Shown one piece after another: positions 1-64,000 of a DNA stretch of 64,000 nucleotides (its first letter is position 1; the number at the start of each line of letters is the position of its first letter). The notes under the pieces were generated by a model, which was given only the letters and a program-made list of their open reading frames with translations, was not told the DNA's origin and made no database searches. Where the stretch lies: positions 248,001-312,000 of the forward strand of contig CAMFLR010000004.1 of assembly GCA_945957605.1 (NCBI GenBank), written 5' to 3'. Position numbers and translations under genes: made by a program. The stretch comes from an uncultured Isosphaeraceae bacterium (GTDB lineage: Bacteria; Planctomycetota; Planctomycetia; Isosphaerales; Isosphaeraceae).

Positions 1-595
1 TCCCATTCGTAAGCGAAAGCCCAGCCGATCGGTCGATAGTCGCCGTGCCACCGCTTACCGAGAGAATTTGATAACGCCCCGTGGTGAACCCGGCCCCAGC
101 AGAGATATTAATACTATTGTTAACATCTGCTTGCGTAAACGTGTGCGTCGCCGATGTCACCCCAGTCCCCGCACCGTTGGTGGCGAGGTCAGTTCCGCTG
201 AATTGCGATGAGGCTTGCTGGGTGTAGTCAATGCTCCACGAGCCGGATGTGGGGCTGGAAACCGTCGCAACTGCTTTGCTAAGCGTTGCCGCACCTGCGG
301 CAACCGAGGCGATTGGATAATCACCTGGAATCCAGTTCGTGCCGGATGCAACGTGGAGAACGGCGCCTACATCGCCTGCAACGAAAGTGTAATTTACCGA
401 GGTTACCGTGGGGCTGGCGGTATTGCCGTTGGTCGCTGCGAGTGTCGCATCAAGCGTTCCGGCGCTTAACGAATAAGCACCGGAGTTTGTTGAAGAGCCG
501 GTCGTCCTTACTTCCCACACCGTATTAGCGGATAAGGCAGCCCAACCCGGAGAGGCAAAGCAGACCGCAAGAAGTAACCAGACGAATCTAAGCAT
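1..595 (-). CDS. Secreted or virion-associated repeat protein, 3' part cut by window edge
   Basis: The frame is open from an ATG at 595 to the left edge, so at least 198 residues are present and the C-terminus is missing. The N-terminus (MLRFVWLLLAVCFASPGWA) looks like a Sec signal peptide. The rest is rich in Ser, Thr, Gly and Ala and holds two related blocks of about 70 residues, one with WIPGDYPIASVAAGAATLSKA and one with FTTGRYQILSVSGGTATIDRS, typical of beta-rich fibre or adhesin repeats. The start codon directly follows the stop of the next gene, so it belongs to the leftward late operon. A virion fibre or an exported surface protein are both possible; I cannot name a family. Confidence 0.7.
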   Translation of the reverse strand, partial: MLRFVWLLLAVCFASPGWAALSANTVWEVRTTGSSTNSGAYSLSAGTLDATLAATNGNTASPTVTSVNYTFVAGDVGAVLHVASGTNWIPGDYPIASVAAGAATLSKAVATVSSPTSGSWSIDYTQQASSQFSGTDLATNGAGTGVTSATHTFTQADVNNSINISAGAGFTTGRYQILSVSGGTATIDRSAGLSLTNG

Positions 596-901
596 TTAGA
601 TTACAGGGCGCACGCAAGCTTTGAGGGCGGTGGCGTAATTCGAGTCGCCGCTAATTGCCGTCTTCAGATCGTTCAACAGGGCGTTGATGGATAGCACATC
701 GGCAACGGAAAGAAGATTCGGCGGCCCATCCGTCCTACCATCGGTCCAAGTCGGGCTGCCTTGCGTAAGTGCGGCATAAACGGAGTCAATCGCTGCGATA
801 TCGTCTGCGATGTCGGTGTATAACGCTCGGATCTGCTCGCAACGAGGGCGAAGGCGGGTATCAACGAAGTTCTGTACTTGGGCATCGGTAGCCATTGTCA
901 T
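596..901 (-). CDS. Small phage late protein, unknown function
   Basis: A 101-aa protein in the leftward late operon, starting at the ATG with AGGAG five bases upstream. It is mostly helical (DTRLRPRCEQIRALYTDIAD) with an Asp/Gly-rich middle that could be a loop. Its TAA stop directly abuts the ATG of the signal-peptide protein. I do not recognise a family; position suggests a small structural or assembly protein. Confidence 0.6.
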   Translation of the reverse strand: MTMATDAQVQNFVDTRLRPRCEQIRALYTDIADDIAAIDSVYAALTQGSPTWTDGRTDGPPNLLSVADVLSINALLNDLKTAISGDSNYATALKACVRPVI

Positions 902-909
902 AAGCTCTC

Positions 910-1275
910 CTAATGGGTTGTTTCGTTAACTTTGCTTCCCACGATACGGCCATTTTCAAACACGGCTGTGCGGGGAGACTTGATTGCCCTTTCTAAGCTC
1001 GCATGGTTTATTCCTGCTTGCTGAGTCGCTGCGGCGTGGTCCTGCGCGAGATGGGCGATCACTTGGGTTTGCTGTCCGATCAATTGAATAAGCATGCCAA
1101 GCATCTCAACAAGCTGATTGTGACGGATATCTACCGCTTCTTTATCCTGCTTTTCCTGGTTGATTTTCGCGATGTGGTCTTGAAGATGAGCTTTAACCGT
1201 CGCGTCAATCGCGTCGTCCGGCGTGTGATCGGGGAACTTCAGCGTTTTCCCATTAGGAAGTTTGGCGAGTTTCAT
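910..1275 (-). CDS. Phage protein with short N-terminal KLPNGKTLKFPDHTPDD motif
   Basis: A 121-aa protein whose ATG overlaps the portal stop by 4 bp. The N-terminus (KLPNGKTLKFPDHTPDDAI) resembles the short beta-hairpin plus helix found at the start of several phage internal or ejection proteins. The middle (residues about 30-95) is a predicted amphipathic helix rich in Gln and His. The coupling to the portal gene suggests a role in the head or neck. Function is inferred from position only. Confidence 0.55.
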   Translation of the reverse strand: MKLAKLPNGKTLKFPDHTPDDAIDATVKAHLQDHIAKINQEKQDKEAVDIRHNQLVEMLGMLIQLIGQQTQVIAHLAQDHAAATQQAGINHASLERAIKSPRTAVFENGRIVGSKVNETTH

Positions 1276-3491
1276 AAACGGCTACCATCGTCTCCATAGC
1301 GGTAAATCGCATCGGACGTTTCATCTTCAGGTTCTTCATTGCCTTGCGCTCGGTTGTATTCTCGTACTTCATGCTCTTGAGCGTTCCGGCGGTCAATCTC
1401 GGCTTTTACGCCGATCTCCTGAAGTTTCGCGGCTTGCTCGGCCCTCAGCTTTTCGATGTCGAGTTGATGCTGAAGCAGGAGTTTTTTGGTGTCAGACTCA
1501 TGTTCCAGTTGCATTTCTTGCTTCTTGCGAGCAGCCTCAGCTTGCTGCGAAACAAGGTCTTGCTGTGCTTGAGCCTGTTGTTGAGCCTGAGCTACTTTCG
1601 CATCGTTTTGAGCCCTAAACTGCTCAAGCTGCATTTCTGCCTGCATTTTCTGCTGCTCGATTTGAGCCTGGGCTTGGGCCTTGGCTGCTTCGGGATTCGG
1701 CTTCTGAGGAGGCGGTTTATCCATTCCCTCCTCGATAACGTCTTCTACTTCTCTTCCAAGCTTGAACCGGCGCAGGCAGGAAAGCAGAATTTTCTTCGCG
1801 GAGTCCAAATCAATAACTCCGTTTTCAACCGCTGGGCCGATGTCCTTCATGAACCCACCGATGCCTTGGACAAGCTCAGTGACTTGTTCTCTTTCTGCTT
1901 CTTGATCCGCCGCGATGGTTGAGTCTGTCTCGATGTCGATGCGGTAGCGTCGCAGGGCATCACTTTGAATGATCTGCATTACTTGTTCCCAGGAAGGTTT
2001 CTGAAGAACCGCCTGGAGCTTCGGATCAAGTTGCGGGGTCTGCCCTGTTTGTTGGGCGGCTAACTGAGCCTGCTGAATTTGCATCTGCGCCGCTTGCTTA
2101 TCTGCTTCAAATGGAAGCTGAATGTCGGTTATTTGAGACAACACTTGCGGCGTGTAGTTCTCGGCGATGATCTCGGTCTTTTTCCTTACCAAGTCCCGAA
2201 TGAAGCGTTGAACCTCGCGTTGCTTCTTCTGGATGCGTTTACCACCGGTTTGAGCCTTTAGCTTTTGCGATCCAAACGGCTCGTCCGGGTCAGTCTGCCC
2301 CCGGAGAATGTCACCTAAACCCGTCAGTTCAAAAATGGTCTGCTTTACCTGTTCGCGGTAGACTAACAAGGTCTTCAAGATGTTCGCCGCCTGCTCAATC
2401 GGCAGCATGTAGATAGCTTTATCCAACCCACCCATGTTCATCGCCGTCTGGGCGGTGGACGTAGGAATCATCTCGTTATCCTCGGCCTTCAGGAGTTCCT
2501 TAAACTCACTGATGGTCGAGTCGTAAATGCCGCGTTGTTTTAGTGTCGACACAAGTTTGCCGATTCGCATCGTCACGCGGTCGAGTTCCTTCGCCTGGTC
2601 GCGGTAGAGCTCGAACTCAACCTGGGGGACAAGAGTTGTTGCGGTCTTCACCGCGTAGAGCGGGCGCGGGCAGTCAAAGAAGCCTTCCAGGTTCAATTTG
2701 TCGTCCTCAACGGCGAGGAAGTTCGTTATACATGACGGCGCTAACCACCTGACCTTTAACGTCTGCTTGTCCCAGATTTCCCAGACACGAACACGTTTGA
2801 ATATCGATGGTTCGGAATCGGCGACTTTCCTGTCGACACCTTCCATGACAACGTCGTAATCGACCTTGGAGCCGAAGCCGGGGAATTTCTTATCGACTTC
2901 TCCCCGTGTCAGTTGGTGCTCGTAGGCGATCCACGGGACTTCCTTCCAGGTAAAGCCCGGCCCCCTGCGGAAGCGGTCCCAAGGCACATGCTCGCAATAG
3001 GTGCGGGCATATGTCATCTCCTCGAAAGAATTTCCTTCTCCGTCCTCGCTCTCGGTTATCTCCGGCTCGAAACGTACACGGGCTACGCCACGGGATGGGA
3101 TGCAGTAGTTATATAAAACACTTTCGATCTCCTCGTCAAAGTCGTAAGCGTCGATGGAATACTCGACGGCGCGCTCTAAAACCTCGGCGGCGATACGTCC
3201 AACTGGGTCGGCGTCCTTAAACCTCCGCCGGATGTCGGCTTTGGGAGGTGTGGAGTAGAGCAGGGGCATAATCGTCTCAACGTTTGCCCAGTAAACGTTA
3301 AAGCTCCATTCCTTGCGTTCCTTCTCGTCGCGGAAGCGTTCGATGGCTTTCTGGCCCTTCTTCCGCCATTCCTTTTCTGTCTTTCCCGCAAGCTCGATCT
3401 CCATCAAAAAGCGGTTAACCTCTCCCGCCTCTCCTTTGCCGGCGTCTTCCGGCTTCTCGATCTGGGCGTCCTCGGTGGTTAAGTCCTGCAT
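1272..3491 (-). CDS. Phage portal protein
   Basis: A 739-aa protein immediately downstream of the terminase large subunit, overlapping its stop by one base. Size, the early segment on the handling of head assembly (WSFNVYWANVETIMPLLYS near residue 65) and the gene order TerS-TerL-portal fit P22-like portal proteins, which form the dodecameric DNA entry ring at one capsid vertex and dock the terminase. The last 200 residues are unusually rich in Gln, Ala and charged residues (many KAQAQAQ-type runs) and should form a long helical barrel or coiled coil, as in long-barrel portals. Family assignment is by pattern and synteny rather than by a catalytic motif. Confidence 0.8.
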   Translation of the reverse strand: MQDLTTEDAQIEKPEDAGKGEAGEVNRFLMEIELAGKTEKEWRKKGQKAIERFRDEKERKEWSFNVYWANVETIMPLLYSTPPKADIRRRFKDADPVGRIAAEVLERAVEYSIDAYDFDEEIESVLYNYCIPSRGVARVRFEPEITESEDGEGNSFEEMTYARTYCEHVPWDRFRRGPGFTWKEVPWIAYEHQLTRGEVDKKFPGFGSKVDYDVVMEGVDRKVADSEPSIFKRVRVWEIWDKQTLKVRWLAPSCITNFLAVEDDKLNLEGFFDCPRPLYAVKTATTLVPQVEFELYRDQAKELDRVTMRIGKLVSTLKQRGIYDSTISEFKELLKAEDNEMIPTSTAQTAMNMGGLDKAIYMLPIEQAANILKTLLVYREQVKQTIFELTGLGDILRGQTDPDEPFGSQKLKAQTGGKRIQKKQREVQRFIRDLVRKKTEIIAENYTPQVLSQITDIQLPFEADKQAAQMQIQQAQLAAQQTGQTPQLDPKLQAVLQKPSWEQVMQIIQSDALRRYRIDIETDSTIAADQEAEREQVTELVQGIGGFMKDIGPAVENGVIDLDSAKKILLSCLRRFKLGREVEDVIEEGMDKPPPQKPNPEAAKAQAQAQIEQQKMQAEMQLEQFRAQNDAKVAQAQQQAQAQQDLVSQQAEAARKKQEMQLEHESDTKKLLLQHQLDIEKLRAEQAAKLQEIGVKAEIDRRNAQEHEVREYNRAQGNEEPEDETSDAIYRYGDDGSRL

Positions 3492-4960
3492 TAATCCTCG
3501 TCACGGCGTTTCCTCCGGATGTGATCCTGGAGCATTTGGTTAAGAGTGGGCGGAGCAGGCGGCTGCCAGGGCTCGGACTTCTCCGGCTCCTTAGCCGCCA
3601 CCATCTCGGCCAGCATCCGACCGAGGAGTGACATCGCGTCCACCTGGTCGTCGTGCTTTCCGCTGTCGAATTGCAGTAGCTCGCGGATCAGGGGCTCCGT
3701 CCACTCGGCATGGCGGGGGAAGTAGACTTTCTTCTGGGCCATTCTCCCGCGAATCGCCTGAGCCCGCGTCGGCTTGTCGGTGGCGGATGAAAACTGCTTG
3801 CGGTAGCAGAAGGCCTTCCGCTCCGCCTGCCGCTTGGTGATGAGCGGGTCGAGGCTCTTCAATATCTGCCCCGATTCCTCGGCCCATTGCAGGGGCCGAT
3901 GGCGGAGGATCAAGTCGAGCAACGCCTCAACCCATTCAAGCGAATCGGTGCGTCCTCGCCATAAGTCAGTCAGATAAATATCGTCGTTCGGATCGACCCC
4001 GGCCACAAGATGGACGGTGTAATCCCCGCCGTCAGCGGTGACTGCGTAGTCACTCGCTCCGTACATCCGGAGGTGTTTCGGAAGCTGGTCGTAGTAACAA
4101 ATCCACTCCCGCTTAAAGAACTCACCATCCTCGGGAACGGGTCGTTGTTGGTACAACGCTGTCCAGTCGCGCGTGCCGATGGCTCGCTTGATCCGATCCA
4201 AAGCGTCAGCCGGGTACGCTTCGGGCCAAAGCGGCTCGGCGAGGTCTCGCCCTAACGGATCGTCCGCTTCTGCCAGAGCCGGAAGACTCAGGATCGTCCA
4301 ATCCTCGTGGGCGTGATCCGATTGAAGCCACCCCGTTAAGTCGTCTTCATGCCATCGTGTCTGGATTACTACAACTTTGGCATCCGGCATGAGCCGGGTA
4401 TAGGCGGTAGAGGTGTACCAGTCCTTGTTGCGCTTGCGGATCGTCTCACTCTCGGCTTCTTCCCGGTTTTTCACGGGGTCGTCGATGAGCAGAAGGTGGG
4501 CGCCGCGACCTGTTAACGGGCCTCCAATACCCGCTGCGAAGTAAGCTCCGTCCAATTCTGTGGAGAGGCTTTCTCCGCCCTGCGAGACGTGGAATCGTTT
4601 ACTGCTCTTGCTATCACCTTTAAGGCGGCATCCGGGGAAAATTCCCTGAAAAGTCGGATCGGCAATCTGATCGCGGACTTTTCTACCAAAGTCGTCCGCC
4701 AGTTCCTGGGCGTACGTTGCTGCGATGACGTAATGGTTGGGGTTTCTCCCCAAGTACCAGGCAGGAAAGAACTCGCTCGCCAGCATGGATTTTCCATGTC
4801 TTGGCGGCATCGAGATCATCAGGCGTTTAATATCGCCACGTTCAACCGCTTCAAGGTGGCGGGCGATGAGCAGGTGGTGCCTTCCTCGCTGATAGCTCGG
4901 CCACTGGTAGGCCGCGTAGGCGATCAGCCGTGAGAAGGCGAAGTCTTCAGGAGTCGGCAC
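3491..4960 (-). CDS. terL: Terminase large subunit (packaging ATPase/nuclease)
   Basis: A 489-aa protein with the two-domain terminase layout. The ATPase half has a Walker A-like motif (MISMPPRHGKSMLASEFF, about residues 47-64) and a Walker B motif (LLLIDDPVKNREEAE, about residue 155). The C-terminal half has acidic residues typical of an RNase H-like nuclease, ending with KHDDQVDAMSLLGRM. The enzyme pumps DNA through the portal and cuts concatemers. It overlaps the small-subunit gene by 14 bp and the portal by 1 bp, a classic packaging cassette. The class with PPRHGKS is common in phages and gene transfer agents. Confidence 0.92.
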   Translation of the reverse strand: MPTPEDFAFSRLIAYAAYQWPSYQRGRHHLLIARHLEAVERGDIKRLMISMPPRHGKSMLASEFFPAWYLGRNPNHYVIAATYAQELADDFGRKVRDQIADPTFQGIFPGCRLKGDSKSSKRFHVSQGGESLSTELDGAYFAAGIGGPLTGRGAHLLLIDDPVKNREEAESETIRKRNKDWYTSTAYTRLMPDAKVVVIQTRWHEDDLTGWLQSDHAHEDWTILSLPALAEADDPLGRDLAEPLWPEAYPADALDRIKRAIGTRDWTALYQQRPVPEDGEFFKREWICYYDQLPKHLRMYGASDYAVTADGGDYTVHLVAGVDPNDDIYLTDLWRGRTDSLEWVEALLDLILRHRPLQWAEESGQILKSLDPLITKRQAERKAFCYRKQFSSATDKPTRAQAIRGRMAQKKVYFPRHAEWTEPLIRELLQFDSGKHDDQVDAMSLLGRMLAEMVAAKEPEKSEPWQPPAPPTLNQMLQDHIRRKRRDED

Positions 4961-5342
4961 TCAATGCCGCTGCGACAGCCGCGTCACGCTGCTCTTTGGT
5001 GGTCACAGTGACGCTGGCATTCAAATCCGTTTGGACGCGCTCGCCGTACTTCTTCGGCTGCATCTTTCCTGCGTACCACTTCCGTGCGTCAATTCTTACC
5101 CGCTTATCGTCTGAGGGTATTTGTGGATCGTCGCTAATCGTAAGCACATCCTCGGCAATGTAGTCGATCTGGGCTTCACGGGCGCGCGCGTAGTTGTCGG
5201 CGAAGCCAGGATTGTCCCTCAGCCACTGGAAGACGTCCCGGTAAGGTATTTCCAGTTCTTTGCATACTGCCACCAGACTTTTGCCCTGAGCTAGATTGGA
5301 GCAAATGTCGTCTGCAAGTTGAGGGGTGTACTTGGCCGACAT
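4947..5342 (-). CDS. terS: Terminase small subunit (DNA-recognition)
   Basis: A 131-aa protein upstream of terL with an N-terminal helix-turn-helix (ADDICSNLAQGKSLVAVCKE and IPYRDVFQWLRDNP), then a helical oligomerisation region (FADNYARAREAQIDYIAEDV). This is the layout of the terminase small-subunit-like family, which binds the packaging site and feeds DNA to TerL. The tail is basic. The 14-bp overlap with terL supports cotranslation. Confidence 0.82.
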   Translation of the reverse strand: MSAKYTPQLADDICSNLAQGKSLVAVCKELEIPYRDVFQWLRDNPGFADNYARAREAQIDYIAEDVLTISDDPQIPSDDKRVRIDARKWYAGKMQPKKYGERVQTDLNASVTVTTKEQRDAAVAAALSADS

Positions 5343-5348
5343 GCCGAC

Positions 5349-5516
5349 TTACTTGTAATCCTTAAAGCCGTAGCTGCCTTTGCCACTCGTGACCTTCGTA
5401 TCCTTCGGGGCCTTATTTTGCTCAGCCGGAGCCTCGGCACCGCCCACGCCGTTCTTACCGTGGGGCGTGCCGTCGTTGGACATTTCGTTCTGATTCGTGG
5501 GTTTGTTGTCGCTCAT
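5349..5516 (-). CDS. Short hydrophilic phage protein ending KGSYGFKDYK
   Basis: A 55-aa ORF found by reading the minus strand between terS and the next gene; ATGA overlap with the upstream gene at 5513-5516. It is almost all polar (Asn, Gly, Lys, Pro) and likely disordered, ending in GKGSYGFKDYK. The gene two places upstream (5724-5957) ends DKGSHGFKPFY, so the two share a C-terminal GS(Y/H)GFK tag. Function unknown; the shared tail may be a docking or scaffold-binding peptide. Confidence 0.6.
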   Translation of the reverse strand: MSDNKPTNQNEMSNDGTPHGKNGVGGAEAPAEQNKAPKDTKVTSGKGSYGFKDYK

Positions 5517-5722
5517 CGTATCCACCTTTTGTTCATCAATTCTCGCTGAGTTATCTTGAAATCAGGCCCAGGTACTGCGAGTTCCCAAACGTGCTTGCGG
5601 CCAACATAATAAACCGCCCATCCTGTTTTGTGATCGCTACTCTGGAAAGGTCTCAAGCGGCGATTTCGGCGTAGCCATTCTCCAAGTCGAGTGCGATCGA
5701 ACTTGTATAACCAAACTCTCAT
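5513..5722 (-). CDS. Small phage protein, unknown function
   Basis: A 69-aa protein starting MRVWLYKFDRTRLGEWLRR. I chose this internal ATG at 5722 because it lies one base after the stop of the upstream gene and removes an atypical Arg/Ser-rich extension. Its stop overlaps the next start (ATGA). Basic and aromatic; no family recognised. Confidence 0.6.
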   Translation of the reverse strand: MRVWLYKFDRTRLGEWLRRNRRLRPFQSSDHKTGWAVYYVGRKHVWELAVPGPDFKITQRELMNKRWIR

Positions 5723-5723
5723 T

Positions 5724-5957
5724 TTAGTAGAACGGCTTGAATCCGTGAGAGCCTTTATCGGTGATGTCTCCCTTGGGGTTGCTCGGCCCCTCGTTCTTGA
5801 TGGCACGCCGCCCGTTGTCGCGGCCTTGGTACATCCCTTTGCCTTCCTTGCCGGTCATGTCAGTCTTACCCGAGGTTGCGGAGGTTTGGCCGAGCTGATT
5901 GTTGGAGTTTGAGGTTGGCACGGGACGCTTGCCAGTAACGCCAGATTTAAATGCCAT
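5724..5957 (-). CDS. Gly/Asn-rich small phage protein ending KGSHGFKPFY
   Basis: A 77-aa protein beginning MAFKSGVTGKRPVPTSNSNN. The ATG at 5957 has AGAGGT about seven bases upstream, better than the longer reading frame. Low-complexity, polar and basic, probably disordered. Its C-terminus matches that of the 55-aa protein at 5349-5516. Unknown function in the head/packaging cluster. Confidence 0.6.
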   Translation of the reverse strand: MAFKSGVTGKRPVPTSNSNNQLGQTSATSGKTDMTGKEGKGMYQGRDNGRRAIKNEGPSNPKGDITDKGSHGFKPFY

Positions 5958-5958
5958 G

Positions 5959-6153
5959 CTATTTACCTCTTTTGCCAGGATGGTTGAATTTCGTTTTAGC
6001 ATTCAACGCAAATACTTCTTTGCGTTCCATTTTTACGTTTCCCGCTTTCTTCGCCGATGAAATCTCTTTCTTGAGATTCTTAACCTCAAGGCCCTTCTTC
6101 CCGACAGCTTTGGTGAGGGTTCCTTTATTTTCGGGATTGATTTTGATGGTCAT
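5959..6153 (-). CDS. Small basic phage protein
   Basis: A 64-aa, lysine-rich protein starting MTIKINPENKGTLTKAVGKK. The ATG at 6153 is preceded by GGAGGAATTC, a strong ribosome binding site that decides the start. It contains a helical charged stretch (KNLKKEISSAKKAG). Likely nucleic-acid-binding or a small structural protein; this is inference from charge. Confidence 0.65.
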   Translation of the reverse strand: MTIKINPENKGTLTKAVGKKGLEVKNLKKEISSAKKAGNVKMERKEVFALNAKTKFNHPGKRGK

Positions 6154-6226
6154 GAATTCCTCCGTGGGGACACGAAAACTATTCTCGCAGACCTTAGCAC
6201 GAGAGCGCCAATGCGTAAAGTTATTT

Positions 6227-6706
6227 TTATACGCCAAAATGGGAAACAAGATCATCCAGGGCCGAACGAAGATAGTCCATGCCGTGGCGTTGTGCGCTGC
6301 GCTTGCTCTTAAAGCCCTTGACTTGCCCTGCCAATTCCCCCTCACAGCACACCCAATAAGCAACCTTCCTCTCGTTCTCGCCCCGGATGGATTCCAGCGC
6401 CTGGCGATAATGATGCGCAGCCAGTCCGTAGTTCTTGAATTCCTCTGACGGCATTTTCTCACCGTAGACCATAAGTCTGTAACCAGCGGCCACACCGTAG
6501 TACCAGAGGCCATAAAGTTTGTTTCCCGCGTCGTATCGACGCCTGCCCCTTAGCTCTTCCTTTGGGTGTTCTAACTGATTGCGGCGGAAGTAGTAATCGA
6601 GCGGGAATTGAAGACGAACGAACTGGATGCCTTTATTCCCCTCGGTCGTCTCGCGAACGACTCCGTGATTCATCGCTTCTGGAGTGGGGCCAAGCAGAGC
6701 GTCCAT
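6227..6706 (-). CDS. Phage protein, possible late regulator, unknown
   Basis: A 159-aa protein with a central Arg/Tyr/Trp-rich region (RRRYDAGNKLYGLWYYGVAAG) and a conserved-looking C-terminal half (VAYWVCCEGELAGQV and GMDYLRSALDDLVSHF). The general shape, a basic aromatic helical domain just upstream of the late packaging genes, is seen in small late-gene regulators, but no diagnostic motif is present. Treated as unknown. Confidence 0.6.
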   Translation of the reverse strand: MDALLGPTPEAMNHGVVRETTEGNKGIQFVRLQFPLDYYFRRNQLEHPKEELRGRRRYDAGNKLYGLWYYGVAAGYRLMVYGEKMPSEEFKNYGLAAHHYRQALESIRGENERKVAYWVCCEGELAGQVKGFKSKRSAQRHGMDYLRSALDDLVSHFGV

Positions 6707-6737
6707 CTCCGAGTAATCGCATAAATAAACGAAAAAT

Positions 6738-7070
6738 TCAATCGGATTTTCGTCCCTTGTTCGTCTTTGGTTTGGGAGGGAGTTTCACGACCTCGTCCGC
6801 TATCTTCACAGCTCTTTCTCTAACAACCGAGGGATTGAGATTGGCCTGCAAACACACCTCTTGGAAATCCGATCCATCGCGAAGTAACCAAGTCCGAGCA
6901 CGAAGCGAAACGTGATATCGCTCATTCTCGCTACAAAGAGTCATGGCTTTCATGTCGTAAAACGCTTGCATGATGACCGCACGCCAGAGGCAAACTTCGG
7001 GGCAGTATCTCTCCCGTGTTGCCGGATCTCCAAAGTAAACGTCAGGCAGTTCGTCAACAGATTCATGCAT
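6738..7070 (-). CDS. Phage hypothetical protein, helical
   Basis: A 110-aa protein that overlaps the upstream nuclease-like gene by 8 bp. Sequence such as REVCLWRAVIMQAFYDMKAM (read loosely: ERYCPEVCLWRAVIMQAF) and FQEVCLQANLNPSVVRERA suggests a compact helical domain with a possible helix-turn-helix in its second half, and the tail is basic (PPKPKTNKGRKSD). A DNA-binding role is plausible but not shown. Confidence 0.6.
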   Translation of the reverse strand: MHESVDELPDVYFGDPATRERYCPEVCLWRAVIMQAFYDMKAMTLCSENERYHVSLRARTWLLRDGSDFQEVCLQANLNPSVVRERAVKIADEVVKLPPKPKTNKGRKSD

Positions 7071-7386
7071 TCACGTCAATCCAATGACGAAGGTAATGCT
7101 CTGCTTGCGCTTCCCACCAGTCAGGAGGGCCGAAGAACGACTCCCCGTGTTGGTGCTGCTTCAGGTGCTCGCCGTGGGTGAGTGGGACGGCAGAGAAGGG
7201 GGGCTTACACCCCGTTCCCGCTCCGTGGGCGACCCGGCGGACGTGGGCGGCGATGCACCGTCCCTCGCCGGATCCAAGGTATTCGCTGAAACGCCCGCTG
7301 ACGCAGCTACGTTGCTTTTGCACCCAAGCCCGAAATTCGGCGTCGGTTCCTGTTTTGTGGGCCTTGTTGATGAGTTCAGAGTCCAT
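7063..7386 (-). CDS. DUF968/YbcO-like small nuclease
   Basis: A 107-aa protein from the ATG at 7386 (a GTG 15 bases upstream is possible). The core GRCIAAHVRRVAHGAGTG followed by AVPLTHGEHLKQHQHGE resembles the HNH-like fold of the DUF968/YbcO/Ref group: a conserved AH.RR segment, then a loop and H-x6-H. Such proteins are small prophage endonucleases acting in recombination. One cysteine (CVSG) and few others remain, so zinc coordination may be reduced. It heads the leftward late operon. Confidence 0.65.
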   Translation of the reverse strand: MDSELINKAHKTGTDAEFRAWVQKQRSCVSGRFSEYLGSGEGRCIAAHVRRVAHGAGTGCKPPFSAVPLTHGEHLKQHQHGESFFGPPDWWEAQAEHYLRHWIDVNA

Positions 7387-7774
7387 ACTCTCGCATAACA
7401 CGATTACGTCACGCTTACAATCTCGTATAACTCAGTAGCGGCAGTTCCGTCGTAGCCCGTCCGCACATTACCCACAATCGACTGCGCCGGCCTTTTGAGG
7501 GCCGCTCCGTCTCATGTGGATAAGTGCTAGCAATGCAACTAGATTCTGAGATGAAGGCAGCATACTCCCCTGCGAAGAGGAGAGATGCAACTGAGTTCAT
7601 CGACTCGGTTGTTGTCCAAAGAGGCTGCCTACTTGGCTGCGTCGCAGGTTGCCCGATACTCGACGCTCCTCCGTCAACTCTGGCTTTACGCCACGACGGT
7701 TCTATCACAGGGGACTTTTAGACAAACGAACCCCTGCAAATGTCACTTACTCGGGGGTCGTGCACGGTGCCGCT

Positions 7775-7801
7775 GCCGGTCATGTTCCCGGCCTCTTTTT
7801 T
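7775..7801 (+). terminator. Terminator-like hairpin 1
   Basis: GCCGG (7775-7779) pairs with CCGGC (7788-7792) around an 8-base loop and is followed by CTCTTTTTT. The stem is short. Confidence 0.45.
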
Positions 7802-7855
7802 CTCCTTGACGGAGCCCGCGATTTACGGCATTAGTTGTGGTGCATGTCACTATGT

Positions 7856-7887
7856 AGCCACGGAGCGATCGTCCCGTGGCTTTTTTC
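7856..7887 (+). terminator. Intrinsic terminator hairpin 2
   Basis: AGCCACGG (7856-7863) pairs perfectly with CCGTGGCT (7874-7881), 10-base loop, followed directly by a run of T. It ends 32 bases before the NinB-like start, so it stops rightward transcription coming from 7.4-7.85 kb, or acts as an attenuator for the gene at 7919. Confidence 0.7.
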
Positions 7888-7918
7888 TTGGTAACATAAA
7901 GAAATCATAAATGCAACG

Positions 7919-8332
7919 ATGGAACGCACGCTCACCTTCCGCGTAGAGAACGGTCTCCCCAAGTGGGTGCTGGCTGAGATTGAGGAATTGTGCCAAGGGA
8001 TGGAAGGAAAGCGAATCGCTCTCACGCTTCGCGAGCAGAAGGTGCGCCGATCAGGCAACCAGAACCGCTACTACTGGGGCATCGTGATACCGAAAGTGCT
8101 GGAGATGTTCACCGAGGCGGGAAATAATCTCGATCCGGAAACCGTTCATGGGTTCCTTAAGGAGCATATCGGCGGGCTGGTGACAGTCATCCTCGATCCT
8201 GCGGGGAAGCGGAAGTCCGTCGTCGGATCGACCACCGCACTCTCGACAGCCGAGTTTGAGTTGTACTTAGAAAAGGTTCGAGCGTGGGCAGCGGAATTCG
8301 GAACTCAGATACCGCTCCCGAACGAGGTTTAG
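7919..8332 (+). CDS. NinB/Orf-like recombination mediator
   Basis: A 137-aa protein. The segment LTLREQKVRRSGNQNRYYWG matches the NinB (lambda Orf) pattern of a beta strand, RS..QNR..W and a following helix (VIPKVLEMFTEAG, then VHGFLKEHI). NinB proteins bind single-stranded DNA and SSB and help phage-encoded or RecA strand exchange. It is alone on the plus strand and meets the HNH gene tail-to-tail with a 4-bp overlap. Assignment from motif and length (lambda Orf is 146 aa). Confidence 0.75.
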   Translation: MERTLTFRVENGLPKWVLAEIEELCQGMEGKRIALTLREQKVRRSGNQNRYYWGIVIPKVLEMFTEAGNNLDPETVHGFLKEHIGGLVTVILDPAGKRKSVVGSTTALSTAEFELYLEKVRAWAAEFGTQIPLPNEV

Positions 8333-8709
8333 TGCGGAAGGGAATTCCCTTTGCCTCGATTGCACCAATCGCACAAAACTCTCGTCGCCTCGACGGTGAG
8401 ACAAAGCTCAGGATAGTGGCGTCGGGGCCAAATGTGGTCCACGTTCAAAACGACGCGGCTGTTGTCCTCGTGCCGGTCGTTTCGCCCCTTCCCGCAGTCG
8501 TGGCAACGGCAATCGCTCATCTGAAGACGGGCGTAGCGCACCTTTGACCATTGCCAGGTTGAAAGAAACGCAGAAGAAGCGATAAACTCCCGTGTCCAAT
8601 CTCGTGGGGGTAGCCAGGTCGGCCTCGGCGGAGTAGGCCGACGAACCATTTCGACGTTTTGCCCGGTAAGCATCCGGATGGCTTTGCGAAAGACACCTGA
8701 TGGCTTCAT
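8329..8709 (-). CDS. HNH endonuclease
   Basis: A 126-aa protein starting at an ATG with GGAGG upstream. It has the full zinc-HNH signature: CRCHDCG (about residues 68-74), LNVDHIWPRRHYPELCLT (the DH of the beta-beta-alpha-metal fold), an Asn-containing loop, and a closing C-x2-C (LCDWCNRGKGN). The N-terminal 60 residues are basic and probably bind DNA. Phage HNH proteins near packaging and recombination genes often help terminase cutting or act as free-standing homing nucleases. Confidence 0.85.
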   Translation of the reverse strand: MKPSGVFRKAIRMLTGQNVEMVRRPTPPRPTWLPPRDWTREFIASSAFLSTWQWSKVRYARLQMSDCRCHDCGKGRNDRHEDNSRVVLNVDHIWPRRHYPELCLTVEATRVLCDWCNRGKGNSLPH

Positions 8710-8886
8710 AATGAGCCTCCCATCCGGTATTTTATGCTCCGGTCAGAAATCGCGCAAGTACCCTTGAATGCTTTTTGAGAATGGTCGAAAGTCTATCTGG
8801 AAGGAAGCCCTCCATCGTACGCCTTCCAATCGCATCGCCCCGAAAGACGATGAAGCTGTCCCTTTCCGAACGTTTGAGCACAAAGC

Positions 8887-9378
8887 ATGAAAAAGCGTCG
8901 TAGGAAGCCGCCCAAGCCGCCGAAGAAGGAAAAAAAGCCGAAGGTCGACCATGAGATCTACCCGAGACCAACGGCGAAGGGGAAAATCCTAAAATTCACT
9001 GCCAAGCACCATCACCCTCCCAAGGGCGACCACTCGTGCTGGGCCGAAGGGATTTCGAGAGACATTGAATTCGCTCTTTTTGAGCATGCCGAGGGGCCAC
9101 CATTCGACGACGAATCAGGTAACCTTTTCAATGTTTACCCTGTAAACGGTGAGTATATCGAACTCGGAACGCGCCATGAACAACTAGCTATATTCTGGAA
9201 GCCGAGGGGGAACACGGAGTGGCACGGTCACCCACGCTGGCCGGTCAAGGTCAGCTTCGCTTATAATCGTGGTGGGCAGGAATATCGCCCGTCGCGGGTG
9301 GTATTGCAGAAAATGGTCGACGCAAAGAGGATCACCAAGCGAGATTTGGAACTACTATTAGCTGGTAAGTTCATATGA
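8887..9378 (+). CDS. Unknown basic protein, first gene of a three-gene rightward block
   Basis: A 163-aa protein with a very basic N-terminal tail (MKKRRRKPPKPPKKEKKPK) and then a folded-looking domain of about 130 residues. Notable are HHHPPKGDHSCWAEG, an internal IAFWKP-like strand (EQLAIFWKPRGNTEWHGHP) and a C-terminal helix (KRITKRDLELLLAGKF). Many His and one Cys could bind metal. It overlaps the next gene by ATGA, so the two products are made together. No family recognised. A basic tail suggests nucleic-acid or ribosome contact. Confidence 0.65.
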   Translation: MKKRRRKPPKPPKKEKKPKVDHEIYPRPTAKGKILKFTAKHHHPPKGDHSCWAEGISRDIEFALFEHAEGPPFDDESGNLFNVYPVNGEYIELGTRHEQLAIFWKPRGNTEWHGHPRWPVKVSFAYNRGGQEYRPSRVVLQKMVDAKRITKRDLELLLAGKFI

Positions 9379-10565
9379 CTGATCCTTTTTTTCATACGAG
9401 CGCGCGTGACTTCAAGAGCATGGTGATTGCGCTTCCCGACCAGACAATAACCTGGGCTGGGGAGGGGATCATGCCTGACACGTTCCTGCTGGGGACTGAA
9501 AATGGTCAGTTGATTGAGTGCGGAATCGATGGCCCCATTGAGAATAGTCGGCCTGTCCAGGTGACCGCCGAGAAAGAATCAATCAATGCTGTTGCTCATT
9601 TCTTTTTTGAAAATGAACTCCACGTTGGGATTACCACACGCACCGAAATAGCTGTTCACCGATTTTCGGCGGGCTCTCATCGATCAGATGTCTTTCGTCG
9701 TAACTTCGGCGCGCACGGAATTAAACGATCCATGATGCCGGGGTTCGTTGTTCCCGCTGGGCCATCAGGCCTGGTCGTGCTAATGCCGAACGCTCGTGGT
9801 AATTACGACTGTTCCCAATCGCCCAATCAGAATGTTTACTTATATGACTTATGCATGCTGGGCGTGAAGTCAGAAAATGGTGCTGAGCGATGGATGGCCG
9901 CATGCCGTAAAGAAGGCCTGATCGCAATCGAGACTAAAATCGGTGCAAAACCGAATCCGACCAACAGATTTAATTTCAAAGATGAACCCCAGGATTTTGT
10001 TGGCGTCATCTCCATTGGTGACGCCAGTAAACTTTGGGCATTCGTAGCCCTGGAAAAAAGCCGACGTCTTCACTTCCTGGGCGATGTGTTCCGCTCACAG
10101 GCTACACACACTGTCCACCTTCCTTTTGTCCCGGGAACCGCATACAAAATACTCAGTTATAACAATCATATTCTGATGTTAACGTCACGCGGGCTTTGTA
10201 TTATTCCTGACTTAATTCGCGAATTTCATACGACTGGACTCTCACGTGATTACCGAAACGTTAAGTTCATGGACGTCGAAGCCATGGACATCAATATTGC
10301 CTTTGACAAGTGGCTTTTGATCCTTACTCCCGACGGAGTAATGCGGATCGATCTGTCAGAATACTTGCGTTCAAAACCAATTGTTGACTTCCCGAGTGTG
10401 GCCCAACGGCAAGATTCGCAGCTTCTTGCCAGGGGCTGGACAGATAGCAGTTCGCTGAGCCCGGTGGCTGTAACAGACTGGGAATCAAGGGACGTGGAAT
10501 GGAAAGAACTTGATCAGCCCCAAGCAGTTTCTCAGGGAAACCTTGTCCTTAGGGCAGAAGTGTAG
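9375..10565 (+). CDS. Probable beta-propeller protein, unknown function
   Basis: A 396-aa protein translated by ATGA overlap with the gene before it. It shows a repeating pattern of strands with Trp/Gly turns about every 40-60 residues: TWAGEGIMPDTFLLGTENGQ, LHVGITTRTEIAVHRF, LWAFVALEKSRRLHFLGD, ILMLTSRGLCIIPDL, WLLILTPDGVMRIDL. This is what a WD40- or Kelch-like propeller looks like, a scaffold for protein contacts. No enzymatic motif and no signal peptide, so cytoplasmic. A+T content in this block looks higher than in the flanking phage genes, consistent with recently acquired cargo. Confidence 0.65.
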   Translation: MTDPFFHTSARDFKSMVIALPDQTITWAGEGIMPDTFLLGTENGQLIECGIDGPIENSRPVQVTAEKESINAVAHFFFENELHVGITTRTEIAVHRFSAGSHRSDVFRRNFGAHGIKRSMMPGFVVPAGPSGLVVLMPNARGNYDCSQSPNQNVYLYDLCMLGVKSENGAERWMAACRKEGLIAIETKIGAKPNPTNRFNFKDEPQDFVGVISIGDASKLWAFVALEKSRRLHFLGDVFRSQATHTVHLPFVPGTAYKILSYNNHILMLTSRGLCIIPDLIREFHTTGLSRDYRNVKFMDVEAMDINIAFDKWLLILTPDGVMRIDLSEYLRSKPIVDFPSVAQRQDSQLLARGWTDSSSLSPVAVTDWESRDVEWKELDQPQAVSQGNLVLRAEV

Positions 10566-10705
10566 CAGGAAGCTCCCAGCCCCCGCCTTAAGCCTCCGGC
10601 CTACCTTTTACCGCTTCGCATTCTCGCTCAAGCTAGTGAACTGACCTACTCCTCTCGTCCGTTTCTAATTGATATTCAAATCGGGATGTTGCAGGGAGCC
10701 TGAAC

Positions 10706-11314
10706 GTGGAAAACCGGAGCGAGGGCAATCATCAAAGAGCCAAGAAGTTTTGGGATGCGTTCGATATTGCATTGAAATCTATGAAAGCCGGCAGCGGCGA
10801 TCTTTCCTTAGATACGGCGGAAGCATTAATCTGGTTTGCACGCCGTTATCCCGCGGCTGCAATCTGTGTCGCGGTTTCGATCATTCTTATCGCGTTCATT
10901 GTAGTTACCCTAGAAAAACAAAAACCGCCAGCGGTGCCATCGGCAGAGTCCGTTACATACGAGAAGCAAATCAAAGAGCTTGGACAAACAGAGGCAAGCA
11001 TCAAATCATTGCTGGCCTTCGTTGAGTCCGAACGTCAACGTATCAAGGACAACGAAAAACTTATCGAATCCCTTCAGAGTAGACATAACGAATTAAAGCC
11101 GGTGGTAGAAGCTGATGAAAAAACAGTTCGTGCATTGTTCGATGCTCAAGCAAAGATCACTGCTGAAAATGCGACATGGCAATGGTGGTCAGCGTTCGGG
11201 CAAGGCGTTATCGCCTCTCTTCTCGCCTCCCTACTTTATAGTTTGGCTACTTGGTCGATTAAACGCGTAAAGATAAAGAAAATCCCCGTAACACCGCCTG
11301 AGGAAAGTCATTGA
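10706..11314 (+). CDS. Two-TM coiled-coil membrane protein
   Basis: A 202-aa protein from a GTG start with AGGGAG eight bases upstream. Residues about 50-72 (AAAICVAVSIILIAFIVVTL) form a transmembrane helix, residues about 85-155 a charged coiled coil (EKQIKELGQTEASIKSLLAF onwards), and residues about 165-188 a second membrane helix, followed by a basic tail (KRVKIKKI). The N-terminal 45 residues are soluble. Membrane plus coiled coil is a layout seen in phage-encoded membrane effectors, but also in simple structural proteins. It lies 140 bp after the propeller gene on the same strand. Confidence 0.65.
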   Translation: MENRSEGNHQRAKKFWDAFDIALKSMKAGSGDLSLDTAEALIWFARRYPAAAICVAVSIILIAFIVVTLEKQKPPAVPSAESVTYEKQIKELGQTEASIKSLLAFVESERQRIKDNEKLIESLQSRHNELKPVVEADEKTVRALFDAQAKITAENATWQWWSAFGQGVIASLLASLLYSLATWSIKRVKIKKIPVTPPEESH

Positions 11315-11349
11315 TCCATTCCACTGCTCTCTCGCAAGGCTTATCCACC

Positions 11350-11388
11350 AGGACCGTCTTTGCGACCTCGACGCAAAAAGACGGTCCT
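11350..11388. terminator. Long inverted repeat between convergent genes
   Basis: AGGACCGTCTTTGCG (11350-11364) pairs with CGCAAAAAGACGGTCCT (11372-11388), with two unpaired A and a 7-base loop. It sits between the rightward block and the leftward genes, where a bidirectional terminator would be expected. T-runs are internal to the stem rather than after it, so termination is probable but not certain. Confidence 0.55.
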
Positions 11389-11460
11389 GTGGGTAAGGCG
11401 TTTGCTCCGTCTTTTGACGCTCTCTGTGCGGCCACACGCTCGGAGCTATCGGGGTTATTC

Positions 11461-11649
11461 TCATCGCTCTTGCTGCCGCTCCCCGGCTCTTTCCCGCCTT
11501 AGCGTGACCTCAAAGCTCTCGCCCAAAAGCTCGAAGTCGATGTCTGCTTCCTCGCCCCCAACGCCCGAGCCGGTGACATTCGCTCCGTGCCGCTCCATGA
11601 TGGTGCGTAGCCAATTCCTGGCGGTAACTAAGTCCATTACCTCACTCAT
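11461..11649 (-). CDS. Small phage protein, unknown
   Basis: A 62-aa protein (MSEVMDLVTARNWLRTIMER) with a helical start and a short strand-rich acidic middle (DIDFELLGESFEVTLRRER). Overlaps the upstream gene by 8 bp, which supports it as real. Function unknown. Confidence 0.55.
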   Translation of the reverse strand: MSEVMDLVTARNWLRTIMERHGANVTGSGVGGEEADIDFELLGESFEVTLRRERAGERQQER

Positions 11650-11893
11650 CGGCGATGCCCTTGGCTGTCACCTTGCTCAAGATGCCGACATTTACCTTTT
11701 CCATTACTTCATCCCTGGCTGCTCCCCAATCGACGGTGGCTATCGTGGTGTCGCCCGAGGTCTTCAAGGCTTTGATAATGCCCCTCGCAAAAGGGGCCGC
11801 TCCGGTGTATTGACCCGTATTTCGCAGCCACGATGCTTTGAATGCCACTTTTTGGCCAACTTCAAAGTTCTGAACTTTATCCGCCCAACTCAT
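11642..11893 (-). CDS. Small phage protein with SH3-like or KOW-like strands
   Basis: An 83-aa reading from the ATG at 11893 (MSWADKVQNFEVGQKVAFKA). The longer frame to 11947 starts inside a terminator hairpin, so I rejected it; a GTG at about 11920 is also possible. Text such as FEVGQKVAFKASW and ARGIIKALKTSGDTTIATV is typical of a small beta barrel. Function unknown. Confidence 0.5.
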   Translation of the reverse strand: MSWADKVQNFEVGQKVAFKASWLRNTGQYTGAAPFARGIIKALKTSGDTTIATVDWGAARDEVMEKVNVGILSKVTAKGIADE

Positions 11894-11933
11894 GCTCCTG
11901 CGTACCACGCTTTTACTCACACGCAAGCGAGCT

Positions 11934-11956
11934 GAAAAATGGGCCATCCGTGGCCC
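11934..11956 (-). terminator. Intrinsic terminator after the ArdC gene
   Basis: GGGCCA (11941-11946) and TGGCCC (11951-11956) make a tight hairpin; on the minus strand it is followed by ATTTTT. It lies eight bases downstream of the ArdC stop, so it ends that transcript and separates it from the two small genes to the left. Confidence 0.75.
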
Positions 11957-11963
11957 AGTTCAT

Positions 11964-12833
11964 TCAGTCTTTCGGCTGAAGGCCAAACAGATAATCGGCA
12001 CTCGCTTGGGCCTTTGAGGCTGCCGAGAACAAGTATTTGGGGTCTTCCTTCATCGCGGCAACCCAATGTTTGATGTAAGCCGCGTGTTCCCCCATGTCAG
12101 CGGGGGCGATTCCAAGGGCGGCACAGACGAAGACGCTGGAAAGTTCGGCAACGATCTCCTCGCGCGCGTACTCGTCCTTGGTCGGCTTCTCGCACTTGAT
12201 GCGGCCGAGACGGTGCATCGCACCTGTCCAGTGCGAAAGCTCGTGGAGGGCTGTCCCTGCGTACCCTTCCGGTGACTCGAACGACTCGAAAGGGGGAAGG
12301 GTGATCGTATCGTCGGAAGGGCGGTAGTAAGCGGAGCCCCCGGCGTGCTTGATAACGGCGGCGGTGTTCTTGATGAACGTGTCAGCGTGTTCGATCCGTT
12401 GCGACGGGTCTAGCGGGTGCTCGGGCTTGGTCTGAAACTTCTCGGGAAGGCCGCTGCACTGGTCAGCGTTGAACACTCGGTAGACCTTGGAAATCCAGAA
12501 CCGTTCCTCTCCTTCCGTCCCGTCGTCGGCGGTGTCTTTCTTGGTGATTGGTTCACACCAAAGGATGGCGGTTGATTTCTCGCCCTTCTTGACGCATCCG
12601 CCGTACTCAATGGCTTGTTTGAACGTGAGCCACGTTGACGAGGCGTAACCCATCAACTCGGCCTGAATCCACAAAATGATCGTGTTCACGCCACGGTAGG
12701 CCACGCCGGAATGACGAAGGGGGAGGAAACCACCTCCGGCTACCCACGGCTTACGCCAGGGGGGAAGGTTGCCAGCCTCAAGAGCGTTGACGATCTGTGA
12801 AGTAACTTCGGTGTACAGGTCTTTTGCAGTCAT
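11964..12833 (-). CDS. ardC: ArdC-type antirestriction protein (ssDNA-binding domain plus zincin peptidase)
   Basis: A 289-aa protein starting MTAKDLYTEVTSQIVNALEA at 12833; AAGGGG seven bases upstream decides the start over a 53-residue upstream extension. The N-terminal part with LPPWRKPWVAGGGFLP and YRGVNTIIL is the ArdC/DUF1738 single-stranded DNA-binding domain. The C-terminal part has the zinc metallopeptidase signature HELSHWTGAMHR (HExxH) with a downstream Glu (EEIVAELSSVF). ArdC proteins coat incoming plasmid DNA and counter restriction during conjugation; some phages carry them too. A complete, intact copy. Confidence 0.88.
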   Translation of the reverse strand: MTAKDLYTEVTSQIVNALEAGNLPPWRKPWVAGGGFLPLRHSGVAYRGVNTIILWIQAELMGYASSTWLTFKQAIEYGGCVKKGEKSTAILWCEPITKKDTADDGTEGEERFWISKVYRVFNADQCSGLPEKFQTKPEHPLDPSQRIEHADTFIKNTAAVIKHAGGSAYYRPSDDTITLPPFESFESPEGYAGTALHELSHWTGAMHRLGRIKCEKPTKDEYAREEIVAELSSVFVCAALGIAPADMGEHAAYIKHWVAAMKEDPKYLFSAASKAQASADYLFGLQPKD

Positions 12834-12963
12834 GAGAATCCCCTTGTTCGCTTGAATGGCCGCGCCGTTCAAAAGCGAAAGGGGGACGAAAGTCCTGATT
12901 AATAAAATCGGTGAATTGGTCAAGGGGCAGGCTAAAAACTGCACACGCGAAGCACGGAAGTTT

Positions 12964-13191
12964 TTAGAGTGAGCGGAGTGCCCCTTTACCAAGAGGGCGA
13001 GAGCCCTTTTTCAAGCTCGTTCCGTTATGCCGCTCTTCTAAATACCGCTCGGAAAGGCTCCGAAGCTCTAAAGATTCGCCAATGTGGGATTCAAGCCAAT
13101 TCACAAAGTCGCTGATGATTCTGCGGCTTTCTTCCTTCGCCATGAAGCTGTTGCGGTAATTCGCCTCGTTCATAAAGCCATCAGTCTGCAT
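12964..13191 (-). CDS. Small helical protein, unknown
   Basis: Up to 75 aa. A start at the ATG 13191 overlaps the upstream gene by 11 bp; the later ATGs (13173, 13143) are possible. The core FVNWLESHIGESLELRSLSE looks helical, then the tail is basic. Function unknown. Confidence 0.5.
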   Translation of the reverse strand: MQTDGFMNEANYRNSFMAKEESRRIISDFVNWLESHIGESLELRSLSERYLEERHNGTSLKKGSRPLGKGALRSL

Positions 13192-13438
13192 TGACGCCGA
13201 AGTGCTGGCGGATTATGTCGATAGCCTTCTGAATTCGCCACTTTCCGTGCCACTCGACTTCGGCTATGGGCTCCAATGTGCCAATGATCCGATTCACCAC
13301 CTCCTCCTGCTGTGCTTTTTGGGCTTCGATGATTTTCCCGATGTACGGCTCACCAATACACCGGCAATTCACCATGCTGCCGTCGATCAAGCGGTAGGTA
13401 AGAATCCCGGCGCGTTTCGTAACTTTTGCCTTACTCAT
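13181..13438 (-). CDS. Small phage protein, unknown
   Basis: An 85-aa protein (MSKAKVTKRAGILTYRLIDG) with a strand-rich N-terminus with CRCIGE and a helical C-terminus (KWRIQKAIDIIRQHFG). ATG overlaps the upstream stop by 4 bp. No family recognised. Confidence 0.58.
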   Translation of the reverse strand: MSKAKVTKRAGILTYRLIDGSMVNCRCIGEPYIGKIIEAQKAQQEEVVNRIIGTLEPIAEVEWHGKWRIQKAIDIIRQHFGVNAD

Positions 13439-13872
13439 ACATCCTCCAAATTGATGCCCAGAGCGGATTGTAAGCAGGCTCTGGCTAATATTTTAGCATA
13501 TTCAGCATTGCCGTATTGCCATTTATCCATGATGCCTTTAGCCCCACGTTCCACCATCTCCGCGTTTATTTGCGGAGCAATCGGTAGTTGCCCGAAGTGG
13601 GAGAGGATGCTCCTTGCGCCGCATGATGCGTTGTGCCGTTCCTCGTTAGTTGGAAACTCTCCGCGACGATACGAAGAGAAGGAGAGCAGCAGGGATTCGA
13701 GCCACCTTAAATCATCCCCCTTTCCGCCTATCTTCGGGTGGGATGCGTTCCAGGCGGCCAATGATGCCGCTCCAACTGCAACCTGAAACTCCACGCCGCG
13801 CAGAAATGGCCGCAATGATTCTTCAATAGCCTCCCTTATTGCCTCCCGGCACTTCAATGCATCTTCGGTCAT
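13435..13872 (-). CDS. Phage hypothetical protein, 145 aa
   Basis: Start chosen at the ATG 13872 (MTEDALKCREAIREAIEESL), which overlaps the stop of a tiny upstream membrane gene as ATGA and removes a compositionally odd 65-residue extension. Ala-rich and helical with EMVERGAKGIMDKWQYGNAEY. Function unknown. Confidence 0.58.
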   Translation of the reverse strand: MTEDALKCREAIREAIEESLRPFLRGVEFQVAVGAASLAAWNASHPKIGGKGDDLRWLESLLLSFSSYRRGEFPTNEERHNASCGARSILSHFGQLPIAPQINAEMVERGAKGIMDKWQYGNAEYAKILARACLQSALGINLEDV

Positions 13873-14003
13873 GGCTTTACCCCCATCGTTACAAGCTGCC
13901 GCTGATGCCAGTGCTTCTCGGCATTTATGGCAATAACCGTTACACTCACGATGAAAACTACCATTACGACGCAGCCGGTGATGAGAATCGTATCGCCTTT
14001 CAT
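13869..14003 (-). CDS. 44-aa single-pass membrane peptide
   Basis: Read directly on the minus strand; too short for usual gene calling. MKGDTILITGCVVMVVFIVS begins one strong transmembrane helix that runs to about residue 26, followed by a basic cytoplasmic tail (EKHWHQRQL). It is locked between its neighbours by ATGA overlaps at both ends, strong evidence that it is translated. Possibly a phage membrane peptide. Confidence 0.65.
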   Translation of the reverse strand: MKGDTILITGCVVMVVFIVSVTVIAINAEKHWHQRQLVTMGVKP

Positions 14004-14407
14004 AACTGGCCCTCCTCTGGTTGCTGTGGTGGAGTGGGTAGTGTCTCTCGACGCTGCAATTCCTCAATAAAGAGCTTTTCCCGCTGGCCTACTACGCACA
14101 TCTGGTGGACAAGCGATACGATCACGTCTGCTGCCTCACTTCCCTTGTATTCAGCCAGCATTCGCTTTACGGTAGTTGGGTGACACGCCTTACCCTTACT
14201 CAGAACGGACGGATGATATGTTCCTCCAATAGCCTCCTTCCAATAATCTTCTGCATCGATTGGCAGGGTGATTTCTTTCATCCCATCCACTTCTGCCTCA
14301 GCGGCGCGGAGTAGGGGAAGGGCTTCTGCTGCATCGGTATCATCAGCAGCGTACCACTCAAGCGCATCAATCCCCCTACGCAGGGCTTCTAAGATGGTGT
14401 TGGTCAT
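14000..14407 (-). CDS. Phage hypothetical protein, 135 aa
   Basis: Starts MTNTILEALRRGIDALEWYA; mostly helical, acidic, with a middle segment (HPTTVKRMLAEYKGSEAADV) and a Pro/Gln-rich end. Overlaps both neighbours by 4 bp. Unknown. Confidence 0.58.
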   Translation of the reverse strand: MTNTILEALRRGIDALEWYAADDTDAAEALPLLRAAEAEVDGMKEITLPIDAEDYWKEAIGGTYHPSVLSKGKACHPTTVKRMLAEYKGSEAADVIVSLVHQMCVVGQREKLFIEELQRRETLPTPPQQPEEGQL

Positions 14408-14553
14408 AGTTCGTGCCTTTTCAGTTTCTCGACTTCTACAGCAAGACTCGCCAGGAAGTGGGCCACGGCAGCCGTCATATGGTTTTTGAGCAAAGATTCA
14501 TAGATGCCTTCGTACATGCCATTGTAGAATTCTTCCGCAGATAGGTCACTCAC
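14404..14553 (-). CDS. 49-aa small protein
   Basis: GTG start (14553), stop overlapping the next ATG as ATGA. The product (VSDLSAEEFYNGMYEGIYES) is helical and mildly acidic. Translational coupling on both sides supports it. Function unknown. Confidence 0.5.
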   Translation of the reverse strand: MSDLSAEEFYNGMYEGIYESLLKNHMTAAVAHFLASLAVEVEKLKRHEL

Positions 14554-14872
14554 GCCCACCCCCAATCGCCTGTTCTAGCGCTTGGAGGGCTTCGGTTGCT
14601 ATATCGGATTGCAATGAACTAGTGGTTCTCCATTGAACAGCTTCTAGTGGAATTTCTTCCGGCAATTCGATGTGTGCAATCGCTTCCAATGCTTGTTTAG
14701 CCATCTCCAACAGCTTTTCCCGCTCGCGGATGATTTGCGACACATTGATATTGCCGTCATCCCGAATAACCCACAGATCATGCGTGCCATCTTCATTATC
14801 AACTTCCAACTTAGCAATGCGGGTGGAGAGGGGTGAGGGGTTATTGATGTTCGTGTTCTGTTTACTTGACAT
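14546..14872 (-). CDS. Phage hypothetical protein, 108 aa
   Basis: A polar N-terminus (MSSKQNTNINNPSPLSTRIA), a short strand pair (HDLWVIRDDGNINVSQII) and a helical C-terminus (KLLEMAKQALEAIAHIELPE). Overlaps both neighbours. Unknown. Confidence 0.55.
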   Translation of the reverse strand: MSSKQNTNINNPSPLSTRIAKLEVDNEDGTHDLWVIRDDGNINVSQIIREREKLLEMAKQALEAIAHIELPEEIPLEAVQWRTTSSLQSDIATEALQALEQAIGGGRE

Positions 14873-15095
14873 AGACGCATTCCTCAGGCGTTTTTCTTAA
14901 ATCAGATATTGCGACTGTAAATGGCATTGCACGGGGGAAGCGAACCATTGCATACCCGTCGATAATCCCCATGATTTGGAATGGGCCGTGGGCTTTGTAA
15001 TACCACTTCATGCCTTTCAGGGTATCAGGCGTTGATCGATAGGCAATATCGCCCCTTTTCCACTGCGGCTTCTCATCTATCAGTTCGTTGCTCAT
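14862..15095 (-). CDS. Small phage protein, unknown
   Basis: A 77-aa protein with strand-rich text (RGDIAYRSTPDTLKGMKWYY, then GPFQIMGIIDGYAMVRFPRA) suggesting a small beta-barrel. Overlaps the gene downstream by 11 bp and abuts the one upstream. Confidence 0.55.
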   Translation of the reverse strand: MSNELIDEKPQWKRGDIAYRSTPDTLKGMKWYYKAHGPFQIMGIIDGYAMVRFPRAMPFTVAISDLRKTPEECVYVK

Positions 15096-15296
15096 CTACT
15101 CCCCCTCTACAAACGGAATACCGCAGACTTCGAGAATCTTGCGTGCTAGTTCCATGTGACGGACGTAAAGAATGTTGCGAGTGTCTCTGTATTGTTGACA
15201 AAAGTCGATAATCACTCTCGCAGCCACTTCCAGCGACACCGACTTGTGGTTTTCGGTTTGGGCGGCGCGCCTTACTGATTTATCGTTCTCGCTCAT
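15096..15296 (-). CDS. Small phage protein, unknown
   Basis: A 66-aa helical protein (RVIIDFCQQYRDTRNILYVR). Starts by ATG overlap with the gene upstream. Unknown. Confidence 0.52.
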   Translation of the reverse strand: MSENDKSVRRAAQTENHKSVSLEVAARVIIDFCQQYRDTRNILYVRHMELARKILEVCGIPFVEGE

Positions 15297-15574
15297 TTTA
15301 TTTTCTCCCCTTGGTTAAGAGCTTTCCAGCAATCTCGGCCAAGGTAACTATTGCTGACCAAATCCTTTGCTTGCGGATTAAAATTGGTTCTCAGTTCCTC
15401 ATGCCGGTTATGCGCTTCTAGTGCCATCCACGTCTCTTCGTTGATTGTTACGGGAATTGCCTTCGTTGCATCGACGTTCATTTGGCAACGGCAGCAGTAA
15501 GGCTTTGTGACCTCACGTGGATGTATGTGCGATTTGCGGAAGTCGGGACCATAATAGAATGGCTTATCGGTCAC
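15293..15574 (-). CDS. Small Cys-pair protein, unknown
   Basis: A 93-aa protein from a GTG start that overlaps a tiny upstream frame as GTGA. It carries KPYCCRCQMNVDATKAI, a Cys cluster that could bind zinc, then a helix (NEETWMALEAHNRHEEL). Function unknown. Confidence 0.55.
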   Translation of the reverse strand: MTDKPFYYGPDFRKSHIHPREVTKPYCCRCQMNVDATKAIPVTINEETWMALEAHNRHEELRTNFNPQAKDLVSNSYLGRDCWKALNQGEKIK

Positions 15575-15627
15575 AAAGCCTCCGCTTGTTTGGCACAGTT
15601 GGTATACAACTCAAGAAGCTCATGCAT
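15571..15627 (-). CDS. Possible 18-aa peptide ending KQAEAL
   Basis: MHELLELYTNCAKQAEAL, stop overlapping the following GTG. Too short to be sure. Its last residues match the ends of two other frames here (16259-16540 ends IKQAESL; a closed fragment just right of 15723 also reads KQAEAL), so it may be a leftover gene tail. Confidence 0.3.
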   Translation of the reverse strand: MHELLELYTNCAKQAEAL

Positions 15628-15630
15628 ATC

Positions 15631-15723
15631 TTAGTTCAGCTGGTAGGTCGTATTAATCTGCACTGCATACTGAGCGATGCAGATAATTAATAGGATTGTT
15701 GCGAGTATTTTGATTGGCTTCAT
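15631..15723 (-). CDS. 30-aa membrane peptide
   Basis: MKPIKILATILLIICIAQYA and ten more residues: one hydrophobic helix with a basic N-terminus. A strong GGAGG lies seven bases upstream of the ATG at 15723. Could be a secreted lipoprotein-like leader (IICIA) or a phage membrane peptide. Confidence 0.5.
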   Translation of the reverse strand: MKPIKILATILLIICIAQYAVQINTTYQLN

Positions 15724-15750
15724 AGAGCCTCCGCTTGTTTGATTTATTTC

Positions 15751-15870
15751 GACCACGAACACGACCGCGACCCCGACCACGACCGCGACCCCGACCACGA
15801 ACACGACCACGGCCGCGATCCCGACCACGATCCCGACCGCGACCGCGACCCCGACCGCGACCACGACCGA
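15751..15870. repeat. Hexanucleotide array, 20 units of GACCNC type
   Basis: Twenty consecutive 6-bp units, nearly all GACCAC, GACCGC or GACCCC, with a few GAACAC, GATCCC and GGCCGC variants. All six frames across it are low complexity (Arg-Gly-Asp repeats or Asp-His repeats). It separates two gene groups and is flanked by short duplicated sequence (CCTCCGCTTGTTTG). Probably a slipped-strand minisatellite. Confidence 0.85.
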
Positions 15871-15901
15871 TCAAATCCTGTTCTTAAGATTGCGGCGTTC
15901 A

Positions 15902-16243
15902 TTATTTTTGCTCCTTGGGCAACGCATGTGTCCAGATGGTGGCGTCGATAAGCGAGCCACGACCTATTAGCACATTGTTTGTGAAAGGCTCTACTTCATT
16001 CAGTTTGCCGCTTTTCAGAGCATCGTAGAAGCGCCCGGTATCAGCAACCCATGAAGCGCTGGAAAGCTCTATCTCCTTATCTCCTACCCATTCGATCCGA
16101 CCGACCAAAATCATAGTCACTGTGCGGATTAGATAGCTCTCGCCGACATTGAAGCGATGCGGTTGATTGCTTACGCCAGCAACCAAAGACTGAAGCTCTT
16201 TAATCTGGCCAAACGTTAGATTATCGATATTGTATTCTTTCAT
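15902..16243 (-). CDS. Phage hypothetical protein, 113 aa
   Basis: MKEYNIDNLTFGQIKELQSL, followed by strand-rich segments (ESYLIRTVTMILVGRIEWVG). AAGGAG upstream of the ATG. Acidic, soluble. A small structure protein of unknown role. Confidence 0.62.
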   Translation of the reverse strand: MKEYNIDNLTFGQIKELQSLVAGVSNQPHRFNVGESYLIRTVTMILVGRIEWVGDKEIELSSASWVADTGRFYDALKSGKLNEVEPFTNNVLIGRGSLIDATIWTHALPKEQK

Positions 16244-16258
16244 TGTATTCTCCTTTGG

Positions 16259-16540
16259 TTAAAGTGATTCCGCTTGTTTGATGAGTTCGTTTAATGCCAT
16301 ATCTGTTCCTTCGAACATAGCTGCTCTTAAATCGTCCGCATCGACCTTCTTCAAAAACTCCAGCACGGCTTCTTTGCGAGCGGTGGATATGGCCTGGTCA
16401 ATGTCGCTGGCGAGCCTGATAGGGGTAAGCGGCTCTAATTTATCTGCAAACAGTAATGCGATCCGCTCACCCTCCGTCTGCCTCTTCCAATGCCCCGTCT
16501 CCTCGGATGGCATGAGATTAGCCTGTTCGCACTCAATCAT
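16259..16540 (-). CDS. Phage hypothetical protein ending IKQAESL
   Basis: A 93-aa protein with helical segments (IRLASDIDQAISTARKEAVL). Overlaps the HTH gene upstream by 4 bp. Its end matches the 18-aa frame at 15571-15627. Unknown. Confidence 0.58.
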   Translation of the reverse strand: MIECEQANLMPSEETGHWKRQTEGERIALLFADKLEPLTPIRLASDIDQAISTARKEAVLEFLKKVDADDLRAAMFEGTDMALNELIKQAESL

Positions 16541-16731
16541 TGCTTCACCTCCTCAATTGTTTCCTTGGCCCATAAAACGAACCACGCCCATGCGGGAAGG
16601 CGCAGTTTGCCGCTCGCCCAACGATTTACCGTGGCTCGGTCCTTCCCGGCGTCCTCAGCTAAACGACTACGCCAGTTGGGGCCGTAGAGCCGCTCTGCCT
16701 TCTCTTTGAAGAGTTCGGAGTCCGTCGTCAC
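16537..16731 (-). CDS. Small HTH regulator
   Basis: A 64-aa protein whose middle (SRLAEDAGKDRATVNRWASG) reads as a helix-turn-helix with a recognition helix ATVNRWASG. This matches Cro/XRE-like phage regulators. Starts with an ATG overlapping the stop of the upstream wHTH gene. Confidence 0.7.
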   Translation of the reverse strand: MTTDSELFKEKAERLYGPNWRSRLAEDAGKDRATVNRWASGKLRLPAWAWFVLWAKETIEEVKQ

Positions 16732-17051
16732 GCTGCCTCGCGCTTTCCGGACTTGGTCACTTTTGCCGCCTCTCTGGCCGCCATGCAGACTTTCACATCC
16801 TCGTTGAGGAAAAGCTTGGTTCCGCTGTTTACGATGTACCGAGCGAAACAGTCATTTAGCCATCTTCGGGCGGTCGTCTCCGAAACCCCCCAGCCGTTCG
16901 CCACTCTGCTTGCGGAGCGAAATTGGGCCGCCAGTTCCTCTTTCAGAACTCGCTCAAATGTTCCGTATGGCCCGGTCTCAATCTCCCGCCTGCGATCTTT
17001 TACGAGCCCCCACGCGGAGCCGAAAAGCTCATTCAGTTCTACCTTTGGCAT
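16728..17051 (-). CDS. Probable HTH DNA-binding protein
   Basis: A 107-aa basic protein with SRVANGWGVSETTARRWLND, a second helix-turn-helix (GVSETTARRW). It is the first gene of a leftward run and carries a palindrome (17110-17126) about 60 bp upstream of its ATG. May be a repressor or replication regulator. It overlaps the downstream HTH gene by ATGA. Confidence 0.68.
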   Translation of the reverse strand: MPKVELNELFGSAWGLVKDRRREIETGPYGTFERVLKEELAAQFRSASRVANGWGVSETTARRWLNDCFARYIVNSGTKLFLNEDVKVCMAAREAAKVTKSGKREAA

Positions 17052-17109
17052 GCTTCCTCCTCATTCAGCCCGGCATCATCGCCGTGGCACGAGGAGCTAT
17101 GGCACAGTT

Positions 17110-17126
17110 TGTTGCATCATGCAACA
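17110..17126. promoter_or_regulatory. Palindromic operator candidate
   Basis: TGTTGCATCATGCAACA is a perfect 8+1+8 palindrome centred on 17118. It lies between the RusA stop and the start of the HTH gene at 17051, so it can act in that gene's promoter. Its core CATCATG is also the core of the palindrome at 18297-18311. Confidence 0.6.
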
Positions 17127-17142
17127 ACTTTCGTGGCTTTGT

Positions 17143-17499
17143 TTATGCCAACGCTCGGATTGTCGCCCTCACCATTCCTGGGTCCACTTCATCCGACCAT
17201 TCAAGAACGGCCTTTTGAATGTTGCAGTCATCGCCCATCGCGTAGCAGGAAACCAGCAAATCCGAGAGCCCTTTCTCCCTGTTCGCAAGATCGCGACGTC
17301 GCTTGTCGTTGAAGCGACCGTATTCGTAATGAACCTCGACCGGCCCATCAATCGGCGTGATTTTCTGCTGGTTCAAGCGAAGCATCGCCTCTTGCTTCCA
17401 AGCCTTGTACTCGCCGGAAGGGTAGCGGCGTTCCTTGCCGGCGTAGAGATTGTTCACCGAGGGAGGAATGGGGAGGAGATAGGTTCTACTCCGGGTCAT
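17143..17499 (-). CDS. rusA: RusA-type Holliday junction resolvase
   Basis: A 118-aa protein with the RusA N-terminus (IPPSVNNLY, residues about 11-19), a catalytic acidic cluster (RRRDLANREKGLSDLLV) and the closing GDDCNIQKAVLEW, where Asp pairs bind magnesium. RusA cuts four-way junctions; phage versions resolve recombination or branched DNA before packaging. Length is as usual (about 120 aa). Confidence 0.9.
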   Translation of the reverse strand: MTRSRTYLLPIPPSVNNLYAGKERRYPSGEYKAWKQEAMLRLNQQKITPIDGPVEVHYEYGRFNDKRRRDLANREKGLSDLLVSCYAMGDDCNIQKAVLEWSDEVDPGMVRATIRALA

Positions 17500-17659
17500 A
17501 TCGAGGCTGCATCTGCTTCCAGCGAGTTTGCGTTATCGCGTTATCTTCCAAGATTTTGATCCTTACCTCCAGGGCGTTAAGTTGGCGTCCCTGCTCCTGG
17601 AGTTGGGTCCACATCACATCGATCTTTGTTACAAGGCTGCGTTCCTGAGCGGGGGTCAT
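17486..17659 (-). CDS. 57-aa coiled-coil protein
   Basis: Read on the minus strand: MTPAQERSLVTKIDVMWTQL, then EQGRQLNALEVRIKILEDN, a continuous amphipathic helix. Overlaps RusA by 14 bp and the gene upstream by ATGA, so it fits the tightly packed operon. Possibly a partner of RusA; function unknown. Confidence 0.6.
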   Translation of the reverse strand: MTPAQERSLVTKIDVMWTQLQEQGRQLNALEVRIKILEDNAITQTRWKQMQPRYDPE

Positions 17660-17916
17660 GGTTTCACGACGTTCAGAAGCGTGACGTCATCCGCGTTCTC
17701 CTGAATCAGGACTTGGCACCATACCAGAACCCTGCGAACATCACCGTTTTTCCCCGCAGCAATAGCGCTTCCACCTTTCTCAGTAAAAACCATACAGCGG
17801 GATGAGGTTCTGTACTCATCGCATATCGGAATCCAGCGAATGACGGGGCCGGCTTCGGCTTTTGATCTCTCGTGTTTGGCTACTAGGTCTTTCAAGTCTG
17901 TTATCAGGTCGCTCAT
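17656..17916 (-). CDS. Small phage protein, unknown
   Basis: An 86-aa protein with a helical N-terminus (MSDLITDLKDLVAKHERSKA) and a strand-rich rest with three Cys. Overlaps both neighbours by 4 bp. Confidence 0.55.
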   Translation of the reverse strand: MSDLITDLKDLVAKHERSKAEAGPVIRWIPICDEYRTSSRCMVFTEKGGSAIAAGKNGDVRRVLVWCQVLIQENADDVTLLNVVKP

Positions 17917-18125
17917 TTCCCATCCTTTTGCTGTTGTTTAACCTTTTTCGCTCTTTCAACTACCTTGGGGGTGATGGCATCCAGGAACGTCTCGTCATTT
18001 GCGAGCATTTCGGCAAAGCCCTTGTAGAGCTCGTTCCAGAAGTCGGTTGGCGTCGCCGAGGGCTCAAGCAATGGCTTGAAGCGGCTGAGGTCGGCAAATT
18101 GAATGCTAATGGGCTGGGTCTTCAT
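17913..18125 (-). CDS. Small phage protein, unknown
   Basis: A 70-aa helical protein (TDFWNELYKGFAEMLANDET) with a basic end. Its start overlaps the end of the HTH gene by 20 bp. Function unknown. Confidence 0.55.
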   Translation of the reverse strand: MKTQPISIQFADLSRFKPLLEPSATPTDFWNELYKGFAEMLANDETFLDAITPKVVERAKKVKQQQKDGK

Positions 18126-18288
18126 GCTTGCTCCGTTTCATCATCTCCAGCTTTCGCCTGTCGAATAGCTTCACTTTATAGGCTTCATGCTCCGGCTTGA
18201 GCTTGCCTTTGCTGAGCCACGCATAAATTGTTTGCCGAGATACTTCAAGAATATCAGCGGCTTGTGAAATATTGACTAATTCATTCAT
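18106..18288 (-). CDS. Helix-turn-helix (excisionase/MerR-like) regulator
   Basis: A 60-aa reading MNELVNISQAADILEVSRQT... with an HTH_17-like helix-turn-helix (AADILEVSRQTIYAWLSKGK). I preferred the ATG at 18288 over an ATG pair at 18306 that falls inside the palindrome. Divergent to the rightward early operon, it is placed like a Cro/repressor that reads the operator at 18297-18311. Confidence 0.72.
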   Translation of the reverse strand: MNELVNISQAADILEVSRQTIYAWLSKGKLKPEHEAYKVKLFDRRKLEMMKRSKHEDPAH

Positions 18289-18296
18289 TTTGTTGC

Positions 18297-18325
18297 TTGA
18301 CATCATGTCAACAGAGGTTTATACC
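18297..18325 (+). promoter_or_regulatory. Early promoter overlapping a perfect palindrome
   Basis: TTGACA (18297-18302), a 17-bp spacer and TATACC (18320-18325) form a near-consensus sigma-70 promoter pointing right. TTGACATCATGTCAA (18297-18311) is a perfect 7+1+7 palindrome covering the -35 box, so a dimeric repressor bound here would block it. It feeds the operon beginning at 18374. This looks like the lysogeny/early control point. Confidence 0.75.
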
Positions 18326-18373
18326 ATCAATCAATACACGCGTTCTTACACGTTGTCAACCAAGGAGAGTTTT

Positions 18374-18529
18374 ATGCTAAACGGACTCGGTGACTACCTA
18401 CCAAAGGAATATGACCGCGAGTTTTGTTTTGATTGCGGAAAGCTGAAACCGGCGGACCAGTTCGACCCGATGCGGTCTGACGGCTGCTACGATGACTGCG
18501 TTCAGAAGTTCAAGGAAGAAGGAGAATAG
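18374..18529 (+). CDS. Small Cys-rich protein, first of early operon
   Basis: A 51-aa reading from the ATG at 18374 (AGGAGA five bases upstream): MLNGLGDYLPKEYDREFCFD, then CGKLKPADQF and GCYDDCVQKF. Two C-x2-C-type pairs could form a small zinc finger. Leader gene of the rightward early operon. Confidence 0.65.
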   Translation: MLNGLGDYLPKEYDREFCFDCGKLKPADQFDPMRSDGCYDDCVQKFKEEGE

Positions 18530-18531
18530 CC

Positions 18532-18759
18532 ATGACATACGAAGAAATTTTCGCCCAAATCAATGCAGAGCTAGACCGGATGGCAGAGAACCATAAGCGG
18601 CGCGATGCCGAGATGGCCGCCCTTGAAGAGGCCATCAGACAGAAACGGGCCAAAGAACTTCGGTTAATGTGGGATGCAATCGAATTTCACATAAACAAAC
18701 CGGAGCTACGTAATCCCGTAACTAACCCGGCTACACCGGGCTTTGATTCAACCTACTAG
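18532..18759 (+). CDS. Small coiled-coil phage protein
   Basis: A 75-aa protein, highly charged helix (MTYEEIFAQINAELDRMAEN to IRQKRAKELRLMWD). GGAG before the ATG. Unknown function. Confidence 0.6.
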   Translation: MTYEEIFAQINAELDRMAENHKRRDAEMAALEEAIRQKRAKELRLMWDAIEFHINKPELRNPVTNPATPGFDSTY

Positions 18760-18771
18760 AAAGGAATAACA

Positions 18772-19017
18772 ATGGCCTACACGATTGATAAGAACATCCC
18801 GATTCCTGCCCGCCACCCAAACTTCATTCCCGAATCCCTCCCGATTCCCGCACTTGAAGTCAACGATTCCATCTTCTTTCCGCTGGCCGAAGGCAAAACC
18901 CCCAAACAGCACGTATCCAACGTTCAGTCTCGTGCTGTTAATTGGAAAAAACGGAGCGGGTGGAAATTCACTTGTCGTTCGGTCGAGGGCGGCGTTCGCG
19001 TGTGGCGGATCGCGTAG
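18772..19017 (+). CDS. Small phage protein, unknown
   Basis: An 81-aa protein with Pro-rich start (MAYTIDKNIPIPARHPNFIP) and a basic strand-rich end (NWKKRSGWKFTCRSVEGGVR), AAAGGA upstream. Function unknown. Confidence 0.6.
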   Translation: MAYTIDKNIPIPARHPNFIPESLPIPALEVNDSIFFPLAEGKTPKQHVSNVQSRAVNWKKRSGWKFTCRSVEGGVRVWRIA

Positions 19018-19025
19018 GAGACCTT

Positions 19026-19433
19026 ATGGAACAGGTAGCCCTTCCGCTCAAACCGAAACGGAAGCCCCGGAACAGAATGACGTCTGATCGCTTACAAACC
19101 GTGATCGCGTCGATCTTCAAGGGGCTTACCGCCGAGGATGCCGCTGTTGATTGCGGTGAGTCGATTCACACGTTTCACCACGTCTTGCGGGAGTTTGATC
19201 CCACGTATAGCCGGGTGCGGCGGCTTAAGCGTGAAGGGCTTACCCCAACCGAGATTATGGCTTACCCCAACAAGTCGGTTGCCCAGCTTCGGGATGACGT
19301 AGAGCTTCATCAACGAGAAGCCTACCTTGCCTCGGCGATACGGTTCCTCCTCGAACTAAACCAAGATCCAAAGTCACGCTCAGCGGTCTTGGTTGCCCTG
19401 ATGAACATCAAATCACAACGGGAGGGGTTATGA
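19026..19433 (+). CDS. Probable HTH-containing regulator, 135 aa
   Basis: Start fixed at the ATG 19026 by AGGAG eight bases upstream; MEQVALPLKPKRKPRNRMTS is a basic arm. The stretch IFKGLTAEDAAVDCGESIHT resembles a helix-turn-helix. The C-terminal helix (REAYLASAIRFLLELNQDPK) could dimerise. Probable DNA-binding role in early transcription or replication. Confidence 0.58.
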   Translation: MEQVALPLKPKRKPRNRMTSDRLQTVIASIFKGLTAEDAAVDCGESIHTFHHVLREFDPTYSRVRRLKREGLTPTEIMAYPNKSVAQLRDDVELHQREAYLASAIRFLLELNQDPKSRSAVLVALMNIKSQREGL

Positions 19434-19504
19434 AGCTTTTGGACCTTATTCCTTATGTCGTCGTAACCGGGGCCTACGTGGGCTGGATCGTGTGGGGATG
19501 GTGA
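19430..19504 (+). CDS. 24-aa membrane peptide
   Basis: MKLLDLIPYVVVTGAYVGWI plus four residues; the ATG overlaps the preceding stop (ATGA) and GGAGG precedes it. Hydrophobic throughout, so a small membrane peptide if translated. Confidence 0.5.
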   Translation: MKLLDLIPYVVVTGAYVGWIVWGW

Positions 19505-19505
19505 T

Positions 19506-19718
19506 ATGTGCGAAGTCTTTAACATAAAAGGCGAGCGGGTCCCTTCAGAAAAGAAGCGCATAGGGCCGCAAATCGACGCGGATCGGACGATCTGGGAGAT
19601 TCAGTGCTGCCTGTCGGATCTTGCTTTTGTTCCAAAGGAAAAGCTCTTGGAAATGCGGGGAGAATTAATCCGTACCCATCAATTCTTTGGAGCCATTCTA
19701 TTTGATTTAACACAATAA
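19506..19718 (+). CDS. Small phage protein, unknown
   Basis: A 70-aa protein (MCEVFNIKGERVPSEKKRIG) with an acidic helical C-terminus (KEKLLEMRGELIRTHQFFGA). Immediately after the 24-aa peptide. Unknown. Confidence 0.58.
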   Translation: MCEVFNIKGERVPSEKKRIGPQIDADRTIWEIQCCLSDLAFVPKEKLLEMRGELIRTHQFFGAILFDLTQ

Positions 19719-19728
19719 AGAGGATGTT

Positions 19729-20349
19729 ATGACCATTTACCTACCTGAAGACAAAGGAAACTTTGAACTCACCCCGCAAGGAAGCCACGTGGCTGCCTGC
19801 TACAGAGTAATCGACTTGGGTACTCAGCAAGTTGACTATCAAGGGCAAGTTAAGCACCAGCATAAAATTATGATTGGCTGGGAGCTTTCAAATGAGCTTA
19901 TGAGCGACGGCAGGCCGTTTTCAGTGCAAAAGCGATTCACGCTCTCATCGAGTAAGAAAAGTTCCCTGCGGCCATTCCTGGAAGCGTGGCGCGGTGTCCC
20001 ATTCTCGGATTCGGATTTTGGGAAATTCGACATCGGCAAGCTGATCGCTGCCCCGTGCATGCTCGGCATCGTTCACGACTCAAAAGGCGATAAGACTTAC
20101 GCAAACATCTCTTCCATCATGCGGCTTCCAAAAGGTATGGAAACGCCCAAGCTCGTAAATGATCCACTCTATTTCAGCCTCGGCGATTTCAGCCAAGGCT
20201 TGTTCAACGAACTATCCGAGGGCTTACAGGCCGTAATCGCTCGCTCTCCTGAGTATCAAAAGCTCAAGGGAAGCCATGCGGAGTACGACGGCATTCCAGA
20301 CGACGCATTGCCGGTCACGGCGGATGACCTCTCTGAAATCCCGTTCTAG
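19729..20349 (+). CDS. Phage ssDNA-binding-like protein with SSB-type acidic C-tail
   Basis: A 206-aa protein with a beta-rich core (HVAACYRVIDLGTQQVDYQG, WELSNELMSDGRPFSVQKRF) and an acidic tail ending DDLSEIPF. That ending matches the SSB C-terminal tip (DDDIPF), which recruits replication and repair partners. Phage proteins of this size and context, next to Gp157, usually bind single-stranded DNA. Role inferred; not standard SSB sequence. AGAGGA precedes the ATG. Confidence 0.72.
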   Translation: MTIYLPEDKGNFELTPQGSHVAACYRVIDLGTQQVDYQGQVKHQHKIMIGWELSNELMSDGRPFSVQKRFTLSSSKKSSLRPFLEAWRGVPFSDSDFGKFDIGKLIAAPCMLGIVHDSKGDKTYANISSIMRLPKGMETPKLVNDPLYFSLGDFSQGLFNELSEGLQAVIARSPEYQKLKGSHAEYDGIPDDALPVTADDLSEIPF

Positions 20350-20351
20350 CC

Positions 20352-20837
20352 ATGAGCAACATCAGATTAGAGTTGGAAAAGGTCGCCGAATTGCGATCTT
20401 TCCTCGGGGATGCCGATCCCGAACTTGTTCACGACATGCTGGAAGCTGAGACCGACGTTTACGAGCTGATGGATTGGGCGTTGGACAAGCTGGCCGACGA
20501 GGAGTCGATACAGGAAGCGATAAGCTCTCGGATAGCGGCTTTGAAGTGCAGGGCGGATGCGAGCGAGCGACGACACGAAAGGCTTCGCTCCGTCCTGCTT
20601 GAGTGCCTCAAGGCGACCGGCGAGAGGACCGTGCGAAGGCCAGAGGGTACGTTGACGCTGAAGCAGGCCAAACCCGGCATCCTGTCGATTGACGAAGGCG
20701 TTTTGCCTGAACGATTCTTTGTCGTGAAGAAGTCGGTGAGCCGGATTGTGCTTAATGAAGCAATTGGCAAGGGCGAAGACGTGCCGGGAGTGATTCTCTC
20801 CAACGGGGGAGAAAATTTAACAGTGCGCCGAGGCTAG
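20352..20837 (+). CDS. Siphovirus Gp157 family protein
   Basis: A 161-aa protein: an N-terminal acidic helix (HDMLEAETDVYELMDWALDK), a coiled coil with a conserved Arg-rich start (RADASERRHERLRSVLLECL) and the typical end LTLKQAKPGILSIDEGVLPE and LPERFFVVKKS. This is the Gp157 pattern. The family sits in phage recombination/replication clusters and was linked to phage resistance when expressed from plasmids in Streptococcus. It directly follows the SSB-tailed gene. Confidence 0.82.
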   Translation: MSNIRLELEKVAELRSFLGDADPELVHDMLEAETDVYELMDWALDKLADEESIQEAISSRIAALKCRADASERRHERLRSVLLECLKATGERTVRRPEGTLTLKQAKPGILSIDEGVLPERFFVVKKSVSRIVLNEAIGKGEDVPGVILSNGGENLTVRRG

Positions 20838-20872
20838 GAATCGCATATGGTGCGCCAACTTATGAGGAAATC

Positions 20873-21070
20873 ATGTTGGGTTTTGCCCGCGTCGATTCAA
20901 ACCACGTCAGCCTGCCTCAGCTATACCAGCAGCGGCGGTGGGCGGAGCGGGAACGCAGGCATGCTGAACAAAACGCCATTGAAGCGACGATCAGCAGAGC
21001 TGCCTGGGTGGATCGGTTGAAGCAGAGCGAAAGAACGAATGCTAAAGAGTACAAAGAAATAAACCATTAA
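20873..21070 (+). CDS. Small basic helical phage protein
   Basis: A 65-aa protein (QQRRWAERERRHAEQNAIEA) that is nearly all charged helix. GAGGAA upstream of the ATG. Unknown. Confidence 0.58.
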   Translation: MLGFARVDSNHVSLPQLYQQRRWAERERRHAEQNAIEATISRAAWVDRLKQSERTNAKEYKEINH

Positions 21071-21094
21071 TCGATAACATTTAGGGATAACAAA

Positions 21095-21478
21095 ATGACT
21101 CTCACTGAATTATACCTATTCCTGGTTGTACTGCCGAATGCGGAAAAGACGCTGAATGGCTTAAGCGTTATCCTCGGGTTTTCAACAATAGCTGCATTTG
21201 TTATTGCAGGCATTACAGCAATGGAGGGGGCAAAAGACATACCCAAAAGAGCATCGAAAACAGCAATAAAGTTGTTTGTTGCAGCGGTGTGTGTCGCCAT
21301 TGTGGCGATTCCATTACCTAGCAAAGAGCAAATATACACACTTGCGGGCGGTTATGTCGCAACGAATGCCAAGGATGTAAAGAGACTGCCCGATAATCTA
21401 GTGGCAGCGGCGAATAGCTGGCTCGAAAAAGCTGCCATCTCACCAGATGGTGATGCCAAGAAAAGCAAACACGATTAA
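21095..21478 (+). CDS. Three-helix phage membrane protein
   Basis: A 127-aa protein with hydrophobic stretches near residues 5-20, 25-45 (LSVILGFSTIAAFVIAGITA) and 60-75 (FVAAVCVAIVAIPLPSKEQI), followed by a soluble tail (TNAKDVKRLPDNLVAAANSW). Small phage membrane proteins of this type often protect the host from superinfection or affect the membrane; here it is an inference only. Confidence 0.6.
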   Translation: MTLTELYLFLVVLPNAEKTLNGLSVILGFSTIAAFVIAGITAMEGAKDIPKRASKTAIKLFVAAVCVAIVAIPLPSKEQIYTLAGGYVATNAKDVKRLPDNLVAAANSWLEKAAISPDGDAKKSKHD

Positions 21479-21512
21479 TGGTTCAGTAAATAACAACGAA
21501 AGGAATCAAACA

Positions 21513-21857
21513 ATGCCCACTCAAATCTATTCGATCCAAACCCGCGGCCATAACATGGGCGGCAGCCAGAGGTGTAACAGCAAAGAGGAGGCTGAAAGCA
21601 TCTACGCCACGCTTCTCGAAGCGGTAACGAGCGATAAGCCGATCTGTGAATTAGAACTAAATGGAAACAAGGTCTGCTTCCGGACGAAAGACCTGACCGG
21701 CTTCGGACTCCATGTTCATTTGGAGGAAACGCAAGAAGAAATCAAAGCTCGCCGCATCGCGGAGATCGAGAATGGCTACGGTTACAATAACGCACTCGGA
21801 TATCAAGGCGCATACGATGCAAAGAGTGTTGCCGGTTTGGGCGGTGGGCTAATTTAG
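21513..21857 (+). CDS. Phage hypothetical protein, Gly/Tyr-rich end
   Basis: Start at the ATG 21513 (AAAGGA eight bases upstream), 114 aa. It begins MPTQIYSIQTRGHNMGGSQR, has a beta-strand core with LTGFGLHVHLEETQEEIKAR, and ends in a Gly/Tyr/Ala-rich tail. Function unknown. Confidence 0.6.
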   Translation: MPTQIYSIQTRGHNMGGSQRCNSKEEAESIYATLLEAVTSDKPICELELNGNKVCFRTKDLTGFGLHVHLEETQEEIKARRIAEIENGYGYNNALGYQGAYDAKSVAGLGGGLI

Positions 21858-21892
21858 GGATTGAGTAACCGCCCGCGAAAGGCAGAGTTGGT

Positions 21893-22180
21893 ATGACTGA
21901 AGCATTTTATATTCACAACATGGATGGGATTCGTATTCAAAACTTCATCCCAACACGTGACGGAGCGATGCGAAGGGTCGCCGCAGATTATAACGGGTTT
22001 GCTGTTTCCTACCACGTAGCGGAGGACGATGAAGGAAAACTGTATCTGCGTCCTGCGCTGTCAATTATTTGCTGTGATCTAGCCCTGTCCGAGACATTGC
22101 AGGGAGCGGGGCTCAAGATCCTTCCGCATCTGCCATGCTTACCATTCATCGAAGAAAAAGAAGTTCATAACGGAGACTAA
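21893..22180 (+). CDS. Small phage protein, last of the early operon
   Basis: A 95-aa protein (MTEAFYIHNMDGIRIQNFIP), mixed alpha/beta, no recognisable motif. Followed by the oppositely oriented HEPN pair. Confidence 0.55.
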   Translation: MTEAFYIHNMDGIRIQNFIPTRDGAMRRVAADYNGFAVSYHVAEDDEGKLYLRPALSIICCDLALSETLQGAGLKILPHLPCLPFIEEKEVHNGD

Positions 22181-22210
22181 GCACACACTTTAACATTCAG
22201 CGAGATGGGT

Positions 22211-22735
22211 CTATCGCCTAAGTACGCTCTTTAAGAAGAGTTCGGTAAGAAATACACCTGACGAAGGATCGCCTTGGCATGCGGCCCAATCTGCAAACGC
22301 GCCTTCGGCTATCGTAACCCTATAGTCCGCATCAACGTGTCCTAAGGGAGTAGTAGTATCGTAGTCCGCGTCGTGTCTCGCCTGTTGTAAATCAACGAAA
22401 GTGAGTCCGATGTCGCGGAGTTGCGGTGCTATCGCGTTACCCCTCAGTGTTACTACGCCTCCCGCTCCGGTAACTGCATTAGAATAATCTTGGCACACTA
22501 ACCTCATCTTACCGTGATCAAGTGAGCGAGAGATGCGCGATCGCAGAGTGGCATCGGCGATGATCCGCGTCATACACTCATGTATAAGTAAGTGAAATAA
22601 TGCATAATATGCCGTAGACACACCCCGCCGAAGGTCCACTTCCATCGGAAGGGCGACCACAGGAGCGCCTGGTGTAATAGGAGCTGGTGGAACTAATCTT
22701 CTCGCGAGTCCAAGCAGATCGTCATGTAGTGCCAT
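22211..22735 (-). CDS. HEPN-domain protein, likely RNase or its regulator
   Basis: A 174-aa protein with the hallmark segment LRRGVSTAYYALFHLLIHEC (residues about 34-53). Helix-rich HEPN domains carry an R-x4-6-H catalytic motif; here RISRSLDHG (residues about 66-74) has R-x6-H spacing. ARHDADYDTTTP after that resembles the family's third helix. Small HEPN proteins next to a second gene usually form toxin-antitoxin or abortive infection systems that cleave RNA. It overlaps nothing and lies 4 bp downstream of its partner at 22740. Confidence 0.75.
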   Translation of the reverse strand: MALHDDLLGLARRLVPPAPITPGAPVVALPMEVDLRRGVSTAYYALFHLLIHECMTRIIADATLRSRISRSLDHGKMRLVCQDYSNAVTGAGGVVTLRGNAIAPQLRDIGLTFVDLQQARHDADYDTTTPLGHVDADYRVTIAEGAFADWAACQGDPSSGVFLTELFLKSVLRR

Positions 22736-22739
22736 TTGC

Positions 22740-23648
22740 TCAGGCCGTCTTGTATTCCATGGATGTCTTAAGCCTGACGTAGGGCCATCTCTGGACCCCT
22801 TCCGCCGAGAGCGCCTCTCGAATCATCGGAATTATCTGTGACGCGAAGCGCCCATATTCCGCTCGCGAAATGCTTCCATCCACGAAAACATTCACCCAGA
22901 TTGCAGCTTCCCCTGACTCGCTGCTTCCCAACTCGTAGTCCCAGTTGGCGATCCAAGGGGGGAATTGAACTTTGCGAAGCGCCTTTTCGACCTTGTGAGA
23001 CTCTTCCGAAGTAGGGAGATATGGTTCCAGGATATTGAGAATCGCCTGGAAGACGACGGCAGCGTTTCCGTATTGTTCTCTTGTCGGAGCCTTGTCCGGA
23101 GACAATTCGCTTGACAGCTCCTTGAACATTTGTATCGTTTTAAGGAGTTCCAATTGTCGAGCAGAGTTTAGTTCCGGGAAGTCTGCCGCATTAAACCCTT
23201 GCACGACTTTTGGAGTGAGCCAAAGCGCGCCACGAGTCATCGCGTCGGCGATCGAATTTACGTCGGCAACCCCGCTTTGGGAAGGAGCCCGTGAATGAAC
23301 GAAAAGGTTTCGCGCGACACGAAACGCAGCAAGAAACTTCTCCTTGGACACCTGGTCCGGAACGTCGAAGACATGCGCGACCAAGCCATGCTCGACGAAT
23401 ACCGCGAGAGGTTTTTCTCCCTCGAAGTACAACAAGAACTTGACGCCATGAATCGCCGATTCATCGGGGTACCCCCAGGAACCACCCCCCTCCATAGTTG
23501 CGCTCACTACCAATCCATCCTTAAAACGCAACTTGCCTGGGTACTGCGCCCCGCTAGCCGTCAGGAAGGTAACTGCAACCTCTCCGTCGCCCTTCTTAAA
23601 CTTTCCCTGGTCATCAAAGAGGCTGCGAAAAATGCCTGCGTCGGACAT
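22740..23648 (-). CDS. HEPN partner protein, unknown family
   Basis: A 302-aa protein whose stop is only 4 bp before the HEPN gene, so the two form an operon. The first 130 residues are beta-rich (VAVTFLTASGAQYPGKLRFK, LVVSATMEGGGSWGYPDESA, HGVKFLLYFEGEKPLAVFVE). The C-terminal part has EAAIWVNVFVDGSISRAEYG and RWPYVRLKTSMEYKT. I recall such C-terminal ends only as companions of small HEPN proteins, possibly sensor or antitoxin. Family unassigned. Confidence 0.62.
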   Translation of the reverse strand: MSDAGIFRSLFDDQGKFKKGDGEVAVTFLTASGAQYPGKLRFKDGLVVSATMEGGGSWGYPDESAIHGVKFLLYFEGEKPLAVFVEHGLVAHVFDVPDQVSKEKFLAAFRVARNLFVHSRAPSQSGVADVNSIADAMTRGALWLTPKVVQGFNAADFPELNSARQLELLKTIQMFKELSSELSPDKAPTREQYGNAAVVFQAILNILEPYLPTSEESHKVEKALRKVQFPPWIANWDYELGSSESGEAAIWVNVFVDGSISRAEYGRFASQIIPMIREALSAEGVQRWPYVRLKTSMEYKTA

Positions 23649-23834
23649 AATCAGCCTCCCTCCCTCAATCCAATGAGATCGTCTTTTGCTCTAAGTTGTT
23701 ATTTTATCAAACGGAAGCGGATCTGAAAGCGCTTATTTGGAACACAAAGATCGAATGGCACTGGGAAACCCGCTTTCCCAACAACATGAAAATGGCTGGA
23801 TGCGAAAATGGCAGAACTGCCCTAGAATTCCTGC

Positions 23835-24818
23835 ATGCTCACCGTGCAGTCCCGAAAGAATGCTGGCGATACAAAGGACTATTTCAGGCATGAGGAACGC
23901 CTGGAGGGCAAGGAAGCTCGGCCACCGCAGTGGTTCGGCCTAGGGGCTCTCCGCCTCGGTCTTCAAGGGCTGGCTGATCGCCTAGTTTTCAACCGCCTGG
24001 TTGATAACAAGCTCCCCTCGGGAAAGGGAAAGATCACCCCCCGGCGGGGTGAGAACAGCATCGTTCTTCAGGAATTCGTGTTCAACGCTCCGAAGAGCGT
24101 CTCGCTGGCTGCTGAGTTCGCTCCGCATGGCGAGAAGGTGCGAGAAGCGTTTGTCGCGTCTGTCCTCGAATCGATGGGGGAAGCCGTCGAACCGGGGGCG
24201 GCGACACGCGTACGGGTGAAAGGAGCGATGGACGACCGTAAGACCGGCGAGATTACCGGCACGCTTTTCGTCCACTCAACCAACCGTGAGCAAGAGCCAC
24301 ACCTCCACGCACACGCGACCGTTCAAAACCACACTTGGGATTCTGCGGAGGGGAAGTTCAAAGCACTCAAAGTCCACGACATTTACAAATCCATTCCTGA
24401 TATCCAGCGGGATTTCCACCGGCGGCTGAGACAGAAAGTCGAGCGGCTGGGCTATCAGACCGAGCGGAAGGGGAAATTCTGGGAAATCTCTGGCGTCTCG
24501 AAGTCCACACTGCGGAAATTCAGTTCCCGGCGCAACGCGATAGAAAGGCTCTACGACGCGGTTGCGAAAGTCACGCCGGGGTTAAGACGTAAGGCGGGGC
24601 TAATGACGCGGGATAAGAAACCACAGGTCACGGACCTCGGCAAGCTGAAAGAGGATTGGGTCAGTCTGCTGACTCCTCGTGAGATCAAAGACTTCCGCTC
24701 TCTCGCGGCTAAACCAAAGACGGGCAGGGGGCTGGAACGGAACAAATCGCGAGTTGCGCAGTTGCGGCAACTGTCTTACGATATCGCTGCACCAACGAAG
24801 GACCGCTCCCGTGGATAA
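23835..24818 (+). CDS. MOBF (TrwC/TraI-like) relaxase, nicking domain only
   Basis: A 327-aa protein with a TrwC-type start MLTVQSRKNAGDTKDYF (catalytic-position Tyr at residue 16), the segment LQEFVFNAPKSVSLAAEF of the relaxase fold, and the metal triad HLHAHATVQNHT. It is far shorter than full TrwC/TraI (about 950-1750 aa): the C-terminal helicase half is absent. Such relaxases nick oriT and pilot the strand to the coupling protein. The N-terminus is complete. The 8-bp overlap with the next gene marks an operon. Confidence 0.86.
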   Translation: MLTVQSRKNAGDTKDYFRHEERLEGKEARPPQWFGLGALRLGLQGLADRLVFNRLVDNKLPSGKGKITPRRGENSIVLQEFVFNAPKSVSLAAEFAPHGEKVREAFVASVLESMGEAVEPGAATRVRVKGAMDDRKTGEITGTLFVHSTNREQEPHLHAHATVQNHTWDSAEGKFKALKVHDIYKSIPDIQRDFHRRLRQKVERLGYQTERKGKFWEISGVSKSTLRKFSSRRNAIERLYDAVAKVTPGLRRKAGLMTRDKKPQVTDLGKLKEDWVSLLTPREIKDFRSLAAKPKTGRGLERNKSRVAQLRQLSYDIAAPTKDRSRG

Positions 24819-25179
24819 ACAACGCGACTGGAACGCAATCGAGTCCGACGACGCCGTGGACACGCTGGGACAGTATTCGCGGCCCCGCAAGCATCAAGTC
24901 CTCGCATTCTGGGCGATCACGAACGAAGGAAGGCGGTGGTATATCCCGTTCTCGTTCCCCGGCCCGCAGGATACCGGGAAATTCGAGTCGGACACATTCA
25001 CGTTGAGGTTTCAGGACCAGCTTGGCTCGAACATGGTTTTGACGATGGTCGCGAACAAGAACAATCTCAAGGAATTCGAGCGGCTGATAACGTATCTCGG
25101 CCTTGGAACGCTCGACATGATCCGCCCGCATCCGAGCTTGATAAAGTCGATCACCGTCGAGGAAGACTCAGAGGCTTGA
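24811..25179 (+). CDS. Small protein coupled to the relaxase gene
   Basis: A 122-aa protein from a GTG at 24811 inside the relaxase 3' end (8-bp overlap). It is beta-rich (KHQVLAFWAITNEGRRWYIP) and ends in an acidic tail. May be a relaxase accessory or oriT-binding partner; unknown family. The last bases overlap the convergent gene at 25168 by 12 bp. Confidence 0.6.
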   Translation: MDKQRDWNAIESDDAVDTLGQYSRPRKHQVLAFWAITNEGRRWYIPFSFPGPQDTGKFESDTFTLRFQDQLGSNMVLTMVANKNNLKEFERLITYLGLGTLDMIRPHPSLIKSITVEEDSEA

Positions 25180-25620
25180 TTGGTAAAACTCCATCGGCGG
25201 TAACTTGTTCTGCTGCCTGAGCATGTCGCCTAGCCGTCCGAAGACTTCCATGGCATGTAGCGTTGTTTGTTGAGGCTGATCGCCCTTGAACATCACCCAG
25301 CCCTTGCTTTGGACATCGTACTTGAACTGCTTCCCATTAAAACTCTGCTCAACGAACCAATCCTTGATGCGTTGGCCGTATTCCGTCCCTGGATAAGGCG
25401 CACAGCTATCGTCAAACCGGATGACACACCGGCTATCGCGTGCATGGAAGTGGATGCTTCCATTCCCAACAACGATGTTTTTTGCGTAACCGTCTGTCCA
25501 TTTTCCACGTGGACCGGTGGGGGGTGTTTTCTCGGCTTTGATTTCCTGAACAATGGGAAGCTCTTCCAAAACCGAGGAAAGCAGGGCAGGTTCATCGGTG
25601 GTCTTACGCTTACGGGCCAT
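25168..25620 (-). CDS. Leftward hypothetical protein, 150 aa
   Basis: Start at the ATG 25620 (MARKRKTTDEPALLSSVLEE); the ORF continues upstream but without a clear site. Basic N-terminus, then a possible OB-like or beta part (GNGSIHFHARDSRCVIRFDD) and a helical end (LHAMEVFGRLGDMLRQQNKL). Its convergence with the relaxase partner gene is unusual in this otherwise rightward region. Function unknown. Confidence 0.55.
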   Translation of the reverse strand: MARKRKTTDEPALLSSVLEELPIVQEIKAEKTPPTGPRGKWTDGYAKNIVVGNGSIHFHARDSRCVIRFDDSCAPYPGTEYGQRIKDWFVEQSFNGKQFKYDVQSKGWVMFKGDQPQQTTLHAMEVFGRLGDMLRQQNKLPPMEFYQSSL

Positions 25621-25804
25621 TCCCACTGCGATAGCACGACATATAACAATAGTCAAAAACTTACCACATTTGGATCAATGGCGATGTTGCTCATTATAAA
25701 CATTGCCAGATTTCCCAGCGTGGTTTCCCAGTGACTGCGAAGCCAAGGAATTGACTTCACTGACTGTTGCCGTAAATTGATATTGTTTGATCCATCGCCT
25801 ACCC

Positions 25805-25922
25805 TACCGCCCACCCAACTTGGCCCTCGGCTTTGATGCCAAGGCGGGTGGAATTATTGGGCATCGATAAGTCGACCGAGAACTTTACCCAGCAATGGGT
25901 AACGTCCTCGGTCTTTTTTTTT
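25805..25922 (+). ncRNA. Candidate structured RNA ending in an intrinsic terminator
   Basis: A first hairpin pairs CCACCC..CTTGGC (25811-25824) with GCCAAG..GGGTGG (25838-25851). A second pairs GACCGAG (25874-25880) with CTCGGTC, with an inner TTACCC/GGGTAA stem, and runs directly into eight or more T. No reading frame covers the first hairpin. Could be a small RNA, an antisense copy-number-type RNA, or a leader of the gene at 25954. Confidence 0.55.
25874..25922 (+). terminator. Intrinsic terminator
   Basis: Stem GACCGAG/CTCGGTC with a nested TTTACCC/GGGTAA stem, followed by a long T run to 25922. One of the clearest terminators in the element. Confidence 0.8.
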
Positions 25923-25953
25923 GCCCCTGTTCCACCTACTTCGGAGATTCAGA

Positions 25954-26271
25954 ATGCGTCAATTCTTCGATGCCGAGGCAGACTCTGAAAGGACGCACAC
26001 GAACCGGCCGGCTTATCGAGTCTCTAAGAGGAATGGTCTTTGCGACGTGCTCTGGCTGACAGAGAAATCTTATCTTAGGAGGCATCGGGTGCCAACAAAC
26101 TTCGCAAGTCTCCATGAATCGCTTGTACGGAGACAAACTCAATTCGATTTTCTACCAGAAAGGACGCCCCAACTACAATTTCGCTGCGTAGAGCTACCCG
26201 TCCAAGAGGCTCAGCCCGACGTTAGATCCAAACGTATACATCGCTGCGATATTTCGTCAACGCGACGTTGA
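25954..26271 (+). CDS. Doubtful ORF after the terminator
   Basis: A 105-aa frame from the ATG 25954 (MRQFFDAEADSERTHTNRPA), with GGAG nine bases upstream. Arg/Thr-rich and without clear secondary structure; nothing else is coded here. It may be an antitoxin-like small protein, or chance. Confidence 0.35.
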   Translation: MRQFFDAEADSERTHTNRPAYRVSKRNGLCDVLWLTEKSYLRRHRVPTNFASLHESLVRRQTQFDFLPERTPQLQFRCVELPVQEAQPDVRSKRIHRCDISSTRR

Positions 26272-26442
26272 AAAAAAGAGAGACGCGCGCGTCGGGCCGA
26301 AGAGTCGCAGTTCATGCCTCGCGATAGATGCGTATGGGAAATAGGAGGCGTAACCTCATAGCGTCTAATCGAGAGAAAAACACGTACTGCCTTTCTATTA
26401 GCTCTCAGTTGCCAACGAACAACTCCCCTAGGAGCACCCACG

Positions 26443-27210
26443 ATGCAGATTCCCACCGCGCAGATTTCCGTCAAGTCGTCCCGCGAATCCCTACGGGAGA
26501 AGACAGTCCAGGCCATCATGGCCGCCCAAGGACGAGGCGATCCAACGCCCAACATCAAGGTCGGCAAGCTTACGGACGGGCTCTATCCGCTGATTTTCGG
26601 CGAACATCGCCTTGAGGCGTTTAAGCGTCTGGGCAAGACGCACATCGAAGCCGATGTGGTAGACAGGCCGCTAACCGACGCGGAAGTTGCTGTCGAGCGT
26701 TTCAGAGAAAACCACGACCGCTCGGACTTTTCTCCGCGAGAACAGGCGAATCTGATCCTCACTATCATGCGTGGCGAAGGTATCGATCAGGCAGCCATTG
26801 CTGAGCGTCTAAAAATCTCACCGACGAAGGTGGCGAAACTGTTGAAGGTTTTCAAACGCCTTGCTGCTGACCTCCAGGAAGCACAGGAAGCCGGGAAACT
26901 CGGATTCGCTGAGGCTTACGAGCTTTCTGCCCTCGACGATCATAACAAGCAACGGGAACTTGCCGCCCTTTGCATAAAGGGTGTCCTTGGCCGCGAGGGC
27001 CTGAAGAAAAAGCTCAAGGTCGAACTGGGCGAGCGGGTGAGGAAGTCTAAGCCTCAGAAATTCGACGTCGAGGGCGTCAGCCTTACCGTCGATGGAGACA
27101 TGGATGCTCAAACACTTATCGAAAAGCTCAAAGAGCTGATCCGCCGCTTCCGCAAGGGCGACAAGATCGACGACGAAGACGGCCCGCTCTTCCTGGGCGT
27201 GTCGGCATAA
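26443..27210 (+). CDS. parB: ParB-like partition/nuclease protein
   Basis: A 255-aa protein with a ParB N-terminal domain: the CTPase-like segment LIFGEHRLEAFKRLGKTHIE (compare GERRxxAA), the helix-turn-helix AAIAERLKISPTKVAKLLKV and a helical dimer domain with an acidic end. TAGGAG precedes the ATG. ParB normally pairs with ParA, which I do not find here, so this may serve segregation, transcription control or a nicking role with the relaxase and T4CP next to it. The first residues lack the usual long N-terminal arm. Confidence 0.82.
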   Translation: MQIPTAQISVKSSRESLREKTVQAIMAAQGRGDPTPNIKVGKLTDGLYPLIFGEHRLEAFKRLGKTHIEADVVDRPLTDAEVAVERFRENHDRSDFSPREQANLILTIMRGEGIDQAAIAERLKISPTKVAKLLKVFKRLAADLQEAQEAGKLGFAEAYELSALDDHNKQRELAALCIKGVLGREGLKKKLKVELGERVRKSKPQKFDVEGVSLTVDGDMDAQTLIEKLKELIRRFRKGDKIDDEDGPLFLGVSA

Positions 27211-27282
27211 TCCCTCCTCGGGAATTCACGTCGGATTTATTACGAAGTCCGTACGCTTCCTCACATCGAATGAGGCCGTGCC

Positions 27283-28698
27283 ATGCTGCGCCTATTGATG
27301 GGGATGTTCAAGCGATTTTTGCTCAGTATCGGTCTAGCTCGCGAGCAAATCACACAACAATTCGTTGTCAACGGATTGGTGACCCTTCAGCAAGCATACG
27401 AAGGGATTGTCGTTACTGGGGGGACCGGAGCAGGCAAAAGCTCCGGCCCAATGCGGGAAGCGATTCTTAATCTCTTGCACATGGGCGCGGGCTTCCTCGT
27501 GCTTACGGCGAAGTCCGATGAGATTGAGGTCTGGGAGCGTTATTGCAAACAAACCGGGAGGAAGATGGAGCCGTTCGGCTGCTTCAATTTCCTTCAGCAC
27601 GAAGCTGAGACAGGCGGAATTCAGTCGGCCCGGGGGCTACTCACGGACCTTTACGACGCGATCAACCCCGGTGGGAAGGGCGACGATCCGTTCTGGCCAA
27701 ATTCTGCCCGCACGCTGCTCTCGCACGCGCTTTCATCCTGTTACTTGGGAAAGGGGGAAGTGTCGATTCATGATCTGGTGACCTGGATTTATGACCTGCC
27801 GACGTCTGAGGAGCAGTGGAACGATCTTGGCTGGCGGACCGGGTTTATCGGGTGTTGCCACGAAGGGGCTATGAGCCGTGGCGTGATGAACAAGAACCGC
27901 GACTTCGACAACGCTTTCGATTACGTCCGCGATTTCTGGCCCAAGCAGGATCAAAAAGTCAGAGGCTCGATTGTTGCCGAGGCAATGACAGTCCTTGAGC
28001 CGTTCCTCAATTCGGAGGTCTACTCATTCGTCAATGGGGAATCAACGATCACGCCTTCAGTGATTTCAGAGGGAGGGTGTGTCGTTGTCGGCACGCCGGT
28101 ACTGAAATTTCGAGAGAGCGGACGACTGATAAATATCGCTTGGAAATTAGCCACCCAACGGCATTTGTTGCGGTGCCAATCCAATCGGCCAGTTTGCATT
28201 TGCACAGACGAAGCAAACTGGTTTGCCGTCGCGGGGGTGGATGCTCTCGTTCAGTCCGTCGCCCGGTCGTCGAAAATCGTGAACTTGATGGCCTTCCAAA
28301 ACACACCCCTTCTGAAATCGAGCTTGGGCGGCGACATGGCGGAGACGGAGGTCAATGGCTGGCTTGCCAACTTTCAAAACGTCATTGCCTGCCAGAATGC
28401 CTGTCCAATCACAAATAAGTATTTCAGCACTCTCGTGGGCGAGGAGATGCAACTCACCTTCGGAGGATCATCGGGAGGAGAAGCTTACGATCCGGTCAAG
28501 GACTGGCTCGGCGAAAAGCCCAAGGGATTCAACGCGTCATGGCATCAGCACATGATGCCAATTTTACCACCGAACAAGCTGACGACGCTCAAGAAGGGAG
28601 GCCCAAGCAACAACTTTAAGGTCCAGGCTTACGTCTACTGCGGAGGCCGCAAGATCAATGGGCGAACATTCGCCCTAGCCGAGTTCTCACAGAAATAA
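27283..28698 (+). CDS. VirD4/TraD-type coupling ATPase
   Basis: A 471-aa protein with Walker A VVTGGTGAGKSSG (residues about 43-54), Walker B region VCICTDEANWF (about 306-316) and a downstream Gln-rich AFQNTPLLKSSL segment. These match type IV coupling proteins (TraG/TraD/VirD4), which pump relaxase-bound DNA to the secretion channel. The usual two N-terminal transmembrane helices are missing: the ATPase fold begins by residue 40. The following gene (28761) is a membrane protein that could supply the anchor. No VirB-type transfer channel is visible in the window. Confidence 0.82.
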   Translation: MLRLLMGMFKRFLLSIGLAREQITQQFVVNGLVTLQQAYEGIVVTGGTGAGKSSGPMREAILNLLHMGAGFLVLTAKSDEIEVWERYCKQTGRKMEPFGCFNFLQHEAETGGIQSARGLLTDLYDAINPGGKGDDPFWPNSARTLLSHALSSCYLGKGEVSIHDLVTWIYDLPTSEEQWNDLGWRTGFIGCCHEGAMSRGVMNKNRDFDNAFDYVRDFWPKQDQKVRGSIVAEAMTVLEPFLNSEVYSFVNGESTITPSVISEGGCVVVGTPVLKFRESGRLINIAWKLATQRHLLRCQSNRPVCICTDEANWFAVAGVDALVQSVARSSKIVNLMAFQNTPLLKSSLGGDMAETEVNGWLANFQNVIACQNACPITNKYFSTLVGEEMQLTFGGSSGGEAYDPVKDWLGEKPKGFNASWHQHMMPILPPNKLTTLKKGGPSNNFKVQAYVYCGGRKINGRTFALAEFSQK

Positions 28699-28760
28699 CC
28701 TCAGATGAGGCAATCAGCGAAGAAGCTTCGCTCAACACAACTAATTCATTAGGAGAGGCA

Positions 28761-29294
28761 ATGGAAGACAAACCATCGATGGTTGTTACCGGCGTTGGCC
28801 TGGCACATTTCTTCTGCTGGGCGAACTATCCCTGGCTGCGGCGGGGATGGGGAGATCGGTTTTCCGGTCTTCCGGCAGTGATCTCAGTCTTCTTCGTGAT
28901 GCCACTGACCATCGCAGAGATCGACCGAAATGGACGCGTTGCCCAATGGGCACTCCTTGCAACGCTCGGAATGTGCCTCGTTCGTCGCATTCAGAACCTG
29001 ATCTGGAAGCCCAAAGAACATCCTCACTATTCAGGGCGATCGCTCTTCAAGGGAGATGAATGGCGAGCGAAGGGAGTCAAGGAACCTCTTCTGGTTCTTG
29101 CCCTTTCAATCCTGGCGCTACCAGTTTCTCGCGGCCTCGCCGTCTATCTCGGGATCTCGGCTCTCTGCCTTTCGGCCACGGTGTCGTACGGCAAGGCATC
29201 CATCGCTGCAAAGGCAAGGCTCATGGAAGCGTCGCGTATTGAACAACTCACAATCATGAATCACTACAAGGAGATGTTCGGCAATGAGGAGTAA
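28761..29294 (+). CDS. Four-helix integral membrane protein
   Basis: A 177-aa protein with hydrophobic stretches near residues 10-28 (GLAHFFCWANYP), 38-58 (LPAVISVFFVMPLTIAEI), 62-80 (ALLATLGMCLVR) and 110-140 (LLVLALSILALPVSRGLA). Directly downstream of the coupling ATPase, GGAGAG before the ATG. It may be a membrane partner of the T4CP or of the transfer complex. Confidence 0.68.
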   Translation: MEDKPSMVVTGVGLAHFFCWANYPWLRRGWGDRFSGLPAVISVFFVMPLTIAEIDRNGRVAQWALLATLGMCLVRRIQNLIWKPKEHPHYSGRSLFKGDEWRAKGVKEPLLVLALSILALPVSRGLAVYLGISALCLSATVSYGKASIAAKARLMEASRIEQLTIMNHYKEMFGNEE

Positions 29295-29595
29295 TCAGGT
29301 TTTTACCAGCGACCAGAAAATGAATCCCAATCCGCCACCGCAAGGAAAGACGGTGGCGGACGACCAGGGCCAAACATGGGGACAGGCGGCGAAGGCCGCC
29401 CTCGCGAGCGCTGCTTTTGGTCCGCAGGCGCAAGCCCTCGCAAGGCAGGGGAGAGAGGATTTTCTGAACACGCTATGGGGTCAGAATCTCGACCGCGAGA
29501 CGGGAGCCCCGGGCGAACCGACGCAACAAATCGTCACCGACCAGATCAAGGACAACGAACACGACAAGGCCCCTGAAACAGGCCGAGGCCGCTAG
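29284..29595 (+). CDS. Polar hypothetical protein
   Basis: A 103-aa Gly/Gln/Asp-rich protein; ATG 29284 overlaps the stop of the membrane gene, an internal ATG at 29320 is also possible. AKAALASAAFGPQAQALARQ is a helical patch. Otherwise likely disordered. Unknown. Confidence 0.5.
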   Translation: MRSNQVFTSDQKMNPNPPPQGKTVADDQGQTWGQAAKAALASAAFGPQAQALARQGREDFLNTLWGQNLDRETGAPGEPTQQIVTDQIKDNEHDKAPETGRGR

Positions 29596-29604
29596 GAGTG
29601 TTCC

Positions 29605-29805
29605 ATGGAAGACCTTCAGGGACAGTTTGAGAGCATCAGGCAGTCGTTTGCGGCGATCTCTCACTTCGTCAGCAGCATCCCGTCGTACATCGCCCATGCG
29701 GGAGAACTGATTATCCGCTACGGGACCGCGATCATCCTGGCGTGGGGGTTTGCCTTCGTCCAACGGTTCTTCATGGTCGTCATTGGAATCTGGAGGCCAC
29801 GATGA
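29605..29805 (+). CDS. 66-aa single-pass membrane protein
   Basis: Helical start (FESIRQSFAAISHFVSSIPS), then a membrane segment (GTAIILAWGFAFVQRFFMVV). Overlaps the next gene as ATGA. Part of a run of small membrane proteins. Confidence 0.6.
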   Translation: MEDLQGQFESIRQSFAAISHFVSSIPSYIAHAGELIIRYGTAIILAWGFAFVQRFFMVVIGIWRPR

Positions 29806-29969
29806 TCGAGATTCTGCTCCGTCTCATCACTTTGAGCGATTTTCGAGCCATCGCCGGAGATTTGCTCAGATACCGAGCAAGTTGGGACATGCTGACATGT
29901 TTCGGCATCGTTTTGATCATCAACGCGCGTTGGTTGACTGAGAGATACCGCCGCCATGTGGAGGGCTGA
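29802..29969 (+). CDS. 55-aa membrane protein
   Basis: Start at the ATG 29802 with GGAGG upstream (MIEILLRLITLSDFRAIAGD); one hydrophobic helix (MLTCFGIVLIINARW). Ends immediately before the next ATG. Confidence 0.6.
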   Translation: MIEILLRLITLSDFRAIAGDLLRYRASWDMLTCFGIVLIINARWLTERYRRHVEG

Positions 29970-30263
29970 ATGAAAGCGTTCATCGGGTTTTTGACGCTAC
30001 CGGCGGGCGATGCAATGGTCGTCGTCGGCGAGAAGCTTGCAGAGCTCTTTTGCTTTGTCCTGCGACAGCTTTGGGCTCTGCTCAGGCTGTTCATGAGGTT
30101 GTGGTGGCGTTGGGTCGCCGTTCACTTCGCGGCTCTCTTGGTCATCACTCCCTTCGATTTCATCAATGACACGACGTCGGTTTGGGGGTGGTGTGACGAT
30201 TTCGTCGTGATCACCCTGGGACTCGCCCTATTCAGCCGCCGGAACAACACGGCAAGAAGTTAA
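29970..30263 (+). CDS. 97-aa membrane protein
   Basis: Hydrophobic and Trp-rich, with about two membrane stretches (LFCFVLRQLWALLRLFMRLW; WVAVHFAALLVITPFDFI). Starts directly after the previous stop. Function unknown. Confidence 0.58.
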   Translation: MKAFIGFLTLPAGDAMVVVGEKLAELFCFVLRQLWALLRLFMRLWWRWVAVHFAALLVITPFDFINDTTSVWGWCDDFVVITLGLALFSRRNNTARS

Positions 30264-30272
30264 GGGGGTTCG

Positions 30273-30509
30273 ATGGAGTCCAGAGAATGGAAAGCTTACG
30301 CCCACCATGACTCGATTGAATCGGTCATGACTCAGATGGAAGCATTCCGCGACGAATTTTCGCGTCTTGCTTCCACTCCCGAGCAGCAACAATTGGCAGG
30401 CCAATTCCGTAACTTCGTGGATTTGCTCTCGCCGACGCATGTCGCTCAGTTAGCTCGTCCTGCCGTTGATCGGACGTTGGCTCAGCAAGAGCCGGACCGA
30501 GGGAGGTAA
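30273..30509 (+). CDS. Small helical protein
   Basis: A 78-aa protein (MESREWKAYAHHDSIESVMT, then PTHVAQLARPAVDR). AAGGGGG-type site upstream. Unknown function. Confidence 0.55.
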   Translation: MESREWKAYAHHDSIESVMTQMEAFRDEFSRLASTPEQQQLAGQFRNFVDLLSPTHVAQLARPAVDRTLAQQEPDRGR

Positions 30510-30514
30510 TCACG

Positions 30515-30718
30515 TTGGGAACAATCCTGATTCGCATCTCCGATCTTGCCCACGACTTTCTGCGAACCGCCACCACGGTGGAGCAGAAATCGGTCGCAAC
30601 TGAACTCCTCGACCTGACCGCCGCATTGGATGCGGACGCGTTGGCCGGAGAAATCAACCAAGCGATTGCCCGCGCCTTGGAGATCGCCGGGACTCTCAAT
30701 CCCTACTGCGAAAGGTGA
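30515..30718 (+). CDS. Small helical protein, TTG start
   Basis: A 67-aa protein starting at TTG 30515, chosen because GGAGGT lies seven bases upstream. Text: ILIRISDLAHDFLRTATTVE. Its end overlaps the excisionase gene as GTGA. Confidence 0.55.
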   Translation: MGTILIRISDLAHDFLRTATTVEQKSVATELLDLTAALDADALAGEINQAIARALEIAGTLNPYCER

Positions 30719-30954
30719 GAGACGTGCGTGTAAAGGATGCGGCGAAGCGACTCGATGTCTGTCAATCCACCGTCTACGGGCTCATTGCGGCAGGCAGGTT
30801 AAAGTGCTGCCGCGTTGGGTTGGGACGTGGTGCGATCCGAGTTTCCGAGGAGCAGCTTGCCGCATACCTTTCGAGCGTCGAGTCCGGGGGCGTCACTTTG
30901 CCCCCGGCTCCGCCTTGCCCCCCTTTGAAGCATTTGCGCCCGCGTTCTTCTTGA
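30715..30954 (+). CDS. xis: Excisionase-like HTH protein
   Basis: A 79-aa protein from a GTG. Its HTH (VKDAAKRLDVCQSTVYGLIA) with a following strand pair (RVGLGRGAIRVSEEQLAAYL) is the HTH_17/Xis pattern of phage recombination directionality factors. It ends within the integrase 3' region, so the two genes overlap tail-to-tail by about 60 bp; this may make their expression mutually exclusive. Confidence 0.75.
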   Translation: MRDVRVKDAAKRLDVCQSTVYGLIAAGRLKCCRVGLGRGAIRVSEEQLAAYLSSVESGGVTLPPAPPCPPLKHLRPRSS

Positions 30955-31996
30955 CCGATGGCTTCTTTGGCTTCCCCTCGTCGGACTTGTCTTTCTTGTT
31001 CAACGATTGGGCCATGTATTCTTGGTCGCGGTAGACCTGGGCGTAAACCCGGCTCAGCATCGACGGGTCGCGGTGCCCCATTAAATGGGCCATGGTGATA
31101 ACGTCCACTCCCGCTTTCAAACCCTCGGTGGCGAAGCCTTTTCGGAAAGCTCCCAGGTGGTATTTCACGCCGAGCTTTTCTTTCAAGCGAACGAATACAC
31201 AGTTAATTGCATTCTTGTTCCATTCATTACCGTCGCTGTTGAGAACAATCGGTCCTTCGGGTCGAGCCGCTGCTAAGCGATCCATGATCTCTTGCGCCCG
31301 CTCGTTCAAATAGATCACGCGATGATATTTCTTTCCCTTGGCCTTGGTCGGCGGAAAGACGATTCGTCCTCGCTCGACGAATCGGCCCTCGATCTTTCGA
31401 AGCTCTTGAACGCGCGCTCCGGTTTCCCAAGCCAATTCTAAAAGGTCGCGGAAGGCTCCTGTTTTCATGGCTTCGAGGATCGTGGCGTATTCCTCGGGGC
31501 TGATCGCCATTTCCCGAGCTTCGCGGGCGGGCTTTTTCAGCCGTTCAATCGGATTGCGGGTGATCCGCTCTTCATCGACCGCCCAACTGAAGGGGCGCTT
31601 GATGCAGGTGATGAAGTCGTTCTTGGTGTTGTTGGCCCACTCAAAGTCCGCCATCGCATCGGTGACGTGGTAGGGCTTCAACTCCTCGACCGTCAGCCGG
31701 TCCGGAATGCGGTCAACGAACCGCTGGATGTTTTCTTTGTACCAAGCGTACGTACGAGCGGCCCGGTTCTTTTGAACCCATTCCAAAAAGGCGTCAAGCA
31801 CCTCCACCACGAAGGTGCATTCCCGCTTGGGAGCTTCACGCTCAACCGGCGGCTTGGCCATGAACTCGTGCCAAAGCCGCCACGCCTCGTCCTTGTCCGG
31901 GGAAAGGCGTTGTTGCCGCGTGCCAACTTGGACGTAATAGCAGCTTCGATCCGACCGCCAGAACGGCTCTCGGCTCTGCTTCTTGGGACGGCCCAT
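30893..31996 (-). CDS. int: Tyrosine recombinase/integrase
   Basis: A 367-aa reading from the ATG 31996 (MGRPKKQSREPFWRSDRSCY). The N-terminal arm-binding and core SAM-like domains cover residues about 1-180. The catalytic domain has Arg (WETGARVQELRK), a Lys strand region, HxxR-type motif (YHLGAFRKGFAT), His (LMGHRDPSMLSR) and the nucleophile Tyr in MLSRVYAQVY. It sits directly inside the 3' side of tRNA-Pro, the normal place for an element that integrates at a tRNA end. The tail is Lys-rich (KKDKSDEGKPKKPS). Confidence 0.92.
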   Translation of the reverse strand: MGRPKKQSREPFWRSDRSCYYVQVGTRQQRLSPDKDEAWRLWHEFMAKPPVEREAPKRECTFVVEVLDAFLEWVQKNRAARTYAWYKENIQRFVDRIPDRLTVEELKPYHVTDAMADFEWANNTKNDFITCIKRPFSWAVDEERITRNPIERLKKPAREAREMAISPEEYATILEAMKTGAFRDLLELAWETGARVQELRKIEGRFVERGRIVFPPTKAKGKKYHRVIYLNERAQEIMDRLAAARPEGPIVLNSDGNEWNKNAINCVFVRLKEKLGVKYHLGAFRKGFATEGLKAGVDVITMAHLMGHRDPSMLSRVYAQVYRDQEYMAQSLNKKDKSDEGKPKKPSVKKNAGANASKGGKAEPGAK

Positions 31997-32048
31997 GATC
32001 GGCCTCCAGGCGGCGGACCAGCGCCCGGATTGCGTCTCAAAACGCAAA

Positions 32049-32117
32049 AAACTCCGGGCGGTAAGGGCGAAGCGGTAGTTTTACTACCGTGTTTCGCTAC
32101 CCTGCCGCTCGGAGTTA
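32049..32117. repeat. Imperfect inverted repeat between integrase and tRNA
   Basis: AACTCCGGGCGG.. on the left pairs with ..GCCGCTCGGAGTT on the right across about 30 bp each side with mismatches, plus an inner CGGTAG/CTACCG stem. It lies in the att region between int and tRNA-Pro. It may be an accessory attachment-site structure or a terminator for the tRNA transcript. Confidence 0.6.
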
Positions 32118-32153
32118 ATTGTAGACTCGACGTAAGTCGTTATCTAGTAAGAG

Positions 32154-32228
32154 TCGGGGCGAGAGGATTTGAACCTCCGGCCTCACGGTCCCGAACCGTG
32201 CGCTCTAGCCATGCTGAGCTACGCCCCG
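32154..32228 (-). tRNA. tRNA-Pro (anticodon CGG), element attachment site
   Basis: Minus-strand cloverleaf of 75 nt: acceptor CGGGGCG/CGCCCCG, D-arm with TAGCTCAGCATGGCTAGAGC, anticodon loop TTCGGGA on a CACGG/CCGTG stem giving anticodon CGG (codon CCG, proline), and T-loop GTTCAAATCC. The 3' end faces the integrase. An intact tRNA at the junction implies the element carries the 3' copy, as usual for tRNA-targeted integrases. Confidence 0.93.
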
Positions 32229-32297
32229 ATGCGTTACGTCTGGAATCATACCAAGTTGAGACGATCTGTCAACCTGACTTATTGCCGCGCGGCCGAT

Positions 32298-33770
32298 TCA
32301 GGGCTTTGTCGCAAGTCCTTCCTCTATCGGGGTCTTGAGCTCACGCATATACCGATGCCAGTCGACTTCGAGGGCGCGAAGATCGTCGCCGAAGCAGGAT
32401 TGGAACGTCGCGACTGCCGAACTAGAAGCCTTCGAGTTCGGACGACTCGGAGCGCGAAGTTTGTCGAGATAGGCGGCGAATTCCTTGGGATGCGACTTGC
32501 GCAGGTAGTAAACCAACGCCCAGGCTGAGGCGTAGGTTCTGGCGTTGTACCCGCGGCCAAATCCCTCATCGCGAATCACCTCCGCAACCCGTGGCGCAGG
32601 GAGGTTTGTACGCCAGTCGACGATTCGAATGTCGTGAACTCGCGAGATACCGGCCCAGCGGCCGCCGCGAATGACCTCGAACTGGCAGGCGAGCCCTTCA
32701 TGGAGCCAGATGGGAAAAGGTACGTGACCGAGGGCGAGTTTGCTGTTCGATGCAAGACTGTGAATCGTTTCGTGGGCGGCGATTGCAAGGTCGATCGACC
32801 GTCGATCGAGGTCGACCAACAACTCCTGGCGGGCGAGGTCGCGTTCGGCCCAGGCGAGCCAGGTTTTTGCGGCGGCACGCGTTGAGGTTTGTGGAGGATG
32901 TCCCTCAGCCTCGATTTTTACCCGCGCATTCGCGGGCATGCGGTCGACTTGCCCCTTGATCGCCGCAAGTTCGAGACGTCGCGCGTCGATCGCGGCCAGG
33001 CTTGTTTTGGGCGATTTCAGGCCGTTTGTTCGATATGTGGCGACGAGATTCAGCGTGGGGTGGTAATAGCCCTGCGTGTTGAGAAACGGACGGGCGTTGT
33101 TGCGGACGAGGAAGTCGCGATAGTCAGAATCGCTCGTGAACATCGCCCCGACAAGAGCGTGCTGCGGCGGTTCGAGGCTGAAGCCCATCGCCGCGAACAT
33201 CAAATAGAAGCTTTGATACACCTTTTCAAGCAATTCGAGCCGTTCGCGTGCTTCGACCTCGGGACCTTGATAGAAGATCAAGAAGTGAGAACTTTTCGCC
33301 TGCTGGAAGTTCCCTTTGAGCGCGTTCTGTATGTCGGACAGATCAGGGGCGGTGCAGGCGGGTGCGATGCGATCAAGCGTTTTGCAGAGCGAGGCGGTTG
33401 GTTCGTGAGTGGCGGAATCGGCGTGAATTGCCTTGAATTCGGCGATCGCTTCGGTCGTTAAGCCGTTCTCGAACGCCCACCAAGCTGCGGCGAAGCGAGC
33501 GTTTATGTCGCCGCTTCGTGCTTTCTTCAAGCGGTCGGGCCATTCCTCTGATGGTTCCGGCTGATTGACGACGCGGCTAAAGTCTGCGTCGACGAACGCG
33601 CGAGGGCCTGTCGGCGTGTCGAGTCGCCACTCCTTGGCTTCGTGGCGAGCTGGCAGTTGGACCCGGCCACCTCGCGCGAACACGAAGATGCCTGCGTAGA
33701 GGAACGAAGGCATCACCAGGGCGGCTGCGAATACAGCGAATTCTCCGGCACGCCTCATCCCGGGCGTCAT
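32298..33770 (-). CDS. DUF1570-type protein with HExxH-like motifs
   Basis: A 490-aa protein starting at an ATG with GGAGGTTCGT upstream. It has a hydrophobic N-terminal segment (signal or anchor). The middle contains AAHETIHSLA, then PIWLHEGLACQFE: the HExxH..E-like pair of the gluzincin-type DUF1570 proteins common in planctomycetes. Likely an exported or membrane-anchored peptidase-like protein. The catalytic-looking pair HETIH plus LHEG is intact. Confidence 0.78.
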   Translation of the reverse strand: MTPGMRRAGEFAVFAAALVMPSFLYAGIFVFARGGRVQLPARHEAKEWRLDTPTGPRAFVDADFSRVVNQPEPSEEWPDRLKKARSGDINARFAAAWWAFENGLTTEAIAEFKAIHADSATHEPTASLCKTLDRIAPACTAPDLSDIQNALKGNFQQAKSSHFLIFYQGPEVEARERLELLEKVYQSFYLMFAAMGFSLEPPQHALVGAMFTSDSDYRDFLVRNNARPFLNTQGYYHPTLNLVATYRTNGLKSPKTSLAAIDARRLELAAIKGQVDRMPANARVKIEAEGHPPQTSTRAAAKTWLAWAERDLARQELLVDLDRRSIDLAIAAHETIHSLASNSKLALGHVPFPIWLHEGLACQFEVIRGGRWAGISRVHDIRIVDWRTNLPAPRVAEVIRDEGFGRGYNARTYASAWALVYYLRKSHPKEFAAYLDKLRAPSRPNSKASSSAVATFQSCFGDDLRALEVDWHRYMRELKTPIEEGLATKP

Positions 33771-33802
33771 ACGAACCTCCGTGTACAGCCAGTCGCATCA
33801 CC

Positions 33803-35383
33803 TTACTTTGAGTGATCTCCACTCAAGAACTTCGCAAAGTCGTGGTCAACGGTGCCACGTTCGCTCGATGCGCCTCGGCCGAGCATTGGCTTGTCGGCGT
33901 GGTGATAGCGGTGGCACGTGGTGCAATCAGCTCGCACGAAGGATTCCGTGCTGGAAAGCCCTGGCAGAACCGCGCTGAGCAGATTACCACCCTTCGCGTT
34001 GACATGGCATTCTCGGCAGGAAGCGATACCGGGGACAAGAATATCGCTTGCCACGATCGAGGTCGTCGATTTCACATGGCACTCGGCGCATTTCACAGCG
34101 CGGTGTGCGGTGTGGTCGAAACGGGCCTTCGGTTGCCAGAGAGAAGGGACGTTCGGCAATTCAATCGCCTCAGGCAGGCCGGCCGCGGTCGTCTTCGTGG
34201 CGTAATGGCACTCGAAGCAGGTGGTTTTCCCGCCGTAGAGGACTTTTTCCGCCGCCGCAACGGCTTTGTCGATGCGCTGCTTGACCGAAGCTTCGTCGCG
34301 ATCGGCACGCTGGCCCGGGATCGGCTTTTTCTGCGGAACGTCGGCGAGAAGCTTCTGGTCGTCAGAAACAAATACGCCTGAGTACGTTGATGTCAGGAAT
34401 TGCCGGATGTCTTCCGGCTGTGCGCGGTGAGGAGCGACAAGCTTCGGGTTGCGGCCGTCGAACGAGAGCGGATGGCAGGCCTTGCACTGGTTCTCGTAGG
34501 TGATCGGCAACATTTCCTTCCCTTGCGAACGAACTGGTAAGGTCGTGGCGCGAGGAAGTCCGGCGAGCTGTTCGAGCTTGAAGTCGGAAGCATCGGCGAC
34601 GTGGCACGAGGCGCAATCGAGCCGAATCGGCGCGTCATCTTTCTGGCCTGGCTTGCGATACCGCTCGCGAGCCGTCGGATCGGTGAGATAGGCCAGCGTT
34701 TTGACGTCGCGATCGCCGGGCTTGTGGACGAGGCCTTCACTCAGGTGAAGCGCGTGATTGAATTTCAGCCGGCCCGGGTCGACCGCCTTGTCTGACTCGG
34801 TGGAAAACGGCGGATGATCGCCCGTAAACGACGTCACGACATTTGCTGTGCCTGAGGATTGCTTGCCACTGGCAATATGTTGCGACAAATCTTTGTGGCA
34901 GGATATGCAATCGCTATCGGCCAGCTTGATGAGCGAATTATCGACGCCGCGGTGATCGAAGTGGCAGCTTGCGCAGGACTTAACGTCCTCGGGCTTCTGC
35001 GACGGGTGGTGCGCAGGGCCAGAATGGCAGGATTGGCACGAGGTGTCGGTTACGAGCGAAGTTTCAACACCGGGAACGGGCCAGCCGCCGGCTTCCGACT
35101 TCCCAGACGACGAAATATCGACGTTATGGCAGGCTTCGCAGCGATCGTTCCACGCCTTGTGAACGCTCGCGAGCTCGCCTGGCGACGAACGGAAGCGGCT
35201 TTGTGCGCTGGCGCTAACCTTGCCATTACTAAACGTCAGCCCGGCGAGAAGCCAGCCGCCAGCAAGGATGATCGCAGCCCAAACGAGGGCTGCGCGCAGC
35301 TTGCGAATCGGGTCTGGCTTCTTGTAATAGTCGATCTCGATACGGCGAGATCGGCCTTTACCGGTTTCCTTGATCGTCGCCAT
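33803..35383 (-). CDS. Decaheme c-type cytochrome
   Basis: A 526-aa protein (start MATIKETGKG). A single membrane helix lies at residues about 31-50 (AALVWAAIILAGGWLLAGLT), anchoring it with the bulk in the periplasm-equivalent space. I count ten CxxCH heme sites, for example CEACH, CQSCH, CASCH, CISCH, CKACH, CFECH, CAECH, CRECH and CTTCH. It should shuttle electrons. The gene downstream is DUF1570; the one upstream is the cytochrome-b-like protein, about 8 bp away. A longer start (35425) exists, but it overlaps that gene. Confidence 0.85.
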   Translation of the reverse strand: MATIKETGKGRSRRIEIDYYKKPDPIRKLRAALVWAAIILAGGWLLAGLTFSNGKVSASAQSRFRSSPGELASVHKAWNDRCEACHNVDISSSGKSEAGGWPVPGVETSLVTDTSCQSCHSGPAHHPSQKPEDVKSCASCHFDHRGVDNSLIKLADSDCISCHKDLSQHIASGKQSSGTANVVTSFTGDHPPFSTESDKAVDPGRLKFNHALHLSEGLVHKPGDRDVKTLAYLTDPTARERYRKPGQKDDAPIRLDCASCHVADASDFKLEQLAGLPRATTLPVRSQGKEMLPITYENQCKACHPLSFDGRNPKLVAPHRAQPEDIRQFLTSTYSGVFVSDDQKLLADVPQKKPIPGQRADRDEASVKQRIDKAVAAAEKVLYGGKTTCFECHYATKTTAAGLPEAIELPNVPSLWQPKARFDHTAHRAVKCAECHVKSTTSIVASDILVPGIASCRECHVNAKGGNLLSAVLPGLSSTESFVRADCTTCHRYHHADKPMLGRGASSERGTVDHDFAKFLSGDHSK

Positions 35384-35390
35384 GTGAACG

Positions 35391-36374
35391 TTACCGATAG
35401 ACGTAGGTGACGTAGATATGGACACACATCAAGATCATGAGTGCGACCGACAGCGGCAAGTGAATCAGAAGCCAGCCGTGAAGCCAGGCGTGCATCGTCC
35501 GCTGGCGATCGAATTGTCTGCGCTGGCGGCACAGCCCTTCCAGCAGGTCGACAATCTCGTGCGCGCCGGGCGGTACTTTCAGCTTGATGTCGTGGAAGAT
35601 CGAGGCAGCGCGATTCGATGAGGCCAGAGGCGAATTCGACTCGCGTCCCTTCACAAGATAGACCGAGATTTCGTCGTCGTAAACCTTCCCAAGCCATTCC
35701 GAGCCGGGAACTGGCAGACTGGCCGAGATTGTCGTGACAACGCGCCCCTGAACGCGGCCGATGTGCCGCTCCGCGCCCACGACTCGGTGGCTCTCGCTCG
35801 AATTCGCGTTCCCGCGCGAACCACCACGGTCGACACGCTGGTTCTTGCGACGCTCGCCTCCGCAGGTGGCATCGACTAGCTCGTCGGCCTCATCTGCGAA
35901 CAAGTTGGCGACGCGATCGATCTGACCGTAAATCGTCTCGGCGGGAATTTCGTTGAGCATCCGCGTCGGGATGATTTGCTGCAGCACCAAGCCGTAAAGG
36001 CCGCTAATGATCACGATGATGAAAAGCCAAAGCAGAACGGCACTTAAGGCTCCGCCGAAGCGAAATCCACAGTGCATGGCGATGAGTGGAACCGTAAAGC
36101 AGCCGAACCAGATGTGAGCCCGCATCCAGGTTTGCGCCCGACCGATGCGCCAGGTGCGGAAAAGCTGCTTGCGCGGCCAGAGAAAGAACTCAAACGACAT
36201 GAGAATGCCGCCGGCGACGCCGAACCACCAACCTGGACGGCTATTACCACCAGGCAGACGGGGCATTCCATAAGCAAACGAGATATACCAGGCCGCAGCA
36301 GCCGCGGTTGCGATTATGAACGAAATCAGCCAGGGGAGGTGAGTGCGAGAATTCGCCTTACCGAATAGCAACAC
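35391..36374 (-). CDS. Membrane cytochrome-b-like protein, partner of the decaheme protein
   Basis: A 327-aa reading from the GTG 36374 (GAGG eight bases upstream); the frame stays open to 36485. It has membrane helices near residues 12-35, 50-70, 90-120 and at the end ([20 protein letters not shown]), with His in them ([28 protein letters not shown]) that can bind heme b. Probably carries electrons through the membrane to the decaheme protein in front of it. The soluble loop (residues about 180-250) is disordered-looking and Arg-rich. Confidence 0.7.
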
Positions 36375-36750
36375 GAGCGTTACCTCGACGAATTGCGAAG
36401 GGCAAACGACGCCCGCTTCTGACTCGGGCGCCAGGGCGAAATCGGTGACTTCAAAAGGGTTAACAGCGCAACCGCGTGAAGTCAATTGTCACGCACAACA
36501 TCGTGCCCGATCAGGCCAGGCCACGCAATGGCCATGCAACCCAAATCTCCTATTTTCTCAAGCCGCATTGAGACTTGGCGATAAACTCCGCTTTTTACTT
36601 TGGCGAATTGCATGGTATCAGCAGTTGAGATCCTGCGATCGGTTTGATAATATGAAGATGCTGAATCGGGTTCGTTCCCTGCGCACCGCTTGCCTTCCTT
36701 GCCTCGTAACTCACCGTCATTTCATCCAAATCAACGGAAACTACTGCTCC

Positions 36751-38445
36751 ATGATCCGCCTGATCAACGGCAAGAAAAACTTTGGCCGTCAAGCGATTTA
36801 CGACGGAATTGATGCCTCGATCGTTCGAGGCGAGCGCATTGGATTGCTCGGTAAAAACGGTGCGGGGAAGTCGACGTTATTCAAGGTGCTGATGGGGCAA
36901 GAGCACCTCGATTCCGGCGAAATGCTGCGCGATCGCAAATGCTCGATCGGCTACCTGGCGCAGGAGATCAGTCCGCTCAAAGAGGGTACGGTGTTTGAGA
37001 ACATGCTCAACCACCTGGGCCCTTGGACTGAAGCCGACGTTCGCCTCAAAGCGGTGATGAAGGGGCTCGAAGAAGGCGATCCGGATGCGCTCGACCAGTA
37101 CGACGACGCGATGGAAGCGTTTATTTCGGCTGGCGGATACGAAATGGAAGCGCGGGCCAAGGCGATTTTGCTTGGCCTTGGGTTTAACATTGCACAGCTC
37201 GATGCGCCGGTTGCGACGCTTTCCGGTGGTTGGGCCATGAGGCTTGCGCTCGGCGGCCTGCTCGCTTTTGAGCACGACCTGCTCCTGCTCGACGAACCGA
37301 CGAATCACCTCGACCTTTTGAGCGTGAAGTGGTTCGAAGACTTCCTGCAAAACTACCCCGGCGCGATTCTGATCACCTGCCACGACCGCGACTTCCTCGA
37401 TCGCGTCATCACAAAAACGTTCGAGCTGGAACTCGGCAAGCTGTATAGCTATCCGGGAAACTACTCGGCTTTCCTGCCTCAGAAGGAACATCGAATCAAC
37501 GTCCATCAGGCGTCGTTCGAGGGGCAGCAGAAGAAGCTCAAGCAGATGCAAGACTTCGTCGATCGCAACCGTGCGAACGCAGCCACTGCTGCTCGGGCGC
37601 AAAGCCGACTGAAGGCGATGGATAAGATCGAACGTATCGACGCGCCCCAAACCGATAACGCCACACTTCGCATCCGGCTTCCCGAGCCGCCGCGCAGTGG
37701 ACAAGTCGTCGCCAAGCTTGAAGACATCGGCTTTAACTACGGTCCCAAAGTCGTTTACAGCAGCCTCGACCTCGAAATTGAGCGAGGCGATCACGTCGTG
37801 CTTGTCGGTCCCAACGGGGCGGGCAAAACGACCCTGATGAAGTTGCTGACGGGCATTCTTAAGCCGACGCGTGGCGAAGTCGTGCTGGGAAGCAATGTTT
37901 TCGCGACCTATTTCGCGCAGCACCGTGTCGAAGCGCTCGACATGCGATCCAAGGTGATCGACAGCCTGCGCGAGGTGCATCCTGGCGCTTCGGAAGGAAT
38001 GCTCCGCCACATGCTGGGCGGCTTCCTGTTTAGTGGCGAAGCGGTTGATAAGCCGGTTTCCGCGCTTTCCGGTGGTGAGAAGACGCGGCTTTGCCTGGCG
38101 AAGATTCTGACCGTCGCGCACAACTTCATCATGATGGACGAGCCGACGAACCACCTCGATATCGCCAGCCGAGATATTCTCGAAGAAGCGCTCCAGGAAT
38201 ATGAGGGAACGCTCTGCTTCATCTCGCACGACGAGCACTTCATTCGTGCTGTTGCGACGAAGGTGATCGAGGTCGAGGCCGGCAAGCTCACGGTGTACCC
38301 GTGCGACTACGACCACTACCTCTACACCAAGCTCAAGAAGCTCGACAACTCGTCGCCGTTCGCGGTCCTCACGCACGGATTCAAGCCGCGGCCCGAGCTC
38401 GATCAACCGGGCGGCAGCAAGGCGCGAGGTGCTTCGGTCGCCTGA
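36751..38445 (+). CDS. ABC-F ATPase (ribosome-associated)
   Basis: A 564-aa protein with two nucleotide-binding domains and no membrane helices. First: [12 protein letters not shown], signature [19 protein letters not shown]. Second: [10 protein letters not shown], signature [18 protein letters not shown]. Between them a basic helical linker ([20 protein letters not shown]). This is the ABC-F layout; members act on the ribosome in translation control or antibiotic protection. The upstream frame to 36343 is ignored because it lacks family homology; [20 protein letters not shown] is a typical start. Confidence 0.9.
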
Positions 38446-38659
38446 TCATCTCGCGATCGTAGCGCACGAGCGGTCCGGCAATTGCCGTAATGGAATTCGT
38501 ACTCCCCGGCCGTGTTAAAATGGAAACACGAACGACATCTGTCGTTTGCGTGGCCGGGGGAAGTCCGTCTGTTCCGAACGCGGCATTTGTCGTATTCTTG
38601 GCGCGAGATGGACGTCGTGTCTGAGCAGGATCGATCGAGACCAGGGCAGGGTCTAGCCG

Positions 38660-40504
38660 ATGTCGTACCGCACATTCAAGCACTTGCTGGGCGAAACCAG
38701 CCTGGAGCGGAAGTGCCGGTTCATATTCGGCGGTGGTATCTTTTTCCTCGTCTCCATCAGCTTCGCGTGGTACGGCCAGAAGACCGAGAGCCTGGTTGCA
38801 GGCCAAACGCTTGGAAACGCGCGCCGGCTTGTGCCCGAAATGCTCTACAAAGCGCACTCGAAGATCGCCACGCTGGCGAACGACGACGTTGCGCGGCAGC
38901 TTGATCAAGTTGCAAAATCGCTGAAACGGACCGACGACCTCGAAAACTTCGAGAGTCGCGTTCTTCGATTCAACGTCGCTGACGACGCGAACGGCGACGG
39001 TGATCCCGACAATGCATCGTGGGAACAATACGCGCTGAATCTCTTCCAGCAGGCGGCAGTTAGGCCGGCGAAGCCGGGCGATACGGTCGCCGCGAAGAAG
39101 CCGTACACATTTCCCGACGGCTCACAGATGGAGAATCACCGGATCGTTCCTGGAAAGAAGGAATTTCAGTATCTCCAGGCGATTCCGTTCAAACCGGTGT
39201 GCATCGACTGCCATTATCACAAGCTGCGTGAAAACGAAAACGGGCAGCTTACGAGCGTGAAACCATACGAGTTGGCGTGCGCGGTCGAAATCCGCATCCC
39301 GATGAGCCAGATGAACAAGGACATTCATAAGAATCGGGCGATTCTTATTACGTATGCGCTCGTTACTGCCCTCTTGGCGATGTTTGCCTCTTACGTGATT
39401 GTGCGTTACGTGATTGTGAAGCCTGTGAAGCACCTGCGCGACGTTTCTGACGCGATTGCCGCCGGAAAGCTGACGATTCGTAGTCAGATTCAAACGGGCG
39501 ACGAGTTTGAAGAGTTGTCGCACGCGTTCAACCGGATGTTGCATAACCTTGTCGCCATGCAGCAAGAGCTGCGCGATGTGAATCACGACCTTGATAAGAA
39601 GGTCGATGAGCTGGCGCAGGCGAACCTTGCGCTTTTCGAGATGAACCGGCTCAAGAGCGACTTCCTCGCGACGATGAGCCACGAATTGCGCACGCCGCTC
39701 AATTCGATCATTGGGTTCTCGGAAGTGCTCGCGGGGTCCGAATCGCTCAACGAGCGGCAGCGGCGCTATGCCACCAATATTCAGACGTCGGGCAAGATGC
39801 TGCTGGGTATGATCAACGACATTCTCGATCTAGCGAAGATCGAGAGCGGCAAGATGGAAGTCCGTACCGAGGACTTCTCAATTCGCGACGTTTGCGAGGC
39901 GCTCGCAAATCTGGCGCGGCCGATTGCTGAGCGCAAAAATATCGATCTCGAATGCCGGCTCGACGACGCGATTCCGCTTCTCCGGCAGGATCCTGGGAAG
40001 ATCCAGCAGATTATCTACAACTTGCTGTCAAACGCGATCAAGTTCACTCCCGAAGGCGGTAAGGTCGTCCTGCATGTGCGAATCGAAGGACGCAACGTTG
40101 TGATCTCGGTGGAAGACACCGGGATTGGGATCGCCGAGGAAGATCGCGACAAGATTTTTGAGAAGTTCCGCCAGGCGGCGCAGCCCGATTCGGTGCTGAC
40201 GCGTGAACATCAAGGGACGGGGCTCGGGCTCTCGATCGTTCGCGAACTGGCGAAGCTGCTTGGTGGCGACGTCACGCTCGAGAGCCGGCTGGGGCAGGGG
40301 AGCATCTTCACGATTCGCATCCCTATGCAACTTCCGGGCAACCGCAAGTTCGAGGTGAATCTCACCGACGAACATGTCGACCTGACGAAGGCCCGACGCG
40401 TCGAAGCGCGGGCGGCGATGTCTCACCTGGGACTGATCGGCCCCGAACTGACAGCCGCGCGACGATCGCCTACCGATCCTGGCAAGGCTGAACCGGTAGG
40501 ATAA
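38660..40504 (+). CDS. Hybrid sensor histidine kinase with a c-type heme site in the sensor
   Basis: A 614-aa protein. Residues 20-38 form a membrane helix; 45-215 are an extracytoplasmic Tll0287-like sensor with CIDCH (Cys181, Cys184, His185); 222-245 a second membrane helix; then HAMP, a coiled coil, HisKA with DFLATMSHELRTPLN (His about 341), and HATPase with NLLSNAIKFTPEGG, DTGIGI and GTGLGLSIV. CxxCH suggests a covalently bound heme that reads redox or gas. No response regulator is adjacent. Strong SD is not seen; the ATG agrees with the membrane start. Confidence 0.9.
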   Translation: MSYRTFKHLLGETSLERKCRFIFGGGIFFLVSISFAWYGQKTESLVAGQTLGNARRLVPEMLYKAHSKIATLANDDVARQLDQVAKSLKRTDDLENFESRVLRFNVADDANGDGDPDNASWEQYALNLFQQAAVRPAKPGDTVAAKKPYTFPDGSQMENHRIVPGKKEFQYLQAIPFKPVCIDCHYHKLRENENGQLTSVKPYELACAVEIRIPMSQMNKDIHKNRAILITYALVTALLAMFASYVIVRYVIVKPVKHLRDVSDAIAAGKLTIRSQIQTGDEFEELSHAFNRMLHNLVAMQQELRDVNHDLDKKVDELAQANLALFEMNRLKSDFLATMSHELRTPLNSIIGFSEVLAGSESLNERQRRYATNIQTSGKMLLGMINDILDLAKIESGKMEVRTEDFSIRDVCEALANLARPIAERKNIDLECRLDDAIPLLRQDPGKIQQIIYNLLSNAIKFTPEGGKVVLHVRIEGRNVVISVEDTGIGIAEEDRDKIFEKFRQAAQPDSVLTREHQGTGLGLSIVRELAKLLGGDVTLESRLGQGSIFTIRIPMQLPGNRKFEVNLTDEHVDLTKARRVEARAAMSHLGLIGPELTAARRSPTDPGKAEPVG

Positions 40505-40565
40505 AATTCCTTGGTGATTCGTCGCACAATGCCACGGTGAAAGCTCGAAGCGGACGTCGGTTCAT

Positions 40566-41435
40566 ATGAGTTTCCAGATTTGCAATGTCGATCGCCCCGA
40601 TTCGTTCGAGGCGATCCGCTCGAGCTTTGCGGAACTTGTGGGAGAAGACGACGGCCTGCGGATTTCGCAGATCGACGTTGAGTCGCCACTCTATCGTTCG
40701 CTCAAGCAACGCGGCATCGCCCGCCCGTTTCTCGTTTACGAAATCTCACCGCCCGACACGCTTCATATCACGACATTACCGGAAAGCTATGAGGCTTTTC
40801 TCGCCAGACGCGGCGGCAAGACGCGAAAGAATCTCAAACGCGAGTTTCGCGTTCTCGAGACGAAGTTGGGAGACGTCGCGTGGAAGTCGTATGAAACGGA
40901 GTCGGACGTTGACGCGTTTCTCAAGGTTGCGGCGCCAGTCGCAGACGCATCGTGGCAGTCAAAGGTCGAGGAAACGAGCCTTGGTCGTCAGGCGTATCAT
41001 GCGGAGAAATATCGCCAGCGAGCTGCGCGGGGAAATCTGCTCGCTTACACGCTAGTAAAACAGGATGGATCGGCAATTGCCTTCTGGCTTGGTGATTTGC
41101 GAGGTGACACGCTTTACCTCGAGAAGGTGGGTTACGATCCCGGGTTTGCGGATGTCGCGCCGGCCAAGATGCTGCTCTACAGGATGCTCGAACTGGAAAT
41201 GGCGCGCGAGCCGCGGCGTTTTAACATCATCAATTGGGGACATGGCGACCAGCCGTACAAACGCGATTTCTCGACGCAAAAATCGAACGTCGCCGATGTT
41301 TGGTTGCTGAAGAAGACGTGGAAGAATCGCCTTTGGGTTGCTCGTCACGGTGCGCCCCGAAGACTGGTTGCGTGGCTGAAAAAGTCGGACGTTTTGCTCG
41401 AAATCAAACGCAGGTTCGTGCCGGCTCGTCATTGA
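40566..41435 (+). CDS. GNAT-fold (CelD/BioF2-like) acyltransferase
   Basis: A 289-aa protein of the family once named CelD/cellulose-biosynthesis acetyltransferase: the basic loop LARRGGKTRKNLKREFRVLE, then a second GNAT half with LLAYTLVKQDGSAIAFWLGD and the acceptor-binding end INWGHGDQPYKRDFSTQ. Members move acyl groups in exopolysaccharide and aminoacyl-ligase-like chemistry. Substrate unknown. It starts 60 bp after the kinase gene, so the two may be co-transcribed. Confidence 0.75.
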   Translation: MSFQICNVDRPDSFEAIRSSFAELVGEDDGLRISQIDVESPLYRSLKQRGIARPFLVYEISPPDTLHITTLPESYEAFLARRGGKTRKNLKREFRVLETKLGDVAWKSYETESDVDAFLKVAAPVADASWQSKVEETSLGRQAYHAEKYRQRAARGNLLAYTLVKQDGSAIAFWLGDLRGDTLYLEKVGYDPGFADVAPAKMLLYRMLELEMAREPRRFNIINWGHGDQPYKRDFSTQKSNVADVWLLKKTWKNRLWVARHGAPRRLVAWLKKSDVLLEIKRRFVPARH

Positions 41436-41460
41436 GTTCAAAAGTATTTTCATCCCGAGA

Positions 41461-41513
41461 ATAAAAAAAGCCTTCCGTTGAATCCTCATCATCGAGGACT
41501 CAACGAACGGCTT
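41461..41513 (-). terminator. Intrinsic terminator shared by convergent genes
   Basis: AAGCCTTCCGTTGAATCCTC pairs with GAGGACTCAACGAACGGCTT around a 6-base loop with small bulges; on the minus strand it is followed by TTTTTTTATT. It lies between the GNAT gene and the lipoprotein gene. Confidence 0.85.
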
Positions 41514-41532
41514 GAACCGCATTGAGAATCGC

Positions 41533-41745
41533 TTAGCGCGACTTCTTTTCTTTGGTTACGGTGAACTTAGCATTGTGCGCGCGTTCTTCCTGCAAAGCCG
41601 GGTCCTCGTCGATCGGAGCAGCCTTCCCAACCGCTTCCTGGGGGCTAAGCATTTTCATGTCGGCGTAGGGGTCGATCGGCGTATCCGAGCAGCCGGAGAA
41701 CAGGCCGAACAAACCGAGCACACCCGCCATCATCAACCAACGCAT
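41533..41745 (-). CDS. Small lipoprotein
   Basis: A 70-aa protein (start MRWLMMAGVLGLFGLFSGCS; AAGGAC before ATG 41745). LFGLFSGC is a lipobox with Cys19 as the lipidation site. The mature part has PYADMKMLSPQEAVGKAAPI and a basic end. It sits 40 bp from the DUF1559 pilin-like gene on the same strand; the pair is a common planctomycete arrangement. Function unknown. Confidence 0.8.
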   Translation of the reverse strand: MRWLMMAGVLGLFGLFSGCSDTPIDPYADMKMLSPQEAVGKAAPIDEDPALQEERAHNAKFTVTKEKKSR

Positions 41746-41781
41746 TGTCCTTGCTCCTGTTGTTTTTGCGTGTCGCAAGGA

Positions 41782-42891
41782 TCAATAAGAGTCGGCGCTG
41801 AGGACGCCACCGTCGTCGATGACCGACAGCTTGCGGAAAGTGTCGGGGCTGACGGTGTACTTGATCGAGCGAACCGAGCCGTCGGTCAGCAGCACGTTCG
41901 TGCCGGAGGGGTGCGAGCTGCCGAACATCTTGCGCCAGACGGTACCGGTCGACGAAACTTGCGGGTTGGGCGGGTTGTTGCAGATACCAGCATAGGCCGG
42001 TGCGAGGGCATCGGCGATCGGCGGGAAGTGGAAGCGAACGCAGTCTTCATCCCAGCCGGAGTTCTGCCACATTTCGTTGTCGCCGCCATCGCTGCCCCAG
42101 ACCTGATTCGGCAAGCTCTTTTCGGCGACGATGATCGAGTTCGATGTGCCGTCGGTGAAGTCGGCAAGGCGACGGACAGCACCCAGGCCGCCCCAAACGA
42201 TCGCACCCTTCGAGCCAGCGACGTTGCCACGGTTAATGGTCGTCGACGAACCGAGGCCGTAGTTCGGCGTGCCACCGTTCGGCGGGGCGGGGATGAAGTT
42301 GCCGTTCGAGCAGCCGTACATCGAGCCGCTCAGGTAGCCAGCACAACCGGCGTAGTCGTTACGCGAGGTCGCGGTCGCGGGGTTGCTGCCACTCTTGTAG
42401 TTCGTCCGGCGCGTCGGGCAATAGAACCAGGGCAAAGCGACCTGGCTGACCGTTGTTTCGCCGTCGTAGTTTGCGGGGCGGCTCGTGTAGATCGCGGGAA
42501 CCGAGAAATTCGCGATGTTGTAGACCTGCTGCTGTTCAATGAACGGCAGGATCTTGAAGAAGTGGTTCCAACCGTTCGGCGAAGCGGCGTTGCAGCAGGC
42601 GCCGTTCTGGGGGTAGCCGGTGGTATCAGCCGCACCACCGGTCGTAACGGCATTCGGATCGCCGTCGTACGGACCCTGCGGAAGGTAAGTGTTGACGTTT
42701 TCGAAGTTCAACATCCCGAGGCCAATTTGCTTCAGATTGTTGCTGCACTGAGCGCGACGAGCGGCTTCGCGGGCCGACTGAACGGCGGGCAGCAGCAGGG
42801 CGATCAGGACGGCAATAATGGCAATAACCACAAGCAGCTCGATCAACGTAAATCCAGAGCGTTGCCGGGCCATGCGAAGTGAACGAACCAC
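41782..42891 (-). CDS. DUF1559 protein with prepilin-type N-terminus
   Basis: A 369-aa protein. The N-terminus [20 protein letters not shown] is a type IV prepilin/pseudopilin leader cut by prepilin peptidase, and the rest has the typical DUF1559 text ([45 protein letters not shown] near the end). DUF1559 proteins are greatly expanded in planctomycetes and are probably surface or pseudopilus proteins. I use the GTG at 42891 since AGGAG is eight bases away; ATG 42873 is the alternative. Confidence 0.92.
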
Positions 42892-43787
42892 TGAGCTTCT
42901 CTCCTTCTCTTCAATGAGGGCATGCCTAAAAACAAAAAATCGGGTGGATCGCCACCCGATCGGGCCATGTTAGTCGTGAATCGCGAAGAGAAAACAAGAG
43001 TTTTGTAAAGAGTTTGAGAAGCTTTCATCCTCAAATCTCTTTGAGAGAAAGATCAAAGCGCAGCCGAATACGAACGGCCGAATTGGCCGTTTGCGAAGTT
43101 CAAGCGCAGAGAGAGGGAAACGCTCAAAAGAGCGATGGCTGGGTCAAATCAAAACGCTTTGAAACTCCGGCGGGATGAACCTATCTCAACGCAGAACCAC
43201 ATGATGCAAGCGAAGCAGAACCGCGTCAACTGCTTGACAAAACAGAGAAAACCTCCCACGCATTCGAATTCGCCTCCATGACAATCGTCAAAGCTGAGCT
43301 TTGGAATTTGCACGATCGTCGAGGCGATCGAACGGGATTATTCGATTCATCGGCCGAGGCGCATCCGGAGATATTAACGCTCGGTGCGTATGGCAATCGC
43401 TGTTCGATTAAGCCAGATCATTGAATCACTTGCATCAAATTCCCATGCTATCAATTTGTATTCACACTGTTGACTGTATGAGTTCCTGGCTTCCAGATTT
43501 GTGAGTTGTAGTGTCGCGAATCACAATCGTGATTCCAAACACATTCAAATCTCAGCGCGAACCGACATGAGTTGGTTTGTGTCAGCGTCGGTTGGAAGGT
43601 CAATCTCTGTTTTGGAGAATCCGGCAATGCTCTGCCAATTCGTCTTATCAGAACTGTTACGTCGAACCTGTCCTGCGAAATCTGCCCGCTGAATTGCTGG
43701 GGTTGGCTTGGGACGGTTCGCGCTACCTTGAGCAAAAGCATTCGCTCTTGCTTATTGTTGCATCCGTACGTCCCTGGAGTCCAACCC
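42892..43787. promoter_or_regulatory. Long leader/intergenic region, 896 bp, mostly without genes
   Basis: Between the DUF1559 start and the PcfJ-like gene. The first 70 bp hold a terminator-like hairpin facing DUF1559 (listed). The remainder shows only short, unlikely frames; one from 43572 leads into the PcfJ gene but has a poor start. I take it as the shared promoter region for both divergent genes. Confidence 0.5.
42931..42960 (-). promoter_or_regulatory. Terminator-like hairpin in the DUF1559 leader
   Basis: ATCGGGTGG (42939-42947) pairs with CCACCCGAT (42952-42960), and on the minus strand a T-run (TTTTTTGTTTTT) follows, 40-50 bases before the DUF1559 start. No gene lies upstream on that strand, so it is better explained as a leader attenuator than as a terminator of another transcript. 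Confidence 0.6.
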
Positions 43788-45038
43788 ATGTCGATTGGAA
43801 CGCTACGTAAGAAGTCCGCGAAATCGATTTTAGATCGAGCAATTCACGCTGCATTAAGGACGTCGGTCGGGCGCGATCCGCGCAACCGAACCGCGTTCTA
43901 CCGATTGCTCGGCATCGCTCGCCGCGTCAGGCTTGTTCGAATTGAAACCGGCGGCGGACGAACCGGAATCACCGGGCTTGAATCGCTGGTACGCGGCCTG
44001 CTCGCGCTCGCGAGTTTCCACAAAAACTGGTTGCGGTCCCCTGAACTTGCCGACCTTCAAGGCCTCAATCCTCGACGACAATTCACATTGTTGGCGAGGC
44101 ATTTACTTGCCGATTATCCCGTGCCCGAGTTCATGACATCCGTCTGGCTCGCGCCTTTGAATCTCAGTTCAACGCGACACAAGATGTGGTTCGTTCACAT
44201 CGGCACCGGTAAGAACATTCGCACGGCGAAACTACCCATCGCATACACCAAGCGCATGGCGCACGAGTTCCTCGACGCCCCAGCGCATCTCACCGTTGAG
44301 CAGGCACTGAGGTGGGGGCAAATACGAGGCCTCGGTGGTTCGAAGGAACTCGCCCTAGCGATCCTCCAGACGCGTTTGGGAAAATGGTTCCGTCATGAGG
44401 GTTTCTGGATCACTGTGATCCACTTCTTCATCAACCACCCCAAGATGGACCTGATTCACGTCGCGCCGATTGTTGAGTATCTGTATGGGCAAAAGTACGT
44501 CGATGCGGACGTGTTAATGGTCGACGGTGACACGATCAACATCGGCCCGCCGCAGCCTGCGCTGACGATGAAGGGGCGTACGCCAGAGGCTTTGCTGCGT
44601 CAGATCGACGCATGGAACGCCAAGATCAAGCGACCGAGACGACTGAAGGTCCTGACCTGGAAACCTGCGTCGATCGGCGGATTTCAAAAGCTTGAGAACG
44701 AAGGCGGTGAAAACGAACGAGTCTGGACAATCCAGGAGCTAACGAACAGTTTGCAACTGAAGCACGAAGGGGACGCGATGAATCATTGCGTTGGAACCTA
44801 CGTGAGCAGTTGTATGACTCGTACGTCTTCAATTTGGTCGATGCGGTTCATGATCGGAGGCCGCGCTTACCGCGTAATGACCATTGAAATCGAATTGAGT
44901 TCACGCACGATTTGTCAGGCAAAACGTCGCGGGAATTCCAATCCCAATGAGAAGTCGCTCAACATCTTGAGGCAGTGGGCCAAGGCGGAAGGGCTAAAAA
45001 TCTCGTACTGGAACGGCGAGGTGCAGGTGCAGGAATGA
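43788..45038 (+). CDS. PcfJ-like protein
   Basis: A 416-aa protein, start at ATG 43788 with GGAG eight bases upstream. The C-terminal 200 residues carry the PcfJ hallmark MNHCVGTYVSSCMTRTSSIW (Cys and His in a HCVGxY motif) and a strand-helix end (LNILRQWAKAEGLKISYWNG). The N-terminal part is basic and helical. PcfJ proteins were first seen on conjugative plasmids; their role is not established. Here it appears to be chromosomal. Confidence 0.82.
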   Translation: MSIGTLRKKSAKSILDRAIHAALRTSVGRDPRNRTAFYRLLGIARRVRLVRIETGGGRTGITGLESLVRGLLALASFHKNWLRSPELADLQGLNPRRQFTLLARHLLADYPVPEFMTSVWLAPLNLSSTRHKMWFVHIGTGKNIRTAKLPIAYTKRMAHEFLDAPAHLTVEQALRWGQIRGLGGSKELALAILQTRLGKWFRHEGFWITVIHFFINHPKMDLIHVAPIVEYLYGQKYVDADVLMVDGDTINIGPPQPALTMKGRTPEALLRQIDAWNAKIKRPRRLKVLTWKPASIGGFQKLENEGGENERVWTIQELTNSLQLKHEGDAMNHCVGTYVSSCMTRTSSIWSMRFMIGGRAYRVMTIEIELSSRTICQAKRRGNSNPNEKSLNILRQWAKAEGLKISYWNGEVQVQE

Positions 45039-45061
45039 TGTGCAATGTCCGCCGGCGATTT

Positions 45062-45295
45062 TCAGGAGGGATCGAGCGGTTCCAGGCAATTCACGACTTG
45101 GTGGCAGCGCGGACAGAGGGCTGAGTCTTGTGGGCCAGCAAATTTCACCGACACGATTTGGTGGCAAATCGGGCAAAGACCAAAGCATTCGCCGCGCGGA
45201 GTATCGTAAACCGGTTTGCGATTATGACGCCTTTCCGAGGCCTGGTGGTCGAGATCCTTGATCAGCCCGAGCAGCGAATTTGCCATCCAAACCAT
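45062..45295 (-). CDS. Small zinc-ribbon protein
   Basis: A 77-aa protein starting MVWMANSLLGLIKDLDHQAS (AAGGAG six bases upstream). Two CxxC pairs (LCPICHQIV and LCPRCHQVV) form a zinc ribbon. Function unknown. Confidence 0.75.
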   Translation of the reverse strand: MVWMANSLLGLIKDLDHQASERRHNRKPVYDTPRGECFGLCPICHQIVSVKFAGPQDSALCPRCHQVVNCLEPLDPS

Positions 45296-45403
45296 GGCAG
45301 ACTCCTTGCGACGCAAAAATACTTGTCGTCGCAGAGTGCATTCGATGGCTTGTGATGATTATTGTCGCGTCGCGCGATTCTCAGGTCAGTTCGCTTCGAA
45401 ACG

Positions 45404-45437
45404 CCAACGCCTCGCGAGTTGAATCGCGAGGCGTTGG
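45404..45437. terminator. Perfect 14-bp hairpin downstream of the YTV gene
   Basis: CCAACGCCTCGCGA (45404-45417) pairs perfectly with TCGCGAGGCGTTGG (45424-45437), loop GTTGAA. It lies 40 bp after the YTV stop, where a terminator is expected, although no T-run follows. Confidence 0.7.
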
Positions 45438-45477
45438 AGCGTTGGGTCGAGTTGACGCGTCTGCTAGCGTTCTTGGC

Positions 45478-47727
45478 TTAGAAGAACTTGTGCTTCTTCT
45501 TGCCGAGCAGCGGGTGGCAGGTGTCGCACGGCTCGACGGCGATCGTGCTCACCGGGCCTTGCGGCGAGGCGACCACGCTCTGCGACGACGGCATCACCGG
45601 GCAGTGAACGGTCACGGGGACCTTCACGCACACTTCAACCGGCACTTGCTTGCAGATCGTCTTGGGGACGCACACCATCTTGGTTTCGCAAACCTTGCGG
45701 GCAACCTGCTGCGGGCAGTGAATCGTCGTGCTGACCGGCACCTGACGGCAAACCGGCTCGCAGACCTTCTTCACGCACTGGATCGTCTGCATTTCGCAGA
45801 CGGTCGTCGGCACGCAACGGGTGCGGGTTTCGCAAACGGTCTCGCAGATCGTTTGCGGCACCTTCTTCACGCAGGTTTCGCTGACCATCCGGCAGGTCGT
45901 GACCGGCACGGGGCAGTGCTTGGTTTCCGTAACCATCCGGCAGGTGGTGACAGGAACCTGCTTGCTGCACTGTTCGGTGACCATGCGGCAGATGGTGACG
46001 GGCACCTTCTTGACGCAGGTTTCGCGAACCATCCGGGTGACGGTGCAGGGGACCTGCTTGGTGCAGGTTTCCTTGACCATCTTCGTGACCGTGACGGGCA
46101 CCGTGCGAACGGCCTGCTCGGGGCACATCACCGTAACGGTGTAGGCTTCCTGGCGGCACATCGTCTTGGCGCACATCTTGGTGACACTGACCGGAACCAT
46201 CCGGGTGCAGGTCTTGGGGACCATCACGCAGGTGGTGTAGGGAACGGTGCGATAAGCGGTTTCGCTGACCATGCGGCACGTGGTAACCGGAACCTGGCGA
46301 ACCTGTTCCGTGGTGACCATCTCGCAGGTCGTGACAGGGACCTGACGCGTCTGCGTTTCGCTGACGTAGCGGGTCGTCTGAACGGGAACCTGCTTCACAT
46401 ATTCCTGGGCGACCATCCGGCAGGTGGTGACAGGAATCTGCTTGGTGATCGTTTCAGGAATCTTGCGGCAGACCGTGACCGGAACCTGCTTGCGAACCGA
46501 CTGACGCTCGTAGACGGTGCAGGTAACGTCCTGAACAACCGTCTGGGGCTGCCAGACTCGCTTGCAAACGTAGGTACCGGGGCACTGCACGTAGCAGCCA
46601 TCTTTGCAGATGACCTTGCCCGGGACGTAGACCTGTTCGGTCACCCACTGGCCGCATTCCTTGGAAACTTGCTTGGTGAAGGTGCGGGGGACGCAAACCG
46701 TCTCGCACGTTTCACGCATCTCGGTCTCGGTGACGTTGCGATAGCACGTTTCCGTGACCGTCTTGTAGCTAGTTTCCTGCACAGGATTGCAGACGGTGTA
46801 GCGGCATTCCTTCATGACGGTTTCGCAGACCGGCTTGCAAACCGTGTAGCACTCGGTCTTCATAACCGTGCGCTTGACCGGTGTGCAGACGGTGTAGCGG
46901 CATTCCTTCATGACGGTTTCGCGAACCGGCTTGCAAACGGTGTACGCCTCTTGCTTGTAGGCACACTGCTTGACCGGCACGTTAACCGTGTAGCTCTGCG
47001 GCTGCATGACGGTCGTCTGGACCGGCACCTGCACGGTGTAAGGCACCGAGCGGTAGCAGGTCTTCTGCACCGGACGCTGCACCGTGTAAACCTGCTGCTT
47101 GTAGCAAGTTTCCTGAACGGGGCGGCAAACGGTGTAGGGGACCGTCTTCATCACCGTTTCCTGCACGGGGCGGCAAACGGTGTAGCAGGTGTCTTTATAC
47201 GTGGTCTCGCGAACCGGACGGGAGACGTTGTACGTGACCGTCTGCATGTGGGTCTCGCGAACCGGGCGGCAGACCGAATAGGCCCGCATCTCGGTGTGTG
47301 TTTCGCGGACCGGACGCTGGACGGTGTAGGTCACGTCCTTCCAGATGGTCCGCTGAACGGGACGCTGGACGGTGTATTGCTGCTCGGTCATCACCGTGCG
47401 ATAGCACGGCTTTTGAACCGTATAGGGAACGTCGCGGCTCACGTAGTCGACGACGGTTTTCACACTGTTCACGGTCTTGGGGACCATGATCGTTTCGCAA
47501 ACCGTACGCTCGACTGTGACGGGCTGCTGCTCGTAAACGGTTTCAGAAACATTCTGCAAAACCGTTTGCCGCTGCAGTTGATATTCAACGTGCCCCCCAC
47601 ATTCTTGGGGAGCAGGACAACAACGGGTCGAGGCGGCACCAGCATAACTGGCCGCCTCCGCCGGACGACCAGTGGCCCACAAGCCCGCAACAAGGGCGAG
47701 GGACACGATCGACAGTAGTTTACGCAT
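45478..47727 (-). CDS. YTV-repeat, cysteine-rich surface protein
   Basis: A 749-aa protein. A Sec signal (MRKLLSIVSLALVAGLWATG) leads to a region of dozens of roughly 20-residue units of the type YTVxRPVxET, CRMVxExxxKxVPV and CxTVCxxxxxR, each with Cys. Planctomycete YTV proteins are secreted, highly repetitive and likely crosslinked by disulfides, and are candidates for a proteinaceous cell-wall or surface layer. Codon bias makes the opposite strand open over more than 2.4 kb. Confidence 0.88.
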   Translation of the reverse strand: MRKLLSIVSLALVAGLWATGRPAEAASYAGAASTRCCPAPQECGGHVEYQLQRQTVLQNVSETVYEQQPVTVERTVCETIMVPKTVNSVKTVVDYVSRDVPYTVQKPCYRTVMTEQQYTVQRPVQRTIWKDVTYTVQRPVRETHTEMRAYSVCRPVRETHMQTVTYNVSRPVRETTYKDTCYTVCRPVQETVMKTVPYTVCRPVQETCYKQQVYTVQRPVQKTCYRSVPYTVQVPVQTTVMQPQSYTVNVPVKQCAYKQEAYTVCKPVRETVMKECRYTVCTPVKRTVMKTECYTVCKPVCETVMKECRYTVCNPVQETSYKTVTETCYRNVTETEMRETCETVCVPRTFTKQVSKECGQWVTEQVYVPGKVICKDGCYVQCPGTYVCKRVWQPQTVVQDVTCTVYERQSVRKQVPVTVCRKIPETITKQIPVTTCRMVAQEYVKQVPVQTTRYVSETQTRQVPVTTCEMVTTEQVRQVPVTTCRMVSETAYRTVPYTTCVMVPKTCTRMVPVSVTKMCAKTMCRQEAYTVTVMCPEQAVRTVPVTVTKMVKETCTKQVPCTVTRMVRETCVKKVPVTICRMVTEQCSKQVPVTTCRMVTETKHCPVPVTTCRMVSETCVKKVPQTICETVCETRTRCVPTTVCEMQTIQCVKKVCEPVCRQVPVSTTIHCPQQVARKVCETKMVCVPKTICKQVPVEVCVKVPVTVHCPVMPSSQSVVASPQGPVSTIAVEPCDTCHPLLGKKKHKFF

Positions 47728-48288
47728 TGCGAGACGCTCCTCGACAAGTCCCGATCATTACGGGCACCGCGCTCCGGAAGAAGAACCTCCGCTTCCTCAC
47801 GGAGTCGCCAACTCACCCGTAAGCTTCGGACGCTTTCGAGACGCGACTTCAAAACTTTCTCCAGATTTCCCAATAACCCGAAATCGCCAAAACGTAAAGT
47901 TTGCCTGGTCGTTACGTCAGTTACCAGCAGCCCCAAGATTACCGGAATAGGCCGTAGAGTCGCGGGTAATCGGATGAGCTTTCCTCATGCTTTTCACCCT
48001 TACACTCGCTACGGTTTTACAGCACTCGATTCCAGACTTGAGATCGTGCCGATGGAATCGTGGAATCGCATTCCGGTGGGCGGACAAAAACTCGCCGACG
48101 ACGGACAGGAATTCGCCGAACTGCGTAATTCTCAAGCGAATACCCTCTTCGTAAATCAATTTGGCAACAGCAGTTAAGACGAAGCAAAGACCATGGGCAT
48201 GCGATTTGCGACGCGGATTTGAGTGACGGTAAACTGCCGTACGAGCGATGTAGACGACCTTGAAGACTCTCACGAAAGCGAGACTTTG
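47728..48288. other. 561-bp intergenic region with no supported gene
   Basis: Upstream region shared by the divergent YTV and squalene-cyclase-like genes. Frames on both strands look random in composition. Presumably promoter DNA for both genes; no clear -35/-10 pair seen. Confidence 0.5.
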
Positions 48289-49419
48289 ATGAGCCGATCT
48301 TTTGGCCGCCGCGAGTTTCTGGTGACCAGCGCGCAGGGATTAGCCGGTCTGGGCCTGATCGGCAGCTTGCCAGGCAGAGTGTTTGCCGATGACTCGGCCA
48401 GCGCTGAGAGCCAGATCGCCAAGGGCGTGGCGTTTCTACGAGGCCGACAGGGGGCCGATGGAAGCTGGTCGTCAAATCGCAAGGAGCCGGGAATCACGGC
48501 CTTGGTCGTTTCGGCGCTACTGCGATCCAAACAAGTCACTGCCGACGAACCGGTCGTAACAAAGGGGCTCGCGTATCTCGAAGGGTTCGTCGGGCCCAAG
48601 GGCGGCCTTTCGGAAGCGCCTCACGCGAACTACACGACAGCCATCGCGCTCATGGTGTTTCACGACGCCAACAAGAACGGCAAGTACGACAAGCTGATCG
48701 CCAGCAGTCAGGCGTTTTTGAAGGGCGTGCAGTGGGACGAGTCGGAAGGGAAAGACGCCAAGAACGATTTTTATGGCGGATCGGGTTATGGCGGTAACAA
48801 CAGCCGCCCCGACCTATCGAACACCGCGTTCTTCATGGAAGCGCTTCGCGACAGCGGCTTGCCGGCCGATGACCCCGCACTTCGCAAGGCCCTCGTCTTC
48901 GTCTCCCGCTGCCAGAATCTCAAAACCGAGTTCAACGACCAGCCTTGGGCCGACAAGATCAACGACGGCGGCTTCGTTTACACGGCCGCGAACGGCGGGT
49001 CCAGCGTCGCCGGTAAGGCAGACAACGGCGGCTTACGGTCTTATCCTGCGATGACCTACGCCGGCCTGAAGAGCATGATCTACGCCGGCCTGACCGCCGA
49101 CGATCCTCGCGTGAAAGCCGCGCTCGAGTACATCGGCAAGCACTACAGCGTCGATGACAACCCCGGCCTGGGCGAACGCGGGTTGTATTACTACTACCAG
49201 ACGTTCGCGAAGTCGCTGGCGGTACTTGGAAAGCCGACGTTAGTGGACGCCGCAGGCAAGTCGCACGACTGGCGGGCTGATTTGACGGCCGCACTCGGCA
49301 AGCGTCAGGCTGCCGACGGAAGCTGGGTCAACAAGGCCGATGGGTTCATGGAAGGTGACGCCAACCTCGTCACCGCGTACGCGATCATCGCGCTCAGTTA
49401 CACCAAGCCCAAGTCGTAA
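48289..49419 (+). CDS. Tat-exported prenyltransferase/squalene-cyclase-fold protein
   Basis: A 376-aa protein starting at ATG 48289. The signal RREFLVTSAQGLAGLGLIGS contains a twin-arginine (SFGRREFL) and ends at VFADDSASA. The mature part holds QW-like repeats (RGRQGADGSWSSN, KRQAADGSWVNKA) and a Gly-rich middle of the alpha/alpha toroid fold. These are found in planctomycete-specific secreted proteins; no DxDD catalytic motif is seen, so it is probably not a true cyclase. Confidence 0.83.
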   Translation: MSRSFGRREFLVTSAQGLAGLGLIGSLPGRVFADDSASAESQIAKGVAFLRGRQGADGSWSSNRKEPGITALVVSALLRSKQVTADEPVVTKGLAYLEGFVGPKGGLSEAPHANYTTAIALMVFHDANKNGKYDKLIASSQAFLKGVQWDESEGKDAKNDFYGGSGYGGNNSRPDLSNTAFFMEALRDSGLPADDPALRKALVFVSRCQNLKTEFNDQPWADKINDGGFVYTAANGGSSVAGKADNGGLRSYPAMTYAGLKSMIYAGLTADDPRVKAALEYIGKHYSVDDNPGLGERGLYYYYQTFAKSLAVLGKPTLVDAAGKSHDWRADLTAALGKRQAADGSWVNKADGFMEGDANLVTAYAIIALSYTKPKS

Positions 49420-49527
49420 AGGCCGGCTGTGCGTTCGGGGCGTCCTTGCCGAGTTTCAAAGCAGGACGCCCCCATGTACGCGCAGGTTGCAGATTTGGCC
49501 GTAGTAATCGTCTTCCTCGAAGCTTCC

Positions 49528-50991
49528 TCAGTACGTTGGCTTGACGAAGCCATCTGTCAACGCCTTTAGGAAGTTGACGATATCGGCCTCCTCTTGGGGT
49601 GACAGTCCAAGGTTGCCGACCTGGCCGTTGGTGGCAACATCGTCGTTGGCGTCGGCGGGCGAAAGGCCAGCGGCGTTTTGCACGTTGTCGAGAATCTCAG
49701 GCGGAGGGAACAGCGGAAAGTACCCGCGCGGAGGTCCGACGCGAAGATCAAAGCTCAGCTCGTGGCCGATGCTGTTCACGGCGATGTTACGCTTGTTGTA
49801 AAAGTGAACCACTTGCGGCAGGCTCTTGAACACACCGTTGTGCATGAACGACTTGACGAAGTCGGGCGAGGGCCGTTTGTCGACATTGCGCACGCTGGGA
49901 GCCTTGAAAAGCCCGCGAAAATCGACGATGTCGCCGGGCCGCTGATTCATGAATCGAGCGCCGCTGGGCGTGGGATTGGGGTTTCCTGCGAGCCCCAGGT
50001 CAATGAAGAAGGCGCCATCCGGATTACAACCAAACGGGTTGTGAGCGCGATCTGTCATCGCATAGAACGGATTGCCCGGATTCCTCGGTACGCCAATATT
50101 CGCATAGCAGTACATGCTAAACGCGTCGCGCCCTCCGGTTAATGCCAAAACGGGGTCCAGCGTTGACGACGTGTGACACGCCGAGCATTGCGCCTTGCCG
50201 AAAAAGAGGTCGTGCCCGCGTACCTCCGAAGCTGTGAACTTGTAGCGATTTGAAGGCGGCGTACCGTACTTCGAAGCGTCGAACTTCGAGCTGAACTGGT
50301 TCACCTCGGCCGACGCTTCGAACGCGGCGATCGCGAATGTCGCGAGGCTGTAGATATCGGCATCAGACATGGTTTGAAAAACGTGGGCGCCGAATACCGT
50401 CTTGAATAGTGGTGTGTAAGGGCGAACCGACAGCCGACTCGCGACAATCGCCGAAAATCCTCCGGCGTGAGGCGGCATTGGGCCCACCGACGAGTTGGCC
50501 ATTTCGTTCGGGTCAAGAAATGGCATCCGGGCCTGCGTGGCATTGCTGGTCGCGCGGCCGTCCCAGAAATTTCCACCCATCCAAACGTCGATATCCGCGT
50601 TGTAAAACGGCCCCACGGGACTGAAAGCCGAGTAGGAAACAGCCTGTGGCTTGCGCTTGCCGAACCGTCCCGAAATCACACCGGGCACCGGGCCTGCGAC
50701 TTGGTTCACGTCAGAGCTTGGCCCAGTAAATCCGGTCGCTGGAATATGGCATGTCGCGCACGAATACCCCACGGGTGTCGACAATTTTTCATCAAAGAAT
50801 ATATTTTTTCCAAGCTGCTGTATCGGCGTCAGCTTCACAACATTCGCCGGTTGTGCCGGCGCAGGGAGCGGCTTGAAGCCGTTGGGCGATTTTTTGGCAG
50901 GAGGCTGCGCCGAAGCCAGGCCGCAAACGATCATGAGGGGCAAACATACGGATCCAGCCAGGACGCGAAACTCTCGTAACGTGTCGATCAT
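49528..50991 (-). CDS. Diheme cytochrome c peroxidase/MauG-like
   Basis: A 487-aa protein with a Sec signal (about residues 1-28), heme site one SCATCH (Cys78, Cys81, His82) and site two QCSACHTSS near residue 275. The rest matches the CcpA/MauG fold (LGKNIFFDEKLSTPVGYSC; NQRPGDIVDFRGLFKAPSVR; FVKSFMHNGVFKSLPQVVHF). It reduces peroxide with electrons from c-type cytochromes or oxidises protein side chains. Confidence 0.88.
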   Translation of the reverse strand: MIDTLREFRVLAGSVCLPLMIVCGLASAQPPAKKSPNGFKPLPAPAQPANVVKLTPIQQLGKNIFFDEKLSTPVGYSCATCHIPATGFTGPSSDVNQVAGPVPGVISGRFGKRKPQAVSYSAFSPVGPFYNADIDVWMGGNFWDGRATSNATQARMPFLDPNEMANSSVGPMPPHAGGFSAIVASRLSVRPYTPLFKTVFGAHVFQTMSDADIYSLATFAIAAFEASAEVNQFSSKFDASKYGTPPSNRYKFTASEVRGHDLFFGKAQCSACHTSSTLDPVLALTGGRDAFSMYCYANIGVPRNPGNPFYAMTDRAHNPFGCNPDGAFFIDLGLAGNPNPTPSGARFMNQRPGDIVDFRGLFKAPSVRNVDKRPSPDFVKSFMHNGVFKSLPQVVHFYNKRNIAVNSIGHELSFDLRVGPPRGYFPLFPPPEILDNVQNAAGLSPADANDDVATNGQVGNLGLSPQEEADIVNFLKALTDGFVKPTY

Positions 50992-51342
50992 CTTACGGCC
51001 CTTAAAATCACTACGAACGTCGTAGGTTATCCAGACTTCTAAGCGGTCAGATCATATCCACGCTTTCGTAGGAACGCCACTCTCTATGTCGCTGAATAGT
51101 TCATATGATGTTTTCAAACAACGTGCGAATGCTGCCGTTGCCATGTCACGCTGTTTGATTGCCATTCAAACGTGATACCGACGTTTCGCATGAGTGCGAA
51201 CTCGTTCGTGAACGCCGAGCAATCGAGGTAAGAGAATTGCCGTTGTCTGCTTGTTCGTGACACGCAGTCTGTTTAGTCTGGAGCCGGATCGGAAGCGTCG
51301 GGCTGACCACGCGGCGAGGTTCTGTGGAAGGATTGCAGACAG
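50992..51342. other. 351-bp gap without a gene
   Basis: Promoter region of the diheme peroxidase on the minus strand and of the small gene at 51343 on the plus strand. A few short frames overlap, none with a good start. Confidence 0.5.
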
Positions 51343-51633
51343 ATGAAACTTGATTCGCAACAACTTGTTGAGGAATTTGGCCCGAAGCTTGTCGAACGGC
51401 TCGAAGCTCGCAAGTCGCAGATTGTGGAAAAAGCGGGCGGGCTTCCAATGCGCGCGGCCGTAAAAATGGCTTGGCCAGCGTTCATCAACGAGGTTCCCAC
51501 GCTCACGGAAACACTCGTTGAATTGATGATCTGGAAGTTCGGCGACTTGACGTCGGAACAAATGCTTGAAGCGTTCGATTCACTAAAGAAATCGACACAC
51601 ACCCGCACCGATATTCCGCCGATCACGCTCTGA
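51343..51633 (+). CDS. Small hypothetical protein
   Basis: A 96-aa protein starting MKLDSQQLVEEFGPKLVERL; all helical, with a basic patch (ARKSQIVEKAGGLP). The ATG follows GCAGACAG, a poor site. Convergent with nadE. Unknown. Confidence 0.55.
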   Translation: MKLDSQQLVEEFGPKLVERLEARKSQIVEKAGGLPMRAAVKMAWPAFINEVPTLTETLVELMIWKFGDLTSEQMLEAFDSLKKSTHTRTDIPPITL

Positions 51634-51647
51634 TCGTCACCAGGCGA

Positions 51648-52508
51648 TCAAGTGCCCCAATCGCGGGCATAGCGGAAATCGCGGTCGATCGTCCGATTGG
51701 AGATCTTGGCGATTAGCGGAAGCTTGCGCTTGTAGTGGCTCGTTTGAATCATCCGGCCGATACGGCTCACAAATGCCGGATCGAAACCATCGGCGATGAG
51801 TTCATCGGGACGGGCACGCTCATCGACCATGCGCGCCAGCAGACGATCAACCTCGGCATAGGTGAAGCCAAGTTCGGCCTCGTCGGTTTGCCCAACCCAA
51901 AGGTCGGCCGTGGGGTTCTTGTCGATGATTGCCGCGGGCACACCCATATAGGCTGAAAGCGCGCGCACCTGGGTTTTGTAGAGATCGCCGATGGGATTGA
52001 GCGCCGATGCCATGTCACCGTGAATCGTGCCGTAGCCGATGAGCAGCTCAGTCTTGTTGCTTGTTCCAATGACCAAAGCTTCTTGTGCGGCGCTCTGGTC
52101 ATAGAGAATCGTCATCCGCTCTCGCGCCATTTTGTTCGCGCGGCGGAGGCGCGATGCGTCGGTAAACTGCGTGAAATATGTGTCGATCTGCGGCGCGATC
52201 GAGATCGTCTGCATTCGAATGCCAAGCTCTTGCGCGACGAGGTCGCCGTGATCCATCGTCTCGACAGACGACGTCGAGTAAGGCATACGAATGCCGCTGA
52301 CGTTCTCCGGCCCGAGCGCTTTCGCCGCGATATACGCCGACAGCGTCGAGTCGATGCCGCCCGAAAGCCCGAGCACGGCCTTCTTGAAGCCGACGCGCCG
52401 GACCTCGCTACGCACGAAACCGACGAGAATCGGCTCCACGAGGCTGCAGTTGATTGTCAGCGGGTCGGAACGGCGATCACCCGGAAGTGTCTGCGCGGTA
52501 ACTCTCAT
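51648..52508 (-). CDS. nadE: NAD synthetase, ammonia-transfer half
   Basis: A 286-aa protein with the N-type ATP pyrophosphatase P-loop ([26 protein letters not shown]) and the adenylation/ammonia segment ([20 protein letters not shown]). It makes NAD from nicotinic acid adenine dinucleotide, ATP and ammonia. It lacks the nitrilase half that large NadE enzymes have; the upstream gene (52477-53403), overlapping by 32 bp, supplies it. C-terminal end is usual. Confidence 0.92.
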
Positions 52509-53403
52509 GGCGAATCCGATCGAGTTCTTCCATCGTTAAATGAACACGTTCATCGCGGTGCATCGGTGCCAGAATGCGTTCCCTGCGCGTGTCGCGCGGG
52601 TCGAGCAGGCCCGAGATCCTGGCAACCTCGAACTCAGGTGCTCGCGCGAGCCAGGAACCACCCGCCGCGACGATCGCCGAGCCGCCCCAGAAGTTCACGC
52701 CGTCTTCGTATCCAACGCGATTCGCGAAGATGACGGGAACGTTCAAAAACGTGGCGTAAGTGCGAGTGGCAAGCTCCCAGCTTCGCTTGCTGCCGAGCTC
52801 CTCTTCACGTACGCCGCGTCCGGGCGAATTCGCGACGATGATCAGCACGTCGATTCCATCAGCCTGCAGAATGACGCCGCACGAGAGGTGCCAGGCGTCC
52901 TCGCAAATCAGCAAGCCGAAACGGCCAAAGCGGGTATCGAATGCGGCGACGCGCCCGCCGGCGGCAAAGTAGCGAGTCTCGTCGAACATGCCGTAGGTTG
53001 GCAAATAAACTTTGCGATGCACGAACGACTTGCCGGTTGTGCCGTCGATAAAAGCCGCGGCGTTGTAGAACCGCGACGTGGGACTTTCCTCGACGAAGCC
53101 ATAGACAACCGACATTTTGCCGGCGGCTTCGAGAATCGCCTTGGCGAGCGGGCCGTTGCGCGGCTCGGCGACTTCGGGCACCTGGTCGCGCAGGTAGTAG
53201 CCGGTCGTCGAAAGTTCGGGGAAGACGAGGAGATCGACGCCGTCGCGCTTGGCGGTGTCGATCGCGTCGAGGTGAATCGCGAGGTTTTTCTTGATGTTGC
53301 CGAGCGTCGGCTCAACCTGGGCGACGGCCGCCCGAAACGGAGGGCGAGGGAACGGCACGGTCGTCGGTCGTTCAGGGAAGGGCATGATAGTCCCGGTCGT
53401 CAT
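52477..53403 (-). CDS. C-N hydrolase (nitrilase family), glutaminase half of NAD synthetase
   Basis: A 308-aa protein with the nitrilase triad: Glu ([14 protein letters not shown]), Lys ([15 protein letters not shown]), Cys ([14 protein letters not shown]). It overlaps nadE by 32 bp in a different frame. In one-piece NadE the amidase frees ammonia from glutamine; here it is a separate chain, presumably bound to NadE. I consider this the split form. Confidence 0.86.
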
Positions 53404-53553
53404 TCCGTTTGGGGCGATTGATCACCCATTGAACGCCATCGCCCGCAAACTCGTCAAGCCGGGCGTGGGCTTGACTTGCGGTGTCTTCCGGCGCGACACT
53501 GCGGAGCACGCTCAACATCCCAGCTCTCCTTCGCTGACACGAGAACAGCCGTC

Positions 53554-54063
53554 ATGGATCGCGCGAGATTCTGGACGATCGTCGACAAGACGCTTCGCGC
53601 ATCACAAGGAAGCGTCGAAGACCAGGCCGGCAGCCTCCACGAGGCGCTGCTCACATTGTCGCCGCAAGAGATCGTCGCCTTCGACGCGATCTTCGCCGAA
53701 CTCGCGCTCGCGGCGTTTCGAACTGACATCCATGCGGCACTCTGCATCGTCGTCGAAGACAGTTCGATGCCGGGTTTCGTCGAGTTTTTAGGCTGGCTTG
53801 TCACGCGTGGCAAGAGCGTCTATGAGAACGTGCTTCGCGATCCCGACTCGCTCGCCGACGTCGATTTGATCGCGGATAGCACGCTTGGATCGGGTTTCGT
53901 CTACATCGCGATGCAAGCATGGGAAGACAAGACGGGCAATTCGAGCCTTGATTTTCCAGCGACGACCGAGTTTCCTGCCGAACCCGTTGGATCGCCGCTT
54001 TCCAACGCGGAAGTTCGGGCGAAGTTGCCGCGGATGTGGAAGCGGTTTCGCTCGGCGTCGTGA
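53554..54063 (+). CDS. DUF4240 protein
   Basis: A 169-aa protein (start MDRARFWTIVDKTLRASQGS at ATG 53554). Matches the DUF4240 pattern: FWTIVDKT.., a helix with LTLSPQEIVAFDAIFAELAL, then GFVEFLGWLVTRGKSVYENV. Function of the family is unknown. Confidence 0.78.
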   Translation: MDRARFWTIVDKTLRASQGSVEDQAGSLHEALLTLSPQEIVAFDAIFAELALAAFRTDIHAALCIVVEDSSMPGFVEFLGWLVTRGKSVYENVLRDPDSLADVDLIADSTLGSGFVYIAMQAWEDKTGNSSLDFPATTEFPAEPVGSPLSNAEVRAKLPRMWKRFRSAS

Positions 54064-54093
54064 GTTTGCGGCCAATTGATTCGAAAGGAATAA

Positions 54094-54142
54094 GCCGGCG
54101 GCCAGAACATTTCAGTCCCAACCGCCGGCCCCGGATTTTTTC
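54094..54142 (+). terminator. Intrinsic terminator
   Basis: GCCGGCGG (54094-54101) pairs with CCGCCGGC (54122-54129), 20-base loop, then TTTTTT at 54136-54142. Lies after the DUF4240 gene and before the convergent DUF1573 gene. Confidence 0.75.
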
Positions 54143-54160
54143 CCGAAATCTGACTCTAAC

Positions 54161-55183
54161 TTATTGCGCGCCTTGCACGGTCGCCATCACCACCGCAGGG
54201 CCTTCGCCAGCCAGGTCCGTGTGAATCTTGAACGTGCGAGTGGGGTTCGCGATCGCCTTGCCGTCCTCCGTCTTGAGGCGAACGGTGATCACGTGCAGCG
54301 GCTTGGCGTCGGCGTTGTCGACGGTCAGGCTAAATCCATCGCCGGCACCGTCGAATCCCGTCACCTTGAACGGCTTGGGCGAGCGGACGATGTAGCGTCC
54401 CACTGCCGCAGGTGCCGATCCTGACGCCGGCGCGGCCAGCGAGATCATATTCGGTGTGGCGGTAATCGTGCCCTGAATCTGCGCCGTCACCAGCACGGGG
54501 AAACCTTTGGACTCGGTGTCGTTCGTGAGGAATTGAATCTCGTCGCGGACCGTGCCGGAAGGGGCGTCGGGCTTGATCGACACGTCGAGCCGATAGCTCA
54601 CCATGCCGTTGACGCGCTGAGTTTCGGCGAGCGTGGCGTTGAGCACCTTGCTCGCCGAAACCATTTTCACGATCTTCCAATCGTCGCGGCCGACGCGATC
54701 GATGGTCAGGCTAAGCGTCGGCGACTGGCCACGGACGATCGCGCCGAAATCGATACCGCCAGGATTGAGCACGATGTCGCTGAGGATCGTCGATGCGACA
54801 CCGAGAGCGATTTCTGCCTGCTCGTAACCGTTGTGCATCGTGACGTACAACGTCGTCGCTTTGCGGCCGACGAAGTTGCGTGTATCCATCTGCGCTTCGA
54901 CGAAGCCCGACTTGCCAGGCGCGATGACCGCGTCGCTCGCGGTGCCGCTCGTGCAACCGCACGAGACGTGCAAGTTCAAGATGGTGATGGGCGTTTGGGT
55001 GTTGTTCGTCAGAGCGAACTTGTAGCGCACCTTGGCGCCTCGGGGCACGTTGCCGAAGTCGTGCGACCTCTCGCTGAACAGCGAATCGGCCCATGTGCCT
55101 TCACCCGCCTTCGAGACACCCGTCCACAGGGTCGCAGCCAGCACCATTCCCGCGACCACTCGACCGATTTCAACCCGTCGCAT
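54161..55183 (-). CDS. Secreted DUF1573 protein
   Basis: A 340-aa protein with a Sec signal (residues about 1-27). Repeating Ig-like beta domains carry the DUF1573 mark HDFGNVPRGAKVRYKFALTN and the CGCTSG motif (residues about 77-82). These abundant planctomycete proteins are exported, probably matrix or wall-associated. A second beta domain (DFGAIVRGQSPTLSLTIDRV) and a third (GTITATPNMISLAAPASGSA) follow. Function unknown. Confidence 0.85.
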   Translation of the reverse strand: MRRVEIGRVVAGMVLAATLWTGVSKAGEGTWADSLFSERSHDFGNVPRGAKVRYKFALTNNTQTPITILNLHVSCGCTSGTASDAVIAPGKSGFVEAQMDTRNFVGRKATTLYVTMHNGYEQAEIALGVASTILSDIVLNPGGIDFGAIVRGQSPTLSLTIDRVGRDDWKIVKMVSASKVLNATLAETQRVNGMVSYRLDVSIKPDAPSGTVRDEIQFLTNDTESKGFPVLVTAQIQGTITATPNMISLAAPASGSAPAAVGRYIVRSPKPFKVTGFDGAGDGFSLTVDNADAKPLHVITVRLKTEDGKAIANPTRTFKIHTDLAGEGPAVVMATVQGAQ

Positions 55184-55592
55184 CGCAGCCTCCTGCTCCT
55201 GAGGGGCGAGATCCTTTGGCGCTGGCGTCCGTTCGTGGACATACCCGCGGCCCCCTCGTGAGTCTTACTTTCCAAATCGTCCGCCGTTACCTAGCGCGCT
55301 CAACTGCTCCCGAACCACAAGGAAACCCGCAAAGTTTCATTCGCTTCAACCCGCAACTGCGTAACCGCGCGAATCCTCGGTACAATCGGCACCATCGGAA
55401 CGGGTTTGCGCCCAAAGCGACGGCAGGCAATGGTTTGATGTCTCCCCTTAACTCATTACGAAAAAATCACTTGCAACCACGCGCATGAGTATTTCGCGAC
55501 CTCGATCAACTCAAGATGACTGGTTGAACGAGCGGCCGTGTGGGTATCGTGAAGAGAACGAGCAAACCTGGTAGAACGCGAGGGATTTTGAC
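55184..55592. promoter_or_regulatory. 408-bp divergent intergenic region
   Basis: Between the leftward DUF1573 gene and the rightward hslV gene. I see nothing coding. Presumably the promoters of both genes. Confidence 0.5.
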
Positions 55593-56150
55593 GTGAATCG
55601 GCTCGAGTGGCATGCGACGACGATCCTCTCCGTAAGGCGAGGTGACCGCGTGGCGATGGGTGGCGACGGCCAGGTGACGCTCGGAACGACCGTCATGAAG
55701 GCCGACGCTGTGAAGGTGCGCCGGCTGCTCGAAGGGCAGGTGATCGTCGGCTTCGCAGGTAGTGCGGCTGATGGTTTCGCCTTGATGGAGCGATTTGAAG
55801 GGAAGCTCAAAGACTATCCCAACAACGTCCCCCGCGCGGCCACCGAACTCGCGAAACTCTGGCGAACCGATCGCGCCTTGCGACGGCTGGAAGCGATGCT
55901 GGTCGTCGCCGACGCACGATTCAGCCTGCTGATCAGCGGTTCGGGCGATGTGATTCAGCCCACAGACGGTATTCTCGCGACTGGATCGGGCGGAGGATAC
56001 GCACTCGCCGCGGCGCGAGCTTTGATGACGAATACAGACCTGAGTGCAGGGGAAATCGTCCGCAAGTCGCTCGAGATTGCTGGGAACATTGACATCTACA
56101 CCAATCAAAGCCTGACGATTGAAGAAATCCCAGCGCGGCCACAGAGTTAA
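55593..56150 (+). CDS. hslV: HslV peptidase subunit
   Basis: A 185-aa protein from a GTG start, with propeptide MNRLEWHA and the catalytic Thr9 ([20 protein letters not shown]). The rest is typical ([40 protein letters not shown]). Threonine protease chamber that degrades unfolded proteins with HslU. Eleven bp before hslU. Length as usual. Confidence 0.96.
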
Positions 56151-56161
56151 AAGGTTCGCTC

Positions 56162-57559
56162 ATGTTCAATGCATTGCTCAAATCTATCTCGGGCCCGCAC
56201 GCGCGAGAGCTGACTCCGCGTGAGATCGTGGCGGAACTCGATCGCGATATTGTCGGCCAGGCCGACGGCAAGCGTGCAGTGGCGATCGCGCTTCGAAATC
56301 GCTGGCGGCGGCAGCAGCTTGATGAATCATTGCGAGCCCAGGTGACGCCGAAGAATATTTTGCTGATTGGGCCGACCGGTGTGGGTAAAACCGAAATCGC
56401 CCGACGGCTGGCCAAGCTCGTTGGTGCGCCGTTCGTGAAGGTCGAGGCAACCAAGTTCACCGAGGTCGGCTATTACGGTCGCGATGTCGAAAGCCTTGTT
56501 CGGGATCTGGTTGAAGCATCGATCGCATTGGTGAAGGCTTCCGAGCGCGAACGGGTGATCCCCGAGGCCGAAAGTCGCGCGGAAGAACGGCTGCTCGATT
56601 TGCTCATTCCGCCCGCCGCGCAGGAGTGGACCGCTCCAAATTCGCCCGAACATGCCGAGCAAGCCGAACGTGCGGCGCGAAGCCGGGAAAAGATGCGCGA
56701 GAAGCTGCGTTCGGGTGCTCTCGATGATCGCGAGGTGGAAGTCGTCGTGCCGGGGCGATCGGTCGCGCCAGTCTCAATCCTCGGCGCGGGCAACATGGAT
56801 CAGATGGAGATGGACCTTCAGGGCATGTTCGAGAAGATGATGCCCAAGCCGCCCAAGGCGCGGAAAATGACCGTGTCCGCGGCCCGCGCGATTCTCGTTG
56901 CTCAAGAGGCGGAAAGCCTGCTCGATACAGAGAAGATCAATCAGGCCGCGATTCAGCTTGCCGAAGATTCCGGCATTGTTTTCCTCGACGAGATCGACAA
57001 AATCGCCGGCGACAATGATGGTGGCGGACGCGGGCCGGATGTTTCGCGTCAAGGGGTTCAACGCGACTTGCTGCCGATCGTTGAAGGAACAACGGTCAAC
57101 ACGAAGTACGGTGCGATCAAGACCGATCATGTCTTGTTCATCGCGGCTGGGGCGTTTCATCGCTCGAAGCCGAGCGATTTGATGCCAGAGCTTCAGGGAC
57201 GGTTTCCGATTCGCGTCGAGCTGAGCGATCTCACGCGTGATGATTTCGTGCGGATTCTTCGCGAGCCACGTGCATCGCTCGTTCGACAGTATCAGGCCTT
57301 GCTCGGCACCGAAGGCGTAAAGCTGAGCTTCACCGACGACGCGATTGAATCGATGGCCGACTTTGCCTATCAGGTGAATCGGTCGACGCAAAACATCGGG
57401 GCGCGGCGGCTGCATACGATCCTAGAACGCGTGCTCGACGATTTGAGTTTCGATGCCCCCGATCGCGCTGAGAAAGATGTTGTCGTCGACGCGAACCTTG
57501 TGCGCGCACGGCTTGAAGCAGTCGCGGGCGATGAAGATTTGAGCCGTTATATTCTTTGA
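56162..57559 (+). CDS. hslU: HslU ATPase subunit
   Basis: A 465-aa AAA+ unfoldase: Walker A (LLIGPTGVGKTEIARR), pore loop GYYGRDVE where most HslU have GYVGRD, I-domain (residues about 115-260), Walker B GIVFLDEIDKIAGD and the C-terminal tail DLSRYIL, which docks into HslV. One odd residue is the second Tyr in the pore motif. Confidence 0.96.
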   Translation: MFNALLKSISGPHARELTPREIVAELDRDIVGQADGKRAVAIALRNRWRRQQLDESLRAQVTPKNILLIGPTGVGKTEIARRLAKLVGAPFVKVEATKFTEVGYYGRDVESLVRDLVEASIALVKASERERVIPEAESRAEERLLDLLIPPAAQEWTAPNSPEHAEQAERAARSREKMREKLRSGALDDREVEVVVPGRSVAPVSILGAGNMDQMEMDLQGMFEKMMPKPPKARKMTVSAARAILVAQEAESLLDTEKINQAAIQLAEDSGIVFLDEIDKIAGDNDGGGRGPDVSRQGVQRDLLPIVEGTTVNTKYGAIKTDHVLFIAAGAFHRSKPSDLMPELQGRFPIRVELSDLTRDDFVRILREPRASLVRQYQALLGTEGVKLSFTDDAIESMADFAYQVNRSTQNIGARRLHTILERVLDDLSFDAPDRAEKDVVVDANLVRARLEAVAGDEDLSRYIL

Positions 57560-57577
57560 TGCCGGTGCTTGCCAATC

Positions 57578-58057
57578 ATGCAATATCTGAATGTGTTCGA
57601 GGTCGAGACCGAAGCCGGCCCGAAGTCGTTTCTTTGCTTTCTCGACCCGGTTCTGGCGGGAATCAAGGGAATCGATCCGCATGCGATCGTCGGCCCATTG
57701 AGCGCCGCGACTGGCGAGGAATTCAATCCCGATGAATTCACGGTGAACCCCGGCTTCGTCGACAGCTTCACGCATTTCATGAACGACCACGCTGCGCAAA
57801 CGCCTGAGATCATCGCGCAGGCGGCCGCTGTGGCTAGCGAGTGGCTCTACGTCCTCGACCCGCGCGACCAGGCTGAAGACGCCGAAGAACCAGAAACCGT
57901 TAATGTATTGGGCGCGTTCGCGGTCGATGAAGCAGGTCAAATCGTTCCGGGATCATTTCAATACAACAAGAATCATACGCTTTTTGATCGCATGCACGGC
58001 ATTTCGGGAATTCTGCGCGATCAACAATTCTATAAGTGGCTGCACAACGTCGATTGA
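57578..58057 (+). CDS. Hypothetical protein downstream of hslU
   Basis: A 159-aa acidic protein starting at the ATG 57578 (MQYLNVFEVETEAGPKSFLC); a TTG nine bases upstream is less likely. Alpha/beta, with a C-terminal segment ILRDQQFYKWLHNVD. It follows hslU by 18 bp and may be co-transcribed. Unknown. Confidence 0.6.
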   Translation: MQYLNVFEVETEAGPKSFLCFLDPVLAGIKGIDPHAIVGPLSAATGEEFNPDEFTVNPGFVDSFTHFMNDHAAQTPEIIAQAAAVASEWLYVLDPRDQAEDAEEPETVNVLGAFAVDEAGQIVPGSFQYNKNHTLFDRMHGISGILRDQQFYKWLHNVD

Positions 58058-58060
58058 CGA

Positions 58061-59362
58061 TCACTGCGAACCGACGAGCCAACCCAGGCTCCACGCCGCC
58101 TGAAAGTTGTAGCCGCCGATCAGGCCGTCGAGATCGAGCACTTCGCCCGCGAAATAAAGACCCGGCTGAAGGCGACTTTGGCCGGTGTTGGGGTCGACCT
58201 CGTCGAGCGTGACACCGCCGCTTGTCACCTCAGCTTTGCCGAACCCGAGGGTGCCGGAAACGGGAAGCCTCAGCCCTTTCAAGCCACCGACGAGCCGTCG
58301 ACGCTCGTCGCGCGAAAGCTCTGGGCCCGTCCGTGAAAACGGGATGCCGCAAGCTTGCAGAATGGCTTCGCCCAGGCGTTTGGGAATTGCTTCGGGCAAG
58401 AAGGTGACAACGTTGCGCTTGCCTGATCGCGCCTCGGCTTGAATCGTGGCGTCGAGTACTTCGGCCTTCAGATCGGGCAAGAAGTCGAGCGCGAGGTCGA
58501 GCAGTTCAGGGCCGTTGTGTCGAGCAATTGCGCGGCTGACGTCGAGAATCGCCGGACCTGTCAGGCCGAAGTGGGCGAAGAGCATCGCTTCGCGTCGTGC
58601 GAGCAGAGAAGTTCCATTGGCATCTCGGATCGAGGCGATCAGGTCCGGTATTGTCAGGCCGCGGAGGCCTGGAACCCAGTCGGCTGTCACCTGGAGCGGC
58701 ACGAGCGCGGGACGTGTTTCGACGATCGTGTGTCCGAAGTGTTTTGCCATCGCATAACCGTCGCCGGTTGTGCCCGATCCCGGAAAGCTCAGGCCACCGA
58801 CGGCAATGACGACACGCGTTGCACGAACCACGCCCTCGGGAATGGCGATTTCAAAACCAGTGACGGTGGCCGCGATATTGCTAACGGGTGCTCGCGTGAG
58901 GACCTTCGCACTTGTGTGGGCCAGGCGATTGAGCAAAGCGTCGAGCACGTCGGAGGCTTTGTTTGAGACGGGAAAGATTTTGCCGTTGCCTTCGACGTAG
59001 GTCGGCACGCCCTCGTTCTCGAAAAAGCTCACGGTCGACTCGACGCTGAACGCCTTGAGCGCGGGGCCGAGGAACTTGCCGTTATCACCGAATGCGGCCT
59101 GAATACTCCGAGCGCCGAGGGCTTCGCGCGGGTCGTAGGCCGGGTCAATTTCGCCGGAAACCATGCGGAGATTTCGCAGCCCGCGTGCGTTCGTGAGATT
59201 GCAGCGCGTACCGCCCGACATGAGAATTTTCACGCCAGGACGTCGGTTCTTTTCGATCAAGACGACCGAGCGGCCGATCTCAGCGGCGCGAATTGCCGCC
59301 ATCAAGCCAGCAGCGCCGGCTCCGATGATCGCAACGTCGTATTGTGGTGCGCCAGAGTCCAT
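58061..59362 (-). CDS. HI0933/YhiN-family flavoprotein
   Basis: A 433-aa FAD protein: Rossmann start YDVAIIGAGAAGLMAAIRAA, then VLIEKNRRPGVKILMSGGTR and the middle VVIAVGGLSFPGSGTTGDGY and LHxx-type end GLYFAGEVLDLDGLIGGYNF. The HI0933 family holds BaiN-like NAD(P)/FAD oxidoreductases. It follows tsaE on the same strand by 3 bp, so it belongs to that operon. Confidence 0.88.
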   Translation of the reverse strand: MDSGAPQYDVAIIGAGAAGLMAAIRAAEIGRSVVLIEKNRRPGVKILMSGGTRCNLTNARGLRNLRMVSGEIDPAYDPREALGARSIQAAFGDNGKFLGPALKAFSVESTVSFFENEGVPTYVEGNGKIFPVSNKASDVLDALLNRLAHTSAKVLTRAPVSNIAATVTGFEIAIPEGVVRATRVVIAVGGLSFPGSGTTGDGYAMAKHFGHTIVETRPALVPLQVTADWVPGLRGLTIPDLIASIRDANGTSLLARREAMLFAHFGLTGPAILDVSRAIARHNGPELLDLALDFLPDLKAEVLDATIQAEARSGKRNVVTFLPEAIPKRLGEAILQACGIPFSRTGPELSRDERRRLVGGLKGLRLPVSGTLGFGKAEVTSGGVTLDEVDPNTGQSRLQPGLYFAGEVLDLDGLIGGYNFQAAWSLGWLVGSQ

Positions 59363-59365
59363 GAT

Positions 59366-59836
59366 TTAGGCATTGTTCCAGGCGGCGCGAAGTTCGGCGA
59401 GATCGGGCGCGAGAATTGTTGCCGTGCGTGATTCTTGGCCAGTTGGAGCGATCGTGATCATCCAGGCGTCGCGCGGCAGGCGATCGAGCACGAGATCGGC
59501 CCATTCGACGAGGCAAATCCCTTCGCCGCCAAAATACTCGGCGGCGCCGAGGGCATCGAAATCGTCGGCCGAGGCGAGACGATAGGCGTCAAAATGATAA
59601 ATGGGTAACCGCCCTTGGTATTCGTTGATGAGCACAAATGTTGGACTGCTGATCTCCGAGGGATCGACACCGAGCGATTCGGCGAGCGCTCGCGAGAGAC
59701 GCGTTTTGCCGGCGCCGAGTGGTCCGATCAAACCGATCACCTGGCCCGGTTTTGCCAACTGACCGAGAAGTTGACCGAGGTGTTCGGTATCGGTCTCGGA
59801 ATGCAATTCGATTGTCAGGCGGTCATTTGGAGTCAC
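59366..59836 (-). CDS. tsaE: tRNA t6A biosynthesis ATPase TsaE
   Basis: A 156-aa P-loop protein: GLIGPLGAGKTRLSRALAES (Walker A), SPTFVLINEY and LVEWADLV typical of TsaE, an ATPase that powers threonylcarbamoyl transfer to A37 in tRNAs reading ANN codons. Starts at a GTG inside the thiL stop (GTGA overlap). Confidence 0.93.
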   Translation of the reverse strand: MTPNDRLTIELHSETDTEHLGQLLGQLAKPGQVIGLIGPLGAGKTRLSRALAESLGVDPSEISSPTFVLINEYQGRLPIYHFDAYRLASADDFDALGAAEYFGGEGICLVEWADLVLDRLPRDAWMITIAPTGQESRTATILAPDLAELRAAWNNA

Positions 59837-60789
59837 GGTTGCCCCTTCGATACCAGGGCAAGATGATCGAAGCCTTGTGCAGAGATCGCGCGAACTTGGC
59901 CGTTATCCTGTCGAAGTCGCAAGCCTGATTCCTTTTCAATCGTTCCGACACGGAACAGCGAAACGCCGGCGGGAGGATTGGCCAGGAGTGCATTGGCGTC
60001 GGCTTCGGTCACAGTGAAACAAAGCTCGAAGTCTTCGCCGTCTCCAAGCGCCGCTGCAATAGCTTGCTCTCGATCAATTGACCGATCAACGTCGCCATGA
60101 ATCGGAATCGCATCGGCTTCAAGTGTGGCACCGACGCAGCTTGCGGACAGAATATGCGAAAGATCGCCGCCGAGGCCGTCGGAAAGGTCGATCATCGCAT
60201 GCAACGGCAATCGGTCGTGTAGCGTCAGCGCCTCGCGAATTCGCGGTCGTGGACGAAGGTGCCTGCCCTGAATTAAGCTACCGCCGAGACGTCCGGTTAC
60301 GAAAATCGCGTCGCCAACCTGAGCGCCGCTTCGAGTGACCGGACCGTTTCCCACCGCTTCACCGATCACGGTTACAGAAACGACTAGCGGGCCATCCCAG
60401 GCGTTCGTGTCGCCGCCAGCCAGGGCGACTCCAAATTCGCTAGCGAGCGGATTCATTCCATCGAGCAGGCCGAGCGCCATCTTCTCCGCGTTCGCCCGCG
60501 GCAATGCGACTGACACAAACGCCGCCACCGGGCGGCCTGCCATTGCCGCGATGTCGGATAAATTCACGGCAAGACACTTGTGACCAATTTCCTTGATTGG
60601 CTGGGAATCGACGCGAAAATGGCGACCATCCATTAGCATGTCGGTCGTTACGAGCACTTGCGCGCCGGGCGTGAGACCAAGCGAGGCACAGTCGTCGCCA
60701 ATTCCCAGAAGAACTTGCTTATTGGTTGCACCACGGCGGGCGATTTGATCGATCAGTGCGAACTCTTTGCGGCTGGAGTCGAGCGTCAT
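59833..60789 (-). CDS. thiL: Thiamine-monophosphate kinase
   Basis: A 318-aa protein: VLLGIGDDCASLGLTPGAQV, LVTTDMLMDGRHFRVDSQPI, GGDTNAWDGPLVVSVTVIGE and IDLSDGLGGDLSHI. ThiL phosphorylates thiamine monophosphate to the active pyrophosphate. It overlaps glycerate kinase upstream (ATGA) and tsaE downstream (GTGA). Confidence 0.94.
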   Translation of the reverse strand: MTLDSSRKEFALIDQIARRGATNKQVLLGIGDDCASLGLTPGAQVLVTTDMLMDGRHFRVDSQPIKEIGHKCLAVNLSDIAAMAGRPVAAFVSVALPRANAEKMALGLLDGMNPLASEFGVALAGGDTNAWDGPLVVSVTVIGEAVGNGPVTRSGAQVGDAIFVTGRLGGSLIQGRHLRPRPRIREALTLHDRLPLHAMIDLSDGLGGDLSHILSASCVGATLEADAIPIHGDVDRSIDREQAIAAALGDGEDFELCFTVTEADANALLANPPAGVSLFRVGTIEKESGLRLRQDNGQVRAISAQGFDHLALVSKGQP

Positions 60790-61934
60790 CGTCGCACGCT
60801 CCGTGTTCCGGCGAGAAATGCTCGGATGACCGATTCCGTGGCGCGTTCCAATCTCGGCGCAGCGAGATTGATCGCATCTTCGAGCGATCCCGGACCAGGC
60901 GCGATGCTGAAGTAGGCGTCGATTCCTTCGTGCAGCACCGCTTCCGCGCCATCACCGATCATGCCGCCAAGCGCGATGCAGGGGACATCCAGTTTTCGCG
61001 CCACGCGAGCAACGCCGACCGCCGTTTTACCGAATGCCGTCGAGGCGTCGATCGCTCCTTCAGCCGTCAGGCAGAGCAGGGCGCCCTCCATTCGTGCGGG
61101 CAGATTCACGGCATTCAGGATGAGGCCGACACCCGGTTCGAGCGTGCCGTTAGCGAACGCCACGAGGCCCGCGCCCAATCCCCCAGCGGCTCCCGCGCCA
61201 GGAATATCGGCGACGGATCGATTCAAGTCGCGTTGAATGACCGTGTGAAAATTTGCCAGCGCAGCATCAAGTTCGGCAACAATCTCCGGTGTCGCGCCTT
61301 TTTGCGGGCCATAAATCGCCGACGCGCCTTTGGGCCCGCACAGGGGGTTGTCTACATCGCAAGCGACGCGGATGACGCAGTTCTTCAAGCGAGAATCGAT
61401 CGCTGAAACGTCGATCGCTGCAAGATCCTTGAGCGCAGCGCCGCCTGGCGGCAAATCGCGGCCTGATGAATCGGTCAGTCTCGCACCGAGAGCCTGCGCC
61501 ATCCCGGCGCCGCCGTCGTTCGTTGCGCTTCCACCGATCCCAAGAATGATTTCACTTACACCTAGATCGAGCGCGGCTTTGATCAGGTCGCCGGTGCCGC
61601 GCGTCGTTGTAATTCGCGGATCTTTACGGTCGGCGGGAACGAGAACGAGCCCGGATGCAGCGGCCATCTCGAGCACAGCGGTTTTGCCATCGCCGAGCAG
61701 ACCAATTTGAGCGCAAACAATCTCGCCGAGCGGCCCAGTGACGGCCGCCGGATGGTAGGCACCACGGGTCGCGAAGACCATTGCTTCGACAGTCCCTTCA
61801 CCGCCATCTGCCATGGGAATCGAGTTGATTTCCGCAGAGGGCAGGGCGGCTTTTACACCGCGACACATAGCTTCGGCGGCTTCAGGCGCAGACAGGCAGC
61901 CTTTGAATTTGTCGGGCGCCACTACGATTCGCAT
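60786..61934 (-). CDS. Glycerate kinase
   Basis: A 382-aa protein from the ATG 61934. MRIVVAPDKFKGCLSAPEAA is the family start; LGIGGSATNDGGAGMAQALG and GPKGASAIYGPQKGATPEIV are the usual binding segments. It makes 2-phosphoglycerate from glycerate. First gene of a four-gene leftward operon with ATGA/GTGA junctions. Confidence 0.93.
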   Translation of the reverse strand: MRIVVAPDKFKGCLSAPEAAEAMCRGVKAALPSAEINSIPMADGGEGTVEAMVFATRGAYHPAAVTGPLGEIVCAQIGLLGDGKTAVLEMAAASGLVLVPADRKDPRITTTRGTGDLIKAALDLGVSEIILGIGGSATNDGGAGMAQALGARLTDSSGRDLPPGGAALKDLAAIDVSAIDSRLKNCVIRVACDVDNPLCGPKGASAIYGPQKGATPEIVAELDAALANFHTVIQRDLNRSVADIPGAGAAGGLGAGLVAFANGTLEPGVGLILNAVNLPARMEGALLCLTAEGAIDASTAFGKTAVGVARVARKLDVPCIALGGMIGDGAEAVLHEGIDAYFSIAPGPGSLEDAINLAAPRLERATESVIRAFLAGTRSVRR

Positions 61935-62220
61935 CAACTCAGTGCTCGGGCATGTGGTAACGATTCAATTCGGTGACGAGACCAAGAATCCATCATACAG
62001 AAAAATTGCCACTTTTGCTTCGCAGGAAGCGGCTTTGGAACAGTAGTGAGAATAGAAAAGCGTTTTCTTGGATCGATCGGAGTCTTTGCGTTTCGATCAT
62101 TGCCCCTGATCGGCGCTGAATCGAGCGTCGGTTCATCTCGCTGATTTTTGTGTGCGCTTGATGTTGGACCTGGCTGAATGCCAGCAAGTACCAAATTTAA
62201 CATGCGAGGGAGCGGCCACC

Positions 62221-62742
62221 ATGCTCGAATCTCATCGCTCAAGCAGACGATCCGAGGTCAACCTTCAGATCAACCGTATCCTCATTTGGGTCGTAAAGAT
62301 CCTGGCTTGGGGCACACTTTGTGGTGTGTCGGGCGCCATATTGGGCTTCGCCAACGGATTTCTCTGTGTCGAGCCCATCGATCCGCAAAAAATTGGGGAC
62401 GATGACTGGTATACAGTCTTCGTGATCATCTATTCGCTTTTGGAAGGCATCATCGTGCTTTTTATAGGCGTCTACATGTCGCTGCGCGTTGAAGAGATTC
62501 TGGCTCAATGGGTGTGCTTTGGATTCATGCTAGTGGGAGCCGTGATCGGCGGCGGCGTAGTCACTGCAATTGTTTGGAGTTTACGCCTTCGCTCGATCGA
62601 AGTGGGCGAAGGCCAAGCTCTGATTGTTGCCATTCTGGCACAAATCATCGGGATTCTAATTGGAATGCGATTCGGCATTCGACTAAGCGAACGTGGTGCT
62701 AGCTCGCGGACTAGTTTTTCGAGCGTTCGGTCTGATCCTTAA
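62221..62742 (+). CDS. Integral membrane protein
   Basis: A 173-aa protein starting at the ATG 62221 (AGGGAG nine bases upstream). Four hydrophobic helices (ILIWVVKILAWGTLCGVSGA; VFVIIYSLLEGIIVLFIGVY; WVCFGFMLVGAVIGGGVVTA; ALIVAILAQIIGILIGMRFG). No family; possible small transporter or sensor. Confidence 0.65.
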   Translation: MLESHRSSRRSEVNLQINRILIWVVKILAWGTLCGVSGAILGFANGFLCVEPIDPQKIGDDDWYTVFVIIYSLLEGIIVLFIGVYMSLRVEEILAQWVCFGFMLVGAVIGGGVVTAIVWSLRLRSIEVGEGQALIVAILAQIIGILIGMRFGIRLSERGASSRTSFSSVRSDP

Positions 62743-62853
62743 AGTGCAGATCGCTTATCAACGAAACAGCCGATCTGATTCGGAAGTCGTTTCCGATCGG
62801 TTCCAAAGGATGGAGCACGCGAAAAGCGAGTTTCCGATCTGTGTTCGCCAATC

Positions 62854-64000
62854 TTATCGCCGTACCGAGCCACGATCCGCAGTCGCCTCGACCAGCGACA
62901 TCCGCCCCTGGTGAATGTTGTTGCGACGCACAATGTAAAAGGGAAGCACCTGCGTTTGCACAACCTCAGGTTGGCGGAGCGTATAGACCACCGTGTCAGC
63001 GGTGATCGTTTCCCAGTGGCTCTTACCCACGTTTACGCCGACGAGGATATCGCCCTGCTGCACGTTTGCCCGGGCTGCGGGGCTATTGGGCGACACGTTC
63101 ACCACATATAGCCCACCGCGAAGTTGTGGCGAGGCCGTCGCAACGTACTGGGCCGAAACCGGCATCAGCTTCACGCCGAGCGACTTGAAGACCTGGTCGT
63201 TAGCGTCGGGCGCGGCGGCGGCGACGCTGGCGCGTGAGGCGGGCTTCAGGTCGAGATTCAATTCCGCCGGCTTGCCGCCGCGAACCAGGGCCACACTCGT
63301 CGGCTGGCCGGGGCGAATGTCGAGCAGGCCGCGTTCGATGTCGAGCGCGTTCGTCACAGAGACGTCGCCCACCCGTGTCAGTTGGTCGCCGATTTGCAGA
63401 CCCGCGTCAGCGGCAGGGCTACCGGCTTGCACGTCCTGGACAATCACCTTGCGGTCGTCGCCAGCCAAAACTTCGCTCGCGACCATTCCGTGCCAGGTAC
63501 CGGCGAGCCGCTTCGTGCTCAGCATTTCGGTCGCGACGCGCTTCACGTCGTCGATCGGCAATGCGAAGCCAATGCCCTGGGCTCCAGAACGCGTCGCGAC
63601 GTTGATGCCAACCAATTCACCATCGATGTTGATCAGCGGTCCACCGGAGTTGCCGGGGTTGATGCAGGCGTCGGTCTGGATCAGGTTGCGATAGATCTGG
63701 TCGTCGGAGAGCGTCACGTTGCGCTTGAGCGCGGAGACGATGCCGACGGAAACCGTGTTTTCATAGCCGAAGGCATTGCCGATCGTGATGACGGTTTCAC
63801 CGATCATCAGGTCGCTGGAGTTGCCGATCGGCACAGCGGCCAGGGGACGTCCCGCCTCGACTTTGATCAGGGCGAGGTCTGTTTCTTTATCCACCTGGAT
63901 GACTCGTGCCAGGTAGTTTGTGCCGTCGTTGAGGTGAACGTCGATCGTTTGCACCTTATCGACGACATGCTGATTCGTAAGGATGTAGCCGCGGGCGTCG
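62854..64000 (-). CDS. HtrA/DegP-like serine protease, 5' end outside the window
   Basis: At least 382 residues, open at the right edge. The trypsin triad: His in DARGYILTNQHVVDK, Asp in DKETDLALIKVEAG, Ser in CINPGNSGGPLINIDGE. It is followed by PDZ domains (VIVQDVQAGSPAADAGLQIG; VVNVSPNSPAARANVQQGDI). Periplasmic or envelope quality-control protease. The signal peptide lies beyond the edge. Confidence 0.9.
   Translation of the reverse strand, partial: DARGYILTNQHVVDKVQTIDVHLNDGTNYLARVIQVDKETDLALIKVEAGRPLAAVPIGNSSDLMIGETVITIGNAFGYENTVSVGIVSALKRNVTLSDDQIYRNLIQTDACINPGNSGGPLINIDGELVGINVATRSGAQGIGFALPIDDVKRVATEMLSTKRLAGTWHGMVASEVLAGDDRKVIVQDVQAGSPAADAGLQIGDQLTRVGDVSVTNALDIERGLLDIRPGQPTSVALVRGGKPAELNLDLKPASRASVAAAAPDANDQVFKSLGVKLMPVSAQYVATASPQLRGGLYVVNVSPNSPAARANVQQGDILVGVNVGKSHWETITADTVVYTLRQPEVVQTQVLPFYIVRRNNIHQGRMSLVEATADRGSVRR

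Follow-up and report, generated by a model that had tools for sequence, protein, structure and literature searches.

Operons in which an antitoxin gene comes first and a HEPN toxin gene second are known from the HEPN-MNT (HepT/MntA) systems (PMC3710099, PMC4621449, PMC7641770), and type II toxin-antitoxin systems typically have the partner gene ahead of the toxin gene in this way (PMC3710099). Other HEPN proteins, namely the HEPN-T proteins of the AF0298 type and AbiV, lack the canonical His and have a conserved alternative one, for which an alternative active site has been proposed (Anantharaman et al. 2013, PMC3710099). AbiV is a lactococcal abortive-infection HEPN protein with a role in phage defence.

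The gene pair described here lies in a 64,000-nucleotide stretch of DNA (the window) from an uncultured Isosphaeraceae bacterium. It resembles the HEPN-MNT operons in the order of its genes, but the HEPN-MNT antitoxin is an adenylyltransferase, whereas here the partner has a domain of alpha-beta-beta-alpha-beta type without invariant polar residues. A minimal nucleotidyltransferase partner was not found, as no nucleotidyltransferase model of Pfam or NCBIfam matched and this domain (the C module) has no invariant acidic residues. With the AF0298/UPF0332 subgroup of HEPN-T proteins (structure 2hsb) it has in common the fold, the SxxYYAxFH helix, the substitution of R-x3-D-Y for Rx4H and the alternative conserved His (PMC3710099), but no Pfam HEPN model matches here, nor does the partner belong to the minimal nucleotidyltransferases. 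AbiV is similar in that the canonical His is missing and a conserved His is found at the AF0298 position; no partner gene is listed for it (PMC3710099), whereas an upstream partner is present here. None of the Pfam HEPN or Abi models matched six members of our family up to E=10, which is compatible with a distant kinship to AbiV. The pair is a variant of the HEPN toxin-antitoxin/Abi modules, notable for its modular partner and for a module (M) shared with a second HEPN pair. We consider it probable that it works as a type II-like toxin-antitoxin or abortive-infection module carried as prophage cargo, in which C would neutralise the HEPN protein and the other partner modules, M and N, would sense or regulate.

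The two ORFs that an earlier note on this DNA had pointed out (174 and 302 aa, 4 bp apart) are borne out by their coordinates (Table 1), and the strings RISRSLDHG and AYYALFHLLIHE that it had quoted are present in the HEPN protein. Its observation that the pair runs opposite to the early genes also holds: the pair is reversed within the early/replication region of a prophage, and + strand ORFs flank it on either side (21893-22180 and 23835-24818). A chance origin of the ORF pair is excluded by its conservation, since 56 distinct HEPN homologues were found, 55 of them with a homologue of C directly upstream. Neither protein gave a meaningful match in Pfam, NCBIfam or PADLOC; the HEPN protein weakly matched phrog_5176, a family of unknown function. 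Promoter and terminator scans at the pair performed no better than on shuffled sequences, and no operator-like inverted repeat was found upstream of it.

Table 1. Features of the HEPN gene pair, its host prophage and the M-X loci (window coordinates unless stated otherwise)
Feature	Position	Strand	Basis or remark
HEPN-family protein, predicted toxin, 174 aa	22211..22735	-	ORF, conservation, AF2 fold, profile
H48 of SxxYYAxFH, helix 2; 54/54 in family	22592..22594	-	homologue alignment
R70-x3-H74, insert between helices 2 and 3; both residues 55/55; H74 a candidate for an alternative catalytic His	22514..22528	-	
R120-H121-x-A-D124-Y125, long helix; equivalent of canonical Rx4H, D for H	22361..22378	-	
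302-aa partner, predicted antitoxin/regulator; gene 4 bp upstream of HEPN gene	22740..23648	-	
N module, aa 1-101, beta-rich, modelled with low confidence; in 4 partners only	23346..23648	-	
M module, aa ~100-228, helical, with W143 invariant; common to second HEPN pair	22965..23351	-	
C module, aa ~215-302, alpha-beta-beta-alpha-beta, universal HEPN-linked domain	22740..23006	-	
Right copy of 55-bp tRNA-Pro repeat bounding host prophage	32150..32204	.	repeat search
Left copy of 55-bp tRNA-Pro repeat	contig C4 225564-225618, outside window		repeat search
M-X loci	L052, L061, L064, L065, L066, L067, L072		M-X partner then HEPN2

The assignment of the smaller protein to the HEPN superfamily, already made in the earlier note, was confirmed by an AF2 model built with six sequences (pLDDT 88.2, pTM 0.85), which has the two alpha-hairpins of a four-helix bundle. 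Its top three VIA matches are all HEPN proteins (2hsb, Z 11.1; 1ufb, 9.0; 1wol, 8.8), the best being AF0298 (2hsb, rmsd 3.3 over 115 aligned residues). For helical bundles a fold Z score is insufficient alone, but HEPN chains were matched independently by the sequence profile (9xbd, 1.7e-5; 9xbc; 2hsb, 1.5e-3).

Conservation was counted over the 56 distinct HEPN homologues, taking for each column only those sequences in which it is filled. The canonical Rx4-6H RNase motif is absent from helix 3: at its position stands R120-x3-D124, with Asp where His is expected (R120 56/56, D124 54/56, Y125 54/56, H121 49/56). The R-x6-H of the earlier note is literally present as R67 and H74, but R67 varies among the homologues and this reading of the motif was rejected; the invariant residues are R70, H74, R120 and H48. 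In the model, H74 is part of the helix 2-3 insert, which is situated between helices 32-58 and 104-125. An Asp for His together with a second conserved His in this insert is what characterises the AF0298-like subgroup, and H74 is therefore a candidate for the alternative His of AF0298 and AbiV, judged by position and not by a residue-level superposition. The invariance of these four residues across several phyla suggests that they form an active site. Since the canonical motif is missing, the HEPN protein could also be non-catalytic, binding RNA or another target without cutting it and regulating phage or plasmid genes without killing, much as inactive HEPNs have been proposed to be RNA-binding regulators in MtlR and others (PMC3710099). 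We regard this alternative as rather unlikely, because 54-56 sequences from several phyla all keep R70, H74, R120 and H48, and because in the loci inspected no neighbour gene besides the partner is fixed.

The toxin-antitoxin reading draws further on the organization of the family. The conserved two-gene operon with the partner first that is found in type II systems was observed in 55/56 loci, the only HEPN homologue without an upstream C (L099) being located at a contig end, and in most loci the two genes either overlap by up to 4 bp or are separated by up to 24 bp. The 302-aa protein, which had been taken for a member of an unrecognised family, turned out in a family search to be an extended form of a widespread partner of ~95 aa. 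Among the 55 loci, C stands alone in 32 and is preceded by M in 19 and by both N and M in 4, namely the window and three loci (L040, L042, L053) from two other genomes. In the HEPN tree the window falls in a set of seven rows (SH-aLRT 95) that mixes N-M-C and M-C members, which indicates that N was gained or lost there. A match to the N domain in genome G578 (L041) belongs to a PKD-like surface protein and was judged to be due to chance.

With a mean pLDDT of 66.9, the model of the whole partner is of low quality except in C, which is modelled confidently. The fold matches of C include the cytosolic domains of CDF proteins, KH-like domains and acyl-CoA ligase subdomains, with Z about 8 over ~80 residues; as the CDF match is so close to the others, no functional inference is drawn from it, and the likeness of the whole partner to zinc transporters in Foldseek was discarded as driven by C against CDF C-terminal domains. 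No polar residue of C is invariant, and at the position of the best conserved one, D243, this window has Ser. The C, M, N and X domains (X being described below) were not found described in the open-licence papers searched.

These data bear on the possibility that the roles are reversed, the N/M part of the partner being the effector and the HEPN protein an inhibitor or substrate-binding subunit, as was once thought for MNT-HEPN. The partner is indeed the larger, multi-domain protein here, its M module occurs with two different HEPNs, and N-M-C partners carry RNLFVH-like strings of Rx4H type. Nevertheless, we hold such a reversal to be very improbable, since in 32 loci the partner consists of the ~95-aa C domain only, without invariant polar residues, and neither L062, a member of this clade, nor any of the M-X proteins has kept the RNLFxH string; for this same loss, RNLFVH in M was rejected as a second HEPN site. 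Broken genes point weakly the same way: in 6 loci the HEPN gene is broken and the partner intact, and in one (L091) the reverse is found, numbers that are small and may include assembly errors. A role of the HEPN protein as effector and of C as its neutraliser is favoured by the pairing, the gene order, the invariant residues of the HEPN protein and the non-invariant residues of C. At L074 a frameshifted M-C partner is followed by a protein resembling Mrr-type restriction endonucleases in the place of the HEPN protein.

The M module was also found in a second kind of pair. At seven loci (Table 1) it is fused to another domain, X, instead of C, and a different HEPN protein (HEPN2) is encoded immediately after, the two genes overlapping by 4 bp in several cases. 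HEPN2 has ~152 aa, a TYxxRxxAEFE string and an Rx4H motif of RNx[LIV][VI]H type that is invariant (7/7), and its weak Pfam matches, none of them above cut-off, include several HEPN families. By hhalign no similarity was detected between HEPN1 and HEPN2 (probability 0.1) or between X and C. That M is truly common to both pairs is established by an hmm of M, built without any M-X sequence, which matched the seven M-X proteins with E values of 9e-16 to 2.5e-30 (the best of 980 shuffles gave 0.13), and by an independent single-sequence match to genome G016 (1.8e-8). Because M occurs with two unrelated HEPNs and is yet absent from 32 loci, a regulatory or trigger-sensing role appears likelier for it than toxin binding. 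It is conceivable, though we put it forward only tentatively, that the partner is a modular adaptor in which M, optionally with N, reads a trigger that does not depend on the toxin and is coupled to a toxin-facing domain that can be exchanged, C for HEPNs of AF0298 type and X for canonical Rx4H HEPNs; if so, two unrelated HEPN effectors would be wired to one sensor. In Panacea-type toxin-antitoxin networks one antitoxin module is reportedly common to the partners of unrelated toxins. As far as those networks can be likened by their description, M differs in being common to two HEPN families only and in being located beside, not instead of, the toxin-specific C.

Relatives of the HEPN protein were found on Rhizobium and Acidisoma plasmids, in Rhodospirillales, Terriglobia, a myxobacterium and Synechococcus, and in IMG/VR prophages, and there are many more in genomes of the window's own phylum. 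In the window's class, the pair family was detected in 35 of 397 sampled genomes, and it occurs in several other phyla as well. Many of the Rhizobium plasmids that bear the pair are conjugative, and some plasmid pairs are near AbiE or RelE/ParE genes (L008 and L007, respectively). On one Rhizobium conjugative plasmid, AbiEi/AbiEii genes are found at L008 2871-4614, close to the HEPN pair; beside relatives, proteins resembling DUF1553 and DUF1501 were recognized by reading of the translations, which hints at Planctomycetota. In prophages the pair was located between terminase and portal (L037, L038) or beside an HNH/terminase block (L044). Residence in packaging regions of prophages and on plasmids near AbiE, RelE or ParE genes would suit cargo genes with a protective role for the element or its host. 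When the partner sequence was searched directly against plasmids, phages and the PDB, no match was obtained.

The host element was delimited by the 55-bp tRNA-Pro repeat, for the two copies of which an identity figure of 96% was obtained; its presence at both ends places the pair inside an integrated element of ~54.6 kb. The integrase gene (30893-32047) adjoins a tRNA-Pro(CGG) gene at 32153-32228. Families for a portal, a major head protein, the two terminase subunits, proteins of the tail, an amidase, an endolysin and the integrase identify the element as a prophage. Near the pair are a replication initiator of the NGO0469 family and Gp157, as well as a MobF relaxase, a ParB-like protein, a VirD4-like protein and ArdC. 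The setting given in the earlier note is corrected in that the host element is an integrated prophage with conjugation-type genes as well. In its own right, the prophage (contig C4 225564-280204) is of note as a phage with a full head and packaging set plus conjugation-type genes (window 23835-28698, 3491-4960). Its genes for the MobF relaxase, the VirD4-like coupling protein and the ParB-like protein are located between the replication genes and the integrase, and an ArdC-type antirestriction protein with a zincin-like metallopeptidase domain is encoded at 11964-12992. A phage-specific pair with a role in the lytic cycle or in superinfection exclusion, in spite of its presence in this prophage and on three IMG/VR prophage contigs and of the weak phrog_5176 match, is highly improbable, since plasmids carry relatives too, as do many bacterial contigs that are not known to be prophage, 50,697 GenBank phage records gave no match, and the insertion point varies between prophages.

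The fold, the strict pairing with an upstream partner and the residence on prophages and plasmids thus support the earlier idea of an independent toxin-antitoxin or abortive-infection module. In such a module, the AF0298/AbiV-like HEPN protein would be an RNase or an RNA-binding growth inhibitor, with R120 and H74, and perhaps H121/D124, standing in for the classical Rx4-6H. It would be bound and neutralised by C of the partner encoded upstream, while M and N, which are not tied to this HEPN protein, might sense or transmit a trigger, e.g., a superinfecting phage, or regulate the operon. Upon the action of the trigger, the HEPN protein would be released and the cell halted.

The pairs constitute a family that had not been annotated and that Pfam, NCBIfam and PADLOC do not cover. 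Moreover, the shared M module represents a natural experiment in which toxin-facing domains have been exchanged on a common module, and this exchange gives direct experimental access to the way in which HEPN effectors are restrained and triggered.
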